Assembly (NCBI RefSeq): GCF_019654955.1
Contig: NZ_BPEV01000002.1
Span: 62,001-126,000 of the forward strand
From: Shewanella sp. KT0246
Lineage (GTDB): Bacteria; Pseudomonadota; Gammaproteobacteria; Enterobacterales; Shewanellaceae
DNA: 64,000 nt
Reading direction: 5' to 3'
The stretch's first letter is position 1. Each line of letters opens with the position of its first letter. A program made the translations under genes and the position numbers. This document shows, piece by piece, positions 1-64,000 of the stretch. Below the pieces are notes generated by a model. That model had not been told where the DNA came from. It saw only the letters and a list, made by a program, of their open reading frames with translations, and searched no databases.

Positions 1-612
1 GAAACCGTTAAGCATGTCGCTGAGCGTGTGAAAGTAGCCCAAGATGTACTTGGTCGCAGACTATTACTTGAAAATGTATCCAGTTACCTTTCATATAAAG
101 ACTCCACTATGGATGAATGGGAGTTTTTATCGCAAGTTGCCGAAGAGGCTGATTGCCTCATCTTGTTAGATATTAATAATATTTATGTTAGCGCGCGCAA
201 CCACTTCTTTAATCCACTAGATTACTTAAACAAGATTGACCCACGTCGAGTACAGCAGTTTCACTTAGCGGGTCACTCAGATTATGGTGAATACGTGATT
301 GATACCCACGACCATGATGTGCCACCTAGTGTGTGGACCTTATATCAAGCAGCCCTTGAACGCTTTGGCCCCGTGAGCACTATGATTGAACGGGATGCCA
401 ACATTCCTGACTTTCCGGTGTTATATCAAGAGTTATTAGAAGCGCAAAATATTGCTGAAATAACCTTACCAGGCCATCCCGACCTTGAACGCTCAATATT
501 GACGCCTATGACACAGTCAAAAGCTCAGCCACTTATTAGCGAATCTGTTTCAAGTCGTCAATCAATTATTCAAACTCATCATCAGTTACCCACTAAAAAG
601 GTTGCGGTATGA
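1..612 (+). CDS. bufB: DUF692 / MNIO-family enzyme (BufB/HvfB-like), 5' end missing
   Basis: The reading frame is open from base 1, so the start lies left of the window; about 200 C-terminal residues are present. The DUF692 signatures are visible in order: LEN, a DINNIY block, HLAGH, DTHDHD and an IERDAN block. In this family His, Asp, Glu and Asn residues in such blocks hold two or three iron ions in a TIM barrel. MNIO enzymes (MbnB, TglH, BufB/HvfB) oxidatively modify cysteines of a precursor peptide. The stop overlaps the next gene by 4 bases (ATGA), which implies translational coupling, and that gene is the usual DUF2063 partner. The precursor, normally DUF2282, should lie just upstream outside the window. 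Family call is firm; role in a bufferin/copper-binding RiPP pathway is inferred from the pair. Confidence 0.88.
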   Translation, partial: ETVKHVAERVKVAQDVLGRRLLLENVSSYLSYKDSTMDEWEFLSQVAEEADCLILLDINNIYVSARNHFFNPLDYLNKIDPRRVQQFHLAGHSDYGEYVIDTHDHDVPPSVWTLYQAALERFGPVSTMIERDANIPDFPVLYQELLEAQNIAEITLPGHPDLERSILTPMTQSKAQPLISESVSSRQSIIQTHHQLPTKKVAV

Positions 613-1442
613 GTCAACTGAAGCAGATTCAACAAGAGTTCATGCAATATCTTTTAGCTGACGCTAATGCCAACAAAAGTGCGGATTCTAGTGTAATAAC
701 GAGCGATCGTCGTTTTGTCGATATTAGATCACGAGTGTCTGAACAAAGTGGCATCTCAGCCGAACATCGTTTACAGATTTATGCTAATGCCTATCGAATT
801 CGTCTTAAAGAAACCATGGAAACAGACCATCAAATTCTCGGCTTATATTTAGGTGATGAATTATTTGATAAATTAGCTGCTGAGTACCTTGATGCTCATC
901 CTTCATCGGCAAAGTCGCTGCGGAGGTTTGGCGATAACTTAGCCGGATTTTTACTTAACGATAAATTTTTTAGTCAATATCCAATATTGGCTGATTTAGC
1001 ACAGTTTGAGCGACTTTTATTAGCTGCATTTGATGCTGCGGAGTCATCACGCGCAGAGTTCAGTACATTGCAAAATTTACCACCTGAGAACTGGCCTAAC
1101 TGCTGTCTACGCTTCCACCCCAGCCTGCAATTGTTTAGCTGTAAAAGTAATGCAGTTGAAAGTTGGCAAGCATTAAAGGCTGAGACTTCCCCTGACGCAC
1201 CTTATTATCAGCAGCAAAAATATTGGATGCTATGGCGTAATGAAGAAAGGCTCACTCAATTTGAATCCTTAAATCACAGCCAATATGTGTTGTTAACAGG
1301 GTTTATTGAAGGCAATAACTTTGCCGAGCAATGTGAGTTAATGCTCGAATGGTATGATGAACAAACCGCACCTATGATGGTGCTGCAAACATTACAATCT
1401 TGGTTTGCTAAAGGTATTATTCGTGAGTTAGTTATTTCTTAG
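609..1442 (+). CDS. bufC: DUF2063 protein (BufC/HvfC-like partner of MNIO enzyme)
   Basis: This 277-aa protein has the DUF2063 pattern: an N-terminal helical part with 'QIYANAYRIRLKETMETDH' and 'LAAEYLDAHPSS', then a second domain rich in aromatic residues. No signal peptide or membrane segment is visible. In known clusters the DUF2063 protein binds the precursor leader and presents it to the MNIO enzyme; older annotations call it a putative DNA-binding protein. Its ATG overlaps the bufB stop, so the two are an operon. The genes that usually follow (DoxX-like membrane protein) are not here: the next gene is on the opposite strand, so this is the end of the operon. Confidence 0.85.
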   Translation: MSQLKQIQQEFMQYLLADANANKSADSSVITSDRRFVDIRSRVSEQSGISAEHRLQIYANAYRIRLKETMETDHQILGLYLGDELFDKLAAEYLDAHPSSAKSLRRFGDNLAGFLLNDKFFSQYPILADLAQFERLLLAAFDAAESSRAEFSTLQNLPPENWPNCCLRFHPSLQLFSCKSNAVESWQALKAETSPDAPYYQQQKYWMLWRNEERLTQFESLNHSQYVLLTGFIEGNNFAEQCELMLEWYDEQTAPMMVLQTLQSWFAKGIIRELVIS

Positions 1443-1496
1443 TGCTTATCGTTAGATGCTAGTGCAAAAGTTAGTTTTAACTATAACAATAAAAAA

Positions 1497-1943
1497 TTAG
1501 GTTAAATCGTTTTCAGTAAAGTTACTTTTAAACGTAAAAGCGTATGCCGAGTCACCATTTTCTCTTAAGTGTAATAACCTCTCTTTTGCTTCTTTAATAT
1601 CTGGGATATGTCCTTCTGCAACCCACCACAAAACATAGCTGTCTTCTGATAAGCGCTCAAACCACTCGTTTTTTCGGCGCATAAAGTCACGGTGATGGGT
1701 GCGAAACATAAAATTTTTTAAGGCTTCAACATTATCCCAAACTGACATATTTACAATCAGGCTTGGGGCATCAAATGCTTGGATTTGAGTGGCGTCGCCA
1801 GACTCATCTTTTAGGCGCCAAACAAAGCCAGCACTGATTTCAGCGATCCCGTTAACCTCATCCAGATTATCAACAAAGTCTTTCATTTCTGGAGTATCTA
1901 AGGCAAATTTACACTTTGCGATATTCAGTTGTGCCAGTTGCAT
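1497..1943 (-). CDS. DUF3291 domain protein
   Basis: The protein begins MQLAQLNIAKC and carries a ferredoxin-like/dimeric alpha-beta barrel pattern with 'NMSVWDNVEALKNFMF' and 'WWVAEGHIPDIKEAKERL', typical of DUF3291. I place the start at the ATG at 1943 and not the in-frame ATG at 1970, because a strong Shine-Dalgarno (AAGGAATAAG) lies directly before it, the family begins at this Met, and the upstream start would overlap the kinase. About 148 aa, soluble. It starts 8 bases after the histidine kinase stop, so it is probably co-transcribed with the two-component pair. Its biochemical function is unknown; related folds include heme- or small-molecule-binding monooxygenases. Confidence 0.8.
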   Translation of the reverse strand: MQLAQLNIAKCKFALDTPEMKDFVDNLDEVNGIAEISAGFVWRLKDESGDATQIQAFDAPSLIVNMSVWDNVEALKNFMFRTHHRDFMRRKNEWFERLSEDSYVLWWVAEGHIPDIKEAKERLLHLRENGDSAYAFTFKSNFTENDLT

Positions 1944-1951
1944 CTTATTCC

Positions 1952-3316
1952 TTATTCCTTCGGTAACCATAGCTTAACGCTAAGCCCGCCTTCCGTTCGG
2001 TTCTGCATGGTAATATGGCCACCATGAGCTTCAACAATTTCTCGACACAAAGGTAAACCAATGCCGGTGCCAGATTGTTTCGTCGAGTAAAACGGCAATA
2101 ATGCTTGGGATAATACTTCACTAGACATACCGCTGCCGTTATCTTCAACAGTAATAATAATCCCTTCTGCTGGATGTTTTATCTCTTGTATCAGTAAACT
2201 GACCTTATCTCTATCAGCACCTGACTCATGGGCATTTTTCAATAAATTAATTAATACTTGTTCAAGCTGAACACCATCTAATTCAATGGCCAATGTCGGT
2301 AACTTTGACAACAGATCAAAAGGATATTGAGCAGCTAATTGCTCAATAAAATTATCCCAATTTATTAATGCTTTGCGAGGTAAAGGCAGTTTGGCAAATT
2401 CGGCATAATGAGAAATAAATTGGCTTAAATGCGCGGTGCGATTTTCAATGGTATCGAATATCAACGCCAACTTATCGTTCTCTAGATTTTTGGTTAATAC
2501 TCTCCCTGAGTTAACCATAGAGGCGATTGGCGCCACTGAGTTGTTCAACTCATGGCTGATAATGCGAATGACCTTTTTCCATACAGCCACTTCTTGGCGG
2601 TTAAGTTCTTTAGTCAGTTGCTTGAGTAGAATTAAATGATGTTGCTGATTGTTCTGACTGAATTTCCCCCGCGAAATATGCCAGGTTTCAATATCGTCAT
2701 TATTGATATCATCATTATTACTATCGTCAGACGTCTCAGAAGCTGAGTCAGCATTAATTGAAAACAGCCCTTCATGCTCACTGTCTAAAGCTTGTCTGAG
2801 TGCACGAGGTAATTCTGCAATTAACTCCGCTAGCAACATGCCTTCAATTCGGACACCTTGGTTAAATAAATGCCTTGCAGCATCATTGGCATAAATAATT
2901 CGTTGCTGATCATCCACCAGCAACATGATGTTTGGCGAGTTTTGAATGACTTTATCTAACATCAACTCTCGCTGATAAATGAACTGTCGTTCATTACGTA
3001 GTTTTTCGGATGCTTGGTTATACAAGTCAGCAATTGAATCTAATTGTGGCTCACCATAGCCATGCAAAGACACACTAAATTCATTATCTTTAAAGTTGAG
3101 CAAGCCTACTTCTAATGCACTTAAACTGTCACTTAAAGTACTAGTCAGTCGCATACTGATTAAGAAACAAATACCTGCACTGACCACAATGGCGAGCCAT
3201 AATTGCTCTGGCCCAAATGAAAACCAAATACCCCAACCACATAGTCCGCTGACAGCAAGGCTTAACAGATTACCAAGCACTAACTTACTACGTAGTGGAA
3301 GCGTTTTTCTCATCAT
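1952..3316 (-). CDS. NtrY-like membrane sensor histidine kinase
   Basis: 454 aa. Two closely spaced transmembrane helices near residues 11-33 and 38-58 leave almost no periplasmic loop, so the signal is probably sensed in the membrane or cytoplasm. A PAS-like domain follows around 115-200 ('NSPNIMLLVDDQQRIIYAND') with an acidic Asp/Asn-rich insertion after it. The phospho-acceptor H box reads ISHELNNSVAPI, the Asn-rich form typical of NtrY kinases. The ATPase motifs NLLKNAHESG (N), DNGSGM (G1) and GTGIGLPL (G2) are all present. It lies 49 bp after the sigma54 response regulator gene and is almost certainly its partner. The input signal is unknown. Confidence 0.9.
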   Translation of the reverse strand: MMRKTLPLRSKLVLGNLLSLAVSGLCGWGIWFSFGPEQLWLAIVVSAGICFLISMRLTSTLSDSLSALEVGLLNFKDNEFSVSLHGYGEPQLDSIADLYNQASEKLRNERQFIYQRELMLDKVIQNSPNIMLLVDDQQRIIYANDAARHLFNQGVRIEGMLLAELIAELPRALRQALDSEHEGLFSINADSASETSDDSNNDDINNDDIETWHISRGKFSQNNQQHHLILLKQLTKELNRQEVAVWKKVIRIISHELNNSVAPIASMVNSGRVLTKNLENDKLALIFDTIENRTAHLSQFISHYAEFAKLPLPRKALINWDNFIEQLAAQYPFDLLSKLPTLAIELDGVQLEQVLINLLKNAHESGADRDKVSLLIQEIKHPAEGIIITVEDNGSGMSSEVLSQALLPFYSTKQSGTGIGLPLCREIVEAHGGHITMQNRTEGGLSVKLWLPKE

Positions 3317-3365
3317 TGATATTCACTTTTATCGGTGTTATTTGAGTCGACGTTTATTTAGCGTG

Positions 3366-4844
3366 CTATTTGCTCGAAATGCCATATTTATCCATACGGC
3401 GATACAATGCTTGGCGGCTTAAGCCTAACGACTTTGCCACTCTAGCAATGACCCCATTATGAGTCACTAATGCTTGCTCAATATCCTGTTTATCGGGCTC
3501 AACCATGGCAGCTCTGTTAGTTTCAGTAGCTTCGTTTTTAACTGCGCTTGCTGTACTTGAAGTCACTTTATTTGAAGTCACTTTATTTGAAGTCACTTTA
3601 TTTGAAGTCAAAGGCATCGCAGAATAGGGAGTAGGAGCTACTGTTCCCGCAGAATTCAGCCCTTGTTCTGCAGTCTGTAATAAGCCCAAATCTGTCATGG
3701 TCAAAACGGCATTCGTTGTTAATAACACTGCTCTTTTACAAACATTTTCAAGCTCGCGAACATTACCTGACCAAGCATGAGTCAGCAGCGCTTGTTGCGC
3801 AGGCTTATCAAAACTAAAGCCTTCGCCGACAAAGTGCTGCGCCAAAGGCAAAATGTCATCAACGCGTTGATTAAGTGGTGCTAATGGCAATTCAATGACG
3901 TTGAGACGGTAAAATAAATCCTCTCTAAAATGACCTTTGGCAATATCATCGGCTAAGTCCGCATTAGTCGCGCTTATTACTCGCACATTCACTTTACGGG
4001 TTTGATGACTCCCAAGTCGTTCAAACTCACCGGTTTGCAACACTCGCAGTAACTTTACTTGGCCAGATAATGGCAAGTTGCCAATTTCATCTAAAAATAA
4101 TGTGCCACCATCAGCAGCTTCAAAACGGCCTATGCGCACTTTATTTGCGCCAGTAAACGCGCCAGCCTCAGCGCCAAATAATTCGGCTTCCAGTAAGTCC
4201 ATTGGCAAGGCGCCAATATTCACTTTGATAAACGGTTTCTTGTTCAATAACGAGTTAGCTTGGACAATATCGGCAATTTTATCTTTGCCGGCACCATTAG
4301 GACCGGTGATCATGACTGATACATCAGACTTGGCGACTTGTAGGGCTAAATCAATACAGCGCTGCATCGCACCGCTTCCAAATACCATGCCACATAAATC
4401 GGCATCATTAATCGCACTCATGCGATCAGAGTCCATTCGGGTAAGCTGATTATTTTGCTTAGAAAGGTGATAAATAGATAGCAGGTTATTGATACTGGTG
4501 AGTAACTTAGCATCATCCCATGGTTTACCCATGTAATCAGCTGCGCCAGCTTTAACTAACTCAACTGCCGTTTCTAATTGGGTCCACGCCGTCATCAGAA
4601 TGATTGGTAAATTCGGCTGCTGCTGACGCAAGGTATAAAACAGTTGCTTGCCCTCTTCGCCTGATGTCGTATCGCGGGTGAAGTTCATATCTTGAATAAC
4701 AAGGCTAATATCGTGTTTTGAGACAATATCTAACGCTTGTTCAGGCGTTTCACAGCTCAATGCTCGATAACCATGGATATCTAGCATCAGCGTCAGTGCA
4801 CTACATATAGCATGGTTGTCATCAACCACTAAAATACTATCCAT
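3366..4844 (-). CDS. NtrC-family sigma54-dependent response regulator
   Basis: 492 aa with three domains. The receiver spans about 1-120, with acidic pair D8/D9, phospho-acceptor D52 and the Lys of GKPW near 107. The AAA+ sigma54-activation domain spans about 150-385, with a Walker A of GPNGAGKD near 181-188, the GAFTGA sigma54-contact loop, Walker B GGTLFLDEIG and an arginine-finger region REDLFYRLNV. A Fis-type HTH ends the protein (VAKSLGLSRQALYRRM). The linker before the HTH contains a five-residue repeat, NKVTS, in about three and a half copies, encoded by a 15-bp tandem DNA repeat. It is encoded just downstream of the ABC exporter genes and is the natural activator of the -24/-12 promoter at 10197-10214. 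Confidence 0.93.
   Translation of the reverse strand: MDSILVVDDNHAICSALTLMLDIHGYRALSCETPEQALDIVSKHDISLVIQDMNFTRDTTSGEEGKQLFYTLRQQQPNLPIILMTAWTQLETAVELVKAGAADYMGKPWDDAKLLTSINNLLSIYHLSKQNNQLTRMDSDRMSAINDADLCGMVFGSGAMQRCIDLALQVAKSDVSVMITGPNGAGKDKIADIVQANSLLNKKPFIKVNIGALPMDLLEAELFGAEAGAFTGANKVRIGRFEAADGGTLFLDEIGNLPLSGQVKLLRVLQTGEFERLGSHQTRKVNVRVISATNADLADDIAKGHFREDLFYRLNVIELPLAPLNQRVDDILPLAQHFVGEGFSFDKPAQQALLTHAWSGNVRELENVCKRAVLLTTNAVLTMTDLGLLQTAEQGLNSAGTVAPTPYSAMPLTSNKVTSNKVTSNKVTSSTASAVKNEATETNRAAMVEPDKQDIEQALVTHNGVIARVAKSLGLSRQALYRRMDKYGISSK
3557..3610 (-). repeat. 15-bp in-frame tandem repeat in response regulator linker
   Basis: The unit TTGAAGTCACTTTAT (plus-strand reading) occurs three times in full and once in part. 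On the coding strand each unit encodes Asn-Lys-Val-Thr-Ser. Because the unit is 15 bp, gain or loss of a copy changes linker length without shifting frame. The copies are identical, which suggests recent expansion by slippage. Confidence 0.9.
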
Positions 4845-4870
4845 GTGTATTATTTTTTCTCTCTTTATAT

Positions 4871-4924
4871 AGGGTTTATACCCTAGGTTTATGTATTAGG
4901 GTAATGTTATCTGGGTAACGTTAC
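4871..4924. promoter_or_regulatory. Inverted repeats upstream of the response regulator gene
   Basis: AGGGT-TTAT-ACCCT is a perfect inverted repeat at 4871-4884, followed at 4915-4924 by the palindrome GTAACGTTAC; GGGTAA also recurs between them. They lie 27-80 bp before the start codon of the response regulator, a position suitable for an operator or leader structure. No matching known operator is recognised, and the regulatory role is inference. Confidence 0.35.
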
Positions 4925-5057
4925 TGTAAAACGGCTAGATTTACGAGTTGCGATGATTATTTACAGTAATTTCAGTGGCAGATAATCTGTTAACTAACAC
5001 GACAGATAAAACCTAATTTAGCAATTAAATATATTACTATAAATTAAATACTTACCA

Positions 5058-5089
5058 ATGAAAGCCTGTAACTTGTAACATGCTTTCAT
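5058..5089. other. Imperfect hairpin between permease and response regulator genes
   Basis: Two 15-base arms beginning ATGAAAGC and ending GCTTTCAT face each other across a 2-base loop, with two mismatches. It lies about 40-70 bp downstream of the second permease stop on the minus strand. No clear U-tract follows on either strand, so it may be an RNA-processing or attenuation hairpin separating exporter from regulator expression and not a classical terminator. Confidence 0.4.
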
Positions 5090-5128
5090 CGGCTGATTTA
5101 TATCATATCGTGATTTTAAAACTGCTTG

Positions 5129-6337
5129 TTATACACTGCGTGTCGCCATTGCTGGTGATATTTTTGCGGCTTTCATCGCAGGCATAATCACAGCTAGGGT
5201 AGTCACCACTAACAAACCTACAATAGCAGCTATTGGATACGTTATTGGCAACATAGGTAGGCTATATAAGCTCATCAATTGTTGGCCTAATTGCAATGAC
5301 AGTAAGCCTCCAATCAGTCCACCAACGATACAAATGAGATAGTTTTCTACCATAAAGTAATGAACGATATCACGCTTCTTAGCACCCAACGCACGGCGAG
5401 TACCAATCTGTTTAGTGCGGCGTTGAATATTAAACATCACCATACCAGTCAGTCCTAATGCCGTTATTAATAGTAATAAAATTACCATCATGCTTAATAA
5501 TGTCGCCATTAAACGATGGTTGCTGTACGACTCTTTTTTCATATCAAGCAATGACGAGAATCCATCAATCACCCGATTTGGGTTTTCTGCATGGAACGCC
5601 TTTACAATCGCTTCTTCCAATGCCGGAATATGCTCAGGTAACGCGCGAACCATGTAGGTTTTATTTTTTAAACCACCACCAAAATCAATATTTTGAATCA
5701 CACTGTATTCAAAGTTTTCATGATTCACCCAAGCACCTTGAAGTTTTTCTATCACGCCAATAATTTCAATGGTTTGCTTGCCTTGATACATGGTTTTACC
5801 CACGGGTGACTCATCCCCCCAAAACGCTTTAGCTAAGGGTTGTGACACCATCGCCACCATGCCGCTTTGATCTAACTGGGTATTAATTTCTTCAGGGCGA
5901 AAGTTGCGCCCTTCTATTAACTTCGCGCCCATTACATTCAGTAAATGCTCATTGCCTAAATACAATGCAAAACCAGGCATGCTCTCAGCTATTTCTTCAT
6001 CTGCATTATCAACATAACGGTCCATCCAACCACTGCCGCTCAGTGGCATCATATTAGTTGAACTGGCATGAATCACGTTCGGTAAACCGCGCAGTATTTG
6101 TTGGTCAATGATATTTTGCTGAATGTTGTCGATCGCAGGGTCAAAATTATAAACATTAAAGCTCAATATCTGCTCTTCCATTAAGCCCGAACTTCGCTGC
6201 ATCATGGTTAAACGTTCATGAATAATAAAGCTCGCATTCGCCACTATGGCAACCGATAAAATAATCTGCAGTAGCAATAATATTGGGGCACTTTTGCTGC
6301 GCATTAAACTCGATAAAATAGGTTTGATATGTAACAT
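5129..6337 (-). CDS. MacB/FtsX-type ABC transporter permease (second permease)
   Basis: 402 aa. An N-terminal transmembrane helix (about 14-36) is followed by a large periplasmic MacB-core-like domain with the family's 'GRNF' and 'VSQPLAKAFWGDESPVGKT' segments, then three C-terminal helices of the FtsX fold ending in 'ISPAMATRSV'. The motif RRTKQIGTRRALGAKKRDI is the cytoplasmic coupling segment of FtsX-type permeases. Such proteins act as mechanotransmission permeases that drive efflux or lipoprotein/peptide release across the envelope. The gene follows the other permease after 22 bp; two different permeases imply a heterodimer. The substrate is not evident. Confidence 0.88.
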   Translation of the reverse strand: MLHIKPILSSLMRSKSAPILLLLQIILSVAIVANASFIIHERLTMMQRSSGLMEEQILSFNVYNFDPAIDNIQQNIIDQQILRGLPNVIHASSTNMMPLSGSGWMDRYVDNADEEIAESMPGFALYLGNEHLLNVMGAKLIEGRNFRPEEINTQLDQSGMVAMVSQPLAKAFWGDESPVGKTMYQGKQTIEIIGVIEKLQGAWVNHENFEYSVIQNIDFGGGLKNKTYMVRALPEHIPALEEAIVKAFHAENPNRVIDGFSSLLDMKKESYSNHRLMATLLSMMVILLLLITALGLTGMVMFNIQRRTKQIGTRRALGAKKRDIVHYFMVENYLICIVGGLIGGLLSLQLGQQLMSLYSLPMLPITYPIAAIVGLLVVTTLAVIMPAMKAAKISPAMATRSV

Positions 6338-6359
6338 GTCGAATTCCTTTCTTTAGTCG

Positions 6360-7673
6360 TTATTGCGCTTTTAAATACACACTGGGTTTAGTGCGGCACA
6401 CGACCCAAGCAGGATAAATACCCGCAATAATAGCCGTCGAAATAGCAATTAAAGGCGTAATAAACCACATACTTGCATCAAGTCCAGTCACGCTTTGCTT
6501 CATACTAAACTCTGCATGCAGTATCGATAGCGCTCCCCAAGCCCACAGTAGTCCAACAATGCCTCCAATAAAGCCGATAATCCCAACTTCGACCATGTAT
6601 TGGCTGAATATTTGTGCACGACTTGCGCCAATGGCGCGGCGAACCCCAACTTCTGGAGCACGTTTTAAGAACTTAGTCAGCAGTAAACCGAGAATATTCA
6701 CCAAACATACACTCAAGAACAGCACACTGAGGCCAACTAAAATTTTGTTATCTCTTGGCACCACATCGTTATTTTCAAGCCATAGCGCAACATCGCTAAT
6801 TTGAGCTGATTCTTGTGGTGACTTAGCTGTATCGGTGTAGCGCCCAAAACTTCTTTGCTCTTCTACATAACGCCCTAGCCAGCTCTGTAATTGTGATTTC
6901 TGCTCTGGGGTTTCAAGGAAAGTCCAAAACTGAATCCAGGTCTTTTCCGAATTTAAGCGATCTTGATGTGTCAGCATCGGCTCAAACTTCCAGCCACTGG
7001 TGTTGCCCCATACATCAAACTCTTCTTGCTCAGTCAGCGAAAAAGGAATAAAAATCTCTTCTGCATCATTGAATGCGCCATTAAGCGGGTCGTAATATTT
7101 AGGCTGCGGATTCCAATCTTTGATCACACCCACCACCTGATAAGGCTTGCGGTTGAGGTAAATAGTTTTACCCACACTATTTTGACCGTCAAAAAAAGTT
7201 TGATTAAGCTTCTCACCAATCACCACCTGATATGCGGGGTGGCTATCAACGCTTTTCCCCCAGCGATCACCATATAAAAATGGCACTTCAAAAATGGTGA
7301 AAAAATCTCTATCTGTGACACGTACGCTTTCTAAAACAGGTTCGATATCCTGATTATCAGATTGCATTGCAAGCCCTGTACGATATGAGGCTGCTTTCAC
7401 CGACAGTTCATTGTTATTACGAAGATTCACCACATCCTTGTAGGTAATATTTGACTGGTATTCATCCCAAGTATCTAACCCTTGGCTCCACAACTGGATT
7501 GAATTGATCTGATCACTTCGCTCCTCAGCGGGGTTATAAGACATGGTTTTATAGACATTCAAAGTGGTAATCGTAATGCCGATACCAATTGAAATCGCTA
7601 ATACCATAAGCATGGATAACATGGGGGTTTTCTTGATGCTGCGCCAAGCAAGATCGCAATAATATAAAAACAT
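6360..7673 (-). CDS. MacB/FtsX-type ABC transporter permease (first permease)
   Basis: 437 aa, same architecture as its neighbour: one N-terminal helix (about 18-38), a periplasmic domain of about 250 residues, then three helices. The coupling motif reads RAPEVGVRRAIGASRAQIF. 'GEKLNQTFFDGQNSVGKTIYLNRKPYQVVGVIKD' is the MacB periplasmic-core signature region. Gene order ATPase-permease-permease with 20-22 bp gaps shows one operon. Together with the HlyD-like adaptor it should form a MacAB-like exporter that needs an outer-membrane channel supplied from elsewhere. Confidence 0.88.
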   Translation of the reverse strand: MFLYYCDLAWRSIKKTPMLSMLMVLAISIGIGITITTLNVYKTMSYNPAEERSDQINSIQLWSQGLDTWDEYQSNITYKDVVNLRNNNELSVKAASYRTGLAMQSDNQDIEPVLESVRVTDRDFFTIFEVPFLYGDRWGKSVDSHPAYQVVIGEKLNQTFFDGQNSVGKTIYLNRKPYQVVGVIKDWNPQPKYYDPLNGAFNDAEEIFIPFSLTEQEEFDVWGNTSGWKFEPMLTHQDRLNSEKTWIQFWTFLETPEQKSQLQSWLGRYVEEQRSFGRYTDTAKSPQESAQISDVALWLENNDVVPRDNKILVGLSVLFLSVCLVNILGLLLTKFLKRAPEVGVRRAIGASRAQIFSQYMVEVGIIGFIGGIVGLLWAWGALSILHAEFSMKQSVTGLDASMWFITPLIAISTAIIAGIYPAWVVCRTKPSVYLKAQ

Positions 7674-7693
7674 AAGCTTATCTCCTACTTGTG

Positions 7694-8461
7694 TTATCCG
7701 TTGCTGCTGGCAACTTTTTGCAAATCAGCCACTTGTTGTAAGTCGGTGGCTTGTTTTAAATCAGATACAAGCGTTTGGTCTGCTTTTTGATACATCGAGA
7801 AGTCACACACTTGACCATCGACAATTTGAATATTGCGTTGAGCACGACGCGCAAGTTCAGCATCATGGGTTACCATGATGATGGTGGTTCCCGTTTGGTT
7901 AATATTCTCTAATAACTCCATGACTTGGCGCGCCATTAGGCTGTCTAAATTACCCGTTGGCTCATCGGCTAATAAAAATCGCGGCTCACCCGCTAAAGCT
8001 CTAGCAATCGCAACGCGCTGCTGTTGACCACCTGATAATTGTGACGGTAAATGCTTCATCCTTGCAGCTAAACCGACTTGCTCTAATGCTGACTCCACAC
8101 GGCGATTACGCTCTGCCCGATTAAAACCGCGATAACGTAATGGCACTTCAACATTCTCAGCGAGGTTTAAATCAGGAATAAGATTAAACCCTTGAAAGAT
8201 GAAGCCGATTTTTTCATTTCTAACTTTCGCGCTATGATTATCACTAAGGTTTGAAACGTTGACGCCATCAAGACTAAACTCGCCTGAAGTAAATCCTTCA
8301 AGTAAACCAGCAATGTTCAAAAAGGTCGTTTTACCTGAACCAGATGGCCCTGTAACTGCCACAAACTCGCCCTCTTCAACTTCAAGATTAAAATCACGTA
8401 GCGCATGAGTTTCTACTAAGTCCGTTTTAAATACTTTGCTAATATTCTTCATTGATAACAT
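7694..8461 (-). CDS. MacB/LolD-like ABC transporter ATP-binding protein
   Basis: 255 aa cytoplasmic nucleotide-binding subunit. Walker A is GPSGSGKTTF, the signature is LSGGQQQRVAIARAL, Walker B is FLLADEPTGNLD and the H-loop is VTHD. 'VEVPLRYRGFNRAERNRRV' is typical of the LolD/MacB subgroup. The last 25 residues are an unusual low-complexity tail with repeated DLKQ/DLQQ/DLQK units. It lies between the small membrane protein gene and the two permeases and energises the exporter. Confidence 0.93.
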   Translation of the reverse strand: MLSMKNISKVFKTDLVETHALRDFNLEVEEGEFVAVTGPSGSGKTTFLNIAGLLEGFTSGEFSLDGVNVSNLSDNHSAKVRNEKIGFIFQGFNLIPDLNLAENVEVPLRYRGFNRAERNRRVESALEQVGLAARMKHLPSQLSGGQQQRVAIARALAGEPRFLLADEPTGNLDSLMARQVMELLENINQTGTTIIMVTHDAELARRAQRNIQIVDGQVCDFSMYQKADQTLVSDLKQATDLQQVADLQKVASSNG

Positions 8462-8533
8462 GAGTCTGTCCTTGTCTTATTGGCTCTGTGTTTTGCCAAT
8501 TTTTGTTTATTCAATTAATCGGTGAATTCGCGC

Positions 8534-8767
8534 TTAAAAATGCACTATGATTTGCAGTGCAGTGGCAAAATCTAATTCAAATAACACCTGCACCATATCG
8601 CTGCTTAATCCATAACTAACCTGATCTGCGAGTTGATCTGTTAGGTCAATAATTTGAAAGCTAAATGACAACCAGTTAAAGCTTTCATCAATTCTGTAAC
8701 TCACCGCTAGGCTCAATAGCATCAACGCAACAAAGCCTGCCATCGGTTTGGTTTGAGATGATTTCAT
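8534..8767 (-). CDS. Small membrane protein in exporter operon, 77 aa, unknown
   Basis: The protein starts MKSSQTKPMAG, followed by one hydrophobic stretch (about 11-24), then an acidic amphipathic half ending LQIIVHF. A good Shine-Dalgarno (AAGGAC, 6 bases before the ATG) supports translation. It lies 45 bp after the adaptor stop and 72 bp before the ATPase start, all in one direction, so it belongs to the operon. It has no cysteine and no obvious leader-peptide cleavage motif, so a bacteriocin identity is not supported. It could be an accessory subunit or small regulator of the exporter. I do not recognise a family. Confidence 0.6.
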   Translation of the reverse strand: MKSSQTKPMAGFVALMLLSLAVSYRIDESFNWLSFSFQIIDLTDQLADQVSYGLSSDMVQVLFELDFATALQIIVHF

Positions 8768-8812
8768 TTTTGTGTCCTTACTTATTGTCGCAATCCAATC
8801 GGTTTAATTTGT

Positions 8813-10072
8813 TTATCTAATTTGAATTTGTTCATCGTTTTTAAACGCTTCAGTGCCTGAAACCACCCACACATCACCCTCCTTACCTCCATCAACGACT
8901 TCGACTTGACTCATACTCCTTGCGCCGAGTGTCACTGGAGTTTTAACAGCTATATCATCGTTCATAACAAATGCTGTTGAACCGCCGCGATTTAAAAAGT
9001 CACCGCGTTTTACCATTAATACATTAGGGCGATTTTCGAGTAATACTCGCGCTGATAAACGCTGATTTTGACGAAGCGATAAACTGGTTTCAGCGTTAAA
9101 ACGCACTCGAGCTGTCACTTCACGGTTTCTTACTTCTGGTGAAATAGAAGATAAATGCCCCATCACTTTAAGACTGCCAAAACTTAACTCAACATCCATG
9201 CCTATGCCTAAGTCATCGGCATAAGATTCAGGCACTGCAAGCTCAGCTTCAAAGGCGCTCAAATCCACGACGGTAAGTATTGGCTGACTTGCGCCGATAC
9301 GGGCTTTTTGTTCAACCAACCAATTACCAATAATCCCTTTTACCGGCGCCTTAATATCTAGCGCAGCAATCTGACGAGCTAACTCGGTCACCACCAATGC
9401 TTGTCTGTCGACTTCTAGGGCACGGTTTTTAAGTTCAAACGTTAAGGTATCGCGCATCAATTCCACTTCTTGAATGGCATGTTTGTGCAACAACTTAGCT
9501 TTGTGTAAATCGTCTTTACTTTTTTCATAATCGATGCGGCTAATGAGACTATTTTGAATCAATTGATCGCCACGGCGACTTTCTCTATCGGCAGCTTCTA
9601 AATCGACCTTGGCCATATCCAGTACTTGGCTCACTCGTAACTGTTCGCGACGGGCATCTAACTTGGCGCGCTCCAAATCACTTTCCATTGCGGCAAATAC
9701 TGACTGCTCTTGTTGAAAGCTACTGCGTAATTTAGGGCTGTCGATTTGTGCAACGACTTGATCTTGTTCGACCTCATCACCTGGCTGGCTAAGTAACGTC
9801 ACCACACCTTGTTCAGTGCTGTATAAAATGGGAGCATTGGCTGCCACAATTTTACCTGTTGTCGCGATATCACGTACTAAAGTACCTCGAGTGATTGTGG
9901 CTAAACGTAGGTCTTTACCTTCGATGGAGCGAATAGAAGAGTCATGACCAATGCTTGCCCACACTAGCGCACTCATTAACACACAGATTGTGCCAATAAT
10001 GATGGGCATACGTAGCTTTTGAGAAGCGCCTGCTTTAATGACCGTATCTTGTCCGCTGGTATCTTTAATCAT
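8813..10072 (-). CDS. HlyD/MacA-like periplasmic adaptor protein
   Basis: 419 aa. One transmembrane anchor (about 23-44) is followed by the biotinyl-lipoyl half-motif 'GDEVEQDQVVAQIDSPKL', a long alpha-helical hairpin (about 120-235, rich in Glu, Arg, Lys and Gln), the returning lipoyl strand 'APVKGIIGNWLVEQKARI' and beta-barrel domains. This is the membrane fusion protein layout that links an inner-membrane pump to an outer-membrane channel. It is the first gene of the leftward block. The start is supported by GGAACCGAG just before the ATG, and about 115 nt upstream lies a sigma54-type promoter. Confidence 0.92.
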   Translation of the reverse strand: MIKDTSGQDTVIKAGASQKLRMPIIIGTICVLMSALVWASIGHDSSIRSIEGKDLRLATITRGTLVRDIATTGKIVAANAPILYSTEQGVVTLLSQPGDEVEQDQVVAQIDSPKLRSSFQQEQSVFAAMESDLERAKLDARREQLRVSQVLDMAKVDLEAADRESRRGDQLIQNSLISRIDYEKSKDDLHKAKLLHKHAIQEVELMRDTLTFELKNRALEVDRQALVVTELARQIAALDIKAPVKGIIGNWLVEQKARIGASQPILTVVDLSAFEAELAVPESYADDLGIGMDVELSFGSLKVMGHLSSISPEVRNREVTARVRFNAETSLSLRQNQRLSARVLLENRPNVLMVKRGDFLNRGGSTAFVMNDDIAVKTPVTLGARSMSQVEVVDGGKEGDVWVVSGTEAFKNDEQIQIR

Positions 10073-10196
10073 CTCGGTTCCTTGACTCTCACTAGGGGCT
10101 TTCTGTTTGCTGGCAGTCCGTTTACAAGCTATCCGCTTACAAATAGTGACCGTTCTAGAAAACCTAGTGTGCTATTTCGATATTGTTCCCGTGATA

Positions 10197-10214
10197 AAGC
10201 ACAGGCTATGCCAA
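10197..10214 (-). promoter_or_regulatory. Sigma54 (-24/-12) promoter for the exporter operon
   Basis: On the minus strand the sequence TTGGCATAGCCTGTGCTT has GG and GC separated by exactly 10 bases, and TTGGCA and TGCTT match the RpoN consensus halves. Transcription would start near 10187, giving a leader of about 115 nt before the HlyD-like gene. The same block encodes an NtrC-family activator with GAFTGA. Seen directly: sequence and spacing. Inferred: promoter activity and control by that regulator. Confidence 0.72.
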
Positions 10215-10276
10215 TAATAACAAAACTTTAAATATCATAAGGATAGGTGCAATTGCATTTATTAGAATATACGAAT

Positions 10277-10355
10277 GTGTCCGCGGACACTGATTTAAAG
10301 TGTCCGTAAAAAAGAAAAGTGTCCGAACAATAAAAAAGTGTCCGAGTGGACACTT
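10277..10355. promoter_or_regulatory. GTGTCC element array, probable enhancer for the NtrC-type regulator
   Basis: Four GTGTCC elements begin at 10277, 10300, 10319 and 10338. The first is part of the perfect palindrome GTGTCCGCGGACAC; the last is part of AAGTGTCC-GAGT-GGACACTT; the middle two are half-sites AGTGTCCG. Spacing between elements is 23, 19 and 19 bp, close to two helical turns. The array is about 65-145 bp upstream of the -24 box at 10211, the usual place for sigma54 enhancer sites. Confidence 0.72.
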
Positions 10356-10408
10356 TGATTGGTTTAGGTGTAAAAATCTGTACGGTGAAGCTGTTTACTC
10401 CGAGGCTG

Positions 10409-11281
10409 CTACTGTGTGGACCTAACTTTATCTAACGACTCACACAAAGTTTGTACGCCTAATATTGCTCTTGGCGAAGCCCTGTGCAGCAAATCAGCAT
10501 TAAGCTGATAAATATGATTATTCTTAACCGCTGGTAATTCTGGCCATTTCGACCAATCTACGCCAATAACATTACCTTCATCTTGGCTCTGTAATATCAC
10601 CTCAGCCCCAGTCAGTAAGACATTTTCAACACTGATTTGCGGGTATTCACTTGCTGCATCAATAAACACATTATCACCATGACAAGCGCTGATGATATGT
10701 TCAATCCAACTGCCTTTAGAGACCGTCATTAACGGTGTAGACCATAATTGATAAAAGACTTTTACCGCAGATTTTTGCTGATTCTGACTGCGAATATTGG
10801 CCAGCTGTTGGCGATAATCGTTCGCGACTTGCTCAGCTTGTTGCTGGCGGCCAGTTAACTCGCCTAATTGCTCAAGCTCTTTGGCCACATCATCTAAACT
10901 TTTAGGATCGCTATTGAAAACCTTAAAACCTAACTGAGTTAACTGGCTAATATCTTCCATTTTATTACCACTTTGCCAGACCACAATGAGATCAGGATTT
11001 AACTCAATAACTCGCTCCATCTGAATACCATAATAGCCACCAATACTTGGAATAGTTTTAGCTTGCTCAGGAAAGTCTGCATGATCTGTGGTGGCAACAA
11101 TTGTTTCGCCAGCACCAATGGCATAGAGCATTTCAACGGCATGAGGTGATAACGCAATCACCCTCTTTGCAGGTTTAACATTTGTTGCAACAACATCAGA
11201 ACTAAATAAAGTGAGTAACAAGGTAAAAGTGAAAGTGAAAGTGAAAGTGAATAAAAAAGAGCGATTAACGGAATGAGTCAC
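10409..11281 (-). CDS. btuF: Periplasmic cobalamin-binding protein BtuF-like
   Basis: About 290 aa, a class III ABC substrate-binding protein: 'RVIALSPHAVEMLYAIGAGETIVATTDHADFP', 'LNPDLIVVW' and 'ASPRAILGVQTLCESL' are typical of BtuF. I choose the GTG at 11281, which has AAAGG 7 bases upstream and gives a compact signal peptide; an upstream GTG at 11329 in the same frame lacks a Shine-Dalgarno. The signal peptide contains an unusual (Phe-Thr)5 stretch encoded by a hexanucleotide repeat. The matching BtuC and BtuD genes lie 27 kb away at 38.4-40.4 kb, so the transporter is split. BtuF delivers vitamin B12 to BtuCD in the periplasm. Confidence 0.85.
   Translation of the reverse strand: MTHSVNRSFLFTFTFTFTFTLLLTLFSSDVVATNVKPAKRVIALSPHAVEMLYAIGAGETIVATTDHADFPEQAKTIPSIGGYYGIQMERVIELNPDLIVVWQSGNKMEDISQLTQLGFKVFNSDPKSLDDVAKELEQLGELTGRQQQAEQVANDYRQQLANIRSQNQQKSAVKVFYQLWSTPLMTVSKGSWIEHIISACHGDNVFIDAASEYPQISVENVLLTGAEVILQSQDEGNVIGVDWSKWPELPAVKNNHIYQLNADLLHRASPRAILGVQTLCESLDKVRSTQ
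11223..11252 (-). repeat. Hexanucleotide repeat in btuF signal sequence
   Basis: GTGAAA (plus strand) is repeated in about five units, the outer ones imperfect, encoding alternating Phe and Thr in the hydrophobic core of the signal peptide. Copy-number change would lengthen or shorten the h-region without shifting the frame. Confidence 0.88.
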
Positions 11282-11423
11282 TGAAATACCTTTAATAAGT
11301 TTGAGTAGCAAGCTAATAGTTATGAGCACGAAATACTTAAAACCGCATCGTGCTCATTCTAGCAATTTTCGCACAGGATTAACGAATAAGTGATTTAACG
11401 AGTTAAAGAATTAATTTAAAGCC

Positions 11424-12461
11424 TTATAAAACTAACTCTGTTGGCCAACCAAACTTATCGACTAAAGCTTGTAGGTTTTTAGGACGATAATTTACGTCAT
11501 TATCCCAACGCTGTTTAACTGATTGATGAATGAGCATTGGTTCACCCATAGGTGCCATGTCTCTATAAAGCTTACGTTTAACTCGATAGAAATTACGACG
11601 AGAATTATGCAGTTTAGCCATAGGCGCCGGTGAAACCTGATTAATTAAATGTGATTCAACTGATAGCTTATAAGCTTGAGCTTCTTCTAGCATCCAGTGT
11701 AAGGCATTGTCTGACAGCATTAATCCTTGGTTGTCAGGTTGATAACTGCCACCAATATTACTGTGAGCACCAGCAAACCAAACTTGCTTCATATCCATCG
11801 TGTCTCTTGGTCGCCAAATAGTCGGTTCAAAATCCTGTCGATGTTCATCTATCGCTAAAGCATGACGAGCGACTTTGACATTACTGCCAATTTTAGTGTC
11901 ATAGAACTCATCTTTATCTTCAAATAAACCTAAAAATGAGCTGGGGATCCCCATCGCACCAACGGTATCCCACACGCCAACAAATTCAATCTCCCGTGAT
12001 GGGTGTGAATGCTGTTGCCTAAAGAGCAGTGACTTCTCACCTTCAGGTGCATAAGCTTTCGCTTGGGTTTTATAATGTTCAAAGGCTTGTTGAATAAGCT
12101 TGGCGTCAGGGCGTTTTACTATGCCGCAATTGTTTATCAAGCCGCAAAGGCTGCGCATGGTGTATGAGCCACGGCTAAAGCCAAACAAGTAAATCTCATC
12201 ACCTGCTTGGTAGTTCTGCACAATGTAGCGATAACCATCAAGAATGTTTTTATGCAGCCCTCTTCCTGTCGCTCCACCAATGAGGTTGTCGTAGTAAGAG
12301 CCAACTCCCCAGTCATAAAAAACTTGTTGAGGTTTACCATCCTGCGCAACAGGACTAATGGCTCTGGCAAGCCTAAGTACATTGGTCGCCTGATCTTGAT
12401 TAATGTCTTCTTCAGGGCGATTCCAAGTACCATCAGCACAAATAACAATCCGTTTATTCAT
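11424..12461 (-). CDS. DUF2235 family alpha/beta hydrolase-like protein
   Basis: About 345 aa beginning MNKRIVICADGTWNRPEE, the characteristic DUF2235 start. GFSRGSYTMRSLCG is the nucleophile elbow (Ser within GxSxG), and 'EIEFVGVWDTVGAMG' and 'VWFAGAHSNIGGSY' supply the expected Asp and His regions. The start at 12461 is preferred because GGAAGAG lies 8 bases before it; the in-frame upstream ATG at 12509 is not needed. DUF2235 includes type VI secretion phospholipase effectors (Tle1), but no vgrG, PAAR or immunity gene is nearby, so this is more likely a housekeeping intracellular hydrolase. Substrate unknown. Confidence 0.85.
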   Translation of the reverse strand: MNKRIVICADGTWNRPEEDINQDQATNVLRLARAISPVAQDGKPQQVFYDWGVGSYYDNLIGGATGRGLHKNILDGYRYIVQNYQAGDEIYLFGFSRGSYTMRSLCGLINNCGIVKRPDAKLIQQAFEHYKTQAKAYAPEGEKSLLFRQQHSHPSREIEFVGVWDTVGAMGIPSSFLGLFEDKDEFYDTKIGSNVKVARHALAIDEHRQDFEPTIWRPRDTMDMKQVWFAGAHSNIGGSYQPDNQGLMLSDNALHWMLEEAQAYKLSVESHLINQVSPAPMAKLHNSRRNFYRVKRKLYRDMAPMGEPMLIHQSVKQRWDNDVNYRPKNLQALVDKFGWPTELVL

Positions 12462-12690
12462 CACTCTTCCTTGTTCGCTTATGATTTGAATCAAATTAGG
12501 CCATTGCACGGGGTAATGTTACTGCATCACTTTTCTAAAGAAGAAAGTTACAACGCCTTATTTAAGTAGACACTATTGACACAATTAACGTGTGATAAAT
12601 CATACCTTGTTCGACTTTTAGACAATAGTCATTCCTGCAAAAGTATCGTTTACTCATTAACGACTTACTTCTAGCAGTAAAGGAATCCCT

Positions 12691-13233
12691 ATGTTAACGA
12701 CTCAACAGTCAGTTTTGGTGATCATTGACGTCCAAGGTAAGCTTGCCCAAGTGATGCAGCAATCGCCCGAATTACATAAACAACTCGGCATTTTAATCCA
12801 AGGGGCGCAATTGTTTGATATACCTATTTTATGGGTTGAACAACTGCCCGATAAACTCGGCGGAACCAGTGAGGAATTAGCAGCTCTACTCAGTAAAACC
12901 ACACAGGTTATTCCCAAGTCATATTTTAGTGCTTGGCAAAACTCTGAATTCCAACAACAACTAGCTAGACTCAATCGTACTGATATTATCCTTGCGGGCA
13001 TTGAAACCCATGTTTGCGTCTATCAAACTTGCCAAGACTTACTGGCTAATCGTTATAACGTTCACTTAGTTGCCGACGCTGTATCGTCACGCACCAGCGA
13101 AAATAAGCAGCTAGGGATCCAAATGATGACTCAATTAGGCGCGAAGGTAACCAACACTGAATCTTGTTTGTTCGAGCTTCAACATCAAGCCAGTGGGGAA
13201 CGCTTCAAGTCTCTTCTAAAGTTAATAAAGTAA
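12691..13233 (+). CDS. Isochorismatase-like cysteine hydrolase
   Basis: 180 aa. The catalytic triad of this fold is visible: Asp in VIIDVQGKL near residue 13, Lys in IPKSYFSAW, and Cys in GIETHVCVYQTCQDLL with the usual cis-peptide region before it. The length matches the short YcaC/hydrolase group. Members hydrolyse amides, carbamates or vinyl ethers, and this subgroup has no confirmed substrate. It is divergent from the DUF2235 gene and followed by non-coding DNA, so it is probably monocistronic. Confidence 0.88.
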   Translation: MLTTQQSVLVIIDVQGKLAQVMQQSPELHKQLGILIQGAQLFDIPILWVEQLPDKLGGTSEELAALLSKTTQVIPKSYFSAWQNSEFQQQLARLNRTDIILAGIETHVCVYQTCQDLLANRYNVHLVADAVSSRTSENKQLGIQMMTQLGAKVTNTESCLFELQHQASGERFKSLLKLIK

Positions 13234-13387
13234 TTAATTTAATAGCTTAACTTACCATGACAAATGTCATCGACTCTAATGACAATATTCACTTACCGCA
13301 AAAAGGCAAGTTTAATAGACTTATTCCATCGACATAACACATCGGTTTGAAAACTTTCATCATTACAGTAAATTAAAGGAGCACGTC
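13234..13387. other. Intergenic segment before the small ORF
   Basis: Non-coding stretch between the isochorismatase-like gene and the small membrane ORF. It contains a TGACAAATGTCA-like inverted sequence near 13258 and ends with the AAAGGAG ribosome-binding site of the next gene. Nothing else is recognisable. Confidence 0.4.
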
Positions 13388-13486
13388 ATGGGATGGGAAC
13401 ATATTGCAATATTAAGTCTATGTATTGGAGCTATTAATCAGGTGGTGCCAGTAATTTTAGCCTTAATCGAGAAAGAAAAAAGCTAA
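13388..13486 (+). CDS. 32-aa single-span membrane peptide
   Basis: A short reading frame starts MGWEHIAILSLCIG and ends in EKEKS. A strong Shine-Dalgarno (AAAGGAG) lies 6 bases before the ATG. The peptide has one hydrophobic segment (about residues 5-27), one Cys, a conserved-looking Gly-Ala-Ile-Asn turn and a charged KEKS tail, the typical shape of a bacterial small membrane protein. A rho-independent terminator follows 80 bp downstream, making a compact independent transcription unit. No family is recognised. It may be a regulatory small protein or a type I toxin-like peptide. Confidence 0.55.
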   Translation: MGWEHIAILSLCIGAINQVVPVILALIEKEKS

Positions 13487-13565
13487 CATCAGAGCAAATT
13501 ATACGGAGTTACTCTCCTATTTTTTACTAAGAACACTTTATTAACTAAGACACATTTTTTAACTT

Positions 13566-13592
13566 AGAGCGCCTCGGGTGCTCTTTTTTATT
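13566..13592 (+). terminator. Rho-independent terminator after the 32-aa ORF
   Basis: GAGCGCC-TCG-GGTGCTC forms a 7-pair stem (one G-T pair) followed by TTTTTTATTTTT. It lies downstream of the small membrane ORF and upstream of the J-domain operon. Confidence 0.8.
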
Positions 13593-13821
13593 TTTAGTGA
13601 AAAAATGAGCTTTAATAAAGCAAGTGTCAGCCAAAGTGGACAATCAGAATATTAAATTTGTATTATTTTTATTCAATTTGAACATCTGAATTTTGTAATA
13701 AGCTAAACTAGTTGATAGTTTTATGGAAATGATTGTATTTCTGTTATTATTTACAACCAAATAATCATAATTTAATGGATTAGCAGCAGTCTATCCAAGT
13801 TCATATACCATAGGTAAAAAT
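13593..13821. other. AT-rich upstream region of the J-domain operon
   Basis: Non-coding AT-rich DNA that must hold the promoter of the J-domain operon. I cannot pick one -10/-35 pair with confidence. Confidence 0.4.
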
Positions 13822-14106
13822 ATGATTAACCACTTCACTGTCCTCGGTGTTAAAGCCAGTGCCAAAGAAGACGAAATAAAAAAAGCCTATAAACGTTTAT
13901 CAAATAAGTTTCACCCCGATAAACTGATTAATGCTTCAGAAGAAGAAAAACATCTCGCAGCACAGCAGTTGCAACGCGTTAAAGATGCCTACGATGTTTT
14001 GTCTGATAAAAAGTTAAGAACTGCGTTTATTAAAGATTTTAATAATGTCATCGTAACCAATCCTACAGCGGCTATGACCGAACTGTGGGATCAATTTTAT
14101 TCTTGA
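13822..14106 (+). CDS. Minimal J-domain protein
   Basis: 94 aa, almost entirely a J-domain: 'HFTVLGVKASAKEDEIKKAY', the HPD motif in NKFHPDKL, then helix 4 with 'KDAYDVLSDKKLRTAF'. There is no Gly/Phe-rich region, zinc finger or client-binding domain, so it is a class III (type C) J-protein that should stimulate the ATPase of an Hsp70 and recruit it to a specific client. It is the first of four genes with 7, -1 and 12 bp junctions, and the three followers are candidates for client or adaptor. No Hsp70 gene is present in the window. Confidence 0.9.
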   Translation: MINHFTVLGVKASAKEDEIKKAYKRLSNKFHPDKLINASEEEKHLAAQQLQRVKDAYDVLSDKKLRTAFIKDFNNVIVTNPTAAMTELWDQFYS

Positions 14107-14113
14107 GAAACCC

Positions 14114-14650
14114 ATGAGCAAACCACTTAATATCTCACGTATTAATGAGTTAAAAAATAATGCCTATGACAATATCGAGTCGTATAACGATCCCGATAGC
14201 CCAGAAGCATTAGCCAAATTCACTGACTCAATGAAAGCGATTTTGTTAGCCGATCCTTCGATGTTGGCAGCTGTGCCTGAATATTTGCCAGTGGCACTAT
14301 TCAATCGAGTTCGCTTTTCAGATGCCGCTAAAACCAAGTGGGCGACATGGATTGATACTGCGACCTTGCCGTCGTGGGATGAGTTTAAAGTTACGATTCA
14401 ATTTAATAATGATGATGTTCCTTTAGTACTTGCAGTACGTAAGTACTCTGAAGAATTACTCATCGAAAGCTGTGCGGTCGTTTACTTGCTTAACACTCAA
14501 GATAACGTGGTGGCGCCAAGTAAATCTTTTAGTGCCAATGAAGCAAGTGACACTAATGATGACGGCTATGATCCCTACAATGATGATGGGGACTATGATG
14601 ACAGCGATGAAGAAGGTTATTACGACCAATATGATGACGAGGAGCGATAA
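14114..14650 (+). CDS. Unknown protein with highly acidic C-terminal tail (J-operon gene 2)
   Basis: 178 aa. The first 130 residues look like a mixed alpha/beta soluble domain ('FDAAKTKWATWIDTATLPSWDEF' region and a 'VPLVLAVRKYSEELLIES' segment). The last 35 residues are almost only Asp, Glu, Tyr and Asn, an acidic disordered tail like those of histone-like chaperones or RNA-mimicking proteins. It starts 7 bp after the J-domain gene and its TAA overlaps the next ATG (TAATG). No family is recognised. Confidence 0.8.
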   Translation: MSKPLNISRINELKNNAYDNIESYNDPDSPEALAKFTDSMKAILLADPSMLAAVPEYLPVALFNRVRFSDAAKTKWATWIDTATLPSWDEFKVTIQFNNDDVPLVLAVRKYSEELLIESCAVVYLLNTQDNVVAPSKSFSANEASDTNDDGYDPYNDDGDYDDSDEEGYYDQYDDEER

Positions 14651-15408
14651 TGAACAATCTTATTGAACTCACCGCAGCAGAGATAAAAGATCTAGCTGAT
14701 GTAGAGCCGCAACAAGCCAGTAAGCGCTTCGAAATTATTGCTAATACTATGTCAGACGATCAACTTGTTGATGTCATTGAACATATGGATATTGTGACCC
14801 TGACGCAAATTAACAGTCATCACGATATTTCGTGTCCATCAATCATGTCAGAACTGATGTCTCCTGAGCAAATTCGTGACATCGTCTGTCAGCAACCTCT
14901 GTATTGGGAAGAGCAAATCAAAACCAATGCAGATGAGTTAATGCATCATACTTTTGAGTTCCTAACTTACCTTATTCGTATTCAAGGAACCGAAGAAAAG
15001 CAGGCTGCTATTTTAGAGTGTATCGCAGAAGATCCTGCGGGCTTATTCTACCTATCAATTCCGTTTATTGAACTCATTCTAGCCCCTTCAGGTGAGCAAG
15101 ATGGCAATACCATCTATGAAAGTTTCGATGACGAAGATGACGGTGAAACTGTGGGTTATAGTAACTGGCAAGCCGATGAAGAAGCTCACAGCTTAGCCAT
15201 TGACGACCCACGCAGTTTATACGCTTTGGTTAAACAGCTAACCCCTGATGTCGCTTCTTCAATTAAAAACTTGCTGCGTAATGAAAGTTCTGGCTGGGAG
15301 CAAATCATTGGTAAATTCGTTAACGAGCTTGTACTGCAAGCTAAAGAGAAAAACGAAGTGGCTGATGAATACGCTGAAGTCGATGACATGTTTACTTTTC
15401 TTGATTAA
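14650..15408 (+). CDS. Unknown acidic helical protein (J-operon gene 3)
   Basis: 252 aa, mostly alpha-helical with repeated short helix pairs ('MSDDQLVDVIEHMDIVTLTQI', 'EQIRDIVCQQPLYWEEQ'). It has an internal acidic segment (ESFDDEDDGETVGY near 155-170) and ends in DDMFTFLD. The start overlaps the previous stop by one base. No signal peptide, membrane segment or enzyme motif is visible. Function unknown; coupling to the J-protein suggests a chaperone or assembly partner. Confidence 0.8.
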   Translation: MNNLIELTAAEIKDLADVEPQQASKRFEIIANTMSDDQLVDVIEHMDIVTLTQINSHHDISCPSIMSELMSPEQIRDIVCQQPLYWEEQIKTNADELMHHTFEFLTYLIRIQGTEEKQAAILECIAEDPAGLFYLSIPFIELILAPSGEQDGNTIYESFDDEDDGETVGYSNWQADEEAHSLAIDDPRSLYALVKQLTPDVASSIKNLLRNESSGWEQIIGKFVNELVLQAKEKNEVADEYAEVDDMFTFLD

Positions 15409-15420
15409 GGAATCGACTTA

Positions 15421-16320
15421 ATGCAATTAGCATTACGTGATAATAACCAAGGTCCATATTTTAGCCGTGTACTTGAATATGGACGCACAGAAGCACTATT
15501 AACCGACGAACATGTCGCTCAGATAAAATCCAAAGCGATTTTAATGAGTTTAAAGTTAGCAGATAAGTTTTATAACAAACACAAAATGCATTTGCTTGAG
15601 CATGCTGCTCACGATGTTATTGGCGTTGTGAGTTTAGGGCTGGTTGCACTTACCGGTGAGGAGCCCGCTGGCTCTGTTGCTTTATTGCAAACTCCAGATG
15701 GTGTGCTTAAGTGTTTCCAGAAAGGCTGGAACATGTTGACCATTGTCAGCAAGCATATGCACGGCAATGAAAACTCGCTATATGGTGATATTAACCAGCT
15801 ACTGTTAGAAAAAATATCAACACCACCCGATAGTGAAATTTGGCTAGGTTGGCAAGATTATCAAACAGCACTGAAAGATCACCACAATCAAGAAGCCACT
15901 AAAGTTTTACTTGAAACTTTTTACGCTAAAGTCGAACTAGACCCATTATTTAGTCTTGGGCTTGAAAGCGTATTAGCAGAGGCGGTGTTGTATCGCATCA
16001 TGTTTGACGACGCTAGAGTGCGTGAAGACATGAAAAAGCGCTTACGCAAGATTGAGCTAGATGAAAAGTGGTTCAGCATTGATGCTATTACCATTCATAC
16101 TGAACGCGCATTGAGCCATTTGCCAGCAACACTTGCTGACACCATTCGTGAAGATTTAGGTAAGCATTTTTATCAAGAGTTATTGCGTACTCTCAAGTTT
16201 GCCAAAAAGTATCGCGAACTGGCTCTTGATGATGCGAGCCCTGAAAAGCTTGAACGTTATGAGCAAAAACATGGTCTGCAAAGTGTATTGTTAGGTTGGC
16301 AGGATACAATTGAATTCTAG
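15421..16320 (+). CDS. Unknown helical protein (J-operon gene 4)
   Basis: 299 aa, predicted soluble and mainly helical, with a slightly hydrophobic segment 'HDVIGVVSLGLVALTGEEPAG' around 70-90 that is too polar for a clear membrane helix. It contains 'WLGWQDYQTALKDHHN' and near the C-terminus 'LLGWQDTIEF', an internal similarity of the type LGWQD. It starts 12 bp after gene 3 and is followed by a strong terminator, so it ends the operon. No family is recognised. Confidence 0.8.
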   Translation: MQLALRDNNQGPYFSRVLEYGRTEALLTDEHVAQIKSKAILMSLKLADKFYNKHKMHLLEHAAHDVIGVVSLGLVALTGEEPAGSVALLQTPDGVLKCFQKGWNMLTIVSKHMHGNENSLYGDINQLLLEKISTPPDSEIWLGWQDYQTALKDHHNQEATKVLLETFYAKVELDPLFSLGLESVLAEAVLYRIMFDDARVREDMKKRLRKIELDEKWFSIDAITIHTERALSHLPATLADTIREDLGKHFYQELLRTLKFAKKYRELALDDASPEKLERYEQKHGLQSVLLGWQDTIEF

Positions 16321-16348
16321 CCTCAAGCAGAACTCAATAATGACTAAG

Positions 16349-16381
16349 GGCAACAAAGGCTGACTTTGCTGCCTTTTTTTA
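16349..16381 (+). terminator. Terminator of the J-domain operon
   Basis: GGCAACAAAG-GCTGA-CTTTGCTGCC forms a 10-base stem with one A-C mismatch, followed by eight T residues. It lies about 30 bp after the last gene. Confidence 0.85.
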
Positions 16382-16561
16382 TGCCTATAGACCTATCACT
16401 CTACACTAGGCTACCTCTGCAGATATATTTATTATGCTCAATTAACTGATTGATCTAAATTTGATTAAACACGTATTCTTAATAGACCGTATTATTGAAG
16501 CAGATTGATGGCAAATTATCCTTCAGCAGTACCTGACTCCTTCATTAAATGAGTTTTCACT

Positions 16562-17869
16562 ATGACTAAAGACGTTGCCAAAGTTCCAAGTAGTCGCTTA
16601 TCAAGGCTGAGTAAAATCGGTGGCCTCGCCTCTCGTTTAGCTGGCAATGTACTGGTCGAAGGTGCTAAACAGCTGAGTAAAGGTCAATCACCTAAACTTC
16701 AAGAGTTAGTGCTTACTCCTAGAAATATCTCCCAAGTAGCTGAAAAGCTCGCCCAGCTTCGCGGTGCTGCAATGAAAGTTGGCCAAATGATATCAATGGA
16801 TACAGGGGATTTATTGCCCGCAGAGTTAAGTGAAATCATGGCAAGATTACGTGATGACGCTAAAGCCATGCCTCACAAACAATTGGTCGAGATACTCAAG
16901 CAACAATGGGGTAACGACTGGCTAATGCCTTTTGCGCAGTTTGAGCTACGTCCTTTTGCCGCTGCATCCATTGGTCAAGTGCATTTAGCCTATTTAGGTT
17001 CTGGTGAAAAGCTTGCAGTAAAAATCCAATACCCTGGCATTAAAGACAGCATTAATAGCGATATCGATAACGTCGCTACATTATTAAAAGTGGCTCAGCT
17101 AGTACCTGATCATGTCCAGTTTGATAAGTTACTCACCGAGGCAAAAGCGCAGCTTCACCATGAAGCCGATTATGAGTATGAAGCAAATCTTTTAAAGCAA
17201 TACCAACAATGGGTCGCTGGCGATGAAAGGTTTATCGTACCTAAAGTATATGAATCTCTTAGCACCGACAGTATTTTAGTCATGGAGTTTATTGAAGGTG
17301 AAGCCATTGAAAATGTTGCTCGTCTCGACCAACAAACCCGAGACAATATTGCCACTAACTTACTAGCACTGTTTCTTGATGAACTTTTCGAATTTAAATT
17401 AGTACAAACCGATCCGAACTTTGCCAATTTTATGTATCAAGCCAACAGTGGCAAAATTGTATTATTGGACTTCGGTGCAACTCGTCAAATTTCCGAACCA
17501 CTCTCTGCTGGATACAGAAAGCTCATGCAAGGTGCAATGACCAACGATAAAGCCTTGATGACTCAAGCCGCATCAGAAATTGGCTTCTTTCAAAAAGACA
17601 TCACCATTGAACAGCAGCAGTTAATTGTCGATATTTTCTATCAAGCATGTGAACCGCTTCGAAGTGAAGCTGAATACGATTTTGCCAGCAGTAACCTCGC
17701 TAAGCGTATCACCGATTCTGCTAAATCAATGAGTACTAAACCAGACGAATGGCATACTCCACCAACCGATGCAATTTTTGTACATCGAAAATTGGCGGGG
17801 ATATACCTACTAGCCTCGCGTATTAAAGCCAAGGTCGATGTTAAAAAACTTTTTTTAAGCCACCAATAA
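16562..17869 (+). CDS. ABC1/ADCK (UbiB/AarF-family) atypical kinase
   Basis: 435 aa. Family-defining features are present: the KxGQ helix (AAMKVGQMISMD), the Ala-rich replacement of the Gly-rich loop (FAAASIGQVHLAYL), the nucleotide-binding Lys (LAVKIQYPG), and the catalytic/metal segment 'QTDPNFANFMY' with 'LLDFGATR'. No C-terminal membrane helices are visible, so it is a soluble ABC1 member and not UbiB itself. The family supports ubiquinone or lipid metabolism through ATPase activity. It is monocistronic, with its own upstream region after the preceding terminator. Confidence 0.9.
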   Translation: MTKDVAKVPSSRLSRLSKIGGLASRLAGNVLVEGAKQLSKGQSPKLQELVLTPRNISQVAEKLAQLRGAAMKVGQMISMDTGDLLPAELSEIMARLRDDAKAMPHKQLVEILKQQWGNDWLMPFAQFELRPFAAASIGQVHLAYLGSGEKLAVKIQYPGIKDSINSDIDNVATLLKVAQLVPDHVQFDKLLTEAKAQLHHEADYEYEANLLKQYQQWVAGDERFIVPKVYESLSTDSILVMEFIEGEAIENVARLDQQTRDNIATNLLALFLDELFEFKLVQTDPNFANFMYQANSGKIVLLDFGATRQISEPLSAGYRKLMQGAMTNDKALMTQAASEIGFFQKDITIEQQQLIVDIFYQACEPLRSEAEYDFASSNLAKRITDSAKSMSTKPDEWHTPPTDAIFVHRKLAGIYLLASRIKAKVDVKKLFLSHQ

Positions 17870-18026
17870 AGGCCAACCTTTGCTATATCAACAAATATTA
17901 ATCTGTACGAATATCGGTAATTGTTCATATCGGGCTAAGTTGTGGCAGTATAGAATTTCAATTAAGTAATCTAACCCAAATACTAATGCGCATCTTCGGC
18001 AGTGGTTAATCTTTCGAGACTCTAAA

Positions 18027-18848
18027 ATGTTTACATTTTTCAATATTAAGCCCACTCAGTTATTAGCTACGTTAGTGTGTATTAGTATCGTAACAGTTGC
18101 ATCTTTAATGCCTGCTCAAGCAGCTACGGATTCAAGTTCAGATTCAAAGTTAATCCAAACACAGGAACAGCCAGTTAAAGGAGAATTAACCATTACTCCA
18201 TTATCTAAGAGCTTGTTTGTGCACGAATCATTTATGCAAACTCAGCAATATGGCTTTGTTGGCTCTAACGGTCTCATTTTAGTCGATGGCAAAAGTGCAT
18301 ACTTAGTTGATACCCCATGGAGTGAGACTGACACGATAAAACTCGTTAAATGGATATCAAGTCAAGGCTATAAACTCGTTGCAAGCGTATCGACCCACTC
18401 CCATGATGATCGCACTGCAGGTGTCGATTATTTAAACCGCATTGGTGTCGCGACTTACGCATCAGACCATACCAATAAATTACTGCAACAAGCAGGTAAA
18501 CCTACCACAAGTCATAGCTTTAAAGAGGGCCAATTTGATTTTGTTGAATCGAAAATTGAAGTCCATTTTGTCGGTGCAGGCCACACAATAGATAACCTTG
18601 TAGTCTGGTTTCCGCAATCAAAATTGCTTTATGGTGGCTGCTTAGTTAAAAGCTTAGGGAGTAAAAGCCTAGGTTATTACGGTGAAGCAGATTTAAATGC
18701 TTGGCCTCAATCAATCGCTAATCTACAAAGCCAATTCGCTCAAAGTAATCAAGTGCTTCCGGGCCATGGAAGCATGGGCGATAAGCAGTTATTGACTCAT
18801 ACCATTTCACTGCTAAAGCAGCATGCATTAACAAGCGCAGAAAAATAA
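18027..18848 (+). CDS. bla: Subclass B1 metallo-beta-lactamase (SFB-1/SLB-1 type)
   Basis: 273 aa with a signal peptide cut near MPAQA-AT. All zinc ligands of subclass B1 are visible: THSHDDRTAG (two His and Asp), GAGHTIDNLVVWFP (third His), YGGCLVKS (Cys of the second zinc site and the following Lys) and LPGHGSMGD (last His). B1 enzymes hydrolyse penicillins, cephalosporins and carbapenems in the periplasm. The gene stands alone with no integron attC site, IS element or partner gene, between ABC1 kinase and VOC genes, so it appears intrinsic to the chromosome. Established knowledge: SFB-1 and SLB-1 are intrinsic B1 enzymes of S. frigidimarina and S. livingstonensis. The match to them is inferred, not aligned. 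Confidence 0.9.
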   Translation: MFTFFNIKPTQLLATLVCISIVTVASLMPAQAATDSSSDSKLIQTQEQPVKGELTITPLSKSLFVHESFMQTQQYGFVGSNGLILVDGKSAYLVDTPWSETDTIKLVKWISSQGYKLVASVSTHSHDDRTAGVDYLNRIGVATYASDHTNKLLQQAGKPTTSHSFKEGQFDFVESKIEVHFVGAGHTIDNLVVWFPQSKLLYGGCLVKSLGSKSLGYYGEADLNAWPQSIANLQSQFAQSNQVLPGHGSMGDKQLLTHTISLLKQHALTSAEK

Positions 18849-18969
18849 ATGTAATAAAAACCTATCAATCGCTGTCTACCTACAGCGAAATATCAACTTA
18901 ACGGATCACATACCTATCTGAATAAACGCTAAATGATTCAGATATAAATACACTCAAGGAGAGTTAGCT

Positions 18970-19350
18970 ATGTTCAGCCATATTATGATTGGTGCAAATG
19001 ACATCGATACATCAAAAACCTTTTACGATGCCACCTTAGCCACTTTAGGTCATGCCCCTGGTAATATTGACCCTAAAGGCCGCTGCTTCTACGTTACAGA
19101 CACTGGTGTGTTTGCATTAACAAAACCGATAAATGGCGAAGAATCAAGTCATGGTAACGGCACTACCGTAGGTTTTGCAGCATCAAGTGAAGAGCAAGCT
19201 TTGGCTTGGCATGCTGCTGGACTTGCTAATGGTGGAGTGACTTGTGAAGAGTTACCTGGTTACCGCGAATCACCAATGGGGCCATTATTTTTAGGCTATT
19301 TACGCGACCCTGCTGGTAACAAGATTTGCGTACTTTACCGCCCAAAGTAA
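18970..19350 (+). CDS. VOC (glyoxalase/dioxygenase superfamily) protein
   Basis: 126 aa, one VOC module pair: 'FSHIMIGANDIDTSKTFYDATLATLGH' opens the fold and 'FLGYLRDPAGNKICVLYRP' closes it. The metal positions His4 and the C-terminal region fit a metalloprotein, though the last strand lacks the usual Glu. Small soluble cytoplasmic protein with AAGGAGAG before the ATG. Substrate unknown. A clear terminator follows. Confidence 0.85.
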   Translation: MFSHIMIGANDIDTSKTFYDATLATLGHAPGNIDPKGRCFYVTDTGVFALTKPINGEESSHGNGTTVGFAASSEEQALAWHAAGLANGGVTCEELPGYRESPMGPLFLGYLRDPAGNKICVLYRPK

Positions 19351-19390
19351 TCGGCAAATAATGAGTAAGCAGTAAATCAAGCTATTCAAA

Positions 19391-19416
19391 AAAAGCTGAG
19401 TTCGCTCAGCTTTTTT
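19391..19416. terminator. Terminator with UUCG tetraloop
   Basis: AAAAGCTGAG-TTCG-CTCAGCTTTT is a perfect 10-bp stem with a TTCG loop, flanked by A-tract and T-tract, 40 bp after the VOC gene. Confidence 0.9.
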
Positions 19417-19598
19417 AATTCAAGCACATGGCTTTTATCGGCAATCAAGGTAAACTTAGCCAGCAAATTTTTATGATGTAAGCAAAGTCGACACTAATGA
19501 GTTTGCATACTCAAGCGTCACTTGCCGTTACCATTTTAGATTAACGCCAATGTCTATTTTCAGTTCCGATTTCAGCTAAACGTTTAAGGCTTTCCTTC

Positions 19599-21305
19599 AT
19601 GTCACAATTCGATCCCCTTTTTAATCAATTCAATGAGTCGATTGCAGACATAAGCTTGCCTGAAAATTTTACTTTCCCATTTTATTATCAGCCTCACCCT
19701 TTAGCCGTTATTGCGTCTGAGCAACTGCAACTACATCTGCTGCAACAAACGGACTGGCATCATAACTTTGGATTAGAAGACAAAACTAACCCTTGCCAGC
19801 AAGCACAGCTGCTTAAACCCATAGGTAAAATGTTTGGGGTATTGGTGGTAAAAAATTTACAGGGCGAATTAGGTTACTTAGCAGCTTTCTCTGGCAAAAT
19901 TGCCGAGCAAAACATCCTGCCACACTTTGTACCGCCAGTATTTGACATGCTCAGTAAAGACAGCTTCTTTAAATCAGAATACGAGCAAATAAATCAGTTA
20001 AGTCATCAACTTAAAAAACTAGAATCAGACCCTAGACTCACTGAATTCGAGCAAGATTTGAATGCGGTTACACAAGCTGCCGAACAAGCTATTGCCCTGC
20101 ATCGTCAGCAGATGATTGAAAACAGAAAAAGCCGTAAAGCCAAACGTAATAACTTAGCGGGTTTATCAGAGGCTGAGCAAAAATCTATCTCTATTGAGAT
20201 GAGCAGACAGAGCGTAGAAGACAAGCACCAATTAAACGCATTAAAACGAGACTGGGATGCTCAGATTAAGCAATCTAAGCAGCAACTTGACAGTATTGCC
20301 GACCAAATAGATGAAGTTAAACAAGCCAGAAAACAGCTTTCTAATGCGCTGCAACAAAAGCTATTTGCCCAGTACAATTTTTTAAACATCAAAGGTGAAT
20401 CTCGAGATCTTAGTGATATTTTCCATGATGCTCCTAACCATCAACCTCCTGCAGCAGCAGGCGAATGTGCAGCACCTAAGTTACTTCAGTACGCATTTAA
20501 AAATCGGTTAACTCCAGTGGTCATGGCTGAATTTTGGTGGGGCGAGTCGCCAAAATCTGAGATAAAGCAGCATCAAAATTACTACCCTGCTTGTCATGGT
20601 AAATGCCGCCCTATTTTAGGCCATATGCTTGATGGGATGAAGGTAGACGAAAACCCCTTACTGACTAATCCAGCAGAAGGTGTCGAGCTGCCTATTATTT
20701 ATCAAGACGATTACATCGTTATCATTAATAAACCTGCAGAATTTTTATCAGTGCCAGGGAAAAACATAACCGACTCGGTATTTAGCCGTATGAAGCAAAA
20801 ATTCCCTAATGCGACAGGACCGTTAATCGTACATAGATTAGATATGTCGACATCAGGACTAATGGTAATCGCACTTTCAAAAGAGGTGAATAAACATCTA
20901 GTACAGCAGTTTATCAATCGAACTGTTACCAAGCGTTATATTGCCAAAATAGACGGTGAACTGAGTACTGAAAGTGGCACTATCAGCTTACCTCTTAGGG
21001 TAGATCTAGATGACAGACCCAAACAGCTTGTATGCTATGAATATGGAAAGCATGCAGAGACTTTTTGGCAGAAAGTTGCGGTAAAAAATGGCAACACTTT
21101 AGTACACCTTTACCCAAAAACAGGACGAACTCATCAATTGAGAGTTCACAGCGCGCATCATGATGGATTACATATGCCAATTTTAGGTGATGATTTGTAT
21201 GGTAAAACAGAAAAGCGCTTACATTTACACGCACAACTGTTATCACTGCATCACCCTCACACCAACCAGTCTATGACGTTCGAAGTGAATGCTGATTTCG
21301 AATAA
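19599..21305 (+). CDS. Large RluA-family pseudouridine synthase with N-terminal extension
   Basis: 568 aa, far longer than typical RluA proteins (about 220-330). The C-terminal half carries the catalytic HRLDMSTSGL (Asp nucleophile), RYIAKIDG and KTGRTHQLRVH. The N-terminal 300 residues are an extra module: a mixed domain (1-130) with 'GVLVVKNLQGELGYLAAFSG', then a charged coiled coil (about 140-250). A Cys-rich join ('YPACHGKCRPILGHMLDGM') precedes the catalytic part. The enzyme isomerises uridine to pseudouridine in rRNA or tRNA. This long form is known in Shewanella and Vibrio, and the target base is not evident. Confidence 0.9.
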   Translation: MSQFDPLFNQFNESIADISLPENFTFPFYYQPHPLAVIASEQLQLHLLQQTDWHHNFGLEDKTNPCQQAQLLKPIGKMFGVLVVKNLQGELGYLAAFSGKIAEQNILPHFVPPVFDMLSKDSFFKSEYEQINQLSHQLKKLESDPRLTEFEQDLNAVTQAAEQAIALHRQQMIENRKSRKAKRNNLAGLSEAEQKSISIEMSRQSVEDKHQLNALKRDWDAQIKQSKQQLDSIADQIDEVKQARKQLSNALQQKLFAQYNFLNIKGESRDLSDIFHDAPNHQPPAAAGECAAPKLLQYAFKNRLTPVVMAEFWWGESPKSEIKQHQNYYPACHGKCRPILGHMLDGMKVDENPLLTNPAEGVELPIIYQDDYIVIINKPAEFLSVPGKNITDSVFSRMKQKFPNATGPLIVHRLDMSTSGLMVIALSKEVNKHLVQQFINRTVTKRYIAKIDGELSTESGTISLPLRVDLDDRPKQLVCYEYGKHAETFWQKVAVKNGNTLVHLYPKTGRTHQLRVHSAHHDGLHMPILGDDLYGKTEKRLHLHAQLLSLHHPHTNQSMTFEVNADFE

Positions 21306-21567
21306 AACAACCGTTTGAAACGAACATTTAAATAGTCAAAAAAATGGCTAGTCTACTGCCCTGTAAAAACTTGTTAAATTACCTATTTCGAAGTGGATAT
21401 GTTAATCAATATGGGTTAATGTAACCAGTTCGTATGATATGCGGTTTTATAAACAATAACCCTGCGAGCTGACGTTTTCCTTCGTTGTATTTTTGAAATC
21501 ACCAAAAGCTGTTGATTGTATTCATAAAAACATTAGCTTACTACACGATTAAGGATAAGAGTGGACT

Positions 21568-21987
21568 ATGAAAGAGTGGTATTTCTCAAATAATGGTGAA
21601 ATCAGTGGACCTTTAGGCTTAGCTGATTCCAATAAATTTATTGCATCAAATCCTGATGTCTATGCTTGGCACCCGTCTTATGCACAGTGGGTACCAGTAA
21701 GTCATGTTGAAGAGTTTGACATCAATGTATCTCCGCCACCGCCTCCTGCGGAGATTCCACAGCAGTTAATCGAACGTTTTACTGCTAAAGAGCGTGAACT
21801 CAATTCTGCGTTAGGTCGAATTGATACCACCCTTAAGACGATTAATTCTTCAATGTCAGATATCGGACGAGATTCTAGCCGTTACAAAGTAACGACAAAA
21901 GAATTGAACGAAAAAGTTGAAGCGACGCTTCGTAGCGTTAATGAACAATATGCTGCACTACAGAAAACACTTTCAGGTGTAGGTTAA
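21568..21987 (+). CDS. GYF_2 (DUF4339) domain protein, short paralog
   Basis: 139 aa. Residues 1-50 are a GYF_2 domain: MKEWYFSNNGEISGPLG...YAWHPSYAQW with the conserved Trp/Tyr and Gly-Pro positions. A proline run (SPPPPPAEIP) follows, then a helical coiled-coil region to the end. GYF-type domains bind proline-rich peptides. It is the shorter of two tandem paralogs separated by 82 bp, and both share the order GYF_2, Pro-rich hinge, coiled coil. Confidence 0.82.
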   Translation: MKEWYFSNNGEISGPLGLADSNKFIASNPDVYAWHPSYAQWVPVSHVEEFDINVSPPPPPAEIPQQLIERFTAKERELNSALGRIDTTLKTINSSMSDIGRDSSRYKVTTKELNEKVEATLRSVNEQYAALQKTLSGVG

Positions 21988-22069
21988 TTAAGTTTTACCC
22001 GACTTAAAACACTAGATAATCTGAGTGGCATATAACAATTGTTGTTAACTAAATAAAAAGAATACGACT

Positions 22070-23110
22070 ATGAAAAAATGGTATTTTTCGAAAAATGGTC
22101 AAGTAACAGGGCCGTTAAACGAAGTTGAAGCAAAAGAATTTCTATTGAAAGATGGCGACTGTTACGGTTGGCACCCTTCATTTACACAATGGAAACCAGT
22201 AAGTTGCATTAAAGAGTTCGCTCATATAGTGCCTGCAATGGTTCCGCCAGCGCTGATCCCTCAAGCATTAATTGAAGAATTTGCAGCTAAAGAAAAAGCA
22301 CTACAAGTCAAAGTCGCTAGCATGGAAGAAAGCGTCTCAACGACTAAAAGTGTGCTGGTTGAGTTTGAACAAGAAATTAATCAATACAAAAAGCTCACCA
22401 TCAATTTAACTGATGAAGTTAAATCAAACATTGACCCTTTTGAGAGCAAATACAACTCATTCAAAGGCTCATTTGATGAGTTAATTTCGGCATTATCAAT
22501 TGCGAAAACAGAAGTGAATGAAGTCACAACAGACTTTAATCAACGTGTTGCCAAGCAAGTAGCTGAAAATACTAATAGCATCAGTGCTCCAACTGTTGCT
22601 TCAGTAGCTGCACCAGCAGCAAAAGCAGAAAGCGCGAGCATTTCGCCAGATAACGTGTCAGAAATCAGCAACCAGATCCAAAAAGCACTTGCTGAAAGCA
22701 TGCTTAAATCAGCTGAAGAAGACAGCGCAGTTGCTGAACTAACAGCAACGAAAACAGTCAGCGCGACCAAAAGCCTTGACCCTGTGGCAGTAGCGCCTAA
22801 AAAGCCTAAGCCGAAAATTGATAAAATTGAATTCTCTGAAGATATCTCTGAAGACAAGCAAGCTGATGAAACTGGTGTAACAGGTGTTACTAGCATCATC
22901 AAGTCCGTCTTCAAGGGGGACACTAAGAGAAATGAAAAAAAGTCCGAAACGCCGGATGATGTAAATCAACTGGCGGCGAGTACCGAAGCAAAAGCTAAAA
23001 CTGAAAAGTCTGCAGATTCAGCAAATGATGGAACAGCAGAGGAAAGTGAAGAAGAGAAAGAAGGTCGTATGAGACGCCGAAGAAGACGTACTCATTACAT
23101 TGCCTCTTAA
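22070..23110 (+). CDS. GYF_2 domain protein with Arg-rich C-terminus, long paralog
   Basis: 346 aa. The GYF_2 domain at 1-50 (MKKWYFSKNGQVTGPL...YGWHPSFTQW) closely resembles the upstream gene. A coiled-coil segment covers about 70-175, followed by a long low-complexity Ala/Ser/Glu/Lys region, probably disordered. The C-terminus is abruptly basic (MRRRRRRTHYIAS) after an acidic run (EESEEEKEG). The basic tail could bind nucleic acid or membrane. No signal peptide. Probably co-transcribed with the short paralog and ended by the terminator at 23211-23240. Confidence 0.82.
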   Translation: MKKWYFSKNGQVTGPLNEVEAKEFLLKDGDCYGWHPSFTQWKPVSCIKEFAHIVPAMVPPALIPQALIEEFAAKEKALQVKVASMEESVSTTKSVLVEFEQEINQYKKLTINLTDEVKSNIDPFESKYNSFKGSFDELISALSIAKTEVNEVTTDFNQRVAKQVAENTNSISAPTVASVAAPAAKAESASISPDNVSEISNQIQKALAESMLKSAEEDSAVAELTATKTVSATKSLDPVAVAPKKPKPKIDKIEFSEDISEDKQADETGVTGVTSIIKSVFKGDTKRNEKKSETPDDVNQLAASTEAKAKTEKSADSANDGTAEESEEEKEGRMRRRRRRTHYIAS

Positions 23111-23210
23111 TAGATTGGCATTGTATGGCATGACCTCTTAAGACATTCTAATAATCGTACTCGTGCAGAGATCTGTGTTTGAAAGTCAAACTGATGTATA
23201 GATTAAATAA

Positions 23211-23240
23211 AAAGGCTTATCTTGCGATAAGCCTTTTTTT
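23211..23240. terminator. Bidirectional terminator
   Basis: AAAGGCTTATC-TTGC-GATAAGCCTTT with a run of T after it on the plus strand and CCTTTTTATTT on the minus strand. It separates the GYF_2 genes from the oppositely oriented gene at 23309-23590. Confidence 0.9.
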
Positions 23241-23308
23241 ATTCGTTTTAAGCGGGCTTTATTATTTCTGATTTAATCTCTGCAAACACGACAGCTGAGC
23301 AGTATCAA

Positions 23309-23590
23309 TTAAACAACGACCACAGACTCTGACTCAGTAACCGTTTTAGCATCTGCTCTATCAATGATTTTAATCAATGCCGTTTGAATTACTTCATCTT
23401 GTCTAGCGTCTGCCGTACTTTTAAATACTTCCTGCTGCGCTTCTGCACCTTCTTCAAAGACAAACTCAACCACAACTTGCTGAGCGATATCGGCGCTGTC
23501 ACCTTGGTAAATAATATTAATTAGCGGGTAGCCTTTAAAACCTGCTTTCACTTTCTTAGCAATTCTCTTCTTTGATTTGTCTAGATTCAT
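23309..23590 (-). CDS. Small hypothetical protein, 93 aa
   Basis: Starts MNLDKSKKRIAKKVKAGFKG, a strongly basic amphipathic N-terminus, then an acidic beta-strand-rich core ('AQQVVVEFVFEEGAEAQQEVF') and ends in SESVVVV. No signal peptide. The layout suggests a small alpha/beta protein. It converges on the GYF_2 operon terminator and is separated by about 180 bp from ybaK. No family is recognised. Confidence 0.65.
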   Translation of the reverse strand: MNLDKSKKRIAKKVKAGFKGYPLINIIYQGDSADIAQQVVVEFVFEEGAEAQQEVFKSTADARQDEVIQTALIKIIDRADAKTVTESESVVVV

Positions 23591-23770
23591 TTTCGATTCC
23601 TGAGATACAGCTTAATGTGGTTTACATCATTCGGCGCAAGATACTATAAGGCGCTTATTCTATTATTACCAATAAAGGGTCCAAGTATCTTATCGGTTTT
23701 GGTTACAATGAGATAGCCCTATGAGATAGCCCTAGGAATTAGCCCTTTGAATTAGTGCTTACAAAAATCG

Positions 23771-24238
23771 TTATACCGCAACATCTGCAAAACGACCTTG
23801 GGTTAGCGAGCAAAGAGCAACTGGCGATAAACCGATATCTAACCCTCTTTTTCCCGCACTAACATACATGGTCATAAATCCTTGAGCGGAGAGATCAATT
23901 ATTGTCCGTAAACGCTTCTTTTGCCCCAATGGACTCACGCCACCTAAAACATACCCTGTTGTTTTCTCAACTAAAAGCTTATCAGCCATAACTGACTTTT
24001 TCGCAAAAGCGGCTTTTGCGATCAGCTTAAGGTTTAGCTTTTTGTTTACAGGTATCACAGCAACCACCAGCTCTTTAGTGTCCAGCATCACCACTAATGT
24101 TTTAAAAACTTGTTCAGCAGGTAGACCCAGTTTTGCCACAGCTTCATCACCAAAAGACTCAGCATTCGCATCATGCTCGTAGGCAAGTACTTCATGCTCT
24201 ATTCTATGCTTTTTAACTAGGTTAATCGCGGGAGTCAT
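23771..24238 (-). CDS. ybaK: Cys-tRNA(Pro)/Cys-tRNA(Cys) deacylase YbaK
   Basis: 155 aa, the usual size of YbaK/EbsC proteins. Conserved blocks are 'VFKTLVVMLDTKELVVAVIPVNKKLNLK' with the catalytic-site Lys of VFKTL, and 'GYVLGGVSPLGQKKRLRTIID' with the GGxSP motif. YbaK hydrolyses Cys-tRNA(Pro) misacylated by prolyl-tRNA synthetase. The gene starts 17 bp after the VOC gene stop and is probably co-transcribed with it. Confidence 0.92.
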   Translation of the reverse strand: MTPAINLVKKHRIEHEVLAYEHDANAESFGDEAVAKLGLPAEQVFKTLVVMLDTKELVVAVIPVNKKLNLKLIAKAAFAKKSVMADKLLVEKTTGYVLGGVSPLGQKKRLRTIIDLSAQGFMTMYVSAGKRGLDIGLSPVALCSLTQGRFADVAV

Positions 24239-24255
24239 TAGTTACTCTTCTTTGT

Positions 24256-24642
24256 TTAATTTTTCGCTAATTCACGAATAGCATCATAATCAAAGCTGGT
24301 GATTTCAAAAGGATTACCATCGGGATCGCAAAAGTAGATCGACCAAGTAATTTCATGGTCACTCACGGTAAAGCTCACCCTGTGGTCAGTTAATTTTTGT
24401 TGCCATAAAAAGAAATTAGTCGCATCAACACCAAACGCCACTGTCGTTCTTTTGTCGGCCTGAGATTCAAATAATGCGAGATGCAAATGTTGATGAGCAA
24501 GCACTAATGGGCCATTACCTACAGCCCAAAATGCTAATGTTTCAACAGCATTAAACCCAAGCACTTCTCGATACCAAACCTCAGCAGCTTTCCGGTCTTT
24601 TACATAAATATGAATATGATCAAAACACGCTAACGTTGCCAT
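24256..24642 (-). CDS. VOC family protein
   Basis: 128 aa with both halves of a VOC fold: 'CFDHIHIYVKDRKAAEVWYREVLGF' (metal His), 'LHLALFESQ' and 'WSIYFCDPDGNPFEITSFD' (Glu metal ligand). It resembles the fosfomycin-resistance and dioxygenase-like group but has no diagnostic residues for either. Upstream partner of ybaK. Confidence 0.87.
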   Translation of the reverse strand: MATLACFDHIHIYVKDRKAAEVWYREVLGFNAVETLAFWAVGNGPLVLAHQHLHLALFESQADKRTTVAFGVDATNFFLWQQKLTDHRVSFTVSDHEITWSIYFCDPDGNPFEITSFDYDAIRELAKN

Positions 24643-24815
24643 AAAAACCCCTTAATACAGTTCAAATGTTTGAACTGTATTCTTTAGTTGAATACCGTCA
24701 AGTATTGCTCGTATCATATTGTATCTCAAATACATTAAAAACAATGCTTTACACTTTTTATTCGCCTTGTAATATATCACTACTCATTGAGGTAAAGATG
24801 TAGACAAGGATAAAC

Positions 24816-25877
24816 ATGTCTCAAGTTCAATCGCCAGAGCCTGAACTCGTCGCAACCGACAAACCAGCAAATAATAAAGCACTGAGCCAATTTCTCACTC
24901 AACTTAAGTCACAAGTGTCTCGTTCAGAGTCAATTGATGTCGTGAAGTCGGCGTTAGATAAAGCCATCGACTACCCAAATCAATTACGGTATAAAAATAC
25001 TAATTTATATATTGGTATGGCAGCAGCTATATTTGCAGCGATTGGCTACTGGTTCTATCTAGAGCAGCAAGGCCGTTATTATAGATACTCTGATATAGAT
25101 TTTGGTGTGTTTATCTTCTGTATCATTAGCCTAGTGGTCGCTATATACATATTTGTAGCACGGCGTAAAAAAGTCGATAAAGTATCACGGCTGCTTCGTG
25201 ATGAAACCCTCAAACACCTTTATAATATGACCGATTGTCAGCAACAGTTTTTAAATAACGCTGAAAATAAATTTGTCGACTTTAAACGTGGTAATTACTC
25301 ACAAGATCTTGAGTGGGGTAAAGAGATCGACTTTCATTCCGACTTAGGGTTAATTCGTGCCAGCGTGGTGTATCATCATTACGTTGATAGAAGAACCGAA
25401 ACTTATACAGAGTCAGATGGCAAAGGTGGAACACGCACCCGTACTCGCACGGTATACGACCATTATTACCGCCAGGGAGTCATACTGCCACCGCTGAATA
25501 AAACCACCCATCTTGTCATTAGTGAGTCGCGTTTATCAAAACAATGGTCGCAAAGCTTTATGCCTGCATCTAGAGAGTTTGAAAAGAACTTTAGAGTCCA
25601 AGCAAACTCACAGTTTGATGCTGCAAAGTTTCTTGAGCCAGCTGTGGTGGTAGCGTGTGAGCAATTGGGTAATAAACTTAAAAACCTCACTATCGAATTT
25701 GCCCACGATGGCAGTGTATTGATCAATCAGCATAATACTAATTTATTGAATCCAGCAATGGATCACGACATCACCAATCCTGCTGAGTTTAAAGAAGAGT
25801 TACTCAATGACACCTCATTGTTTACCGTAAACAGCATTTTTGGCTTTGTGAACCAAATTATACGCCACACAAATTAA
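24816..25877 (+). CDS. DUF3137 membrane protein
   Basis: 353 aa. Two transmembrane helices (about 65-83 and 95-115) follow a polar N-terminal 60 residues. The cytoplasmic part contains the DUF3137 block: 'VVYHHYVDRRTETYTESDGK', 'YDHYYRQGVILPPLNKTTH', then 'FEKNFRVQANSQFDA' and 'LEPAVVVACEQL'. DUF3137 proteins commonly sit beside LemA, as here (80 bp upstream of lemA). Their role is not established; envelope stress has been proposed. Confidence 0.83.
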   Translation: MSQVQSPEPELVATDKPANNKALSQFLTQLKSQVSRSESIDVVKSALDKAIDYPNQLRYKNTNLYIGMAAAIFAAIGYWFYLEQQGRYYRYSDIDFGVFIFCIISLVVAIYIFVARRKKVDKVSRLLRDETLKHLYNMTDCQQQFLNNAENKFVDFKRGNYSQDLEWGKEIDFHSDLGLIRASVVYHHYVDRRTETYTESDGKGGTRTRTRTVYDHYYRQGVILPPLNKTTHLVISESRLSKQWSQSFMPASREFEKNFRVQANSQFDAAKFLEPAVVVACEQLGNKLKNLTIEFAHDGSVLINQHNTNLLNPAMDHDITNPAEFKEELLNDTSLFTVNSIFGFVNQIIRHTN

Positions 25878-25891
25878 GCTCGCTTTTTAAC

Positions 25892-25935
25892 TATATTCTC
25901 TGATAATTACAGATATATTCTCTGATAATTACAGA
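25892..25935. repeat. Exact 22-bp tandem duplication before lemA
   Basis: TATATTCTCTGATAATTACAGA occurs twice back to back (25892-25913 and 25914-25935), between the DUF3137 stop and the lemA ribosome-binding site. The identity suggests a recent slippage event in the lemA leader. Confidence 0.95.
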
Positions 25936-25957
25936 CAGTCACACTCAAGGAAGCACC

Positions 25958-26527
25958 ATGGAAATGTCTTATATTATACTCGCAATCGTTGTCATCGCTG
26001 CTATTGCAGGTTTTATGATTTACAACGCCATAGTCAAAGAGCACAACGCCGTTCAGCGTGGTTGGGCTGATGTGTTAACCCAAGAAAGACAGCGCAGTCG
26101 AATTATTCCTGAGCTTGATAGAGTGCTTCAAGAGCACAAAGATTATGAGAAAGAGTTGCTGCCTAAAATCACCGCGTTGCGTCAAGGGATTAATGCACTG
26201 CAAGACAATAATATTGATACCAAACTGCAAAGTGATGTAGATAGGGCTTCACAGGATTTAATTAAGGGTATTAACGTTGCCGTTGAAGCCTACCCAGAAC
26301 TTAAAGCCTCTGAGTCTTTTTCTAAGTTTATGAATGAGATCACCGAGCAAGAAGAAAATGTCGGTGCTGCAGTGCGAATTTTTAACCAAAATGTAGCTAA
26401 CTTTAATTCGTGCATTCAATCTTTCCCGAACAACATCGTCAATTCAATGTTCAACAAGAAGCAAGTGATTGAAGTATTCACTGATAGTAAAGCACAAGCC
26501 GCTTTTGAATATACGCCCAAATTCTAA
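25958..26527 (+). CDS. lemA: LemA family protein
   Basis: 189 aa. An N-terminal transmembrane helix (about 4-23) is followed by the LemA helical bundle with 'YNAIVKEHNAVQRGWADVLTQERQRSRIIPEL' and 'NQNVANFNSCIQSFPNNIV'. An AAGGAAG Shine-Dalgarno lies before the ATG. LemA proteins are membrane-anchored with a cytoplasmic or periplasmic helical bundle and an unclear role. The upstream DUF3137 gene is the usual neighbour. Confidence 0.92.
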   Translation: MEMSYIILAIVVIAAIAGFMIYNAIVKEHNAVQRGWADVLTQERQRSRIIPELDRVLQEHKDYEKELLPKITALRQGINALQDNNIDTKLQSDVDRASQDLIKGINVAVEAYPELKASESFSKFMNEITEQEENVGAAVRIFNQNVANFNSCIQSFPNNIVNSMFNKKQVIEVFTDSKAQAAFEYTPKF

Positions 26528-26561
26528 TATAAGTTCTAGTACGAATACCTTTAAATAACGA

Positions 26562-26585
26562 AACGGGGCACTATGCCCCGTTTTT
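26562..26585. terminator. Bidirectional terminator between lemA and pepE
   Basis: AACGGGGCA-CTA-TGCCCCGTT with T-tract to the right and A-rich DNA to the left, placed between convergent genes. Confidence 0.92.
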
Positions 26586-26596
26586 GTATATCGGTA

Positions 26597-27304
26597 TTAA
26601 TTAGAATTAGTTCGCAATAGCTGCGGCTCACCAAAAAACTGCTGCTTGTTACCTAACACGGTTACCGCATCATTGTCGCTCAACAATAACAATTCATGCT
26701 CACTGCTCAGCTGAAACAGTTCAAATGTTGTTAAGTCTTTTATGGGGCTAGCCCCTGTAGAGTTAGTCACTGTAGAGTTAGTCACTATAGGTTTAGTCAC
26801 TATGGGTTTAGTCACATGAGGCACTATGCAATAACTGACTAAGTTCAAACCTTTAGTATCGATTAAGCCCACATTATTTTCATCGCCACACAACACTGCA
26901 GAATCAATGCTTGGCGTCATTATCATCGCACCCGCACTTACGCCAACAATAGGTTTACCCTCATCAGCTAGGTATCGTAATACCTTATCTACTCCGCGAT
27001 GTTTCAGCCAATGTAAAAACCGATAAGTATCTCCGCCAGACAGGTGCACCAATGAACTTTGCTTTAATGCTGTACTGGTACTCGGTTCAAAGCCCTGCTC
27101 AAGCTCAAGGTAAATAACCTCTTCAAACCCTAACGCTTGGTACATTTTCTTAATTGGCGCAAAATACTCACCGTGCGGATCTGGTTCAGAGGCAAGATAC
27201 ACCACAGGCTGCTGATGAAAGTCATTCGGCATATGCTTAATCAAGTGTGAAATTGCCGCTTCGGCGACGTGTGAGTCAGTACTGTTGAGTAAAACCAAAT
27301 TCAT
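26597..27304 (-). CDS. pepE: Peptidase E (S51 dipeptidase) with repeat insertion
   Basis: 235 aa. The S51 catalytic Ser lies in GVSAGAMIM, 'VHLSGGDTYRFLHWL' is the conserved Gly-rich turn, and IVPHVT contains the expected PH segment. PepE cleaves Asp-X dipeptides in the cytoplasm. Immediately after PH there is an insertion of four 5-residue units (VTKPI, VTKPI, VTNST, VTNST) encoded by a 15-bp tandem repeat, close to the active site. The remainder ('FELFQLSSEHELLLLSDNDAV') fits the family. Confidence 0.85.
   Translation of the reverse strand: MNLVLLNSTDSHVAEAAISHLIKHMPNDFHQQPVVYLASEPDPHGEYFAPIKKMYQALGFEEVIYLELEQGFEPSTSTALKQSSLVHLSGGDTYRFLHWLKHRGVDKVLRYLADEGKPIVGVSAGAMIMTPSIDSAVLCGDENNVGLIDTKGLNLVSYCIVPHVTKPIVTKPIVTNSTVTNSTGASPIKDLTTFELFQLSSEHELLLLSDNDAVTVLGNKQQFFGEPQLLRTNSN
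26757..26815 (-). repeat. 15-bp in-frame tandem repeat inside pepE
   Basis: About four units based on AGTTAGTCACTGTAG / GTTTAGTCACTATGG (plus strand) encode VTxxx pentapeptides. The units differ by 1-3 bases, so the expansion is older than the identical repeat in the response regulator gene. Confidence 0.88.
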
Positions 27305-27359
27305 TAAATATTAATATCCCTATCTTGTTTTGTCACAACCTAATGGCTTTATCGTAATC

Positions 27360-27596
27360 TTAGTCATTTGGTAATGCATCAAACTGTTTTCGTTTGTCGT
27401 CCATAAAGGCTTGCATAGCTGCAGGATCTTGCATTAAGTGCGACATCTCAGCCATCACCTTCATGTGAGCAGGCTCTTGCTGCTGAAACATCGCCATACC
27501 ATGTAGCTTGCTTAACTGCGCCATGTCTTCAAATGTATCAGCCTTAAACCTCTCGTCGCAAGCACCACCGAGTTGTTTACAAGTCATTGTTTTCAT
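27360..27596 (-). CDS. DUF1059 family protein
   Basis: 78 aa beginning MKTMTCKQLGGACDERF, the DUF1059 opening, with two early Cys residues. 'TFEDMAQLSKLHGMAMF' is the second conserved block. Two Met-rich segments follow (MAMFQQQEPAHMKVMAEMSHLM), which could bind soft metals. Small, soluble, unknown role. About 55 bp upstream of pepE on the same strand, so possibly co-transcribed. Confidence 0.83.
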   Translation of the reverse strand: MKTMTCKQLGGACDERFKADTFEDMAQLSKLHGMAMFQQQEPAHMKVMAEMSHLMQDPAAMQAFMDDKRKQFDALPND

Positions 27597-28146
27597 CTGT
27601 CACTCCTTAACGACAACACCTTCACTTATTCTGAGTATTCAGCTTAGCATTAACTGAAAAAATAGATGGGTTGCTATCTCTTACCTAGCTAACTTTTGGA
27701 CAATTGCGTGTTATATGTCTTTCTAAATTAGAACGATATTGATTAGTTTCAGTATTGCAAAACGTAACCTAACAGCGTTGAACGCGGTGCTGGTCACATG
27801 AAAGGAGGTGGTAAAAAATACGACCAGCCCTGATTAATGATGCTCTTGCCACAGAGAGCTTGCCCTAGCCCCTAGCCATTGAATCGTCGGGGGCAGTTGT
27901 TTGACTAGCAAACCTTCATTCCAGCAGTAATCGTTGATTTGAACCTTGTCTGACGCCAACAAGGTTGTGTGATTAGTCTATCAATTTGGGTTGCTTGTCA
28001 CTACTTACCAGAAACAACAAGGTTAGAATCATTGAAAACACATCTGCTATCAGAGTGGCTAACCACACCTTGCTAGAGATTTCACTAAATTACCACTCAA
28101 CGGATTAATTGAGTGTTTCACTTACCCTAGTACAACCTTAACATTG
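27597..28146. other. 550-bp non-coding region with hairpin
   Basis: No convincing gene. A perfect inverted repeat AACCTTGT...ACAAGGTT lies at 27942-27966 (9-base loop), and ACAAGGTT and CACCTTG recur at about 28017 and 28066. A Shine-Dalgarno-like AAAGGAGG near 27801 is followed by no open frame. The stretch looks like a decayed insertion, but no transposase remnant can be identified by eye. Confidence 0.4.
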
Positions 28147-29064
28147 CTAGCCTGTTGCAGTTGGATCATTTCGATATTGCCGTGGGCTTACTCCTGTTTT
28201 TGCTTTAAAGAGCTTTGAAAAATGTTGTGGGTATTCAAAACCTAGCTCATAGGCTATTTGAGTAATGCTGTCATTGGTTTTCAAAATCAGACTCTTAGCT
28301 CGCTCAATTAAAAACAGATGAATATGCTCTAAAGCATTTTTACCTGTCTCTTTTTTCAGTAAATCACTTAAGTAGTAAGGCGACAAACCAATCTCTTTAC
28401 CGCAGTATTGAACCGTAGGTATGCCTTCTTCAAAAGGTTTGTCGCTTTGGTAATATGAGTCTAAAAGCTGATTAAAGCGTCTTATGTAATCGTGATTTAA
28501 ATCAGAACGCACAATAAATTGGCGGTCATAAAATCGAGTACAATACTTAAGTAACAATTCAAGATTCGAGGAGATCAACGATTGAGTATGCTTATCCATA
28601 TTCATTTCGGCTTCATTTGCGATACTAGAAGCAATATCAGTGGCCATCACACGCTCACGTTCTGAAAGGTGTAAACCCTCGTTAGTCTGGTACTCGAAGA
28701 AAGAATAATCAGACATTTTGTTATAAAGGTCAGACCTTGCTATCAGTTTAGGGTGAAAGGCAATAGTCCAACCCAACGAATCTTCAAGTGGCTCCGTTGC
28801 TGCAATTAACACTTCTTGACCGGGAGCCATAAACGTCATCGTTCCTTTATCGAAATCATAGGTTGTATGACCATAGCCAACCGTGCAATGAGCGGAATCC
28901 TTCAAAGAAATTAAAAAGAGATCAAAACAGATTTTGACATCTTCCTTTACTCCCTGTTTGACCTGAGATGGTTTGAAAAAACTCACTAACGGATGAGTAG
29001 GAGCACCTAGCCCTAACGCAGCATGTAGGTCAGAAATTGAATTTATGTGCAGTGTGTTGGTCAT
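28147..29064 (-). CDS. AraC-family transcriptional regulator
   Basis: About 305 aa. The C-terminal 100 residues are the AraC double HTH: 'EIGLSPYYLSDLLKKETGKNALEHIHLFLIERAKSLI' and 'ITQIAYELGFEYPQHFSKLFKAKTGVSPRQYRND'. The N-terminal part is a cupin-like sensing domain. I start it at the ATG at 29064 (GAGAG upstream), since a longer frame from 29151 would overlap the neighbouring hydrolase gene. It follows that gene by 32 bp. Likely target: itself and the neighbouring SDR/hydrolase genes (inference). Confidence 0.88.
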   Translation of the reverse strand: MTNTLHINSISDLHAALGLGAPTHPLVSFFKPSQVKQGVKEDVKICFDLFLISLKDSAHCTVGYGHTTYDFDKGTMTFMAPGQEVLIAATEPLEDSLGWTIAFHPKLIARSDLYNKMSDYSFFEYQTNEGLHLSERERVMATDIASSIANEAEMNMDKHTQSLISSNLELLLKYCTRFYDRQFIVRSDLNHDYIRRFNQLLDSYYQSDKPFEEGIPTVQYCGKEIGLSPYYLSDLLKKETGKNALEHIHLFLIERAKSLILKTNDSITQIAYELGFEYPQHFSKLFKAKTGVSPRQYRNDPTATG

Positions 29065-29096
29065 TTGTCTACTCTCAAATAATTTATCTAATCGGC

Positions 29097-30269
29097 CTAA
29101 AGGACGACTGCTTTCATCGTTTTTTCCAATTCGGTGTAATAAGGGTTCCAAGTTAGTCGAGCATGAATACGATCAGCCTCAGTGTAACCCCATGCTGAAA
29201 ACCAAGTTTGCTCCCCCTGATTGCACGCCTTTACAGCAGAAGAGCTCAAACTGTTTTCACAGATTATTTTTTCTCCATACTGTCCATAGTAGCTATTGCC
29301 GGGTGCAAATAAAGGGCTCATGTGAGAAGCTGTGCTAATTCTAAGATCATCTCTTTGCATTGAGTAGTATTCTACTTTTTTCGGCAGGTTAAATTCGGTG
29401 TTCTCCCCATACCAAACCAACTTACTTTTAGAGTGAGTAAAATGTTGATCAAAGTATTTATTTAGAGCATTCGCATCAATCACACTATCCGCCTCTGATA
29501 TAACTAACATCACGGGAATATCCAGTTTTCGACCAGCGATTTTATTGCGGAACACCTTAGCACTTTCTGAATAAGCTAATGCACTGGCAAGAAGCCCAGA
29601 ATTGTACTTAGCAAGGTTACTCTCTTCTGTGAACCAGCCTTCAGTAAAGATGGCTGCCAATGGCGTTAATTTTTCTAGTATTGGCGTCATCGTTTGAAAC
29701 CCAGGTGAAAATAGCATTAAACCATCCACTCCCTGATTTTCTAATGCATGAATAGATACTAAGTTACCGCCCGTGGAGAAGCCTCCTAGCCAAACTTCAT
29801 CGTATTGTTGTTTTAACTTCTGGGCATAATGATCAACCATTATTTGCCAATCTTGATAGTTCGCCATTTCCATGTGTCTAGGGTTACTGCCGTGACCTGG
29901 CAAAAGTACCACTTGCACATAAAAGCCCTGCTCAGCAAGAGAATCTGAAATATCAGTAAAACTAAAAGGCGAGTCACCAAGACCATGTGCAAGCAAGATC
30001 GCTTTTTCTGAGCTTGGATTCCCCTTAGTGTAAGGTGCGTTCATTGCTAACTCTATTGTGTGCTGCTCATGTTCAGTGATAAAAGCTCGATTTTCCTTTA
30101 ACCACTCCGTTGTCGTTTCCACATATTGGTCAAAAGTCGGCTGTAAGTAATTGAAGTACTGCTTTGACTCATACATTGGTACACGGGAGATGTCGTTGCT
30201 GGAACAACCACCGATAATCATGAATAAAGTCGCTAAAATTAATATCAATGAAGATTTGTTCGCTTTCAT
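29097..30269 (-). CDS. Lipoprotein alpha/beta hydrolase (serine aminopeptidase S33-like)
   Basis: 390 aa. A lipoprotein signal peptide is visible with lipobox IIGGCSS around Cys22. The alpha/beta hydrolase core has AHGLGDSPFSF (oxyanion region), 'LPGHGSNPRHMEM', the nucleophile elbow GGFSTGGNL (Ser), 'VISEADSVID' (Asp) and 'TASHMSP' (His). This is the monoacylglycerol-lipase/S33-like layout, anchored in the envelope. No Asp after the lipobox Cys, so outer-membrane sorting by Lol is expected. It shares its strand with the AraC gene. Confidence 0.88.
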   Translation of the reverse strand: MKANKSSLILILATLFMIIGGCSSNDISRVPMYESKQYFNYLQPTFDQYVETTTEWLKENRAFITEHEQHTIELAMNAPYTKGNPSSEKAILLAHGLGDSPFSFTDISDSLAEQGFYVQVVLLPGHGSNPRHMEMANYQDWQIMVDHYAQKLKQQYDEVWLGGFSTGGNLVSIHALENQGVDGLMLFSPGFQTMTPILEKLTPLAAIFTEGWFTEESNLAKYNSGLLASALAYSESAKVFRNKIAGRKLDIPVMLVISEADSVIDANALNKYFDQHFTHSKSKLVWYGENTEFNLPKKVEYYSMQRDDLRISTASHMSPLFAPGNSYYGQYGEKIICENSLSSSAVKACNQGEQTWFSAWGYTEADRIHARLTWNPYYTELEKTMKAVVL

Positions 30270-30528
30270 TGCTAGGTGTTCCTCTGTAGGCCTTAGTTAC
30301 AATGTATAAGGGAATTCTAATTGAAATATCCAACCGAAACTTATTCATATCTTAAAAAGTTATGAGCCTTTCAATAGAAAGAAACCCATTAAACTCTTGA
30401 TTAAATTGGACTTACAAGCAAGCACCAATAATCGTGGAAATGTATAAGTTTATGAAAAGGTAAGCGGCTATAATTTCGACATCTTTACAGCAGCCTAAAG
30501 TACAAGGTTGATACTGAGGGACTCATTA

Positions 30529-31233
30529 ATGAAAAAGTACATATTATCCATAGGGGTCTGCATGATTTCAGCAACAGCTTCATTAGCCAACGACATGAAT
30601 AAAGAGCTATATCAACTAGAGGACACGGTTCAAGATGTAGAAGAAAATAGCTACCGTACCGTCACAATAGGCGATCAAACTTGGTTAGCTGAAGGGCTTA
30701 GAAGTACAACATTTCAAGACGGCTCTGCGGTAAGAACAGGGGTAATCCCTGAAGATGAACCAGATAACCTATTGAAGTATGGCAGGCTATACGATTGGCA
30801 TGATGTCTCTGATGAGCGAAAGCTTTGCCCTGTGGGTTGGCGCGTAGCAACCGATGATGATTGGAAGCAATTAGAGCGCAATATAGGCATGTCCGAAGAA
30901 GAAATTAACCAAAATGGTTGGCGTGGAGGTGAGCAAAACATTGGCGTACAACTGAAAGAATCCCAAAACGATGGTCTGTTTAAAGAATTCGATCCATCAA
31001 TAGTAAATAAACATCGATTTTTTGCACGACCTGCCGGAGTGAAGTGGAATGGATTCTACATCACTCAAGGTGCTTACACTGAATTTTGGACAGCTAGTGC
31101 TTCAACTGACAATAAAGCGATTATACGAACCCTTGCTTACTCTTGGTGGAATGCTCATAAAGGCGAGATCCGCCGAGCGACAAGCACCAAGGACTACATG
31201 TTTTCTGTTCGTTGCGTAAAAATTGAAGACTGA
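30529..31233 (+). CDS. Exported FISUMP-domain protein
   Basis: About 234 aa. The start at 30529 (MKKYILSIGVCM) has GAGGG upstream and gives a standard signal peptide cleaved near SLA-ND. The mature part holds the Fibrobacter major-paralogous (FISUMP) domain: 'TVTIGDQTWLAEGLR', 'YGRLYDWHDV', 'LCPVGWRVATDDDWKQLE', then 'FWTASAS' and 'FSVRCVKIED'. Two Cys probably form a disulfide. FISUMP domains are common in Bacteroidetes and Fibrobacteres surface proteins and sporadic in gammaproteobacteria, which hints at horizontal gain. Function unknown. Confidence 0.85.
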   Translation: MKKYILSIGVCMISATASLANDMNKELYQLEDTVQDVEENSYRTVTIGDQTWLAEGLRSTTFQDGSAVRTGVIPEDEPDNLLKYGRLYDWHDVSDERKLCPVGWRVATDDDWKQLERNIGMSEEEINQNGWRGGEQNIGVQLKESQNDGLFKEFDPSIVNKHRFFARPAGVKWNGFYITQGAYTEFWTASASTDNKAIIRTLAYSWWNAHKGEIRRATSTKDYMFSVRCVKIED

Positions 31234-31304
31234 TTTTTAGAACGTCGTAACAATTAATTCATGGCCTTGCGCCGCCTTTACACTTTTTAATAATGGTAAA
31301 CACT

Positions 31305-32237
31305 ATGAACTATTCATCAGTTTTAATTACAGGTGCAAACTCAGGACTTGGGTTTGAAGCAGCACGACAATTCGCTGAAAAAGACAGCATTTCGAGAATC
31401 GTATTGGCATGCCGAGATAAAAAACGCGCTGAAGAGGCGCTTCACCAATTAGAAGATTCAACAGGTAAGGATATTTTTGAGATTTTACTTGTTGATGTTG
31501 GCGACGTCGAATCATGCCGTCAAGCAGTCGATAACCTTGATACGCCAGTGGATGCCATTATCTTAAACGCAGGAGGTGGCGGAGGAACAACCCCAACTCA
31601 GCTAACTAAAGATGGCGTAATGTTTATATTTGCGATCAATGTTTTAGGACATGTTCAATTTACCAATCACCTGATTAAAAAAAATAAACTCTCAACTGGT
31701 GGTTCAGTTATGTACGTCGCAAGCTTTGCCGCAAGAGGTGCCCCTGAAGTTCGGGCAGGTCGTCCTCCAATTCAAAAGGGGTCAATTGAAGAGTGGACGA
31801 GCGTGGTTAATGGTGAAAAATTTGCTGAAAACAAAAACTATACGGATATTTATGGTTCGGTGAAACTCATGGGCGCATTATGGACGATGAGCATGGCGCG
31901 AGAGCATACAGATAAAAGATTTATCACGGTTGATCCAGGTATGGCTCGTGGCACTTCTGGTACGGCGTCACTACCTTGGCACCAAAAGTGGGTCATGGAT
32001 TCCGCTATGTGGGTGATGCAGAAGCTTGGAAAGGCACACTCTGTAGATGTTGGTGCTAAACGTTATGTCGATGTGCTATTAAACAGCGATGAATTTAAGA
32101 CAGGCGCTTGGTGGGGAAGTAAGAAAGGGCTGACAGGTGCACTGGCGAATCAGGTAGACCACTGGCCTGAAATTATAGGTAGCCAATCAGCACAAAACAA
32201 CGCTAACACTGTCATCAATCAATTTCTAACAGTTTAG
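31305..32237 (+). CDS. Short-chain dehydrogenase/reductase
   Basis: About 310 aa. TGANSGLG is the NAD(P)-binding loop, LNAGGGGG replaces the usual NNAG, and the active site is Tyr-xxx-Lys in IYGSVKLMG. '[15 protein letters not shown]' fits the classical SDR second nucleotide-binding strand. It looks like the retinol-dehydrogenase-like or protochlorophyllide-type SDR group. The start at 31305 is chosen because the fold begins directly at NYSSVLITG; an in-frame ATG at 31293 is possible. Substrate unknown. Confidence 0.87.
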
Positions 32238-32902
32238 TACCGATGTTGTCCATGACGTGTGCACCGAAGATGTAAAACCGAATAAATGCATCTGTATAGC
32301 TATCGACTTGATAGAACCTTTTGCAGGCATAGTACTATGAATGAGACAAATGAGGTCGTTCTTGCTAGTTACCACTCATTAGTTTTCTATATTAAAGAGA
32401 CTTGAACATAATTTTGCGGACTTGAAGCGTAAACCATAACGGTGCATAAACGTGTTATAACCACTAACTTTTCACTTCATTTATATTGGGTTGGTTAAAG
32501 AAGATCACTACTTCAATCTAATCCATTGCCTGCCGCTGGGATGTACAAGACGAACGAAATGTCGCGATCACATGGTCAATGATGTTCCATACATCATAAA
32601 GACATTTACCATATCCCTATGGTTCAGATGTGAAAGAGCTACCTTATGTGCAGATACAACTGCGAGACGCTGCATTCTTTATTTAAAGCAGGGTCCCTGT
32701 AAGCTCTGTCAAAACATCCATGTTTTTGAAGCTCGCTGCTGCATCTACACTGGGATTATTACTTCTTCGATTTGGCTTTATTTGTGTATCCAGTAGGCTT
32801 GAGAGCATCACAAGAGAATCGCGTGAGTCCTGACATGGCCTTTCTCGCACATCCATGTGCTTTAAGGCATTTAGTGCATCCTGCACTTAAGATTCTGGCT
32901 AG
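32238..32902. other. Non-coding repeat-rich region with TCC-loop hairpins
   Basis: No supported gene. It contains small perfect hairpins that share a TCC(A) centre: AAAACATCCATGTTTT (32711-32726), GCACATCCATGTGC (32847-32860) and AGTGCATCCTGCACT (32873-32887). Similar hairpins occur at 46.1-46.3 kb. The arms differ between copies but stay complementary. The short open frames here do not look protein-like. Confidence 0.55.
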
Positions 32903-33128
32903 TTTTCGAGGCGAAGGGACGCCCCCATCGGAAGCGTTAGTGATTTTTGAAGATGATCGAAGCGGAATACAAACGAAGTTTAAAGCTGGATGATTCTCCG
33001 TTGGAAATTTTGCTGTTTAAATTTCGCCGGAGCTGCTGGGGAGATGCAAGAGGGGTGAGCAGTTTCACCTTTCTTGCTCTGGTGTGGGCGAAGCGCCACG
33101 ACGTTAATCCAAACGGAGTTTGGAAATC
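32903..33128. repeat. Dispersed intergenic repeat, copy A
   Basis: This block matches 46321-46548 over its whole length with small differences. Shared segments include AGGGACGCCC, CATCGGAAGCGTTAGTGATT, CTCCGTTGGAAATTTTGCTG, ATTTCGCCGGAGCTGC, GTGTGGGCGAAGCGCCACGA and AATCCAAAC-GAGTTTGGAAA. It also contains hairpins (CTCCG...CGGAG; GTGG...CCAC). It lies between the SDR gene and the cobalamin operon terminator. Confidence 0.85.
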
Positions 33129-33211
33129 CAGTGTGAAATCCACATGTCTAAACCTGATTCTTACTAAGTACCATGACGTAGAGTTTTCAAAATAGTAAAC
33201 AAGGAAAGGGG

Positions 33212-33243
33212 CAAAAATGAGTCAGCGTTGAAGCCGCTGACTC
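33212..33243 (-). terminator. Terminator of the cobalamin operon
   Basis: On the minus strand GAGTCAGCG, a 7-base loop and CGCTGACTC form a perfect 9-bp stem followed by ATTTTTG. It lies about 95 bp downstream of cobO. Confidence 0.82.
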
Positions 33244-33335
33244 GAAGTTTAATATTTCTTTGTTAGAAATTCGCTAAAGCTTAGTTAGGCTTGAAAAACA
33301 AACTCTAAACATAAGCTCTAAGCACAAGCATTAGA

Positions 33336-34037
33336 TTAATAATCAAATCCGAGCTGCGCTTTCACGCCATCATTAAAAGCATGTTTGATGGGTTGTACTT
33401 CACTGACGGTATCTGCAAGCTCTACTATTTCTCGATGACAAGCGCGGCCAGTAATAATGACATGTTGCATTGGTGGACGGTTTTTAAGGGCTTCGATAAC
33501 CCGCTCTAATGCAATGTATTTATAGGTCACCATGTAAGTTAGCTCATCTAATAACACTAAGTTAAGCGAATCATCTTTGAGTAACTTCTCGGCATCCTGC
33601 CAAGCTGATTCAGCAGCTGCAACGTCTTTTTCACGGTCTTGAGTTTCCCAAGTAAAACCAGTACCCATCACGTAAAAATCAACGCCGACTTTTTCAAGTA
33701 GGTTACGTTCACCACATTCCCAGCCGCCTTTGATAAACTGCACAACCGCCGCTTTTTGACCATGACCTACACAGCGAGTTACTGCACCAAACCCTGAAGT
33801 TGATTTGCCCTTACCGTTGCCTGTCAACACCAATAAAATGCCTTTCTCTTCTTGAGCTGCTGCAATTTTAGCATCGACACCTTCTTTGAGCTTTTGTTGG
33901 CGCGCTTTATGACGCTCAGCTTTGGTGTCTGAGGTTGTCGCTTCGTTGGCGTCTATTTGTGTGGTTTCATTTTCGTGAGCGCTATTTTTAGTGTCATTAT
34001 TAGCACCATTGTTAGCGTTGCTATCAGACTGTGTCAT
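33336..34037 (-). CDS. cobO: ATP:corrinoid adenosyltransferase CobO/BtuR (CobA type)
   Basis: 233 aa. The P-loop [20 protein letters not shown] and the blocks '[13 protein letters not shown]', '[11 protein letters not shown]' and '[18 protein letters not shown]' identify the CobA/CobO/BtuR family, which transfers the adenosyl group of ATP to Co(I) corrinoids. The first 45 residues are a low-complexity Asn/Asp/Glu/Thr extension not found in typical members. The ATG overlaps the cobQ stop by 4 bases. Last gene of the operon. Confidence 0.94.
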
Positions 34038-35776
34038 GCAAGACTTCCTGTTAGTTTGTCCATATCTAAATGCGCTTCAAGCACATCGGCTAATCGTTCA
34101 AGTTGTTGCTCTCTAAGTTGATTAATATCGATGGCATCAACATATTGTATACCTGCCCAGTTCAATATTAACTGGCAAGCTTGTGGGCTATCAAATAGGC
34201 CATGAACATAAGTGCCTAAAATCTGATTATCTGCAGTGATAAAACCTTCGGCAAATTCACTAGTGGCTTGGTCACTTTTAATCATAGTTTCAGCGCTATT
34301 TAGGACATGGTGACGAAGCGTCAAAGGCTGAGGTAAGCGTGTTTCGGGGCGATTAAATTGTGTTTCGCCGCAATGGATTTCATATCCAGCCACTTGAGCT
34401 TGCTGATTGTTAAGAGAAATCACCCCTTGCACTTGTTGAAGCCGCTTATCATCCGTTAGCAATGTTTCGGTATCAATCAATCCTAAGCCTTTGGATGAAC
34501 CTGCGTTGTCTTCAACTCCATTGGGGTCGTGTATGGCGTTACCTAACATTTGATACCCCCCACAAATACCAATCACTTTACCGCCATAGCGAAGGTGTCG
34601 ACTCAGTTCAATATCCCAGCCTTGCTCGCGCATAAATGCTAGATCAGCCCTGACATTTTTACTGCCTGGCAGAATAATCACATCAGCTTGAGGGAAAGCG
34701 GCGTTCGCGGCTTGAGTTTGCATACTGACATAATTGAACTCCACATTAGGATTAAGCCTTAATGGATCGAAGTCAGTGTGGTTGCTGATACGCGGAAATA
34801 CCAATACTAATACTTTTAGTTTTTCTGTCTTAGTTTGCGCTACTGTTTGCGGGCTATCCACCAGCGCATCTTCCGCATCAAGGTGTAAATCATGTAAGTA
34901 AGGCAGCACTCCTAACACAGGTTTATTAGTATAGTTTTCAAGCCAGTCGATGCCCGGCTGCAATAAACTAATATCACCTCGAAAACGATTAATCACAAAG
35001 CCTTTTACGCGGTTTTGCTCTGATACACTGAGTAGAGCTAACGTGCCGACCAAATGAGCAAACACGCCGCCTTTATCAATGTCGGCAATAATGATCACTG
35101 GGCAACCTACCGCTTCAGCAAAGCCCATATTGGCAATATCACCTTCACGTAGGTTTATCTCGGCAGGACTGCCAGCACCTTCAATAATGACCATTTCATA
35201 TTGCGCAGTTAAGCGCTCAAAAGATTGCAGTACTGCATTCATGGCAACGGACTTGTAGTTCTGGCTTTCGGGTCCAAAAAAAGCTTGCGCCTCAAGTGTG
35301 GTTAACGCTTTGCCATGAATAATAACTTGCGAGCCAGTATCTGAACTTGGCTTTAATAAAACAGGGTTAAAGTCAGTATGAGGTTCAAGCTTACATCCTA
35401 CTGCTTGTAAGGCTTGGGCGCGGCCAATTTCACCACCATCACTGGTTACAGCACTATTGAGCGCCATATTTTGTGGTTTAAATGGTGCAACCTTGATTGC
35501 TTTTCTGGCAAATAAACGACACAAACCAGCGACTAGGGTGCTTTTACCCGCATCAGATGTGGTGCCTTGCACCATCAAGGTTTTAGCATCGCCAGCTTGA
35601 TAAACGTGTTTAATGACGGATTTAGTGGCGAAATTAGAATCGGAATTAGGATCTGAATTAGGATCTGAATTAGGATCTGAATTAGTATCGTGCTTTATCT
35701 CAGCAGCACTTTTCACAACAGTATTTTTCACAACTGCATTTTTCATTGCAGGAATTAAATTATCTTGATTGCTCAT
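34034..35776 (-). CDS. cobQ: Cobyric acid synthase CobQ/CbiP
   Basis: About 580 aa. The N-terminal amidoligase domain has the P-loop-like [20 protein letters not shown] and '[12 protein letters not shown]'. The C-terminal glutaminase domain holds [10 protein letters not shown] (catalytic Cys) and '[11 protein letters not shown]' (His). It amidates four side chains of adenosylcobyrinic acid diamide. I start it at the ATG at 35776, since the frame upstream only offers TTG. A 60-residue N-terminal extension with NSDP repeats precedes the conserved part. Confidence 0.94.
35633..35689 (-). repeat. 12-bp in-frame tandem repeat in cobQ N-terminal extension
   Basis: The unit GGATCTGAATTA (plus strand) is repeated about four times, with the outer copies changed. 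It encodes Asn-Ser-Asp-Pro repeats ahead of the P-loop. Length change would not disturb the frame. Confidence 0.92.
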
Positions 35777-35851
35777 TAACGCCAATCACCCTTAAGCTTG
35801 AATAGGTATATGAAAATGGATTTAATAAACCACAGTACAAAACTGAGTGAT

Positions 35852-36496
35852 TTACTTAAGCGCTAAAGGCAAGCCTGCAATCACTAAAGTGACTTTATCA
35901 GCTTGTTTCGCAATAGCTTGATTGAGCCAACCTGCCTCATCAGCAAAACGTCGAGTGAGCTCACCTAATGGCACTATGCCAGAGCCGACTTCGTTACTGA
36001 TAAAAATAATCTGCCCTTTAAGATTTGGTAAGCATAAAAGCAGGGCTTGTTTTTGTTGTTGCCACAAATCGTCGACGCCATTGCGATGAGTTTCTTCACT
36101 GGCAATTAAATGGTTGGTTAAATACAGGGTTAAGCAGTCAACCAAAATGACTGTATCATCGGCGCTTTGCTCTATTAAAGTTGAGGCTAAGGCAAGTGGA
36201 GTTTCAATTAGCTCCCAACTTATATTCGCGTCTACTCTATCTTGTTTATGCTTTGCGATGCGCTGGCTCATTTCCTCATCTAAGGCGGTGGCCGTAGCAA
36301 TATAAACGCAACGAATGCTTGCCTTAGAATCTTTTTCAACATGCTGTTCGGCACTGTTCTCGACATTATTTTCGCCATAGTGCTCAACAGATTGCTTGAG
36401 ATGCTTTGCAATCTGCTCTGCAGCATAATTTTCAACAAGCGACTCGCCATAACGACTTTTGCCAGAACGAGCTCCGCCTAAAACAAGATGGATCAT
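35852..36496 (-). CDS. cobU: Adenosylcobinamide kinase/guanylyltransferase CobU/CobP
   Basis: About 214 aa from the ATG at 36496. The P-loop is LVLGGARSGKSRYGESL, 'VDCLTLYLTNHL' and 'FISNEVGSGIVPLGELTRRFADEAGWLNQ' are conserved CobU blocks. It phosphorylates adenosylcobinamide and adds GMP in the nucleotide loop pathway. The start overlaps the cobS stop (TAATG). Residues 30-60 hold an inserted Glu/His-rich segment (EHYGENNVENSAEQHVEKD) where family members are usually shorter. Confidence 0.93.
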   Translation of the reverse strand: MIHLVLGGARSGKSRYGESLVENYAAEQIAKHLKQSVEHYGENNVENSAEQHVEKDSKASIRCVYIATATALDEEMSQRIAKHKQDRVDANISWELIETPLALASTLIEQSADDTVILVDCLTLYLTNHLIASEETHRNGVDDLWQQQKQALLLCLPNLKGQIIFISNEVGSGIVPLGELTRRFADEAGWLNQAIAKQADKVTLVIAGLPLALK

Positions 36497-37308
36497 TAAT
36501 TCAAACCTATGGTTAAAAAGATGCAATAACACATCAGTTCACTAATTTGTTGTGCTGCCCCTAAAGTGTCACCTGTATAGCCACCAATTTGGCGATTGAA
36601 TCCCCAAATCAATAATTGCCTTAACGCGACCAAAGCCAGTAATAAGACAAATGCGACAAGCCCATTTAAGCAGGCTAAAACAGCAAAGCCACTCAAGCAT
36701 AAGATCAATAAGTCATTGATATGTTGGTGCTGAGCTAAAGGCTTAGATTTACTGCCGTCATCTTCAGTGACATATTGCTCAGAAAAAATCATACTCGCCG
36801 CAACAACTCGACTTAAAGGATGCGATACTATCAAGGCTATTGCTGCTTTTAATGGGCTATAAAGTGCAATTTCAACCAATAGTTGCCACTTTAATAGTAA
36901 GGTTAATCCCACCGCTAAGGTGCCATAAGTACCAATGCGAGAATCTTTCATGATTTTCAATTTATCTGCGACTTTCCAGCCACCACCAAAACCGTCGGCG
37001 GTGTCAGCTAAACCATCTTCATGAAAGCCACCAGTTATTAATACGCCAGTGATAATGGCTAAGATCACTGCCACACTGTTGGGGAAAATAAACTGAGTTA
37101 ACCAAAATACCAAAGCACTAGCAGCGCCAACAATAACTCCAACAACGCCAAAATAGCGACTGGCTTTATTAAGTTTATCGCTATCAAATTCAACCCAAGC
37201 AGGAATTGGGATCCGCGTAAAAAAACTAACCGCGATTAACAGCAGGTTTAACTGTTTTCTGAGCCAGCCCAGATTTAAAAATGCGCCAGTTTGCGGATCA
37301 TGAGACAT
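36496..37308 (-). CDS. cobS: Adenosylcobinamide-GDP ribazoletransferase CobS
   Basis: 270 aa integral inner-membrane protein with several hydrophobic helices. 'FFTRIPIPAW' and 'GGFHEDGLADTADGFGGGW' (acidic metal-binding motif) plus 'KDSRIGTYGTLAVGLTLLLK' are the CobS signatures. It joins adenosylcobinamide-GDP with alpha-ribazole in the final steps of cobalamin assembly. AAGGA precedes the ATG. It sits between cobT and cobU, its functional neighbours. Confidence 0.95.
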   Translation of the reverse strand: MSHDPQTGAFLNLGWLRKQLNLLLIAVSFFTRIPIPAWVEFDSDKLNKASRYFGVVGVIVGAASALVFWLTQFIFPNSVAVILAIITGVLITGGFHEDGLADTADGFGGGWKVADKLKIMKDSRIGTYGTLAVGLTLLLKWQLLVEIALYSPLKAAIALIVSHPLSRVVAASMIFSEQYVTEDDGSKSKPLAQHQHINDLLILCLSGFAVLACLNGLVAFVLLLALVALRQLLIWGFNRQIGGYTGDTLGAAQQISELMCYCIFLTIGLN

Positions 37309-37365
37309 GTGTTAATCCTTGATGAGTTTACTTATCGCTAGCGGGTAAGCTTAAAAATGTTATTT

Positions 37366-38415
37366 CTAAACCACATTGCTCACACCAGCATTTTCAAAGC
37401 TGGCCATTTCATTGTAGAAATTTACCGAAGCTTCAATAATCGGCAGTGCAAGCGCTGCGCCTGTGCCCTCACCTAGTCTTAAACCAAGTGATAGAACTGG
37501 CTTGGCATCTAATGCTTCAAGCATTTTTACATGGCCTTGCTCATCAGACTGATGAGCAAAAATCAAATATCCACGTGCATCTGGGTGCAATGCAACGGCA
37601 GCTAAAGCGGCAGCAGTTGCAATAAAGCCATCAATCACCACTAACATTCTTTTCTCGGCAGCAGCTAAAATTGCACCGGTCATTTGCACAATTTCAAAGC
37701 CCCCCAAACACGCCAAGATATTTACTGGATCATTGAGTTTACTTCGATGTAAGTTCATCGCTACGGTTAATAATTCAGTTTTCAACGCAAAAGCTTCATC
37801 GTTAATACCAGTGCCGCGGCCAACGCAGTCTTTCACATCAAGCTTTAATAATGCAGCCATAACAGCAGCGGCTGAAGACGTATTACCAATCCCCATCTCG
37901 CCAAGGGCAATTAAATTACAGCCAGAGTCATAATGACGTTGCACCACTTCATTGGCATAACTAAAACCATCTTTAACCGACAATAAACTCATGGCAGGCT
38001 TTTGGTGAATAGCTTGTGTGCCTGAACCCAATCGATGATTAGTGACACTTGGATGATCGCTTGGAGTTAACATTCCGCAGTCAATCACTTCAAGGTTTAA
38101 GCCCATTTGACGACAAAAGACATTAATTGCCGCACCGCCAGATGCAAAGTTTGCCACCATTTGTTTGGTAACTTCACTTGGTGCGATAGACACACCGTGA
38201 GCAGCAATTCCATGGTCACCAGCAAATACCAACATGGCAGGCTGCTTAATAAACAATTTGTGTCTGCCATTAAATTGTTTAGCAAACTGCACTTTAGCAA
38301 TTTGCGTTGCCAGTGTTTCTAATAGGCCTAAAGCCCCTAGAGGCTTAGTTTTTTGGTTTATTTTATGTTGGATCTGTTCATCGATATGATGGTTAATAGG
38401 ATCTACTGCAAACAT
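37366..38415 (-). CDS. cobT: Nicotinate-nucleotide-dimethylbenzimidazole phosphoribosyltransferase CobT
   Basis: About 349 aa from the ATG at 38415 (GGAG upstream); a longer frame would overlap btuC. Conserved blocks include '[13 protein letters not shown]', '[13 protein letters not shown]', '[16 protein letters not shown]', 'GRGTGI' and '[14 protein letters not shown]' with the catalytic Glu. It makes alpha-ribazole phosphate from dimethylbenzimidazole. It follows btuC by 22 bp. Confidence 0.95.
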
Positions 38416-38437
38416 TTTTATACTCCAAAACAGCGTC

Positions 38438-39559
38438 TTATCGACGATGGCGTAAAACAAATAAGAAGAACACACTACCAATTGCAGCTGTGATTATCCC
38501 CACTGGTAATTCTTGATTGGCAAGTAAACAACGGGCGAGTACATCAATCCACACCATAAATAATCCACCGACGAGTGCGGTGGTTAAAATGGGTTGTTGC
38601 CCAGGAAACAGTAACCTTACGGTATGAGGGATCATTAGCCCCACAAAGCCAATACCGCCACAACTTGCGACTAATACCGCAGTAATTAACGAGCACAAAA
38701 TTAACATATATAAACGTAATTTCGAGACGTTAACACCTAAGGAATGTGCAGTTTCATCTCCTGCTTGTATGGCGATAACTTGACGCTTAAATGCCAGAAT
38801 AATCAATATACTACTGCTTACGACTACAGCAGGTATAACCAGCCCTTGCCAGCTCGCTTTCGCAAAACTGCCTAGACTCCAAAACAATACAGATGCCGCC
38901 GCTTGAGGGCTTGAAAAATACAAGACTAAACTGGTGAGCGCACCAAACATAAATGAAGTTGCCACCCCAGATAACAGCATTCTCTCCACTTGGCTTGCGC
39001 GGCCAAAGCCCGATAATGACAATACCAGCAATACCGAGAAGCACGCCCCGATAAAGGCGCCAACAGGTAAACTTAAGGAAGACCAAGACCACCAAGCATC
39101 ATTATTAAACCAGCCTGAACGCAAAATGGCGTCGGCCAAATGACTGCCTGACTTAGCAAGCCATTGCTGCACTAATCCTTGGCTACCAAAAAAGCTCAAC
39201 ACTAAAACAGCGCCAAAAGAGGCACCAGAACTTATACCAAATAAATAGGGATCTGCTAATGGATTTCGGGTGACAGTTTGCAACACACTGCCCGCTAACG
39301 CTAAACCTGCACCGGCGATAAAGGCCAGCATTATCCGTGGTAAGCGCAGTTCAAACACAATTCGCTGAGTTATCGCACTCGTGCCGTCAGAGTTTATTGG
39401 GTCTACGCCCAAAATAGATGAAGTAAACAAACTGAACACTTGCTCGAAACTAATATTAGCTGCACCGAAACTCGCAGCGGCTATAGGGGTTATCAGGGTT
39501 AATAAAGCCGTTGTCACTATCAACGCTTTATATTTTATGGATGAGGCTGCCAATGTCAT
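38438..39559 (-). CDS. btuC: FecCD-family cobalamin ABC permease BtuC
   Basis: 373 aa with about ten hydrophobic helices. '[20 protein letters not shown]' and '[20 protein letters not shown]' are the FecCD/BtuC signatures, and '[19 protein letters not shown]' is the cytoplasmic coupling region. It imports vitamin B12 across the inner membrane, fed by BtuF (gene at 10.4 kb). The ATG overlaps the btuD stop by 4 bases. Confidence 0.9.
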
Positions 39560-40377
39560 GAACCATTCTCCATGTCATGGGAATGTTCGCTTTGATAGCC
39601 ATAAAAATAAGTAATCAAAGGCTTACCATGTTGAGGATGTTTAGATACCTGACAGCAAACACCAAAAACATCACCGATTATCGCTTCGGTTAACACCTCA
39701 TCAGGTAACCCCTGCGCCACGCATTGGCCTTTATCTAATAGCAACAAACGGTCACATACCGCACTAGCCAAATTCAGATCATGAATCGAGGTAATAACGC
39801 TAATACCTAATTGCCTCACTAACTCTAATATTTGAATTTGATAACGAATATCCAAATGATTTGTCGGCTCATCAAGGATCAATAGTTGCGGCTGTTGCAC
39901 AATAGCGCGCGCAATTAACGCCCGCTGTTTTTCACCACCCGATAACTGTTCATATTGTTGTTTGGCTTTTAGTTGCAACCCCACCTTTTCAAGTGCATCG
40001 ACAATATGACGTTTGTCTGCTTGGGAGTCTGATTCGAACAAGCCTTTATGGGGCGTTAACCCCATAGCAACAATTTGCTCAGTAGTCATTTCAAAATAAT
40101 GCGGTGTTTCTTGCTGGACCACTGCCACTTTGGTAGCGAGTTGCTTTTGAGTAAAGTCGCTAATATTTTGCCCAAACAACTTAACTTGGCCTTGTTCTGG
40201 GGTTATATAACGATAGAAACAACGCAGTAAGCTAGATTTACCTGCGCCATTAGGCCCAATAAGCCCGAGCATTTCACCTTGTTGTAAGGCAAAGTTCACC
40301 CGAGAGAGGATTTGATTATCATCAACAGACCAGCTGAGATGTTCAACGCTTAACGCTGAAGAAAGTTTTGAGCTCAT
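39556..40377 (-). CDS. btuD: Cobalamin ABC transporter ATPase BtuD
   Basis: 273 aa. Walker A GPNGAGKSSLLRCF, Q-loop VVQQETPHYF, signature LSGGEKQRALIARAI, Walker B LLILDEPTNHLD and a switch His in TSIHDLNLA are all intact. FecE/BtuD subgroup. First gene of the operon, with AAGGCG before the ATG and a cobalamin riboswitch in the leader. Its last residues (HSHDMENGS) overlap btuC. Confidence 0.92.
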   Translation of the reverse strand: MSSKLSSALSVEHLSWSVDDNQILSRVNFALQQGEMLGLIGPNGAGKSSLLRCFYRYITPEQGQVKLFGQNISDFTQKQLATKVAVVQQETPHYFEMTTEQIVAMGLTPHKGLFESDSQADKRHIVDALEKVGLQLKAKQQYEQLSGGEKQRALIARAIVQQPQLLILDEPTNHLDIRYQIQILELVRQLGISVITSIHDLNLASAVCDRLLLLDKGQCVAQGLPDEVLTEAIIGDVFGVCCQVSKHPQHGKPLITYFYGYQSEHSHDMENGS

Positions 40378-40504
40378 AGATTAATCGCCTTAGCCATTAA
40401 ATATGCAGCTCTGCCCGTTAAGAGGGACGTACTTATTAAAAACATTCACACTCCGCCTGAGTCACCCGCACAGGTTGTATAACGCTGATTACAGCTAGAA
40501 AAAT

Positions 40505-40670
40505 AGCGCTAGGTATCTGACTTTATGAAATAACACGCTGTTTAAGCTAAGTGTATTTCACATTACAGTTGCGGGTACAGTTCATGCTAATCATCGTAAG
40601 TGAACTTACGTGAACCATGATTCCCTATTCATTTGCTGCGAGTTAATACAGATAGATTTTAGCAACAAAT
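40505..40670 (-). ncRNA. Cobalamin (AdoCbl) riboswitch
   Basis: On the minus strand the leader contains AATAGGGAA (40621-40629), CCCGCAACTGT (about 40565-40575) and a B12-box-like AAGTCAGATACCTAGC (40508-40523), in the order and spacing of the cobalamin aptamer. A stem TTTGTTGC/GCAGCAAA (40662-40669 with 40632-40639) opens the structure. It is 130 nt upstream of btuD, and cobalamin binding should repress the transport/salvage operon. No clear intrinsic terminator follows, so control may be at translation. Confidence 0.88.
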
Positions 40671-40773
40671 TAACGCAATTTTGTTTGTATAAATAACCTG
40701 ATTTCAGGCTGACAATCTTATCGCACTATTGTACGACATATCTCACTGAGTTAATGACCTTTTAAGTAACTTT

Positions 40774-41580
40774 TTAACTTGGCCAATTCAGACGATACAC
40801 TGGTTTAACTTTGTCGCTAGCTACTTTTTTATCAGCATTAACACTATTACCATCAATGCTGTTATGACTTAATGATTGAGCTTCAGGCCAATACACATCA
40901 ATGACCACACTAGCAGCATAATCAATGGCTAATTGCGCATATAGGCCTTTGCAGCGCTCAAGACCAAGTATATGACCAATAATATGCCTTATCACGCCAC
41001 CATGGGTGACGATTAACGCTGTAGCGATATTCTCTTGCGAGAGCTTAATCGACTCTTGCTGCTTTTGATTCAGCAACAACTTAGACTCCAGCTGCTGAGT
41101 CACTTCAGTAAGTCCGCTTGTGACTCTGGCTTCAAATTCCGTCATTGGCTCACCCTTAGGCGGCGTATTTCCCCACGGATTGTCCCAGTATAAATCTAAC
41201 GCCTTCGGATCATTTTGATATAAAGCATCAAAGGTTTGCCCATCCCAATCACCAAAATCAATTTCTTGAAACTCTGGCATGAGCTTTATTTCCACGGGGG
41301 TTACAGTAGTTGATTTAGCAACTTGCTCAGATAAGTTAAGCGCGAACAAACCTGACTGATTAATGTCAGCGACCGTTTCTTCGGCAAATTGACGACAGCG
41401 CAATAAAGGTGAGCTATAGATTGAAAGAGAAGGAGCTTGGCGAACCAAATCCAGATTTTTAAGAGCAGTTTCCATATTCGCCCAACCTAGCGGCGATAAG
41501 GTAACATCTGTTTTTCCCCGTAGAATATTACCGCCCTCGCACTGACCATGGCGAAGTAATATCAATTTGGCCTGTTTCAT
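40774..41580 (-). CDS. cobC: Histidine phosphatase, CobC-like alpha-ribazole phosphatase
   Basis: 268 aa, longer than typical CobC (about 200). LILLRHGQCEGGNILRGKTD is the RHG motif with the phospho-His, 'EIDFGDWDGQTFDAL' carries the general-acid Glu, and 'ALIVTHGGVIRHIIG' the second His. The insertion around 95-115 and a polar C-terminal tail explain the length. Position directly upstream of the riboswitch-controlled cobalamin operon, in the same direction, supports dephosphorylation of alpha-ribazole-5'-phosphate. A generic phosphoglycerate-mutase-like role is the alternative. Confidence 0.8.
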   Translation of the reverse strand: MKQAKLILLRHGQCEGGNILRGKTDVTLSPLGWANMETALKNLDLVRQAPSLSIYSSPLLRCRQFAEETVADINQSGLFALNLSEQVAKSTTVTPVEIKLMPEFQEIDFGDWDGQTFDALYQNDPKALDLYWDNPWGNTPPKGEPMTEFEARVTSGLTEVTQQLESKLLLNQKQQESIKLSQENIATALIVTHGGVIRHIIGHILGLERCKGLYAQLAIDYAASVVIDVYWPEAQSLSHNSIDGNSVNADKKVASDKVKPVYRLNWPS

Positions 41581-42115
41581 CTTAACGACTCACCTTTTCA
41601 AACATTCTCTTGGAAACACTTAACGTTAAGCATTAGCTATAAGTAATAGCTGTAAGTATTAGCTCGCTGTATTGTTCTCACAGCATTAGCTATCAGCAAT
41701 AGCAGTAACTATTGCAACCAAAGTGACAAGAAAAATCACTATTATCATCAGCAGCTTGCCGACATTTCACCTTCGTAATAATACAGTCTACTTGGTAAAA
41801 TCAGCGATTATAAAGATTTCAAAGACACAGAATTCAAATTTGTAGTCCGCTTACTTCTGTTATGCCCTTGCTCTTACAATCTATTTAAACGTATTATGGA
41901 CGTCTATACGTTTAAATGTCCAAACAAATATCTAATCCATCATAAAGATAAGATTAGAGATGAGATTGAGGCTGAATATTTTTGCAGGGATTTTCATTAT
42001 AAGCCGCCTTTTATTTACCAAATAAAGGTATGCTATTTTTATTAATCGCACTGCTTCATCACTCAATTGATTGGCCAATAGCACCAATTAAATATTGCAA
42101 TAAAGGTAATCCGAT
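41581..42115. other. 535-bp divergent region between cobC and metH
   Basis: Divergent promoter region. Near cobC there are several copies of ATTAGCTAT/TAATAGCT-like words (41630-41710) forming imperfect inverted repeats; near metH there is a MetJ-like operator (listed separately). No gene or riboswitch is seen for cobC itself. Confidence 0.5.
41898..41921. promoter_or_regulatory. MetJ-like operator (three met boxes) upstream of metH
   Basis: Three contiguous 8-mers, GGACGTCT, ATACGTTT and AAATGTCC, match the met box AGACGTCT at 7, 6 and 5 of 8 positions. The array is about 195 bp before the metH start. In gammaproteobacteria MetJ with S-adenosylmethionine represses methionine genes through such tandem boxes. 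Confidence 0.65.
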
Positions 42116-45100
42116 ATGACGAAGTCGACTTCCTACAGTCAGGTTCTAGAACAACTTACCAATACGCTAAATGAACGTATTGTGATTCTTGATGGCGCTA
42201 TGGGCACCATGATCCAAGACTACAAATTGGAAGAAGCAGATTACCGCGGTGAACGTTTTAAAGATTGGCATTGCGATGTTAAAGGTAACAATGACATGTT
42301 GGTGTTAAGCCAACGTCAAATTATTAAGGACATTCATACCAAGTACATGCTGTCTGGCGCCGATATTATCGAAACCAATACCTTTAACGCCACCACTATC
42401 GCTATGGCCGATTACGACATGCAATCGTTATCTGCCGAAATTAATCTTGAAGGTGCTCGCGTTGCCCGTGAAGCTGCTGATGAAGTGGCTGCACAAACGG
42501 GTAGCCCACGTTATGTTGCCGGTGTTTTGGGCCCAACCAACCGTACTTGTTCAATTAGCCCTGATGTAAATGATCCCAGTTTTCGTAATGTTAGCTTTGA
42601 TGAGTTAGTTGATGCCTATGTTGAGTCTACTAATGCGTTAATCGAAGGCGGCGCAGATATCATTATGGTTGAAACCATCTTTGATACCCTTAACGCTAAA
42701 GCCGCTTTATTTGCTATCGAAAAAGTCTTTGATGACTTGGGCGATCGCCTACCCGTGATGATTTCTGGCACCATTACCGATGCCTCTGGCCGAACCCTTA
42801 CCGGACAAACTACCGAAGGTTTTTACAACTCACTACGTCACATTAAACCGCTGTCGATTGGCCTTAACTGTGCGTTAGGTCCAAAAGAGCTGCGTCCATA
42901 CGTTGAAGAATTATCACGTATCTCAGAATGTTTTGTTTCTGCTCACCCTAACGCAGGCCTGCCAAACGAATTTGGTGGCTATGATGAAACTCCTGAAGAA
43001 ATGGCTGAAGTCATTAGCGAGTGGGCGCGCGAAGGCATGCTTAATATCGTTGGTGGCTGTTGTGGTAGTACACCAGATCATATCAATACCATTCGCGAAT
43101 CAGTGATTAATCACCAACCTCGTCAAATTCCTGATATTCCAGTGGCTTGTCGCCTTTCAGGATTAGAGCCATTAACCATTGATGGCGACTCGTTGTTTGT
43201 TAACGTCGGCGAACGCGCTAACGTGACAGGTTCTGCCAAGTTCCTTAGATTAATCAAAGAAGAGAAATTTGAAGAAGCACTAGATGTGGTGCGCGAGCAA
43301 GTCGAAAACGGCGCCCAAATCATCGACGTCAACATGGATGAAGGCATGCTCGATGGCGCTGAGTCGATGAAAAAGTTTTTGAACTTAATCGCCTCAGAGC
43401 CTGATATCTCACGTGTGCCTATCATGATTGACTCATCAAAATGGGACGTGATTGAAGCTGGCCTTAAGTGCGTTCAAGGTAAGTCCATCGTTAACTCAAT
43501 TTCGATGAAAGAAGGTGAAGAAGCCTTTATTAAGCAAGCGACTTTAGTTAAACGCTATGGCGCTGCAGCCATTGTGATGGCGTTTGATGAAGACGGCCAA
43601 GCCGACACTCGTGCCCGTAAAACCGAGATTTGTACTCGCGCATACCGAGTGCTTGTTGATGTTGTCGGCTTTCCACCAGAAGACATTATTTTCGACCCCA
43701 ATATTTTTGCCATTGCTACAGGTATTGATGAACATGATAACTATGCCGTCGACTTTATTGAATCGATTAAAGACATCAAATCAACGCTACCCTATGCAAT
43801 GATTTCAGGTGGTGTGTCTAACGTATCGTTCTCGTTCCGTGGCAATAACCCTGTACGTGAAGCCATTCATGCGGTGTTTTTATATCATGCGATTCAAGCT
43901 GGTATGGACATGGGTATTGTTAACGCTGGGCAATTGGCGATTTATGACGATATCGACCCAGAGCTTAAAGAAAAAGTTGAGAACGTGGTTCAAAACTTAC
44001 CTTGTCCAGTTGCAGATTCAACCAATACTGAGCAGCTGCTTGATGTTGCTGAGAAATTCCGCGGCGACGGCAAGCAAGCCGCTAAAAAAGAAGATTTAGC
44101 ATGGCGCAGCTGGCCAGTAGAAGAACGTTTATCCCACGCGCTGGTAAAAGGTATTACAGAATTTATTGATGACGATACCGAAGAAGCAAGGCTGCAAGCC
44201 ACTCGCCCATTAGATGTGATTGAAGGGCCATTAATGAATGGCATGAACGTGGTTGGCGACTTATTTGGCGCTGGTAAAATGTTTTTGCCACAAGTGGTTA
44301 AATCAGCCCGAGTCATGAAAAAAGCCGTGGCTTACCTTAATCCATACATTGAAGCCGAAAAAGTAGAAGGCCAGTCTAATGGCCGTATTTTGATGGTCAC
44401 GGTAAAAGGCGATGTGCATGATATCGGCAAAAACATCGTCGGCGTCGTACTTGCTTGTAACGGTTATGAAGTGGTTGATTTAGGTGTCATGGTCGCCGTT
44501 GATAAAATCCTTGAAGCGGTAAAAGAGCACGATATCGATATTATCGGTATGTCAGGCCTTATCACGCCAAGCCTTGATGAAATGGTACATAACGTGAAAA
44601 CTTTCCACCGTGAAGGTTTAACCATTCCAGCCATTATTGGCGGTGCAACTTGTTCAAAAATTCACACCGCGGTGAAAATTGCGCCCCATTATCCCCATGG
44701 CGCCATTTATATTGCCGATGCCTCACGCGCAGTACCTATGGTGTCAAAATTAATTAATAACGACACCCGCCAAGCCACTATCGATGAAGCTTATGCCGAA
44801 TACGATGTGATGCGTGAAAAACGTTTATCGCAAACCAAACGTAAAACCATCGTGCCTATTGAAGCGGCTCGCGAAAATCGCTGTAAACACGATTGGGACA
44901 ATTACACCCCATTTAAACCGAACAAACTTGGCCGCCAAGTGTTTGATGACTATCCATTAGAAGACCTAGTGGATCGTATCGACTGGACACCGTTTTTCAG
45001 AAGCTGGGAATTACACGGTCGTTTTCCTGATATTTTAGATGACAAAGTCGTCGGTGAAGAAGCCCGTAAACTCTACGCTGACGGTAAAGCCATGCTAAAA

Positions 45101-45832
45101 ACCATCATCAGTGAAAAGTGGCTAACCGCTAAAGCGGTAATGGGACTCTTCCCTGCTAACACTGTTAATCACGATGATATTGAAATTTATACTGATGAAA
45201 GCCGCAACAGCGTTGAAATGACCACCCATCACCTGCGCATGCAGTTAGAGCGTGTAGGCAATGACAACTTCTGTTTATCAGACTTTGTTGCGCCAAAAGA
45301 CTCAGGTGTAGCCGATTACATGGGCGGCTTTGCGGTCACAGCAGGTCATGGTATTGATGAGCATGTCGAGCGCTTTGAAGCCAACCATGATGACTACAAC
45401 GCTATTATGCTTAAATGCCTTGCAGATCGATTAGCCGAAGCGTTTGCCGAGCGCATGCATGAACGCGTACGTAAAGAGTTTTGGGGCTATGCGGCAGATG
45501 AAGTGTTAGATAACGAAGCGCTTATTCGTGAAAAATACAAAGGCATTCGCCCAGCCCCTGGTTACCCAGCCTGTCCTGATCATACTGAAAAAGGTTTATT
45601 GTGGGATTTGCTCAAGCCAGATGAAACCATCGGCTTAAACATCACCGAAAGCTATGCCATGTTCCCAACTGCAGCGGTATCTGGCTGGTACTTTGCCCAC
45701 CCGAAATCACGCTACTTTGGTGTCACTAATGTAGGTAAAGATCAGGTCGAAGATTATGCTGCTCGTAAGGGAATGAGCTTGGCAGAAACGGAAAGATGGT
45801 TGGCACCGGTTTTAGACTATGACCCTGAGTAA
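42116..45832 (+). CDS. metH: Cobalamin-dependent methionine synthase MetH
   Basis: 1238 aa, full length. Modules in order: homocysteine-binding barrel (1-340) with '[19 protein letters not shown]' and the zinc Cys pair GGCCGST plus an upstream Cys; pterin-binding barrel (about 360-640, '[13 protein letters not shown]'); helical cap and B12 domain with [15 protein letters not shown] (cobalt-ligating His); activation domain (about 900-1238) with '[16 protein letters not shown]' for S-adenosylmethionine. It transfers the methyl group of methyltetrahydrofolate to homocysteine. It is divergent from the cobalamin cluster, which supplies its cofactor. Confidence 0.98.
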
Positions 45833-45886
45833 GAGCGATCCAGAGTAAGGAGTGATGTTGAGTAATCACTAGGTTACTCTTTGGGG
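45833..45886. other. Short spacer after metH
   Basis: Contains partial repeats of the metH end (AGAGTAAGGAGTGATGTTGAGTAATCACTAG-type words) with no U-tract terminator visible. Confidence 0.3.
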
Positions 45887-46548
45887 TTCCAAACTTCGTT
45901 TGGATGATGGCGCTGCCATTTCAGCCTAACGGCTGATTAAGGTCGTGGCGCTTCGCCCACACCAGACGAAAGGGAAACAACAGCATTTCCCTTTTCGATA
46001 TCCCTTGCCGCCCCTACGAAATTGCTCTTAAAAGCGAGCAAACCTCATACTTATTCGAATATAGCTAACGCTTTAGAAAGGCCATCCATGGCCAACTAAA
46101 GCTAGCCTGACGTCCTGTCAGGCTTACGCTATTTTCTTCAACGTTTTTCAGCAATTTCAATGGGGATTATCTAGTCTGCAACTTCGTTTGTAATTCCATA
46201 ATCTCACTATAAGTGCAATGAAACCTTGATTAATGACTCTTTTGGCCTTCTTTAAGTACTCAATTTGAATTGAGGTAAGCAAGAAAATTACGTGAGTCTG
46301 GCCATGGATGGCCAGCTAGCTTTCGAGGGGAAGGGACGCCCCATCGGAAGCGTTAGTGATTTTTGTAGCTTAGTGAAGCGGACTCAATATATAGGCTAAA
46401 GCTGAATGATTCTCCGTTGGAAATTTTGCTGTTTAAATTTCGCCGGAGCTGCGGGGTGTTCTAAGAGGGAGTCGCAGTTCACTCCCTTTTAGTCTGGTGT
46501 GGGCGAAGCGCCACGACGTTGACCTTAATCCAAACAGAGTTTGGAAAC
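45887..46548. repeat. 662-bp repeat unit with inverted ends (inverted partial copy C + copy B)
   Basis: The left end (45887-45966) reads TTCCAAACTTCGTTTGGAT ... GTCGTGGCGCTTCGCCCACAC, the reverse complement of the right end (46488-46548: GTGTGGGCGAAGCGCCACGA ... TTTGGAAA). Between them lie copy B of the dispersed repeat (46321-46548, matching 32903-33128) and hairpins GGCCATCCATGGCC (46080-46093), AGCCTGAC-GTCCT-GTCAGGCT (46104-46124) and CTGGCCATGGATGGCCAG (46298-46315). No open frame for a transposase is present. It behaves like a non-autonomous palindromic element. Confidence 0.75.
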
Positions 46549-46755
46549 GAAATAGCTATCCATAACAGATGCTCACTTTCCTAATATCGATATTTGTTTA
46601 GCAATAATTTTGTTCAAACAAGGTTCATAAAGTAGCCTTATTAATGTGCACGTAATAATGAAAATGTTATTACTATAGAAATTTCATTAATCAAATAATC
46701 ACCTAGATAGAGCGTTAAATACTTATAAAATTGAGAAAAACATGGAGAGTTTAAA
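46549..46755. other. AT-rich promoter region of the SLATT-like gene
   Basis: Markedly AT-rich stretch between the repeat unit and the next gene; GGAGAG lies before the ATG at 46756. Nothing else is identified. Confidence 0.3.
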
Positions 46756-47151
46756 ATGGAAGGTTCTGATATTTCAGTAGAAATTGAGAGTGAAATAAAG
46801 AGAAGGAAAGTATATTCACGATTTGATTATATCCTAAATAATATACTTGTTTTTATTACAGTTATAGCAAGTTCTTTTGCTGGATTCTCACAGGTTTTCG
46901 AATATAAAAACTCAGCAGTAATAGCTGCGATTGCATCAATTCCGGCTTTTATACTTTTATTACAAAAAACATTTAAATGGGAACAGCGATCTGAATGGCA
47001 CTGGGATTATCGGAGAAGACTCATTTCAATTCATAGAGAGATGCGAGATCAAGGATTATCACCTTCTGATGCAAGTAAAAAGATAAATAAACTTGAAGAG
47101 CAGCTAGCAGGTAGTTTTCCGAGTTTGAACAGACCTGCTAGTAAGGAATAA
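46756..47151 (+). CDS. Two-helix membrane protein, SLATT-like
   Basis: 131 aa. Two hydrophobic helices (about 28-46 and 52-70) with a short turn are preceded by a charged helix (EIKRRKVYSRFDYIL) and followed by a long basic/aromatic cytoplasmic helix region (FKWEQRSEWHWDYRRRLISIHREMRDQG). This layout resembles SLATT domains, 2TM effectors in nucleotide-signal defence systems, but no cyclase or SLOG partner is adjacent. Codon use is AT-rich compared with neighbours, and it sits right after a repeat element, so recent acquisition is plausible. Confidence 0.6.
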   Translation: MEGSDISVEIESEIKRRKVYSRFDYILNNILVFITVIASSFAGFSQVFEYKNSAVIAAIASIPAFILLLQKTFKWEQRSEWHWDYRRRLISIHREMRDQGLSPSDASKKINKLEEQLAGSFPSLNRPASKE

Positions 47152-47245
47152 ACATATTAAAATGAATAACCTAAATCATTGAACCATCAATCGTTAATTT
47201 TCTGTTAAAGCTAGACAGCTTGAAGATTATCCAATAGGATTTAAA

Positions 47246-47261
47246 TGTGACTTAGATCACA
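47246..47261. promoter_or_regulatory. Perfect CRP operator
   Basis: TGTGA-CTTAGA-TCACA matches the CRP consensus in both half-sites. It is centred about 57 bp before the start codon of the exported protein at 47311. In Shewanella CRP activates many anaerobic respiration genes. Confidence 0.82.
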
Positions 47262-47310
47262 CTTTATTGGGCATTAATCAGTTCAAAGAAAATCGATGAT
47301 AGGAGTTTTT

Positions 47311-47727
47311 ATGAAGCATTTCTCTAATAGTCAGGGTGCTACTCGTCATGGAGAGAAAAGTCAGGTTGCAACTAATGACCTTTCTATGAATAACCTTTCT
47401 ATCAATAAAAAAGTCTTGATGAACTTATCTTTTGCTACATGTGTTTTAGTTGCTTCGATTTTCTTAGCATCAAGCGCTTCTGCAGCGGTTATCGAATGTA
47501 ATGATTGCTCTGCTGAGCAGCGAGATTCTTCTATCGCTCAACTAGAGACTGGCTCTGTTTTTGTGGTGGATTTTGTTAATAAAACCGTTGATAAGTATAT
47601 GATTAATGATGATGGTACTACTGAGGTATTGGATCCGACTCGAGCTGATGTGAGTAAACTTAATCAGCAATTTTCCCATCGTAAAACCTATTTACGCGAT
47701 CCAAAATATATAAGCGATAAGCGCTAG
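47311..47727 (+). CDS. Exported protein of unknown function with ECNDCS motif
   Basis: About 138 aa from the ATG at 47311 (AGGAG upstream). A long polar N-region (about 33 residues) precedes the hydrophobic signal core (MNLSFATCVLVASIFLASS) with cleavage near ASA-AVIE. The mature part opens with IECNDCSAEQRD, a CxxC pair that may form a disulfide or bind metal, followed by a short acidic/basic domain. A perfect CRP site lies upstream. Not recognised as any family. Confidence 0.7.
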   Translation: MKHFSNSQGATRHGEKSQVATNDLSMNNLSINKKVLMNLSFATCVLVASIFLASSASAAVIECNDCSAEQRDSSIAQLETGSVFVVDFVNKTVDKYMINDDGTTEVLDPTRADVSKLNQQFSHRKTYLRDPKYISDKR

Positions 47728-47732
47728 ACTGA

Positions 47733-47778
47733 ATATCGTTTATGCCGCACTTGGCTCGTATTTGTGCATAAACGATAT
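47733..47778. other. Perfect 13-bp inverted repeat with 20-base loop
   Basis: ATATCGTTTATGC (47733-47745) and GCATAAACGATAT (47766-47778) lie just after the exported-protein gene and before the convergent Tsx-like gene. No T-tract follows, so it may be a protein-binding or mRNA-stabilising element, or a bidirectional terminator of atypical form. Confidence 0.6.
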
Positions 47779-47822
47779 CCATATTTCAACTCAATATACT
47801 TTTGTCATTAAAACAGACCTGA

Positions 47823-48593
47823 TTAAAAGTGATATTTCACCAGTAAGTTAGTCACGCTTTGATCGGTATTAAAGCCTGAGCTGCTTTTAATGCCGTATTT
47901 ATTCTTCCAGTAGTCATACTCAATACCCACGTATAACGCGCTTTCTCGCATGCCGACTTGTTTACCCAAATCATATTTAAGCTGTGGGTTAAAATGGAAG
48001 TTTTTCTCGTAACTGCCGTCTGAATCTATTACCCAATCAATAAATCCATCAAACACAATAGTAGATTCGCCAACAGGCCAGCTCATTTTCCACACTGGAG
48101 TAATTTGCCATGTATCGCCATCACGGCCATCAGGTAAACGCTTATACATATTTAATTGGAAAAAATCGAAACCTGGAATCGCTAAATCAACGCCTGCGCC
48201 AATTAAGAATGATTCAACATCGCCTTCACCAAACTCCACGGTAGTCGCAATTAATACGTCTTTTACAAAACCCATTTCTACAGGTTTATCTAACATTTTA
48301 CTAAAGCTAAAACGTGGGGCGAATTCACCGTAATAGGTTGTCTCACCATTTAAAAAGTCTTCTTCACCATTATATTTAGTAAAGTCCACAAACATGAACA
48401 AGTCACCGATATTCCAGCCGCTGGCATGTTCATAAGTGATTGTTTGTTGTGTTTGAGGATTAACTTTAAAGTTATCGCCATAAAGATAAGACAGGCTATT
48501 GTCTTGCCAATGCAGTATCTCATTAGAAGTCGTGTCATTTGCTGCAACAAAAGGAGCCTGACAAAGCAGTATCAGGGCGAGCAAGCGTTTCAT
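47823..48593 (-). CDS. Outer-membrane nucleoside-specific channel, Tsx/OmpK-like
   Basis: About 256 aa from the ATG at 48593 (AAGGAC upstream), which gives a clean signal peptide ending VAA-ND. The mature protein is rich in alternating aromatic/polar beta strands and ends in the outer-membrane sorting signal YHF. 'LHWQDNSLSYLYG' near the start and 'ITYEHASGWNIGDLFMFVDF' are typical of the Tsx/OmpK family. It should form a 12-stranded barrel for nucleoside uptake. Transcribed alone, convergent with the CRP-linked gene. Confidence 0.85.
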   Translation of the reverse strand: MKRLLALILLCQAPFVAANDTTSNEILHWQDNSLSYLYGDNFKVNPQTQQTITYEHASGWNIGDLFMFVDFTKYNGEEDFLNGETTYYGEFAPRFSFSKMLDKPVEMGFVKDVLIATTVEFGEGDVESFLIGAGVDLAIPGFDFFQLNMYKRLPDGRDGDTWQITPVWKMSWPVGESTIVFDGFIDWVIDSDGSYEKNFHFNPQLKYDLGKQVGMRESALYVGIEYDYWKNKYGIKSSSGFNTDQSVTNLLVKYHF

Positions 48594-48955
48594 ATTAAGT
48601 CCTTGTAAATATAATATTTTGCAATATCGAATAGTTATGTTTATCAAAGGTAAAACATCGCGTAACCGACATTATTCTCTTAACAAAACAATGCTAACTA
48701 TTATGACAGTTTGTTTACAGTTAATTAAGCGTTAGATGTCCGCGTAAAGCGAAATGTTATTTTCCGTTTTAACCCCTTTCTGCTGATTTTAAATTCAATA
48801 AATAAGCCAAATGCATAAGTTATAAACAATTAAATGTAAATCCAAATTCACATTTAATTATTTTTATAATACCATTGCCAAAATTTCTACTCAAAAAATA
48901 AGTTACTTAACGTTAATCAGTGACGATTAAGCATATAAAGGGAGTTTAATAAAAG
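48594..48955. other. 362-bp AT-rich divergent intergenic region
   Basis: Divergent promoters of the Tsx-like gene and the PD40 gene must lie here. AT-rich with no motif that I can name; GGGAG precedes the downstream ATG. Confidence 0.35.
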
Positions 48956-49846
48956 ATGAAAAGTATCGTTATATTAATAACTTGCATAGCAGTTACTTCA
49001 AGCTTTTTTCCGCAACAGGATTTATACGCTGCGCCTTATCACTCTGCGTTAGCAAAAGATAAAGTGGTAGAGTTCGCGCCAGGCATTATTTCAACTAAAG
49101 CCAATTTTGAAATTAATACAGTGTTCAACAAGGCCGGTGATAATGTCATTTTTGCAAGATGTAAAGATGATTTTAGCCACTGCACTATGATGCAGTCATC
49201 GTTTGTATCAGGTGAATGGCAGCAACCAACTGCACTTGCAATATCAGGTGAATACTTAGATGCAGACCCTTATTACAGTGCTGATTACTCACAGCTATAC
49301 TTTGTGTCTAAAAGGCCATTAGAGGGTGAGCAAGAGGAAGCAAAAGAAGTCAATATATGGCGCTCAACGTGGAAAAATGATCAATGGCAGCAACCTGAGT
49401 ATCTTGATATTAATTCAGATGCCGCCGATCTATATCCATCACTGACAGACAAAGGCGAGCTCTACTTCCCTTCATTTAGAGACAATGGCAGACATATGTT
49501 TGTTGCCCAACCCAAAGGCAATGGATTTGCGACACCAGAACCTTTATCAAGTCATATTTATGGAGTGAACGGTAATATTGGCGACTCAGCAGTATCTCGA
49601 GACGGAAACACCATTGTTTTTAGTATCAAAGATCGCGAGGACAGCCGAGGTAAAGGCGATTTATACATCTCAAATCGTGTTAACGGTAAATGGACTATAG
49701 CGAATAGTTTAGGCGATAAAGTAAATACAGCAGATCATGAGTTTACGCCGATTATCTCCCCTAACGGCGAATATTTGTTCTTTACTCGAATTGAAAATGG
49801 CAGAGGTAATTTATATCAAATTAAGTTATCTGCATTAGACATTTAA
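48956..49846 (+). CDS. Exported PD40/TolB-type beta-propeller protein
   Basis: 296 aa with a signal peptide (cleavage near LYA-AP). At least four WD40-like/PD40 strands repeat the pattern 'DxxPxxSxDxxxLYFxS' (for example YYSADYSQLYFVSKRP, YPSLTDKGELYFPSFRD, AVSRDGNTIVFSIKD and IISPNGEYLFFTR). Such propellers are periplasmic binding or scaffold modules. Two Cys in ARCKDDFSHCTMM may form a disulfide. Partner unknown. Confidence 0.87.
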   Translation: MKSIVILITCIAVTSSFFPQQDLYAAPYHSALAKDKVVEFAPGIISTKANFEINTVFNKAGDNVIFARCKDDFSHCTMMQSSFVSGEWQQPTALAISGEYLDADPYYSADYSQLYFVSKRPLEGEQEEAKEVNIWRSTWKNDQWQQPEYLDINSDAADLYPSLTDKGELYFPSFRDNGRHMFVAQPKGNGFATPEPLSSHIYGVNGNIGDSAVSRDGNTIVFSIKDREDSRGKGDLYISNRVNGKWTIANSLGDKVNTADHEFTPIISPNGEYLFFTRIENGRGNLYQIKLSALDI

Positions 49847-50198
49847 GCAATAATAATCAGCAAGGGCGCTGCCCTTGCTGTATTCAAATAGCTGTTCCCT
49901 TTTATTTTTCCCTTTGCCTTCACTTCCACCTCAAAGTGATCTATTTGGCCTGAATAACACTATTGTAATTAAGCGGTTTATTAAAAGAGTGCTCAAGCCG
50001 ACTCAAGCATCTACTGAAGTTAAATAATGCTAAAAGCTCATGCTTACACTTATCATTATTTAAGCAATGATTTAAATACCTCTTATACTCATTACATTAA
50101 TACGTTTTTTCAGCGCAACAACAGGCTAACTATTTAACTCATCAACCTAACAGAAAGATTTAAAAAGCCACTCCATTAACCTAGATTACGGACAAACA
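49847..50198. other. Intergenic region with weak terminator before napC-like gene
   Basis: CAGCAAGGGC-GCT-GCCCTTGCTG (49858-49880) is a perfect 10-bp hairpin just after the PD40 gene, but the following T-tract is weak. The rest is AT-rich and contains the promoter of the cytochrome gene; nothing else recognised. Confidence 0.5.
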
Positions 50199-50786
50199 AT
50201 GGAAAAATTAAAAGCATTATTAAATACAGTTTGGCAAGTAATCAAAAAGCCCAGTGTGCATTACAGCTTAGGTTTTTTGGTCATTGGTGGTTTTATTGCG
50301 GGGATCGTATTTTGGGGGGCATTTAATACCGCTCTTGAAATGTCGAGTACCGAAGAGTTTTGCAGTAGTTGTCATCAAAATGTTTATGAAGAAATGAAGC
50401 CCACGATTCATTACACCAATCGTAGCGGCGTGCGAGCCACTTGTCATGACTGCCATGTTCCCCATAAATGGACCGATAAAATTGCCCGTAAAATGCAAGC
50501 GTCTAAAGAGATTTGGGCACACCTTGTCGGCTCGATTAATACGCCAGAGAAGTTTGAAGCTAAACGACGTGAGCTTGCCGAACATGAGTGGCGCCGTTTA
50601 AAAGCAAATAATTCATTAGAATGCAGAAATTGTCATGAATTTGATTATATGGATTTCACCCGACAATCTGAGCGGGCAGCAAAAATGCATTCAACCTACT
50701 TAGAAAGTGGTGAGCAGACCTGTATTGATTGTCATAAAGGGATTGCGCATCATCTGCCTGACATGGCTGGAGTTGAAGGCTTTTAA
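50199..50786 (+). CDS. napC: NapC/NirT-family tetraheme quinol dehydrogenase
   Basis: 195 aa. One N-terminal membrane helix (about 22-45) anchors a periplasmic domain with four heme-binding motifs: CSSCH, CHDCH, CRNCH and CIDCH. '[13 protein letters not shown]' and '[24 protein letters not shown]' are NapC-like and distinct from the CymA version. It passes electrons from menaquinol/ubiquinol to periplasmic reductases. No nap, tor or nrf genes flank it, so it is an orphan; a role as a general quinol oxidase is possible. Confidence 0.9.
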
Positions 50787-50874
50787 ATAGGTTGAGCAGT
50801 CATAAAATGACTTATATAAAATGACTGGTATAAATAACTGGCATTATCTTGCGTTACTTTAACGTTAATCTATT

Positions 50875-51001
50875 AAGGCTTTAACTTTCAAAGCCTTAAA
50901 TAGTTAAAGCCTTAAATAGTCAAAGCCTAATTGAGTCAACATAATTAGTTTTTCAACTAACAAGCTTTTCAGTAATTAGCTTTTCTATGATTAGCTTTTC
51001 A
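50875..51001. repeat. Short imperfect tandem words after napC
   Basis: AAAGCCTTAAATAGT-type units recur three times (about 50877-50930), and ATTAGCTTTTC-type units recur near 50967-51000, partly within the end of the HopJ gene. They look like slippage-derived sequence. Confidence 0.55.
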
Positions 51002-51341
51002 AAAGCAGCGGCGTTCCAGTAAAACGAATACCAGCCCATCCATGTTGCATAAACTGGCGAATATTCTGATGGTCCGCACCTTGAGGCGTGGCTAACACAT
51101 CTTGGTAGTATTGGCCGAAAAGCTTAAGCGTTTGCGATTCCGACAATTGATGTCGCATTGCAAATGAAAACACTTTGCAAGATCCTAAGTTTTGTTCTGC
51201 ACTGTTTTGCTGCTGGCCATTACTAAATGCAGTCGGAGTAAACTCATAATACATGTCGATGATCGCCATTGTATCTTCAAAACGGCGCTCGCCTTGGCGA
51301 TCAATACCGCTAATAAAACGGACTAACTCTGCTTGATGCAT
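50991..51341 (-). CDS. HopJ-type protein
   Basis: 116 aa beginning MHQAELVRFISGIDRQGERRFEDTMAIIDMYYEFTPTAFSNG, matching the HopJ 'type III effector' family. 'GSCKVFSFAMRHQLSESQTLKLFGQYY' and 'NIRQFMQHGWAGIRF' are the other conserved parts. The name is historical: in marine gammaproteobacteria without type III secretion it is a small soluble protein of unknown role. It follows the cupin gene by about 98 bp on the same strand. Confidence 0.87.
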   Translation of the reverse strand: MHQAELVRFISGIDRQGERRFEDTMAIIDMYYEFTPTAFSNGQQQNSAEQNLGSCKVFSFAMRHQLSESQTLKLFGQYYQDVLATPQGADHQNIRQFMQHGWAGIRFTGTPLLLKS

Positions 51342-51439
51342 TAACGCTTCCTTATAAAGTTGGTTAACTTCATTGTATTCGTCATTGAATTAACTGCAGC
51401 TTAAAAGGAGGCAATAACAAGGTCAATTGAAACATTTTC

Positions 51440-52102
51440 TTATTCATCAGTGTTTAAATGACCAACTTTAACTAGGATAACGGTGTCTTGCTCAACATAC
51501 GGATTATGCTGGCTTAAATGCGGGCTTCTAATCCAACTTCCAGCTGGATACCGTCCATGCTCATCGATAAATTCACCGCTAATCACGTATACTTCTTCTC
51601 CGCCAAAATGACGGTGGGACTGAAATTGACACCCCGCAGGCCAAAAGACTAAAGCGGTAGATTCAGTTAAATGTTGATGCAACCGCATGACCTGTAATTC
51701 GCCTTGGCCAGGTAACCAATCTGTATTACGGGTATCAACTCTGACTTGCTCTTTATCACTTGGTAAAAATTGATGTAACTTTACTAATAACTCACAGCCT
51801 TGCTCGCTAAAAGGGGCATGACTAAAACCTTCAGGATTACGAATATACGTGCCAGCAGGATAGTCACCTGTTTCATCTGAAAATATCCCTGACAATACAA
51901 AGATTTCTTCACCTAATGGGTGTGGGTGAGATTTGAAATTTGCGCCAGCATCATACTTAACCACACTGGTAGCATGACCGCGCTCGGCTTCCTCGCGAGC
52001 CAAACGTTTACGCCATACGCCTTTAGCTGGGCTTTTATCCCAATTCAGCTCATGAGTATTTACCACCACCCTTTGAGTGAAATCCATATTGATAGTATCC
52101 AT
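51440..52102 (-). CDS. Double-cupin protein, ChrR-like
   Basis: 220 aa with two cupin modules: 'AGANFKSHPHPLGEEIFVLSGIFSDETGDYPAGTY' and 'AGCQFQSHRHFGGEEVYVISGEFIDEHGRYPAGSW'. Each carries the HxH...E metal motif. These are the ChrR cupin signatures, but the zinc-binding anti-sigma domain of ChrR is missing, so this is a cupin-only relative. Likely a metal-binding enzyme or sensor for peroxide/singlet oxygen damage (inference). Starts at 52102; a second ATG at 52087 is possible. Confidence 0.85.
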   Translation of the reverse strand: MDTINMDFTQRVVVNTHELNWDKSPAKGVWRKRLAREEAERGHATSVVKYDAGANFKSHPHPLGEEIFVLSGIFSDETGDYPAGTYIRNPEGFSHAPFSEQGCELLVKLHQFLPSDKEQVRVDTRNTDWLPGQGELQVMRLHQHLTESTALVFWPAGCQFQSHRHFGGEEVYVISGEFIDEHGRYPAGSWIRSPHLSQHNPYVEQDTVILVKVGHLNTDE

Positions 52103-52227
52103 TGCACCACGACTCTTCGTTATTGCTTAATGGCAACATCATAGGCTGAAACACCGCTAAAACCTAGTGGGCACAAAACCGTACACTAGGTACTTTTTGG
52201 TACTATTTAGTGATTCATAAGATAAAA

Positions 52228-52262
52228 AATAAAAAGCCTGTTCAATAAGTTGAACAGGCTTT
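52228..52262 (-). terminator. Terminator of the cytochrome c peroxidase gene
   Basis: AAGCCTGTTCAA-TAAG-TTGAACAGGCTT is a perfect 12-bp stem; on the minus strand it is followed by TTTTATTTTTT. It lies about 55 bp after the peroxidase stop. Confidence 0.9.
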
Positions 52263-52316
52263 GCTAGGGGAAGTACAACAATCATCAATTAAGCGATGAA
52301 ACTAATTGAAAATACC

Positions 52317-53306
52317 TTACTTGAACGGCACTGGGCGTGGCGTATTTTCATTTGAAGGCGGTAAAATCGGTAACATGATTTGCGGCTGGTCACCGGTTAA
52401 GCTCTTTAAGAAATCAACCATTTGCTTGGTTTCTTTTTCGCTCATTTCCTGACCTAATTGGATATCAGCCATGGTGTTAACCGCTTCTTCAAGTGTCCAA
52501 ACACTACCGTCGTGGAAGTATGGATAGGTCAGCTCAATATTACGTAGTGTTGGTACTTTAAAGACGAACTTATCCGCTTCTTTACCTGTTACGCCTTTAC
52601 GGCCAACGGCTGGGTTATCGGTATGGAATGGTTTAACTAAGCCCATTTTCATGTACATAGTACCACCAACAGCAGGACCGTTATGACAAGCTACACAGCC
52701 TTTATCTTTAAATAATTGATAACCCGCTTGAACGTCGGCTGTAATGGCTTTCTTATCGCCTTCTAAATACTTATCAAATGGGCTGTTTGGTGTTACTAAC
52801 GTTTTTTCAAATACCGCAATGGCGTCTGTAATTCTGTCGATATTAACTTCTTCAGAACCATAAATTGCTTTAAAACGTTCAACATAGCCAGGCATTGAAG
52901 CAATAGTACCAACAGCGAGTTCATGGGTATAACCCATTTCTTTAGGGTTATCGATAGGACCCGCAGCTTGCTCTTTTAAAGTTGCCGCTCGACCATCCCA
53001 AAACTGCGCCAACATGTAATCAGCATTTAATACTGTAGGCGAGTTAATTGGGCCTTCTTGCCACTCATGACCGATAGACGTTGGCAATGCATCCACACCA
53101 CCTAACGATAAGTTATGGCAAGAGTTACAAGAAATAAAACCAGACATAGATAAACGTGGTTCAAAGAACAACATTTTACCCAATTCTACTTTTTCAGGTT
53201 CGGTGATAACAGCAGGTTTAATCACCTCAATTGGCTCACTTGCTTGAGCTGTAGAAATTGAACAAATTGAAGCAATAATAAAAGCAACAGAGGTTAGCTT
53301 GAACAT
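52317..53306 (-). CDS. ccpA: Diheme cytochrome c peroxidase
   Basis: 329 aa with a Sec signal peptide (cleavage near AQA-SEP). Two heme-binding sites, CNSCH and CVACH, and 'FFEPRLSMSG', 'QFWDGRAATLKEQAAGPIDNPKEMG' and 'NIELTYPYFHDGSVWTLEEAV' are the bacterial CCP/MauG blocks. It reduces hydrogen peroxide in the periplasm with electrons from cytochrome c. A half-matched CRP site (TGTGATCT) lies about 220 bp upstream at 53520-53540. Confidence 0.94.
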   Translation of the reverse strand: MFKLTSVAFIIASICSISTAQASEPIEVIKPAVITEPEKVELGKMLFFEPRLSMSGFISCNSCHNLSLGGVDALPTSIGHEWQEGPINSPTVLNADYMLAQFWDGRAATLKEQAAGPIDNPKEMGYTHELAVGTIASMPGYVERFKAIYGSEEVNIDRITDAIAVFEKTLVTPNSPFDKYLEGDKKAITADVQAGYQLFKDKGCVACHNGPAVGGTMYMKMGLVKPFHTDNPAVGRKGVTGKEADKFVFKVPTLRNIELTYPYFHDGSVWTLEEAVNTMADIQLGQEMSEKETKQMVDFLKSLTGDQPQIMLPILPPSNENTPRPVPFK

Positions 53307-53761
53307 AACGAATAACCTTTTAAAGTTTGTGGTTTAATTGCAGCTATCTTATCCTCGCTTTTTTAAGAGATAAAATGACAAAATCCGATTGACTCCATCG
53401 CAGATTTGGATGATAAAAACGAGACTTAAATCACTGTTATTTTTAGCAAATAAGATAGGTTAACCACATAACAGATTAGCCATCAGCTCCACATCAAAAA
53501 TACCGATTACAACCAGAATAGATCACACTATTTTGTATCAAAAAATCGTCTTTTCCAGTTACACTCTTCCCTGTAAATGTCCAGTTCCTATCTATACAAG
53601 CAGAAGTTATTTGTGTTGTGTACACTCGAATTGAAAAAAGCGATTAATTTAACCACAATTAACTATGTGAATAACTATGCTAGAGTTAAGTGATACCAAT
53701 GGAATAATGAGCTTTTTGAAGACATTAGTCGTCAGGAGGCCGACAGGAAGGCTGCCACTAA
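53307..53761. other. 455-bp divergent region before the AAA-MscS genes
   Basis: Divergent promoter region for the peroxidase and AAA genes. It carries a one-sided CRP-like element near 53530 and AT-rich DNA; AGGAAGG occurs 13 bases before the AAA start codon. No gene is seen. Confidence 0.4.
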
Positions 53762-55132
53762 ATGGATGTTCAATTTCCTCTCGTTGCTAAAGCATGGCAA
53801 ACGATCAAAAGCTTACTATCAGGGCAAGCTCCTATAAGCTCAGATAGTGATAGTATTGAAGGAAAACTATCACTCAAAGAAATCACTCAACTTTATCCTC
53901 GTAATAAACCAATCGCATCAGAAGTAGAAAAAAGTCTGCTTTATAATCCAATAAGACCCGATCGCCAGTTTCGAACAGACTCGACTTTCATATCCAGTAC
54001 TGAGCCAACTGCAGAACTAAGCTCAGAATTAAGCTCAGAATTAAGCGCAGACATAGGCTCAGATCAACACCTTCAAAAATTATCAGAGCAAACGAACCAG
54101 AATTTGGTTACAAGATCATTGGCATATGACAGTCTTTTTATTGGCCGAGATATTCAACGACAAAAAGTCATTGATGCGATAACGCGCTGGCAAAACAACA
54201 AAGGTGAGTTAACCGCAGTCATAGGCCCATTTGGATCTGGTGTGAGCTCATTTCTGAATCAATTTCATTACCAGTACCATTTAACAGAGCCTGTCACTTA
54301 TTTAAGCTTCTATCATGCAGCACTATCCACTAAAGAGGCCATCGCAAACCTGTGCTATTGCTTCAACATAACCGATGAACCTAAATCGATCACTGCGGCT
54401 ATTTCACTGATTAACCAGCAAGACTCACATATCATTATTATTGATGATCTTCACAAACTGATGTTGAGAATGATGGGAAATTACCAAGCCTTAGTGACGT
54501 TCGCCACTGTGATTATGGAAACGAGGCAACAGCATTGCTGGATATTAGGTTGCGAAACTTATGTATGGCATCGTTTATCGTCGCAATACTCCATCACTAA
54601 CTTTGTCAAAACGATCATCAGATTAGACTATTTTTCTTTGCTAGAGCTTAGGGATGTAATTCAATGTAAAACCACTAATATTGGCCTGATATTAACCCAC
54701 GATGGCAATGAAGATGCTGAAAAAACAGCATTTGAACAACTCACTAAGCAGCTACATCAAGTCAGTGGCGGTCATAGTAAATTGGCCTGTGTGTTACTGT
54801 TTAATGCGTTAACTGAAGACCCAAACCACCCGTTAAGCATTGAACCTATTTGCACGCCCGATACCACCACACTTAAACAATGTTCAGATGAAGACTTATT
54901 TAGTTTAGCGGAGCTATACGTCCATGGCGGTTTGCGTATATTCCAGCACGCCGAGATATTTGCCACCAGTGTTGAACAAAGCTCTTTAAAACTTGAGTAC
55001 CTATCACGGCAAGGATTGCTGAAGGCACATTATTCGAAACAAGATTTTGCCCAGCATAATTATGTTATCACCCCCACGTTAACTCGACTTATTGCGACCC
55101 ATTTAGTCAACCACAACAAGCTTTATTTGTAG
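53762..55132 (+). CDS. AAA/P-loop-like protein with degenerate Walker A, paired with MscS channel
   Basis: 456 aa. Residues 1-115 are a polar region with a Ser/Glu repeat (AELSSELSSELSADIGSD). A P-loop-like GPFGSGVSSF near 155-165 has Val where the catalytic Lys should be, while Walker B is good (HIIIIDDLHKL near 230). 'IGRDIQRQKVIDAITRW' resembles the start of an STAND/ORC-like ATPase domain. A C-terminal region looks like a winged-helix/lid region. No signal peptide or membrane helix. The next gene, an MscS channel, begins 9 bp after its stop, so the two are probably one functional unit. Confidence 0.75.
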   Translation: MDVQFPLVAKAWQTIKSLLSGQAPISSDSDSIEGKLSLKEITQLYPRNKPIASEVEKSLLYNPIRPDRQFRTDSTFISSTEPTAELSSELSSELSADIGSDQHLQKLSEQTNQNLVTRSLAYDSLFIGRDIQRQKVIDAITRWQNNKGELTAVIGPFGSGVSSFLNQFHYQYHLTEPVTYLSFYHAALSTKEAIANLCYCFNITDEPKSITAAISLINQQDSHIIIIDDLHKLMLRMMGNYQALVTFATVIMETRQQHCWILGCETYVWHRLSSQYSITNFVKTIIRLDYFSLLELRDVIQCKTTNIGLILTHDGNEDAEKTAFEQLTKQLHQVSGGHSKLACVLLFNALTEDPNHPLSIEPICTPDTTTLKQCSDEDLFSLAELYVHGGLRIFQHAEIFATSVEQSSLKLEYLSRQGLLKAHYSKQDFAQHNYVITPTLTRLIATHLVNHNKLYL

Positions 55133-55141
55133 GAGCGCAAC

Positions 55142-55966
55142 ATGGAAGACTCTCGTAAAGCCTTACAAGCCATATTGGATATCATCTCATTTGATAAACT
55201 ATTTGCCTTTGCCTTGGTGTGTTTTTTCGCTTGGATAATCATGGTTATTGTACAATTTGCTCTGAAGCAGTTAACCATAAAGCTGCCTAAGTACCGATTA
55301 CTCTGGAGCCGGTTATACCCTTTTGTACGCCTGTTTGTATGGGCGACAGTGATAATTTACACCATCACTGAGATCATAAACCCCCACGAAAATCTGGTTT
55401 TAGCCGTTATTGGTTCAATCGGTATTGTATTGGGTTTAGCTACCCAAGAGCCCGCCAAAAATATGATTGCTGGCCTAATCATTATGATTACCCCCCCTTA
55501 TCGAGTGGGCGACATGGTGACGCTGTCTGGTCACTACGGTGAAGTAATTCAACTTGACTGGAGTGTCACTTGGCTGCGGACTTTTGATGATAATACTGTA
55601 ATGATACCTAACGCTGAGGCGCTTAAAACTGCGGTGTCGAATGCTAACAGTGGTGCATTAGATGAAATGGTGGTGGTGACATTCAATCTCCCCATTAAAG
55701 CAGATCACTTAAAAGCAATACAGCTCGCAAAAGAGGCAACTCAATGCTCACCTTATACTTTTTTAGATAAACCCATTACTGTCAATATTGCTACCGATTA
55801 CCAGTATGGCGAACATCTTATTCAGTTAACGATTAAGGCCTATGTGATGGATATCAGGCTAGAACGAAAGTTTGCCAGCGATATTAATTTTCGAGTTTTA
55901 AATGCCTTTAAACAGGCAGAACTTTATTCTATGTCAACTTCTGAGACCGCTGAGGCAATTAATTAA
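55142..55966 (+). CDS. Small MscS-family mechanosensitive channel
   Basis: 274 aa. Three transmembrane helices (about 17-38, 62-82 and 87-108) precede the MscS pore and beta domain: 'GIVLGLATQEPAKNMIAGLIIMITPPYRVGDMV' and 'LDWSVTWLRTFDDNTVMIPNAE'. Size is that of minimal MscS (YggB). The pore helix keeps Gly/Ala spacing only partly. Start codon lies 9 bp after the AAA-like gene, so it is translated from the same mRNA and may be regulated by it. Confidence 0.9.
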   Translation: MEDSRKALQAILDIISFDKLFAFALVCFFAWIIMVIVQFALKQLTIKLPKYRLLWSRLYPFVRLFVWATVIIYTITEIINPHENLVLAVIGSIGIVLGLATQEPAKNMIAGLIIMITPPYRVGDMVTLSGHYGEVIQLDWSVTWLRTFDDNTVMIPNAEALKTAVSNANSGALDEMVVVTFNLPIKADHLKAIQLAKEATQCSPYTFLDKPITVNIATDYQYGEHLIQLTIKAYVMDIRLERKFASDINFRVLNAFKQAELYSMSTSETAEAIN

Positions 55967-55980
55967 ATTACTGCCATATC

Positions 55981-56006
55981 TTGAACAGCACGGCATTTGC
56001 TATACT
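55981..56006 (+). promoter_or_regulatory. Extended -10 promoter of rpiA
   Basis: TTGAAC (55981-55986) and TATACT (56001-56006) are separated by 14 bases, with an extended -10 TGC directly before TATACT. About 50 bp upstream of rpiA. Confidence 0.5.
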
Positions 56007-56058
56007 CTTGCCAAATTTAATACTTACCATTGCAAATTTGCCACCTTAGGATGTTGAT

Positions 56059-56721
56059 ATGACCCAAGATGAAATGAAAAAAGCTGCCGGCTGGGCTGCG
56101 CTTAAATACGTTGAAGAAAACAGTATTGTTGGTGTTGGCACGGGTTCAACGGTAAATCACTTTATTGATGCATTAGCAACGATGAAGCATGACATTCAAG
56201 GGGCAGTTTCAAGCTCTGAAGCGTCAACAGAAAAACTGAAGCAATTAGGTATTGAAGTGTTCGACATGAACAGTGTTGCAGACTTATCTGTGTATGTTGA
56301 TGGCGCTGACGAAATCAACGCTCACATGGATATGATTAAAGGTGGCGGCGCGGCATTAACTCGCGAAAAAATTGTTGCTGCAGTAGCAAAGAAATTTGTT
56401 TGTATCGTTGATAATACCAAGCAAGTTGACGTATTAGGCGAGTTCCCACTTCCAATTGAAGTGATCCCTATGGCACGTTCTTATGTTGCCCGAGAACTGG
56501 TTAAACTTGGCGGTGATCCTGTTTACCGTGAAGGTGTAGTAACAGATAACGGCAACGTTATTCTAGATATGTACAACTACAAAATTCTTGACCCTAAAGC
56601 ACTTGAAACTCAGCTAAACGCTATTGTAGGTGTGGTGACTAACGGCTTGTTCGCAAACCGTGGCGCTGACGTATTGCTTGTTGGTTCACCAGATGGTGTT
56701 AAAACCGTTTTGCCAGAATAA
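56059..56721 (+). CDS. rpiA: Ribose-5-phosphate isomerase A
   Basis: 220 aa, normal RpiA length. '[16 protein letters not shown]' (phosphate-binding loop), '[14 protein letters not shown]', '[27 protein letters not shown]' (catalytic Asp, Glu and Lys region) and '[17 protein letters not shown]' are all conserved. It interconverts ribose-5-phosphate and ribulose-5-phosphate in the pentose phosphate pathway. Monocistronic with its own promoter and terminator. Confidence 0.98.
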
Positions 56722-56742
56722 GTCGTCTGAAAGCAACAGTTT

Positions 56743-56780
56743 AAACAAATACGTTTATTAAACAAATACGTTTATTAAAC
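56743..56780. repeat. 18-bp tandem duplication after rpiA
   Basis: AACAAATACGTTTATTAA appears twice back to back before the terminator stem. Confidence 0.85.
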
Positions 56781-56811
56781 AAAAAGCCCAATCATTGATT
56801 GGGCTTTTTTA
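56781..56811. terminator. Bidirectional terminator between rpiA and the chemoreceptor gene
   Basis: AAAGCCCAATC-ATT-GATTGGGCTTT with flanking A and T tracts, between convergent genes. Confidence 0.93.
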
Positions 56812-56830
56812 TTGGCTTTAATAAGCGGAA

Positions 56831-58696
56831 TTAACCCACTTTAAATAAGCTCACAGCTTCGTGTAATGTCTCAGCTCTCTGTCTTACATCTTGGGTAGCT
56901 GCTGAGTTCTCTTCGGTGGCATTGGCTGTCTCATCAGCAATATCTCGAATAATCACGACATTCTTATTCACTTCGGCCGCGACCATACTTTGCTCTTCAA
57001 TGGCTGTTGCGATTTGAGTGCTCATATCAGAAATAGTTTGCACATCTTGAGTAATAGATTGCAATAAATTCCCTGCCCCTGCAGCCTGATCGACACTGTC
57101 ACTACCTTGTTGCTGACTCGCTTCCATTAATTGCACTATTGAGTGGGTTCTAGATTGCAATGTAGTAATAATTTTGGATATTTCCTCAGTTGACTCTTGA
57201 GTGCGCATAGCAAGGCTTCTCACTTCATCGGCCACAACCGCAAAACCACGCCCTTGTTCGCCTGCTCTGGCAGCTTCAATGGCGGCATTTAATGCCAGTA
57301 GATTAGTTTGCTCGGCAATGCCTCTAATAACATCTAACACACTACCTATGGTTTCACTATCACGTTCTAAATCTCCAACCACTTCAGATGAATCACTTAA
57401 TTGGCTAGCTAAGGTTTGAATTTTCTCAATGGTTTGCTCAACGCTGACTAAGCCTTGCTGAGCATGATCGTTGGTTTCGTTAGCTTTCAGCGCGGCTTGC
57501 TCAGTATTACTGGCAATCTCTTCAATTGTCGCGCCCATCTCAGTAATGGCAGTTGCGACCATGTCGGTTTCACTCAGCTGTCTTGACACCCCTTCTGAGG
57601 CCACAACTGCATTTTGGGTTAACTCTTCGCAAGAGATATTCATCGCATCGACAGATTCATTAACTTGCTCAATCAAGGTCTGAAAGCTAACCACCATGGC
57701 ATTAAAATGTTTAGCTATTCTAGCGAGTTCATCATTTCTAGTTTCGTCACATCTAAGGGTCAGATCTTTGTTTTTTTCGACTTCAGAAATCACTTTATTA
57801 ATATCATTAATTGGCACCACAATACTGCGTAATATCATGTAAGCGAAAACACATAAAATGAAGGTGATTAAAATAAATATACTGGCACCTAAGATGAGGG
57901 CGTTATTCTCAGCGGCACTGATTTCTTGATGGGTTTGTTGCTGTAAGGTGGTTAAATCTATATCAGTTTTTTTAATGGCTTCTCTTAATTTGAGCATATC
58001 ACCATCGTAAGCAGTTAAACCGAATTCTTTTTCTTTGTTTGTCAGTAAATCAAAGCTTTTTTGATAAGAATCCACTAAAGAATTTAATTGTTTTTTAATT
58101 TGATAATCGAGCGTTGAGGCACTCAATTGAGATTTAAATAAGTCGATATTTTTATCAAATCTATCTAAATAACTTTGGGTGCGGCGCAACATAAAGTCTT
58201 TCTCGTTTCGGCGCAGTTGTAGCATAGTTACCGATAGTAAGTTTTGATTTTGCTGCTTAAGGATAGATTCAACGTTATGTACCGATTGACGTAAATCACC
58301 ATACAAACCTGTTTTGGGTGTTAAGCCTATTTCTGTTTGCAGCGTAACTAATTCACTAAACAGCCCTTTATAGATCCGTAAACTTTGACTAAAACTGGTC
58401 AAACTTTGATTAGGCAATCCACGTTCAATAAGCACTTCATCGAGCACCTGAATAATCGTATTTATTTCAGCAAAAGTACTGTCATGCTGCTGCGTGTATT
58501 TTGTATCTAAGCGCGCAAAAAAATCTTTTTCAATCACTCTAAGTTGTAATACTTCACGCTCAATTTCAGTTACATGATTAGCCGCGCTGGCTAATTTTGA
58601 CTTCACGTCACTGGTATATAACTGCAAACCAAACATGGCAGTAAAAGCCACCAGAGACACGGCTACACTAAGTATTAATTTGGTACGAATTAACAT
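56831..58696 (-). CDS. Methyl-accepting chemotaxis protein with HBM sensor domain
   Basis: 621 aa. TM1 spans about 9-30, then a long periplasmic helical region (about 35-265) with two DxFxxR-type motifs (EKDFFARL and [16 protein letters not shown]) that mark helical bimodular (HBM) ligand-binding domains, then TM2 (about 272-292). A HAMP domain (295-345) and the signalling hairpin '[38 protein letters not shown]' follow. HBM receptors usually sense organic acids such as TCA intermediates. No pentapeptide tether for CheR is seen at the C-terminus. Confidence 0.94.
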
Positions 58697-58898
58697 ATAA
58701 ATCCCTAATATCCTTCAGGTACATTAAAAATATAGATGCTTAACTCAGTATTAGACAATTTTTAAGCAAACTAAATTTGTGCTGGAAATACAAGCTATTA
58801 CTTTATTAGTACAACCTTAACACTGTATATTTATCGACCAAGTAACAATTATCTTCATATATTTTTTAAATACGAGTAAACCTTTTAAGTACTTGCTA

Positions 58899-59549
58899 AT
58901 GTCTAATCTAGTAACTCGCACTCAAACGGATAAAACGGTGAACCTGAATTCCAGCAACATCACTGAACATGATCAGCCACTTCAGCAGCAAACGCTTACA
59001 GCTGAAACTAGCCATGATCACATCGACGGACCTATGTCTGACGAGGCATTAGTGAACCAAGCAAAATCGGGGAATAAGGCCGCATTTAAAGCCCTCTATC
59101 AGCGTCACCAAGGTCGGGTATATGCGATTAGTTTTCGCTTAAGTGGCAGTCATGACCATGCTGACGAAATTTGCCAAGACTGCTTCGTCAGATTATGGCA
59201 AAAGTTGGATCAATTTAACGGTGAAAGTCAGTTTACGACTTGGCTGCATAAATTGTCGGTTCATCAAGCCATCAACAGCATGAAAGCCAAACAACGTTTT
59301 TGGCATCGTTTTTTACCTGACAGCAATATTGCTGAAGAAAATGAGCAAGACTCAAGTCAACAATACGAGTACCACCGTTTAGATAAATTGATTATGAAGT
59401 TACCAGAAAGAACCAGAGTGGTTTTTGTATTAAGCGCCATTGAAGGCTATCAGCATCAGGAAATTGCACAAATATTAAATATTGCAGTGGGTACCAGCAA
59501 AGCCCAGTACCACAGAGCAAAACAGATGTTACAGGAGATGCTGTCATGA
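58899..59549 (+). CDS. ECF (RpoE-like) RNA polymerase sigma factor
   Basis: About 216 aa from ATG 58899. A 45-residue polar N-terminal extension (Thr/Gln/His-rich) precedes the conserved sigma region 2 ('QRHQGRVYAISFRLSGSHDHADEICQDCFVRLWQKLDQF') and region 4 ('LPERTRVVFVLSAIEGYQHQEIAQILNIAVGTSKAQYHRAKQML'). The stop overlaps the next ATG by 4 bases. The partner is the membrane anti-sigma gene downstream. Autoregulation of the operon is expected for the family. Confidence 0.92.
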   Translation: MSNLVTRTQTDKTVNLNSSNITEHDQPLQQQTLTAETSHDHIDGPMSDEALVNQAKSGNKAAFKALYQRHQGRVYAISFRLSGSHDHADEICQDCFVRLWQKLDQFNGESQFTTWLHKLSVHQAINSMKAKQRFWHRFLPDSNIAEENEQDSSQQYEYHRLDKLIMKLPERTRVVFVLSAIEGYQHQEIAQILNIAVGTSKAQYHRAKQMLQEMLS

Positions 59550-60166
59550 AAAGAACACAGTCTAAGCTTCTAGAGCAGCAAGATAATAACCAGAATCAAC
59601 TTGATGAGCTCATTGCAAGCTTGCCAAAAGAGATAACGCCCCCTGTTGATTTATGGCAAAACATTGACGAACGAATCAGTGCTAAAACGACTCATGATAT
59701 CAGCCATTCAAATAGCGCCAGTCATCAACAGCATTGGAAAATGCTCGCTATGGCTGCAAGTCTCGCTTTTGTGATGGTCTTAGGTTGGAAACTATCAACT
59801 TCAGCCGTAACACCCATTCAAGAGCCTTTGACGGTTAACAATGCCTTATCGAATCAGTCAACTGAAGATTTAATCGCATTGGTGGATCAAATTGCTCAGA
59901 CCCACCAGCAACAAATAGCCGCCTTTGATGACAACAAATATACCGTAGGTATGCAGCTTGATAATCAAGCGAATCCTTTCAATAAAGGGTTTTCAGAACT
60001 AGAGCTTGCATCAAAACAGATCCAACAAGCCTTAAAAAATGATCCAAATAACAAGCAGGTATGGGATTTATGGCTTTGGATCATGAAGCGAGAAATCGAA
60101 TTGTTACAACAGCAGCAACGTACGCCAATTAATACGACTCCACCGACTCAAGGAAATCTAATATGA
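59546..60166 (+). CDS. Probable membrane anti-sigma factor
   Basis: 206 aa. An N-terminal cytoplasmic domain (about 1-65) with 'LDELIASLPKEITPPVDLWQNIDERI' precedes one transmembrane helix (about 69-87) and a periplasmic Gln/Asn-rich region ('IQQALKNDPNNKQVWDLWLWIMKREIELL'). Position directly after an ECF sigma gene with a 4-base overlap, and this topology, point to an anti-sigma factor. The zinc-binding HxxxCxxC motif is absent. Confidence 0.82.
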   Translation: MKRTQSKLLEQQDNNQNQLDELIASLPKEITPPVDLWQNIDERISAKTTHDISHSNSASHQQHWKMLAMAASLAFVMVLGWKLSTSAVTPIQEPLTVNNALSNQSTEDLIALVDQIAQTHQQQIAAFDDNKYTVGMQLDNQANPFNKGFSELELASKQIQQALKNDPNNKQVWDLWLWIMKREIELLQQQQRTPINTTPPTQGNLI

Positions 60167-61122
60167 ACGCAAAATTTAGCCAACTGCTAGGCCGCATTAT
60201 TATCGGCTCTAGTGTGTTATTCACCTCACTCATGGCCCAAGCGGTAGAGCAAGTTGACCGTGAAATTTCGGTTTCAGCTAACCCGCAGATTGAATTAAAA
60301 GTTCAGCGTGGGAAAGTAGAAATTATTGGCTGGGATAAAGGTCTCATAAGTGTAAAAGGTCATTTAGATGAGTTATCTGAAGGGTTTATTTTTGAACAGA
60401 AAGGCGATGAGGTCATTATCGAAGATAAACTACCAAGTAGCTACCGAGGCAATAATAAACAAGGTTCTAATTTGGTGATTTACGTGCCATCAGAACTAAA
60501 GATCGCTGCTGAAGGGGTCTCTGCTGATTATGCGATGGAGAAACTCACCGGTAAAGTCGAGCTATCTTTAGTCAGCGGCAATATGAAAGTCGAAGATATT
60601 GAAGGAAAAATCAGCCTTGCTAGCGTATCAGGTAACATCAAAGCAGAAGGACTAAATGGTAAAATTGAGCTAGAAACAGTTTCTGGTGACATCAAAGATA
60701 AGGATATTCAAGGTAAAGCAAAATATCGCTTAGTTAGTGGTGAACTTGAGTCTGAAAATAATTTAGTCACTGATTTAAGCATTGATCAAGTTTCTGGTGA
60801 TGTCGAAGGCAGTTTTATTGCGGCAGAAAAAGTCAAAGTCGTCACAGTAAGCGGTGATATCGAAGTTAAGCTTAGTAACGCGGTATCTAAAGTGTTATTG
60901 GATACCGTTAGTGGCGACATTGAAGTCAAGTTTACCAATATGCCTAATTTAACATTTGAAATTGATGGTGGCCCAGGTGGCAAAATTGAAAACCGCTTAA
61001 CCAGCGATAAACCAATGAAAACTAAATATTCTTCAAGACAGTCTATTCAGTTTAAAACTCAACAAGGTGACGGTAGCTTTAATGCCAGCACAATTAGTGG
61101 CAAAGTAAAACTAGAGAAGTAG
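60163..61122 (+). CDS. Exported DUF4097 beta-repeat protein
   Basis: 319 aa with a signal peptide (cleavage near AQA-VEQ). The rest is a right-handed beta-helix-like repeat: about eight copies of a 'VSGDI/VSGNI + KVxxxxGKIxL' unit, the DUF4097 pattern. The gene overlaps the anti-sigma gene by 4 bases, so sigma, anti-sigma and this periplasmic protein form one operon. It may be the surface/periplasmic effector or sensor of the ECF response (inference). Confidence 0.9.
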   Translation: MNAKFSQLLGRIIIGSSVLFTSLMAQAVEQVDREISVSANPQIELKVQRGKVEIIGWDKGLISVKGHLDELSEGFIFEQKGDEVIIEDKLPSSYRGNNKQGSNLVIYVPSELKIAAEGVSADYAMEKLTGKVELSLVSGNMKVEDIEGKISLASVSGNIKAEGLNGKIELETVSGDIKDKDIQGKAKYRLVSGELESENNLVTDLSIDQVSGDVEGSFIAAEKVKVVTVSGDIEVKLSNAVSKVLLDTVSGDIEVKFTNMPNLTFEIDGGPGGKIENRLTSDKPMKTKYSSRQSIQFKTQQGDGSFNASTISGKVKLEK

Positions 61123-61144
61123 TCATAAATACTTAGCTAACTTA

Positions 61145-61175
61145 GCCCTTAATTAAACTCTATTTGATTAAGGGC
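61145..61175 (+). terminator. Hairpin after the DUF4097 gene, weak T-tract
   Basis: GCCCTTAATTAAA and TTTGATTAAGGGC form a stem of about 12 pairs with a short loop, followed only by ATTTAG, so termination may be partial. Confidence 0.5.
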
Positions 61176-61303
61176 ATTTAGCTCCAAACAATATTTGCGC
61201 CCTTTTTTACTATCAATTCAATGTATCAATTACTCACTTTCGACATTTAAGCTCAATGGCAATACACTGAATACACCTTGTTTCGGCATTGCTATTAAAT
61301 TTA

Positions 61304-62251
61304 ATGAATAAAACGCCATTTGAAGCTCTCGATCTTAATTTGATCAATGTTTTTTTCATTTTATATGAAGAGCTAAACACCCATAAAGCAGCCGAAAGGC
61401 TCCACATCAGCCAACCTGCTGTGAGTAGAGCATTACAGAAGTTACGTGATGCTTTTAACGACCCCATATTTGTTAAAACCAGACACGGCTTAACTGCAAC
61501 CGATAAAGCCCATTATTTAGCGCAAAAGTTGCCTAATACTTGGCAAGAGCTGACCGATATTATTAACCACATGGAAGAGTTTGAGCTTAAGGCGCTCACG
61601 GGTAAAATTAATGTCACTCTGCACCCTGCTCTCATAGGATTAATTAGTGACCAATTATTTTTAGCCTTGCATCAATTAGCACCAAAAATTGAATTAGTGG
61701 TTTCGGTGTGGAGTAGTAACACAGAGCAAGAGTTACTATCAGGTAAGCAAGATATCGCCGTCACAATGGTTGAACCTGATTTTTCCAAAGAAATGACAGT
61801 TAGGACATTACCAAAGTTATTTGCCAAAGCTTATTTAAACAAGCAACATCCTTTAGCGAGGCATGTCATTAATGAACAATCATTTGCCGATTATCCACTA
61901 GCTGTTTTACATGTGACAGGGTGGAACGAAAATACAACCTATGTTGAAAAGTATCTTAGAAATGCTGGATTAACACCGAAGATAGCTTATCGAAGTCCGC
62001 ATCCTGATTCAGTATTAAGTGTGGTTTCGCAAACTCATTTAATTCATGCAGCAGGTGCGCAATACCACGGCATTAATACTGATAAAGTGTGTAGTAAAAT
62101 TATTCATATCAATAACAAACCTGTCGAGCTGAATAGCTATTTTTGTCATCACTATCGCCATAGAAACAAACCGTTATTTCAGTGGCTATTCGACACGATT
62201 GAGGCAATAGTTAAGCAACAACATTTATCAGAGAGAAACCTGTCGAGCTGA
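61304..62251 (+). CDS. LysR-family regulator with altered C-terminus
   Basis: About 315 aa. The N-terminal HTH is 'LINVFFILYEELNTHKAAERLHISQPAVSRALQKLRDAF' followed by 'DPIFVKTRHGLTATDKA', the NodD/SyrM-like subgroup. The C-terminal effector domain continues normally until the tandem 119-bp repeat, where the frame ends in ERNLSS. In the last repeat copy the same segment reads ERNL followed by TAA, the probable ancestral stop at 62481-62483. So the duplication added two residues (Ser-Ser) and left two further copies as non-coding DNA. The regulator should still work. Confidence 0.88.
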   Translation: MNKTPFEALDLNLINVFFILYEELNTHKAAERLHISQPAVSRALQKLRDAFNDPIFVKTRHGLTATDKAHYLAQKLPNTWQELTDIINHMEEFELKALTGKINVTLHPALIGLISDQLFLALHQLAPKIELVVSVWSSNTEQELLSGKQDIAVTMVEPDFSKEMTVRTLPKLFAKAYLNKQHPLARHVINEQSFADYPLAVLHVTGWNENTTYVEKYLRNAGLTPKIAYRSPHPDSVLSVVSQTHLIHAAGAQYHGINTDKVCSKIIHINNKPVELNSYFCHHYRHRNKPLFQWLFDTIEAIVKQQHLSERNLSS

Positions 62252-62481
62252 ATAGCTATTATTGTCATCACTATCGCCATAGAAACAAACCGTTATTTCA
62301 GTGGCTATTCGACACGATTGAGGCAATAGTTAAGCAACAACATTTTTCAGAGAGAAACCTGTCGAGCTGAATAGCTATTTTTGTCATCACTATCGCCATA
62401 GAAACAAACCGTTGTTTCAGTGGCTATTCGACACGATTGAGGCAATAGTTAAGCAACAACATTTATCTGAGAGAAACCTGT
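62117..62481. repeat. 119-bp tandem triplication at LysR 3' end
   Basis: Copies begin at 62117, 62236 and 62355, each starting AAACCTGTCGAGCTGAATAG, and a partial fourth start follows at 62474. The copies differ by only a few substitutions, so the event is recent. 119 is not a multiple of 3, so the reading frame shifts after the first copy. Confidence 0.95.
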
Positions 62482-62485
62482 AAAA

Positions 62486-63388
62486 TTAGCACTCTGCTGG
62501 ATGAATAAAATCGATAAAAGCTTTAGCTGCCGGTGTCAGTTTGCGGCTTTTTAAATACACTATGCTGAACGATGCTCTGATATCTGGCATATCGGTTATC
62601 GGCAATGCGACTAACGAGCCATTAACGAGCTCTTTTTTGACCGAAACATCTGGTGCTAAAGAAACTAAGTCACATTCGCTCAATGACTCTTTAATTGCTT
62701 GAAACTGCTCAAATTTAACCAAACCAGAAAATCCTTTACGATACTTATTGAACAGGTCGCCAAATTGATCATATAGGGTCTTAGGTAAGGCTGATGGAAT
62801 AGCAATGGGATACTGCTTAATATCAGCTAAATTCAGTGGATTTATTCGTGTTAATGGATGCGCTTTACGACAGCAAAAAATAGCTTGAAAACTCGGCAGC
62901 GGCACCACCTCAATATCATCTCTGTGCTCTAACTCTGTCGCTTTAGTTTCTGCAATAAATAGTGAGACCTCAGCTTTGCATAGCTGCTGATAAAGCGATA
63001 ACCAATTGCCCACTTTTAATTCTACGTTAACATTGGGGAAAGTATGAATAAACTGACCAATACTTGGCCCGACGATGCTGTTTAATGGGATAGCACTGGC
63101 GCCAATAATTAACTCACCCGTTTCAAGCCCCTGAACTGCTTGTATTTCGCGCTTTAAAAAGTCGACATCGCGTATTATTCGGCTGCCATGTTCAACAACA
63201 ATCTCACCAAATGGCGTTAATCTCACAGACCGAGAAGTTCGCTCTAATAATTTAGCTCCCAATAAGTCTTCCATCTTTTGGATACTTCGAGATAACGAAG
63301 GTTGAGCTAAATTTAATTCCAATGCTGCTCGATGAAAATGCTTTAAATCAGCAACAACAAGAAAATGTTTTAAATGACGCAATTCCAT
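62486..63388 (-). CDS. LysR-family transcriptional regulator
   Basis: 300 aa. Begins MELRHLKHFLVVADLKHFHRAALELNLAQPSLSRSIQKMEDLLGAKLLERTSRSVRLT-type HTH, with a periplasmic-binding-like effector domain ('ELIIGASAIPLNSIVGPSIG'). It converges on the repeat block at its 3' end and is divergent from the exported protein gene at 63832, a classical LysR arrangement in which the regulator controls its divergent neighbour. Confidence 0.93.
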   Translation of the reverse strand: MELRHLKHFLVVADLKHFHRAALELNLAQPSLSRSIQKMEDLLGAKLLERTSRSVRLTPFGEIVVEHGSRIIRDVDFLKREIQAVQGLETGELIIGASAIPLNSIVGPSIGQFIHTFPNVNVELKVGNWLSLYQQLCKAEVSLFIAETKATELEHRDDIEVVPLPSFQAIFCCRKAHPLTRINPLNLADIKQYPIAIPSALPKTLYDQFGDLFNKYRKGFSGLVKFEQFQAIKESLSECDLVSLAPDVSVKKELVNGSLVALPITDMPDIRASFSIVYLKSRKLTPAAKAFIDFIHPAEC

Positions 63389-63831
63389 AATAACCCCAAT
63401 TTAAATAAGAACATAAATAATTAATAGCATTCACGTCAACTTACTATTAAAAAACAATTTATAAAAACAAACTAAAAAATTAAAAAATTAATTTATTAAT
63501 TGAATATTAACTACAAACACAATAACAAATCAATATAAATAACAATCAAACCAAAATTAACATAAACCACTGTTTAAAAAGGAAATAACTTAAAATTAAT
63601 ACGTATCAAAATGTATCAGTTAATATTAAATTAATCGATTACCTATAAACATTAGTCCGATTCAAAAAATGTATTAATAAAATAAAAAACAAAACATCAA
63701 TTAATAGTTTTCATGCATCATTAAATGCTTAATTTCTCATTGGATTATTAATTAACAATTTTGCAAACTCTATTTAACTGTCAAATATATTCATTTGCAG
63801 TTATTAAAATAATAATTAATAGGGAAGCATC
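63389..63831. other. 443-bp very AT-rich divergent regulatory region
   Basis: Extremely AT-rich, with repeated TTAATTAAT/ATTAATA words and no ORF. This is the shared regulatory region of the LysR gene and the downstream exported protein. No specific LysR T-N11-A site can be singled out by eye. Confidence 0.5.
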
Positions 63832-64000
63832 ATGAAATTAAAAAAATTATCACTCATGACATTGGCTGCAATATATGCGGGCGGTGTTGGTAGTGTTGCT
63901 GCAAGTAGCCCTTCATCTGCAAATGATAATGTGCAATTGCAAGGCGTTAACTTAATGGAAATGTACCTCGCCCAGAAGGAAACTCAGGCAAGAATGGGTA
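63832..64000 (+). CDS. Exported protein, start only (cut by window end)
   Basis: The ATG at 63832 has AGGGAAG upstream. The protein begins MKLKKLSLMTLAAIYAGGVG, a Sec signal peptide with likely cleavage after SVAA-SS, then continues as a soluble region to the right edge. Fifty-six residues are visible and no family can be named. It is divergent from a LysR gene, so it is probably LysR-controlled. Confidence 0.7.
   Translation, partial: MKLKKLSLMTLAAIYAGGVGSVAASSPSSANDNVQLQGVNLMEMYLAQKETQARMG

Follow-up and report, generated by a model that had tools for sequence, protein, structure and literature searches.

What does a gene cluster export, and what controls it, when an ABC transporter lies behind a sigma54-type promoter and is followed by a two-component pair? 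We analyzed such a cluster in the window, a 64,000-nt stretch of the Shewanella sp. KT0246 genome (contig NZ_BPEV01000002.1, positions 62,001 to 126,000). The original prediction, made from the sequence alone, had proposed a self-contained export module comprising an adaptor, a 77-aa peptide, an ATPase, two FtsX permeases, a GAFTGA regulator and a kinase, and all of these parts were found on the minus strand. They are listed here from the adaptor onward; the two permeases are half-permeases of the MacB/FtsX type, the GAFTGA regulator belongs to the NtrC family, and the kinase is a histidine kinase with a PAS domain.

8813..10072, minus strand: HlyD/MFP periplasmic adaptor, 419 aa (Pfam HlyD_3 and HlyD_D23; TIGR01730 above cut-off)
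8534..8767, minus strand: small protein, 77 aa, with a single hydrophobic stretch near the N-terminus (no match in Pfam or NCBIfam)
7694..8461, minus strand: LolD/MacB/DarD-type ABC ATPase, 255 aa (domain and NCBIfam matches)
6360..7673, minus strand: half-permease A, MacB_PCD and FtsX domains, matching the ADOP model over its N half
5129..6337, minus strand: half-permease B, MacB_PCD and FtsX domains, matching the ADOP model over its C half
3366..4844, minus strand: NtrC-family response regulator with a receiver (Asp in VIQDMNF), an AAA+ domain with GAFTGA and a Fis-type HTH
1952..3316, minus strand: histidine kinase with two closely spaced hydrophobic segments (by hydropathy only), a PAS domain, an SHELNN H-box and a HATPase domain

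The MacB_PCD and FtsX permease domains and the HlyD/MFP adaptor place the exporter among MacAB-type tripartite systems. Like MacAB-TolC, it combines these domains with an HlyD-type adaptor, and its outer-membrane channel is presumably encoded elsewhere (the OEP domain has 23 matches elsewhere in the genome). Unlike MacAB-TolC, in which MacB is a fused protein, it has a separate ATPase, two distinct half-permeases and sigma54-type two-component control. Assignment to the fused ATPase-permease MacB equivalog was rejected (NF007826, scores of 60.7, 61 and 223.7 bits where the cut-off is 966). The half-permeases resemble the two halves of ADOP (TIGR03434), with A aligning to model positions 7-401 and B to 412-801, but they are two genes, and their scores of 152.9 and 184.4 bits are below the cut-off of 622.3. 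An ordinary MacAB-like drug pump, undistinctive apart from a two-component pair placed beside it by chance, would account for the MacB_PCD/FtsX, ATPase and HlyD domains, all of which belong to the MacAB superfamily. We consider this unlikely, given the separate genes for the ATPase and two different half-permeases, which fall far below the MacB cut-off, and given the sigma54-type control and added small protein, neither of which is, to our knowledge, part of MacAB. In Shewanella MR-1, SO0820-0823 are the true MacAB with MacC.

The cluster had also been described as carrying an NtrC/NtrY pair. The two-component pair is there, but the names do not hold: the kinase consists of PAS and HATPase domains, with AtoS as its best NCBIfam match (113.7 of 646 bits, far below cut-off), and the regulator falls below the cut-offs for NtrC proper (TIGR01818, 340.1 of 558.6) and NtrX (281.7 of 600). 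Its AAA+ domain with a GAFTGA loop fits an activator of a sigma54-dependent operon. Among 17 representatives, the H-box SHE[LI]NN is present in all 17, the receiver Asp motif in 16 and GA[FY]TGA in 16, with GAYTGL in the remaining one (L101). RpoN itself has one match elsewhere in the genome. A Fis-type REC-AAA+ regulator with a kinase is also described for the Vfm system of Dickeya (VfmI/VfmH; PMC10714721), and the likeness is one of domain make-up and pairing. VfmH has GAFTDA where the module regulator has GAFTGA, and sigma54 is reported absent from the VfmH pull-down.

Upstream of the adaptor gene lie the following elements, listed from the distal end.

10338..10353, minus strand: putative distal operator palindrome GTGTCC-ACTC-GGACAC (GTGTCC-N4-GGACAC)
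10319..10324, minus strand: putative single operator half-site GGACAC
10300..10305, minus strand: putative single operator half-site GGACAC
10277..10290, minus strand: putative proximal operator palindrome GTGTCCGCGGACAC (GTGTCC-GC-GGACAC)
10197..10214, minus strand: sigma54-type -24/-12 element TTGGCATAGCCTGTGCTT (GG at 10212-10211, GC at 10200-10199, 10 bases between)
10187, minus strand: predicted transcription start, placed relative to the -12 element, with a leader of about 115 nt

These elements bear out the predicted -24/-12 element on the minus strand, with GG and GC 10 bases apart, and the predicted array of four GTGTCC elements, two of them palindromic, at 19-23 bp spacing (19, 19 and 23 bp in the GGACAC register). 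The four elements hold six GTGTCC/GGACAC half-sites. Over the whole window the hexamer is not over-represented (14 found, 13.35 expected), but 6 of the 14 fall inside 77 bp, for an expectation of about 0.016 by arithmetic from the window-wide figure. In the 300 bp upstream of the adaptor gene there are 6 TGTCC/GGACA half-sites, against 0.48 expected from shuffles. In the whole genome (4.85 Mb), GTGTCC-N2..5-GGACAC has two exact matches, both at this promoter (one match for the control pattern), as is the sole exact GTGTCC-N2-GGACAC in a fixed-gap search. A wider regulon built on that fixed-gap palindrome was rejected for the same genome: GTGTCC-N2-GGACAC with at most two mismatches occurs in 34 places, compared with 68 for the reversed control. 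So was a separate operator before the regulator gene, with 8 half-sites in the 10,470 bases of 75 permease B-regulator gaps against about 20 estimated crudely from equal base frequencies. No match to a sigma70-type promoter was found at positions 4700-5300.

The adaptor (E <= 1e-39) and the regulator (E <= 1e-95) co-occur in the same 122 of 146 Shewanella-family genomes. The exact 12-mer TGTCCGCGGACA is present in 97 of these 122 and absent from 25, and it occurs in one of the 24 others; four of the 97 (G004, G013, G018 and G025) have it solely away from the adaptor. Among the 75 sites listed, of 109 in total, 60 sit 114-422 bp before an adaptor gene. Across all 146 genomes, the reversed control pattern gives 36 matches.

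Seventy-five loci (L036-L110) were fetched, and the partial or weak matches L111 and L112 were left out. One fetched locus, L108 (28% identity), has neither module nor operator; it is counted among the 75 fetched loci and replaced by the window in the operator and promoter set, which thus also numbers 75. The order HlyD-ATPase-permease-permease-regulator-kinase is conserved in 74 of the 75 fetched loci; Shewanella sp. ANA-3 (L076) and S. frigidimarina (L052) are among the carriers. In the operator and promoter set, 73 loci have a palindrome in front of the adaptor gene (0.04 expected from shuffles) and the upstream 300 bp hold a mean of 4.87 TGTCC/GGACA half-sites (0.37 in shuffles), counts whose significance is overstated by the relatedness of the loci. 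The array and the -24/-12 box were looked for in orthologous operons, as the original prediction had proposed, and an operator and a sigma54-type box are kept. With gene order also retained, the comparison lends support to a self-contained module with its own regulator pair.

The distance from the nearest palindrome center to the -24 GG could be measured in 73 loci, all but L071 and L105, which lack an exact palindrome. It is 59-63 bp in 38 loci and 70-73 bp in 31 (together 69 of 73), and in no case 64-69 bp. In L083, L084 and L087, where the proximal palindrome is imperfect, a distance of 81.5 bp was measured from the distal one. The two main classes differ by one helical turn, and supported tree branches force at least four changes between them. 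TTGG[CT][AT] stands at a phased distance in 57 of the 75 loci, against 2.7 (maximum 6) with the downstream DNA shuffled, and a TGG[CT][AT] box lies near the expected distance in all 75. G at -13 is found in all 75 loci, a figure to which the choice of box contributed by favoring that G, and the complete -12 GC is found in 45. Scored by itself, the box ranks in the top 5% of shuffles in 58 loci; of the 17 in which it does not, 16 are from Pseudoalteromonas and one is L063. A sigma54-type box with upstream sites at conserved phase is what a sigma54-dependent operon would be expected to have.

A different regulator might bind the operator, the -24/-12 resemblance being secondary. The regulator was matched to the operator by neighborhood and co-occurrence only, and 30 of the 75 loci have an incomplete -12 GC. 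Against this, 23 of the 24 genomes without the regulator lack the exact operator core, the operator-box distances fall into the two phased classes, and the majority of exact sites are at this promoter; we regard this alternative as highly improbable. We infer instead that the module's own regulator binds the operator and activates rather than represses, with dependence on RpoN and co-transcription of the regulator pair. As this switch before the cluster has been retained in several marine bacteria, the exporter probably controls its own production.

The 77-aa gene is, by sequence comparison, a real and fast-evolving gene; among the loci examined it is limited to the Shewanella group, and 30 loci outside that group keep the rest of the module and lack it. 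Its reality as a gene, like the gene module, the operator, the sigma54-type box with its spacing and their co-inheritance, is supported at the level of sequence. Its place inside the operon could also suit an exporter that releases an endogenous product (a signal peptide, a lipid or similar) rather than detoxifying, with a kinase that senses the product or cell density. Darobactin is such a self-made peptide, and the darobactin exporter DarBCD resembles the module in that DarD is the best NCBIfam match of the ATPase and DarC the second best of the adaptor. All scores are nevertheless below the curated cut-offs (DarB 26.8 of 700, DarC 79.7 of 450 and DarD 271.6 of 375 bits), so identity with that exporter was rejected, and the module differs from it in having its own sigma54-type regulator pair. 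The two flanking genes tested, BtuF-like and DUF3291, were excluded from the module and provide no common neighbor for such a product (22 and 2 of 75 loci). With the 77-aa gene also missing from the 30 non-Shewanella-group loci, we judge export of an endogenous product rather unlikely.

We therefore favor, with reasonable confidence, a self-contained, positively autoregulated, sigma54-dependent type VII ABC export module. The kinase would phosphorylate its partner regulator, which would bind the TGTCCGCGGACA palindrome and adjoining GGACAC half-sites and, from about 60 or 71 bp upstream, activate sigma54-RNA polymerase at the -24/-12 box. Operon output, including regulator and kinase, would then rise. 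The products would form a tripartite exporter of type VII (MacB/LolCDE superfamily), in which the permease would be a split-ADOP-like heterodimer served by one ATPase, and the HlyD adaptor would dock to a TolC-type channel encoded elsewhere. Conjecturally, the exporter would most likely rid the envelope of a toxic compound, either amphipathic or a peptide, and the kinase would sense the membrane or the exporter itself. Envelope or peptide stress as the signal, proposed in the original prediction, is conjecture, and so is the part given to the 77-aa protein below.

Such sensing recalls BceAB-BceRS of Firmicutes, in which an ABC transporter is served by a dedicated two-component pair whose kinase lacks an extracellular sensor domain (PMC7828314). 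A Bce-type module would be expected to pair such a kinase with an FtsX-superfamily transporter and to need that transporter for signaling; the sigma54 activator, HlyD adaptor, split MacB-type permease and Gram-negative hosts set the present module apart, and transport-coupled sensing would be a candidate further likeness. In 62 of 75 kinases, at most 98 residues precede the motif after the second hydrophobic segment (hydropathy was run on 18 loci; L063 and L064 are short by H-box position), so most appear to leave too little space for a periplasmic domain, much like the Bce kinases. Ten have a longer N-terminus, possibly a periplasmic domain, so membrane-only sensing is not universal; L105 was not classed. 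As a tentative extension, possible rather than probable, the module may be a Gram-negative, sigma54-powered Bce counterpart, in which a kinase without a periplasmic sensor monitors how its own MacB-type exporter is working and turns transport flux into expression. The fast-evolving small membrane protein of Shewanella would then be a subunit for coupling or specificity, placed between the exporter and either the kinase or the substrate.

In titles and abstract openings of the literature (most subscription papers being outside reach), we recognized no report on the module or operator. According to a 2025 survey, COG0577 permeases of Gammaproteobacteria, Opitutia and Bacteroidia show a statistical enrichment of sigma54 promoters (PMC12316311). 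The earlier statement that no named system has this composition holds insofar as the accessible text of that survey names no such module, activator, operator or small protein, but the link between sigma54 and these permeases had already been reported there. To that statistically enriched link, the locus adds a concrete candidate activator-operator pair. Of the 146 Shewanella-family genomes sampled, 122 carry the module, with operator, promoter geometry and wiring legible from sequence. It may offer a clean system in which to study the use of phased sites by sigma54 activators and the sensing of exporters in the Gram-negative envelope, together with a small membrane protein family linked to an exporter.

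The original prediction placed a sigma54-type -24/-12 element and an array of GTGTCC/GGACAC palindromes and half-sites (the operator) upstream of an HlyD adaptor gene. Both are present in the window, where the module comprises the following features:

10353-10277, minus strand, operator array
10214-10197, minus strand, -24/-12 element
10072-8813, minus strand, HlyD-type adaptor
8767-8534, minus strand, 77-amino-acid protein
8461-7694, minus strand, ABC ATPase
7673-6360 and 6337-5129, minus strand, two half-permeases
4844-3366, minus strand, REC-AAA+-Fis regulator with GAFTGA
3316-1952, minus strand, PAS-type histidine kinase

Among adaptor genes that bear a name, the closest are from Shewanella, with identity up to 95%. 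A DUF3291 gene (1497-1970, minus strand) shares 19 bp with the end of the kinase gene; of the 75 fetched loci described below, just two, L036 and L040, have it after the kinase. Both permeases have MacB_PCD and FtsX matches, and each aligns to a different half of the ADOP model (TIGR03434), which makes the pair resemble a split ADOP permease. The ADOP model describes a duplicated permease, whereas its counterpart in the window is two genes, one per half. Parts of the darobactin exporter were the best match of the ATPase (DarD) and the second best of the adaptor (DarC), both below the cut-off. No outer-membrane channel gene lies within the operon; elsewhere in the same genome, the OEP domain has 23 matches and RpoN has one.

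Genome contigs were scanned for related loci, yielding 77 (L036 to L112), of which L111 and L112 were left out. Gene order is kept in 74 of the 75 fetched loci (L036 to L110); these 74 come from Shewanella, Parashewanella, Paraferrimonas, Pseudoalteromonas, Thalassotalea, two Alteromonadaceae, Chiayiivirga, and an unassigned proteobacterial bin. The exception is L108, from Pseudoalteromonas byunsanensis. Its adaptor relative is distant (28% identity) and lacks TGTCC/GGACA in the preceding 300 bp, while the ATPase- and permease-like matches lie on the other strand. Six extra loci were read. L154, L156, and L157, chosen by regulator, contain the full gene set, upstream TGTCC/GGACA elements (not arranged as the standard palindrome in L156 and L157), and a TTGGCA box. 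L158 and L159 also contain the full gene set; their operators provide no independent support because both loci were chosen by the operator pattern. In L155 the regulator pair is present together with permeases; neither an adaptor nor an ATPase was matched in the stretch taken, and permease-like frames are repeated between its regulator pair and best permease matches. The regulator was found at E ≤ 1e-90 in 5 of 274 sampled gammaproteobacterial genomes, the window's own included. Across 146 genomes of the Shewanella family, orthologues of the adaptor and of the regulator (E ≤ 1e-39 and E ≤ 1e-95, respectively) occur in the same 122. The adaptor is in two pieces in G144:C1, as is the regulator frame in G102:C35, and the latter is short in L053 (291 aa); these may reflect decay or assembly errors.

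The operator hexamer is not rare overall in the window (14 found versus 13.35 expected), but 6 of the 14 copies lie within 77 bp. Upstream regions were compared in 75 loci (the 74 order-keeping loci and the window, without L108). The 300 bp before the adaptor contain on average 4.87 TGTCC/GGACA half-sites, versus 0.37 in dinucleotide shuffles, and a TGTCC-N2..7-GGACA palindrome in 73 of 75 loci, versus 0.04 expected (none in L071 and L105); the loci are related, and these comparisons are therefore not independent tests. In the 4.85-Mb genome carrying the window, exact GTGTCC-N2..5-GGACAC occurs at 2 sites, both at the module promoter, and the control (the reversed pattern) at 1. Among 60 relatives, 26 genomes carry the exact pattern, at 35 distinct places in all. 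Of these, 30 sit at the adaptor gene, as judged from coordinates for 28 and from tblastn for 2, and the other 5 do not; the control occurs 66 times in these relatives, 35 of them within one genome. The exact core TGTCCGCGGACA has 109 sites across the 146 family genomes versus 36 for the control and is found anywhere in the genome in 97/122 genomes with the module versus 1/24 without it. Of 75 listed sites, 60 precede the adaptor gene by 114 to 422 bp and the other 15 are in different locations; G004, G013, G018, and G025 have their sole site away from that gene. The operator is thus concentrated at the module promoter, although the 12-mer alone also occurs by chance.

Distances from the center of the promoter-nearest palindrome to the -24 GG, determined in 73 loci, are 59 to 63 bp in 38 and 70 to 73 bp in 31, two classes one helical turn apart; none falls at 64 to 69 bp. 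The others are 86 in one locus and 81.5 in three; in these three, an imperfect proximal palindrome meant measuring from the distal one. On the adaptor maximum-likelihood tree, the supported branches require the class to have changed four times or more (the placement of L103 and L104 is unsure). A TTGG[CT][AT] box lies at the phased distance in 57/75 loci, compared with a mean of 2.7 and a maximum of 6 when DNA on the downstream side of the palindrome is shuffled. Two results count against the sigma54-box reading: the -12 GC is complete in 45/75 loci, and the box scored alone reaches the top 5% of shuffles in 58/75, the other 17 being 16 Pseudoalteromonas loci and L063.

A small hydrophobic frame occupies the adaptor-ATPase gap in 44 of 45 Shewanella-group loci (the window, L036 to L076, L102, L106, and L109), with none seen in L074; five are visible only with stop-to-stop reading, and some, including those of L061, L072, and L075, are very divergent. 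Outside this group, 29/30 loci have no more than 47 bp between the adaptor and ATPase genes; in L093 the gap is 267 bp and holds an unrelated frame. Plain tblastn with the 77-amino-acid protein matched just 17/75 loci. Judged by pooled within-clade pS and pN (0.40 and 0.08 in ten loci; 0.38 and 0.09 in five), the frame evolves as a gene within clades, and a pattern like ALxLLxxAV...WFxxGLxxxE survives between them. A profile that itself included such sequences retrieved 31 proteins, all lacking a Pfam domain; those with a name are hypothetical proteins from either Shewanella or Paraferrimonas.

Among 17 representatives, the kinase H-box SHE[LI]NN is present in all, GA[FY]TGA in 16 (GAYTGL in L101), and the receiver DMNF motif in 16 (the L053 frame is short). 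The regulator's AAA+-HTH linker contains a repeated TSNKV stretch (about 3465-3705, minus strand), and its VRELEN-to-RQALYRR distance ranges across relatives between 64 and 131 residues. Upstream of the regulator gene, at a distance of about 25 bp, lies a small inverted repeat, TAGGGTTTATACCCTA (4870-4885). Hydropathy of 18 kinases displays two N-terminal hydrophobic segments, with few residues between them in most. The motif following the second segment begins within 98 residues in 62/75 kinases, and those of L063 and L064 are likewise short by H-box position; L105 was placed in neither length class. Such short kinases may be analogous to those of Bce modules, which lack a sensor domain and work with their ABC transporter, as described in PMC7828314. 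Ten kinases (L053, L055, L057, L058, L060, L062, L066, L067, L076, and L106) are longer and may carry an N-terminal periplasmic domain, suggesting a possible change of sensor input within Shewanella.

This kind of system is already known in outline. PMC12316311 reports that, in Gammaproteobacteria, Opitutia, and Bacteroidia, COG0577 permeases are enriched for sigma54 promoters, a result presented there as the first evidence tying sigma54 to that transporter family. PMC3162934 associates sigma54 broadly with the cell exterior; the words ABC, HlyD, MacB, permease, exporter, and Shewanella are all absent from its text. Other sigma54-family regulators are treated in PMC4641369 and PMC10714721. The literature searched yielded no description of this particular module, its operator, or its small protein.

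We read the module as a positively autoregulated, sigma54-driven exporter. Its regulator would bind the operator array, transcription would need RpoN, and the regulator and kinase genes would be cotranscribed. Conjecturally, the small protein could be a coupling subunit, kinase sensing could be coupled to the exporter, and the substrate could be a toxic amphipathic or peptide compound; an endogenous product is a real alternative cargo. Sequence comparison shows that parts, operator, and phasing are conserved and that adaptor and regulator are coinherited.
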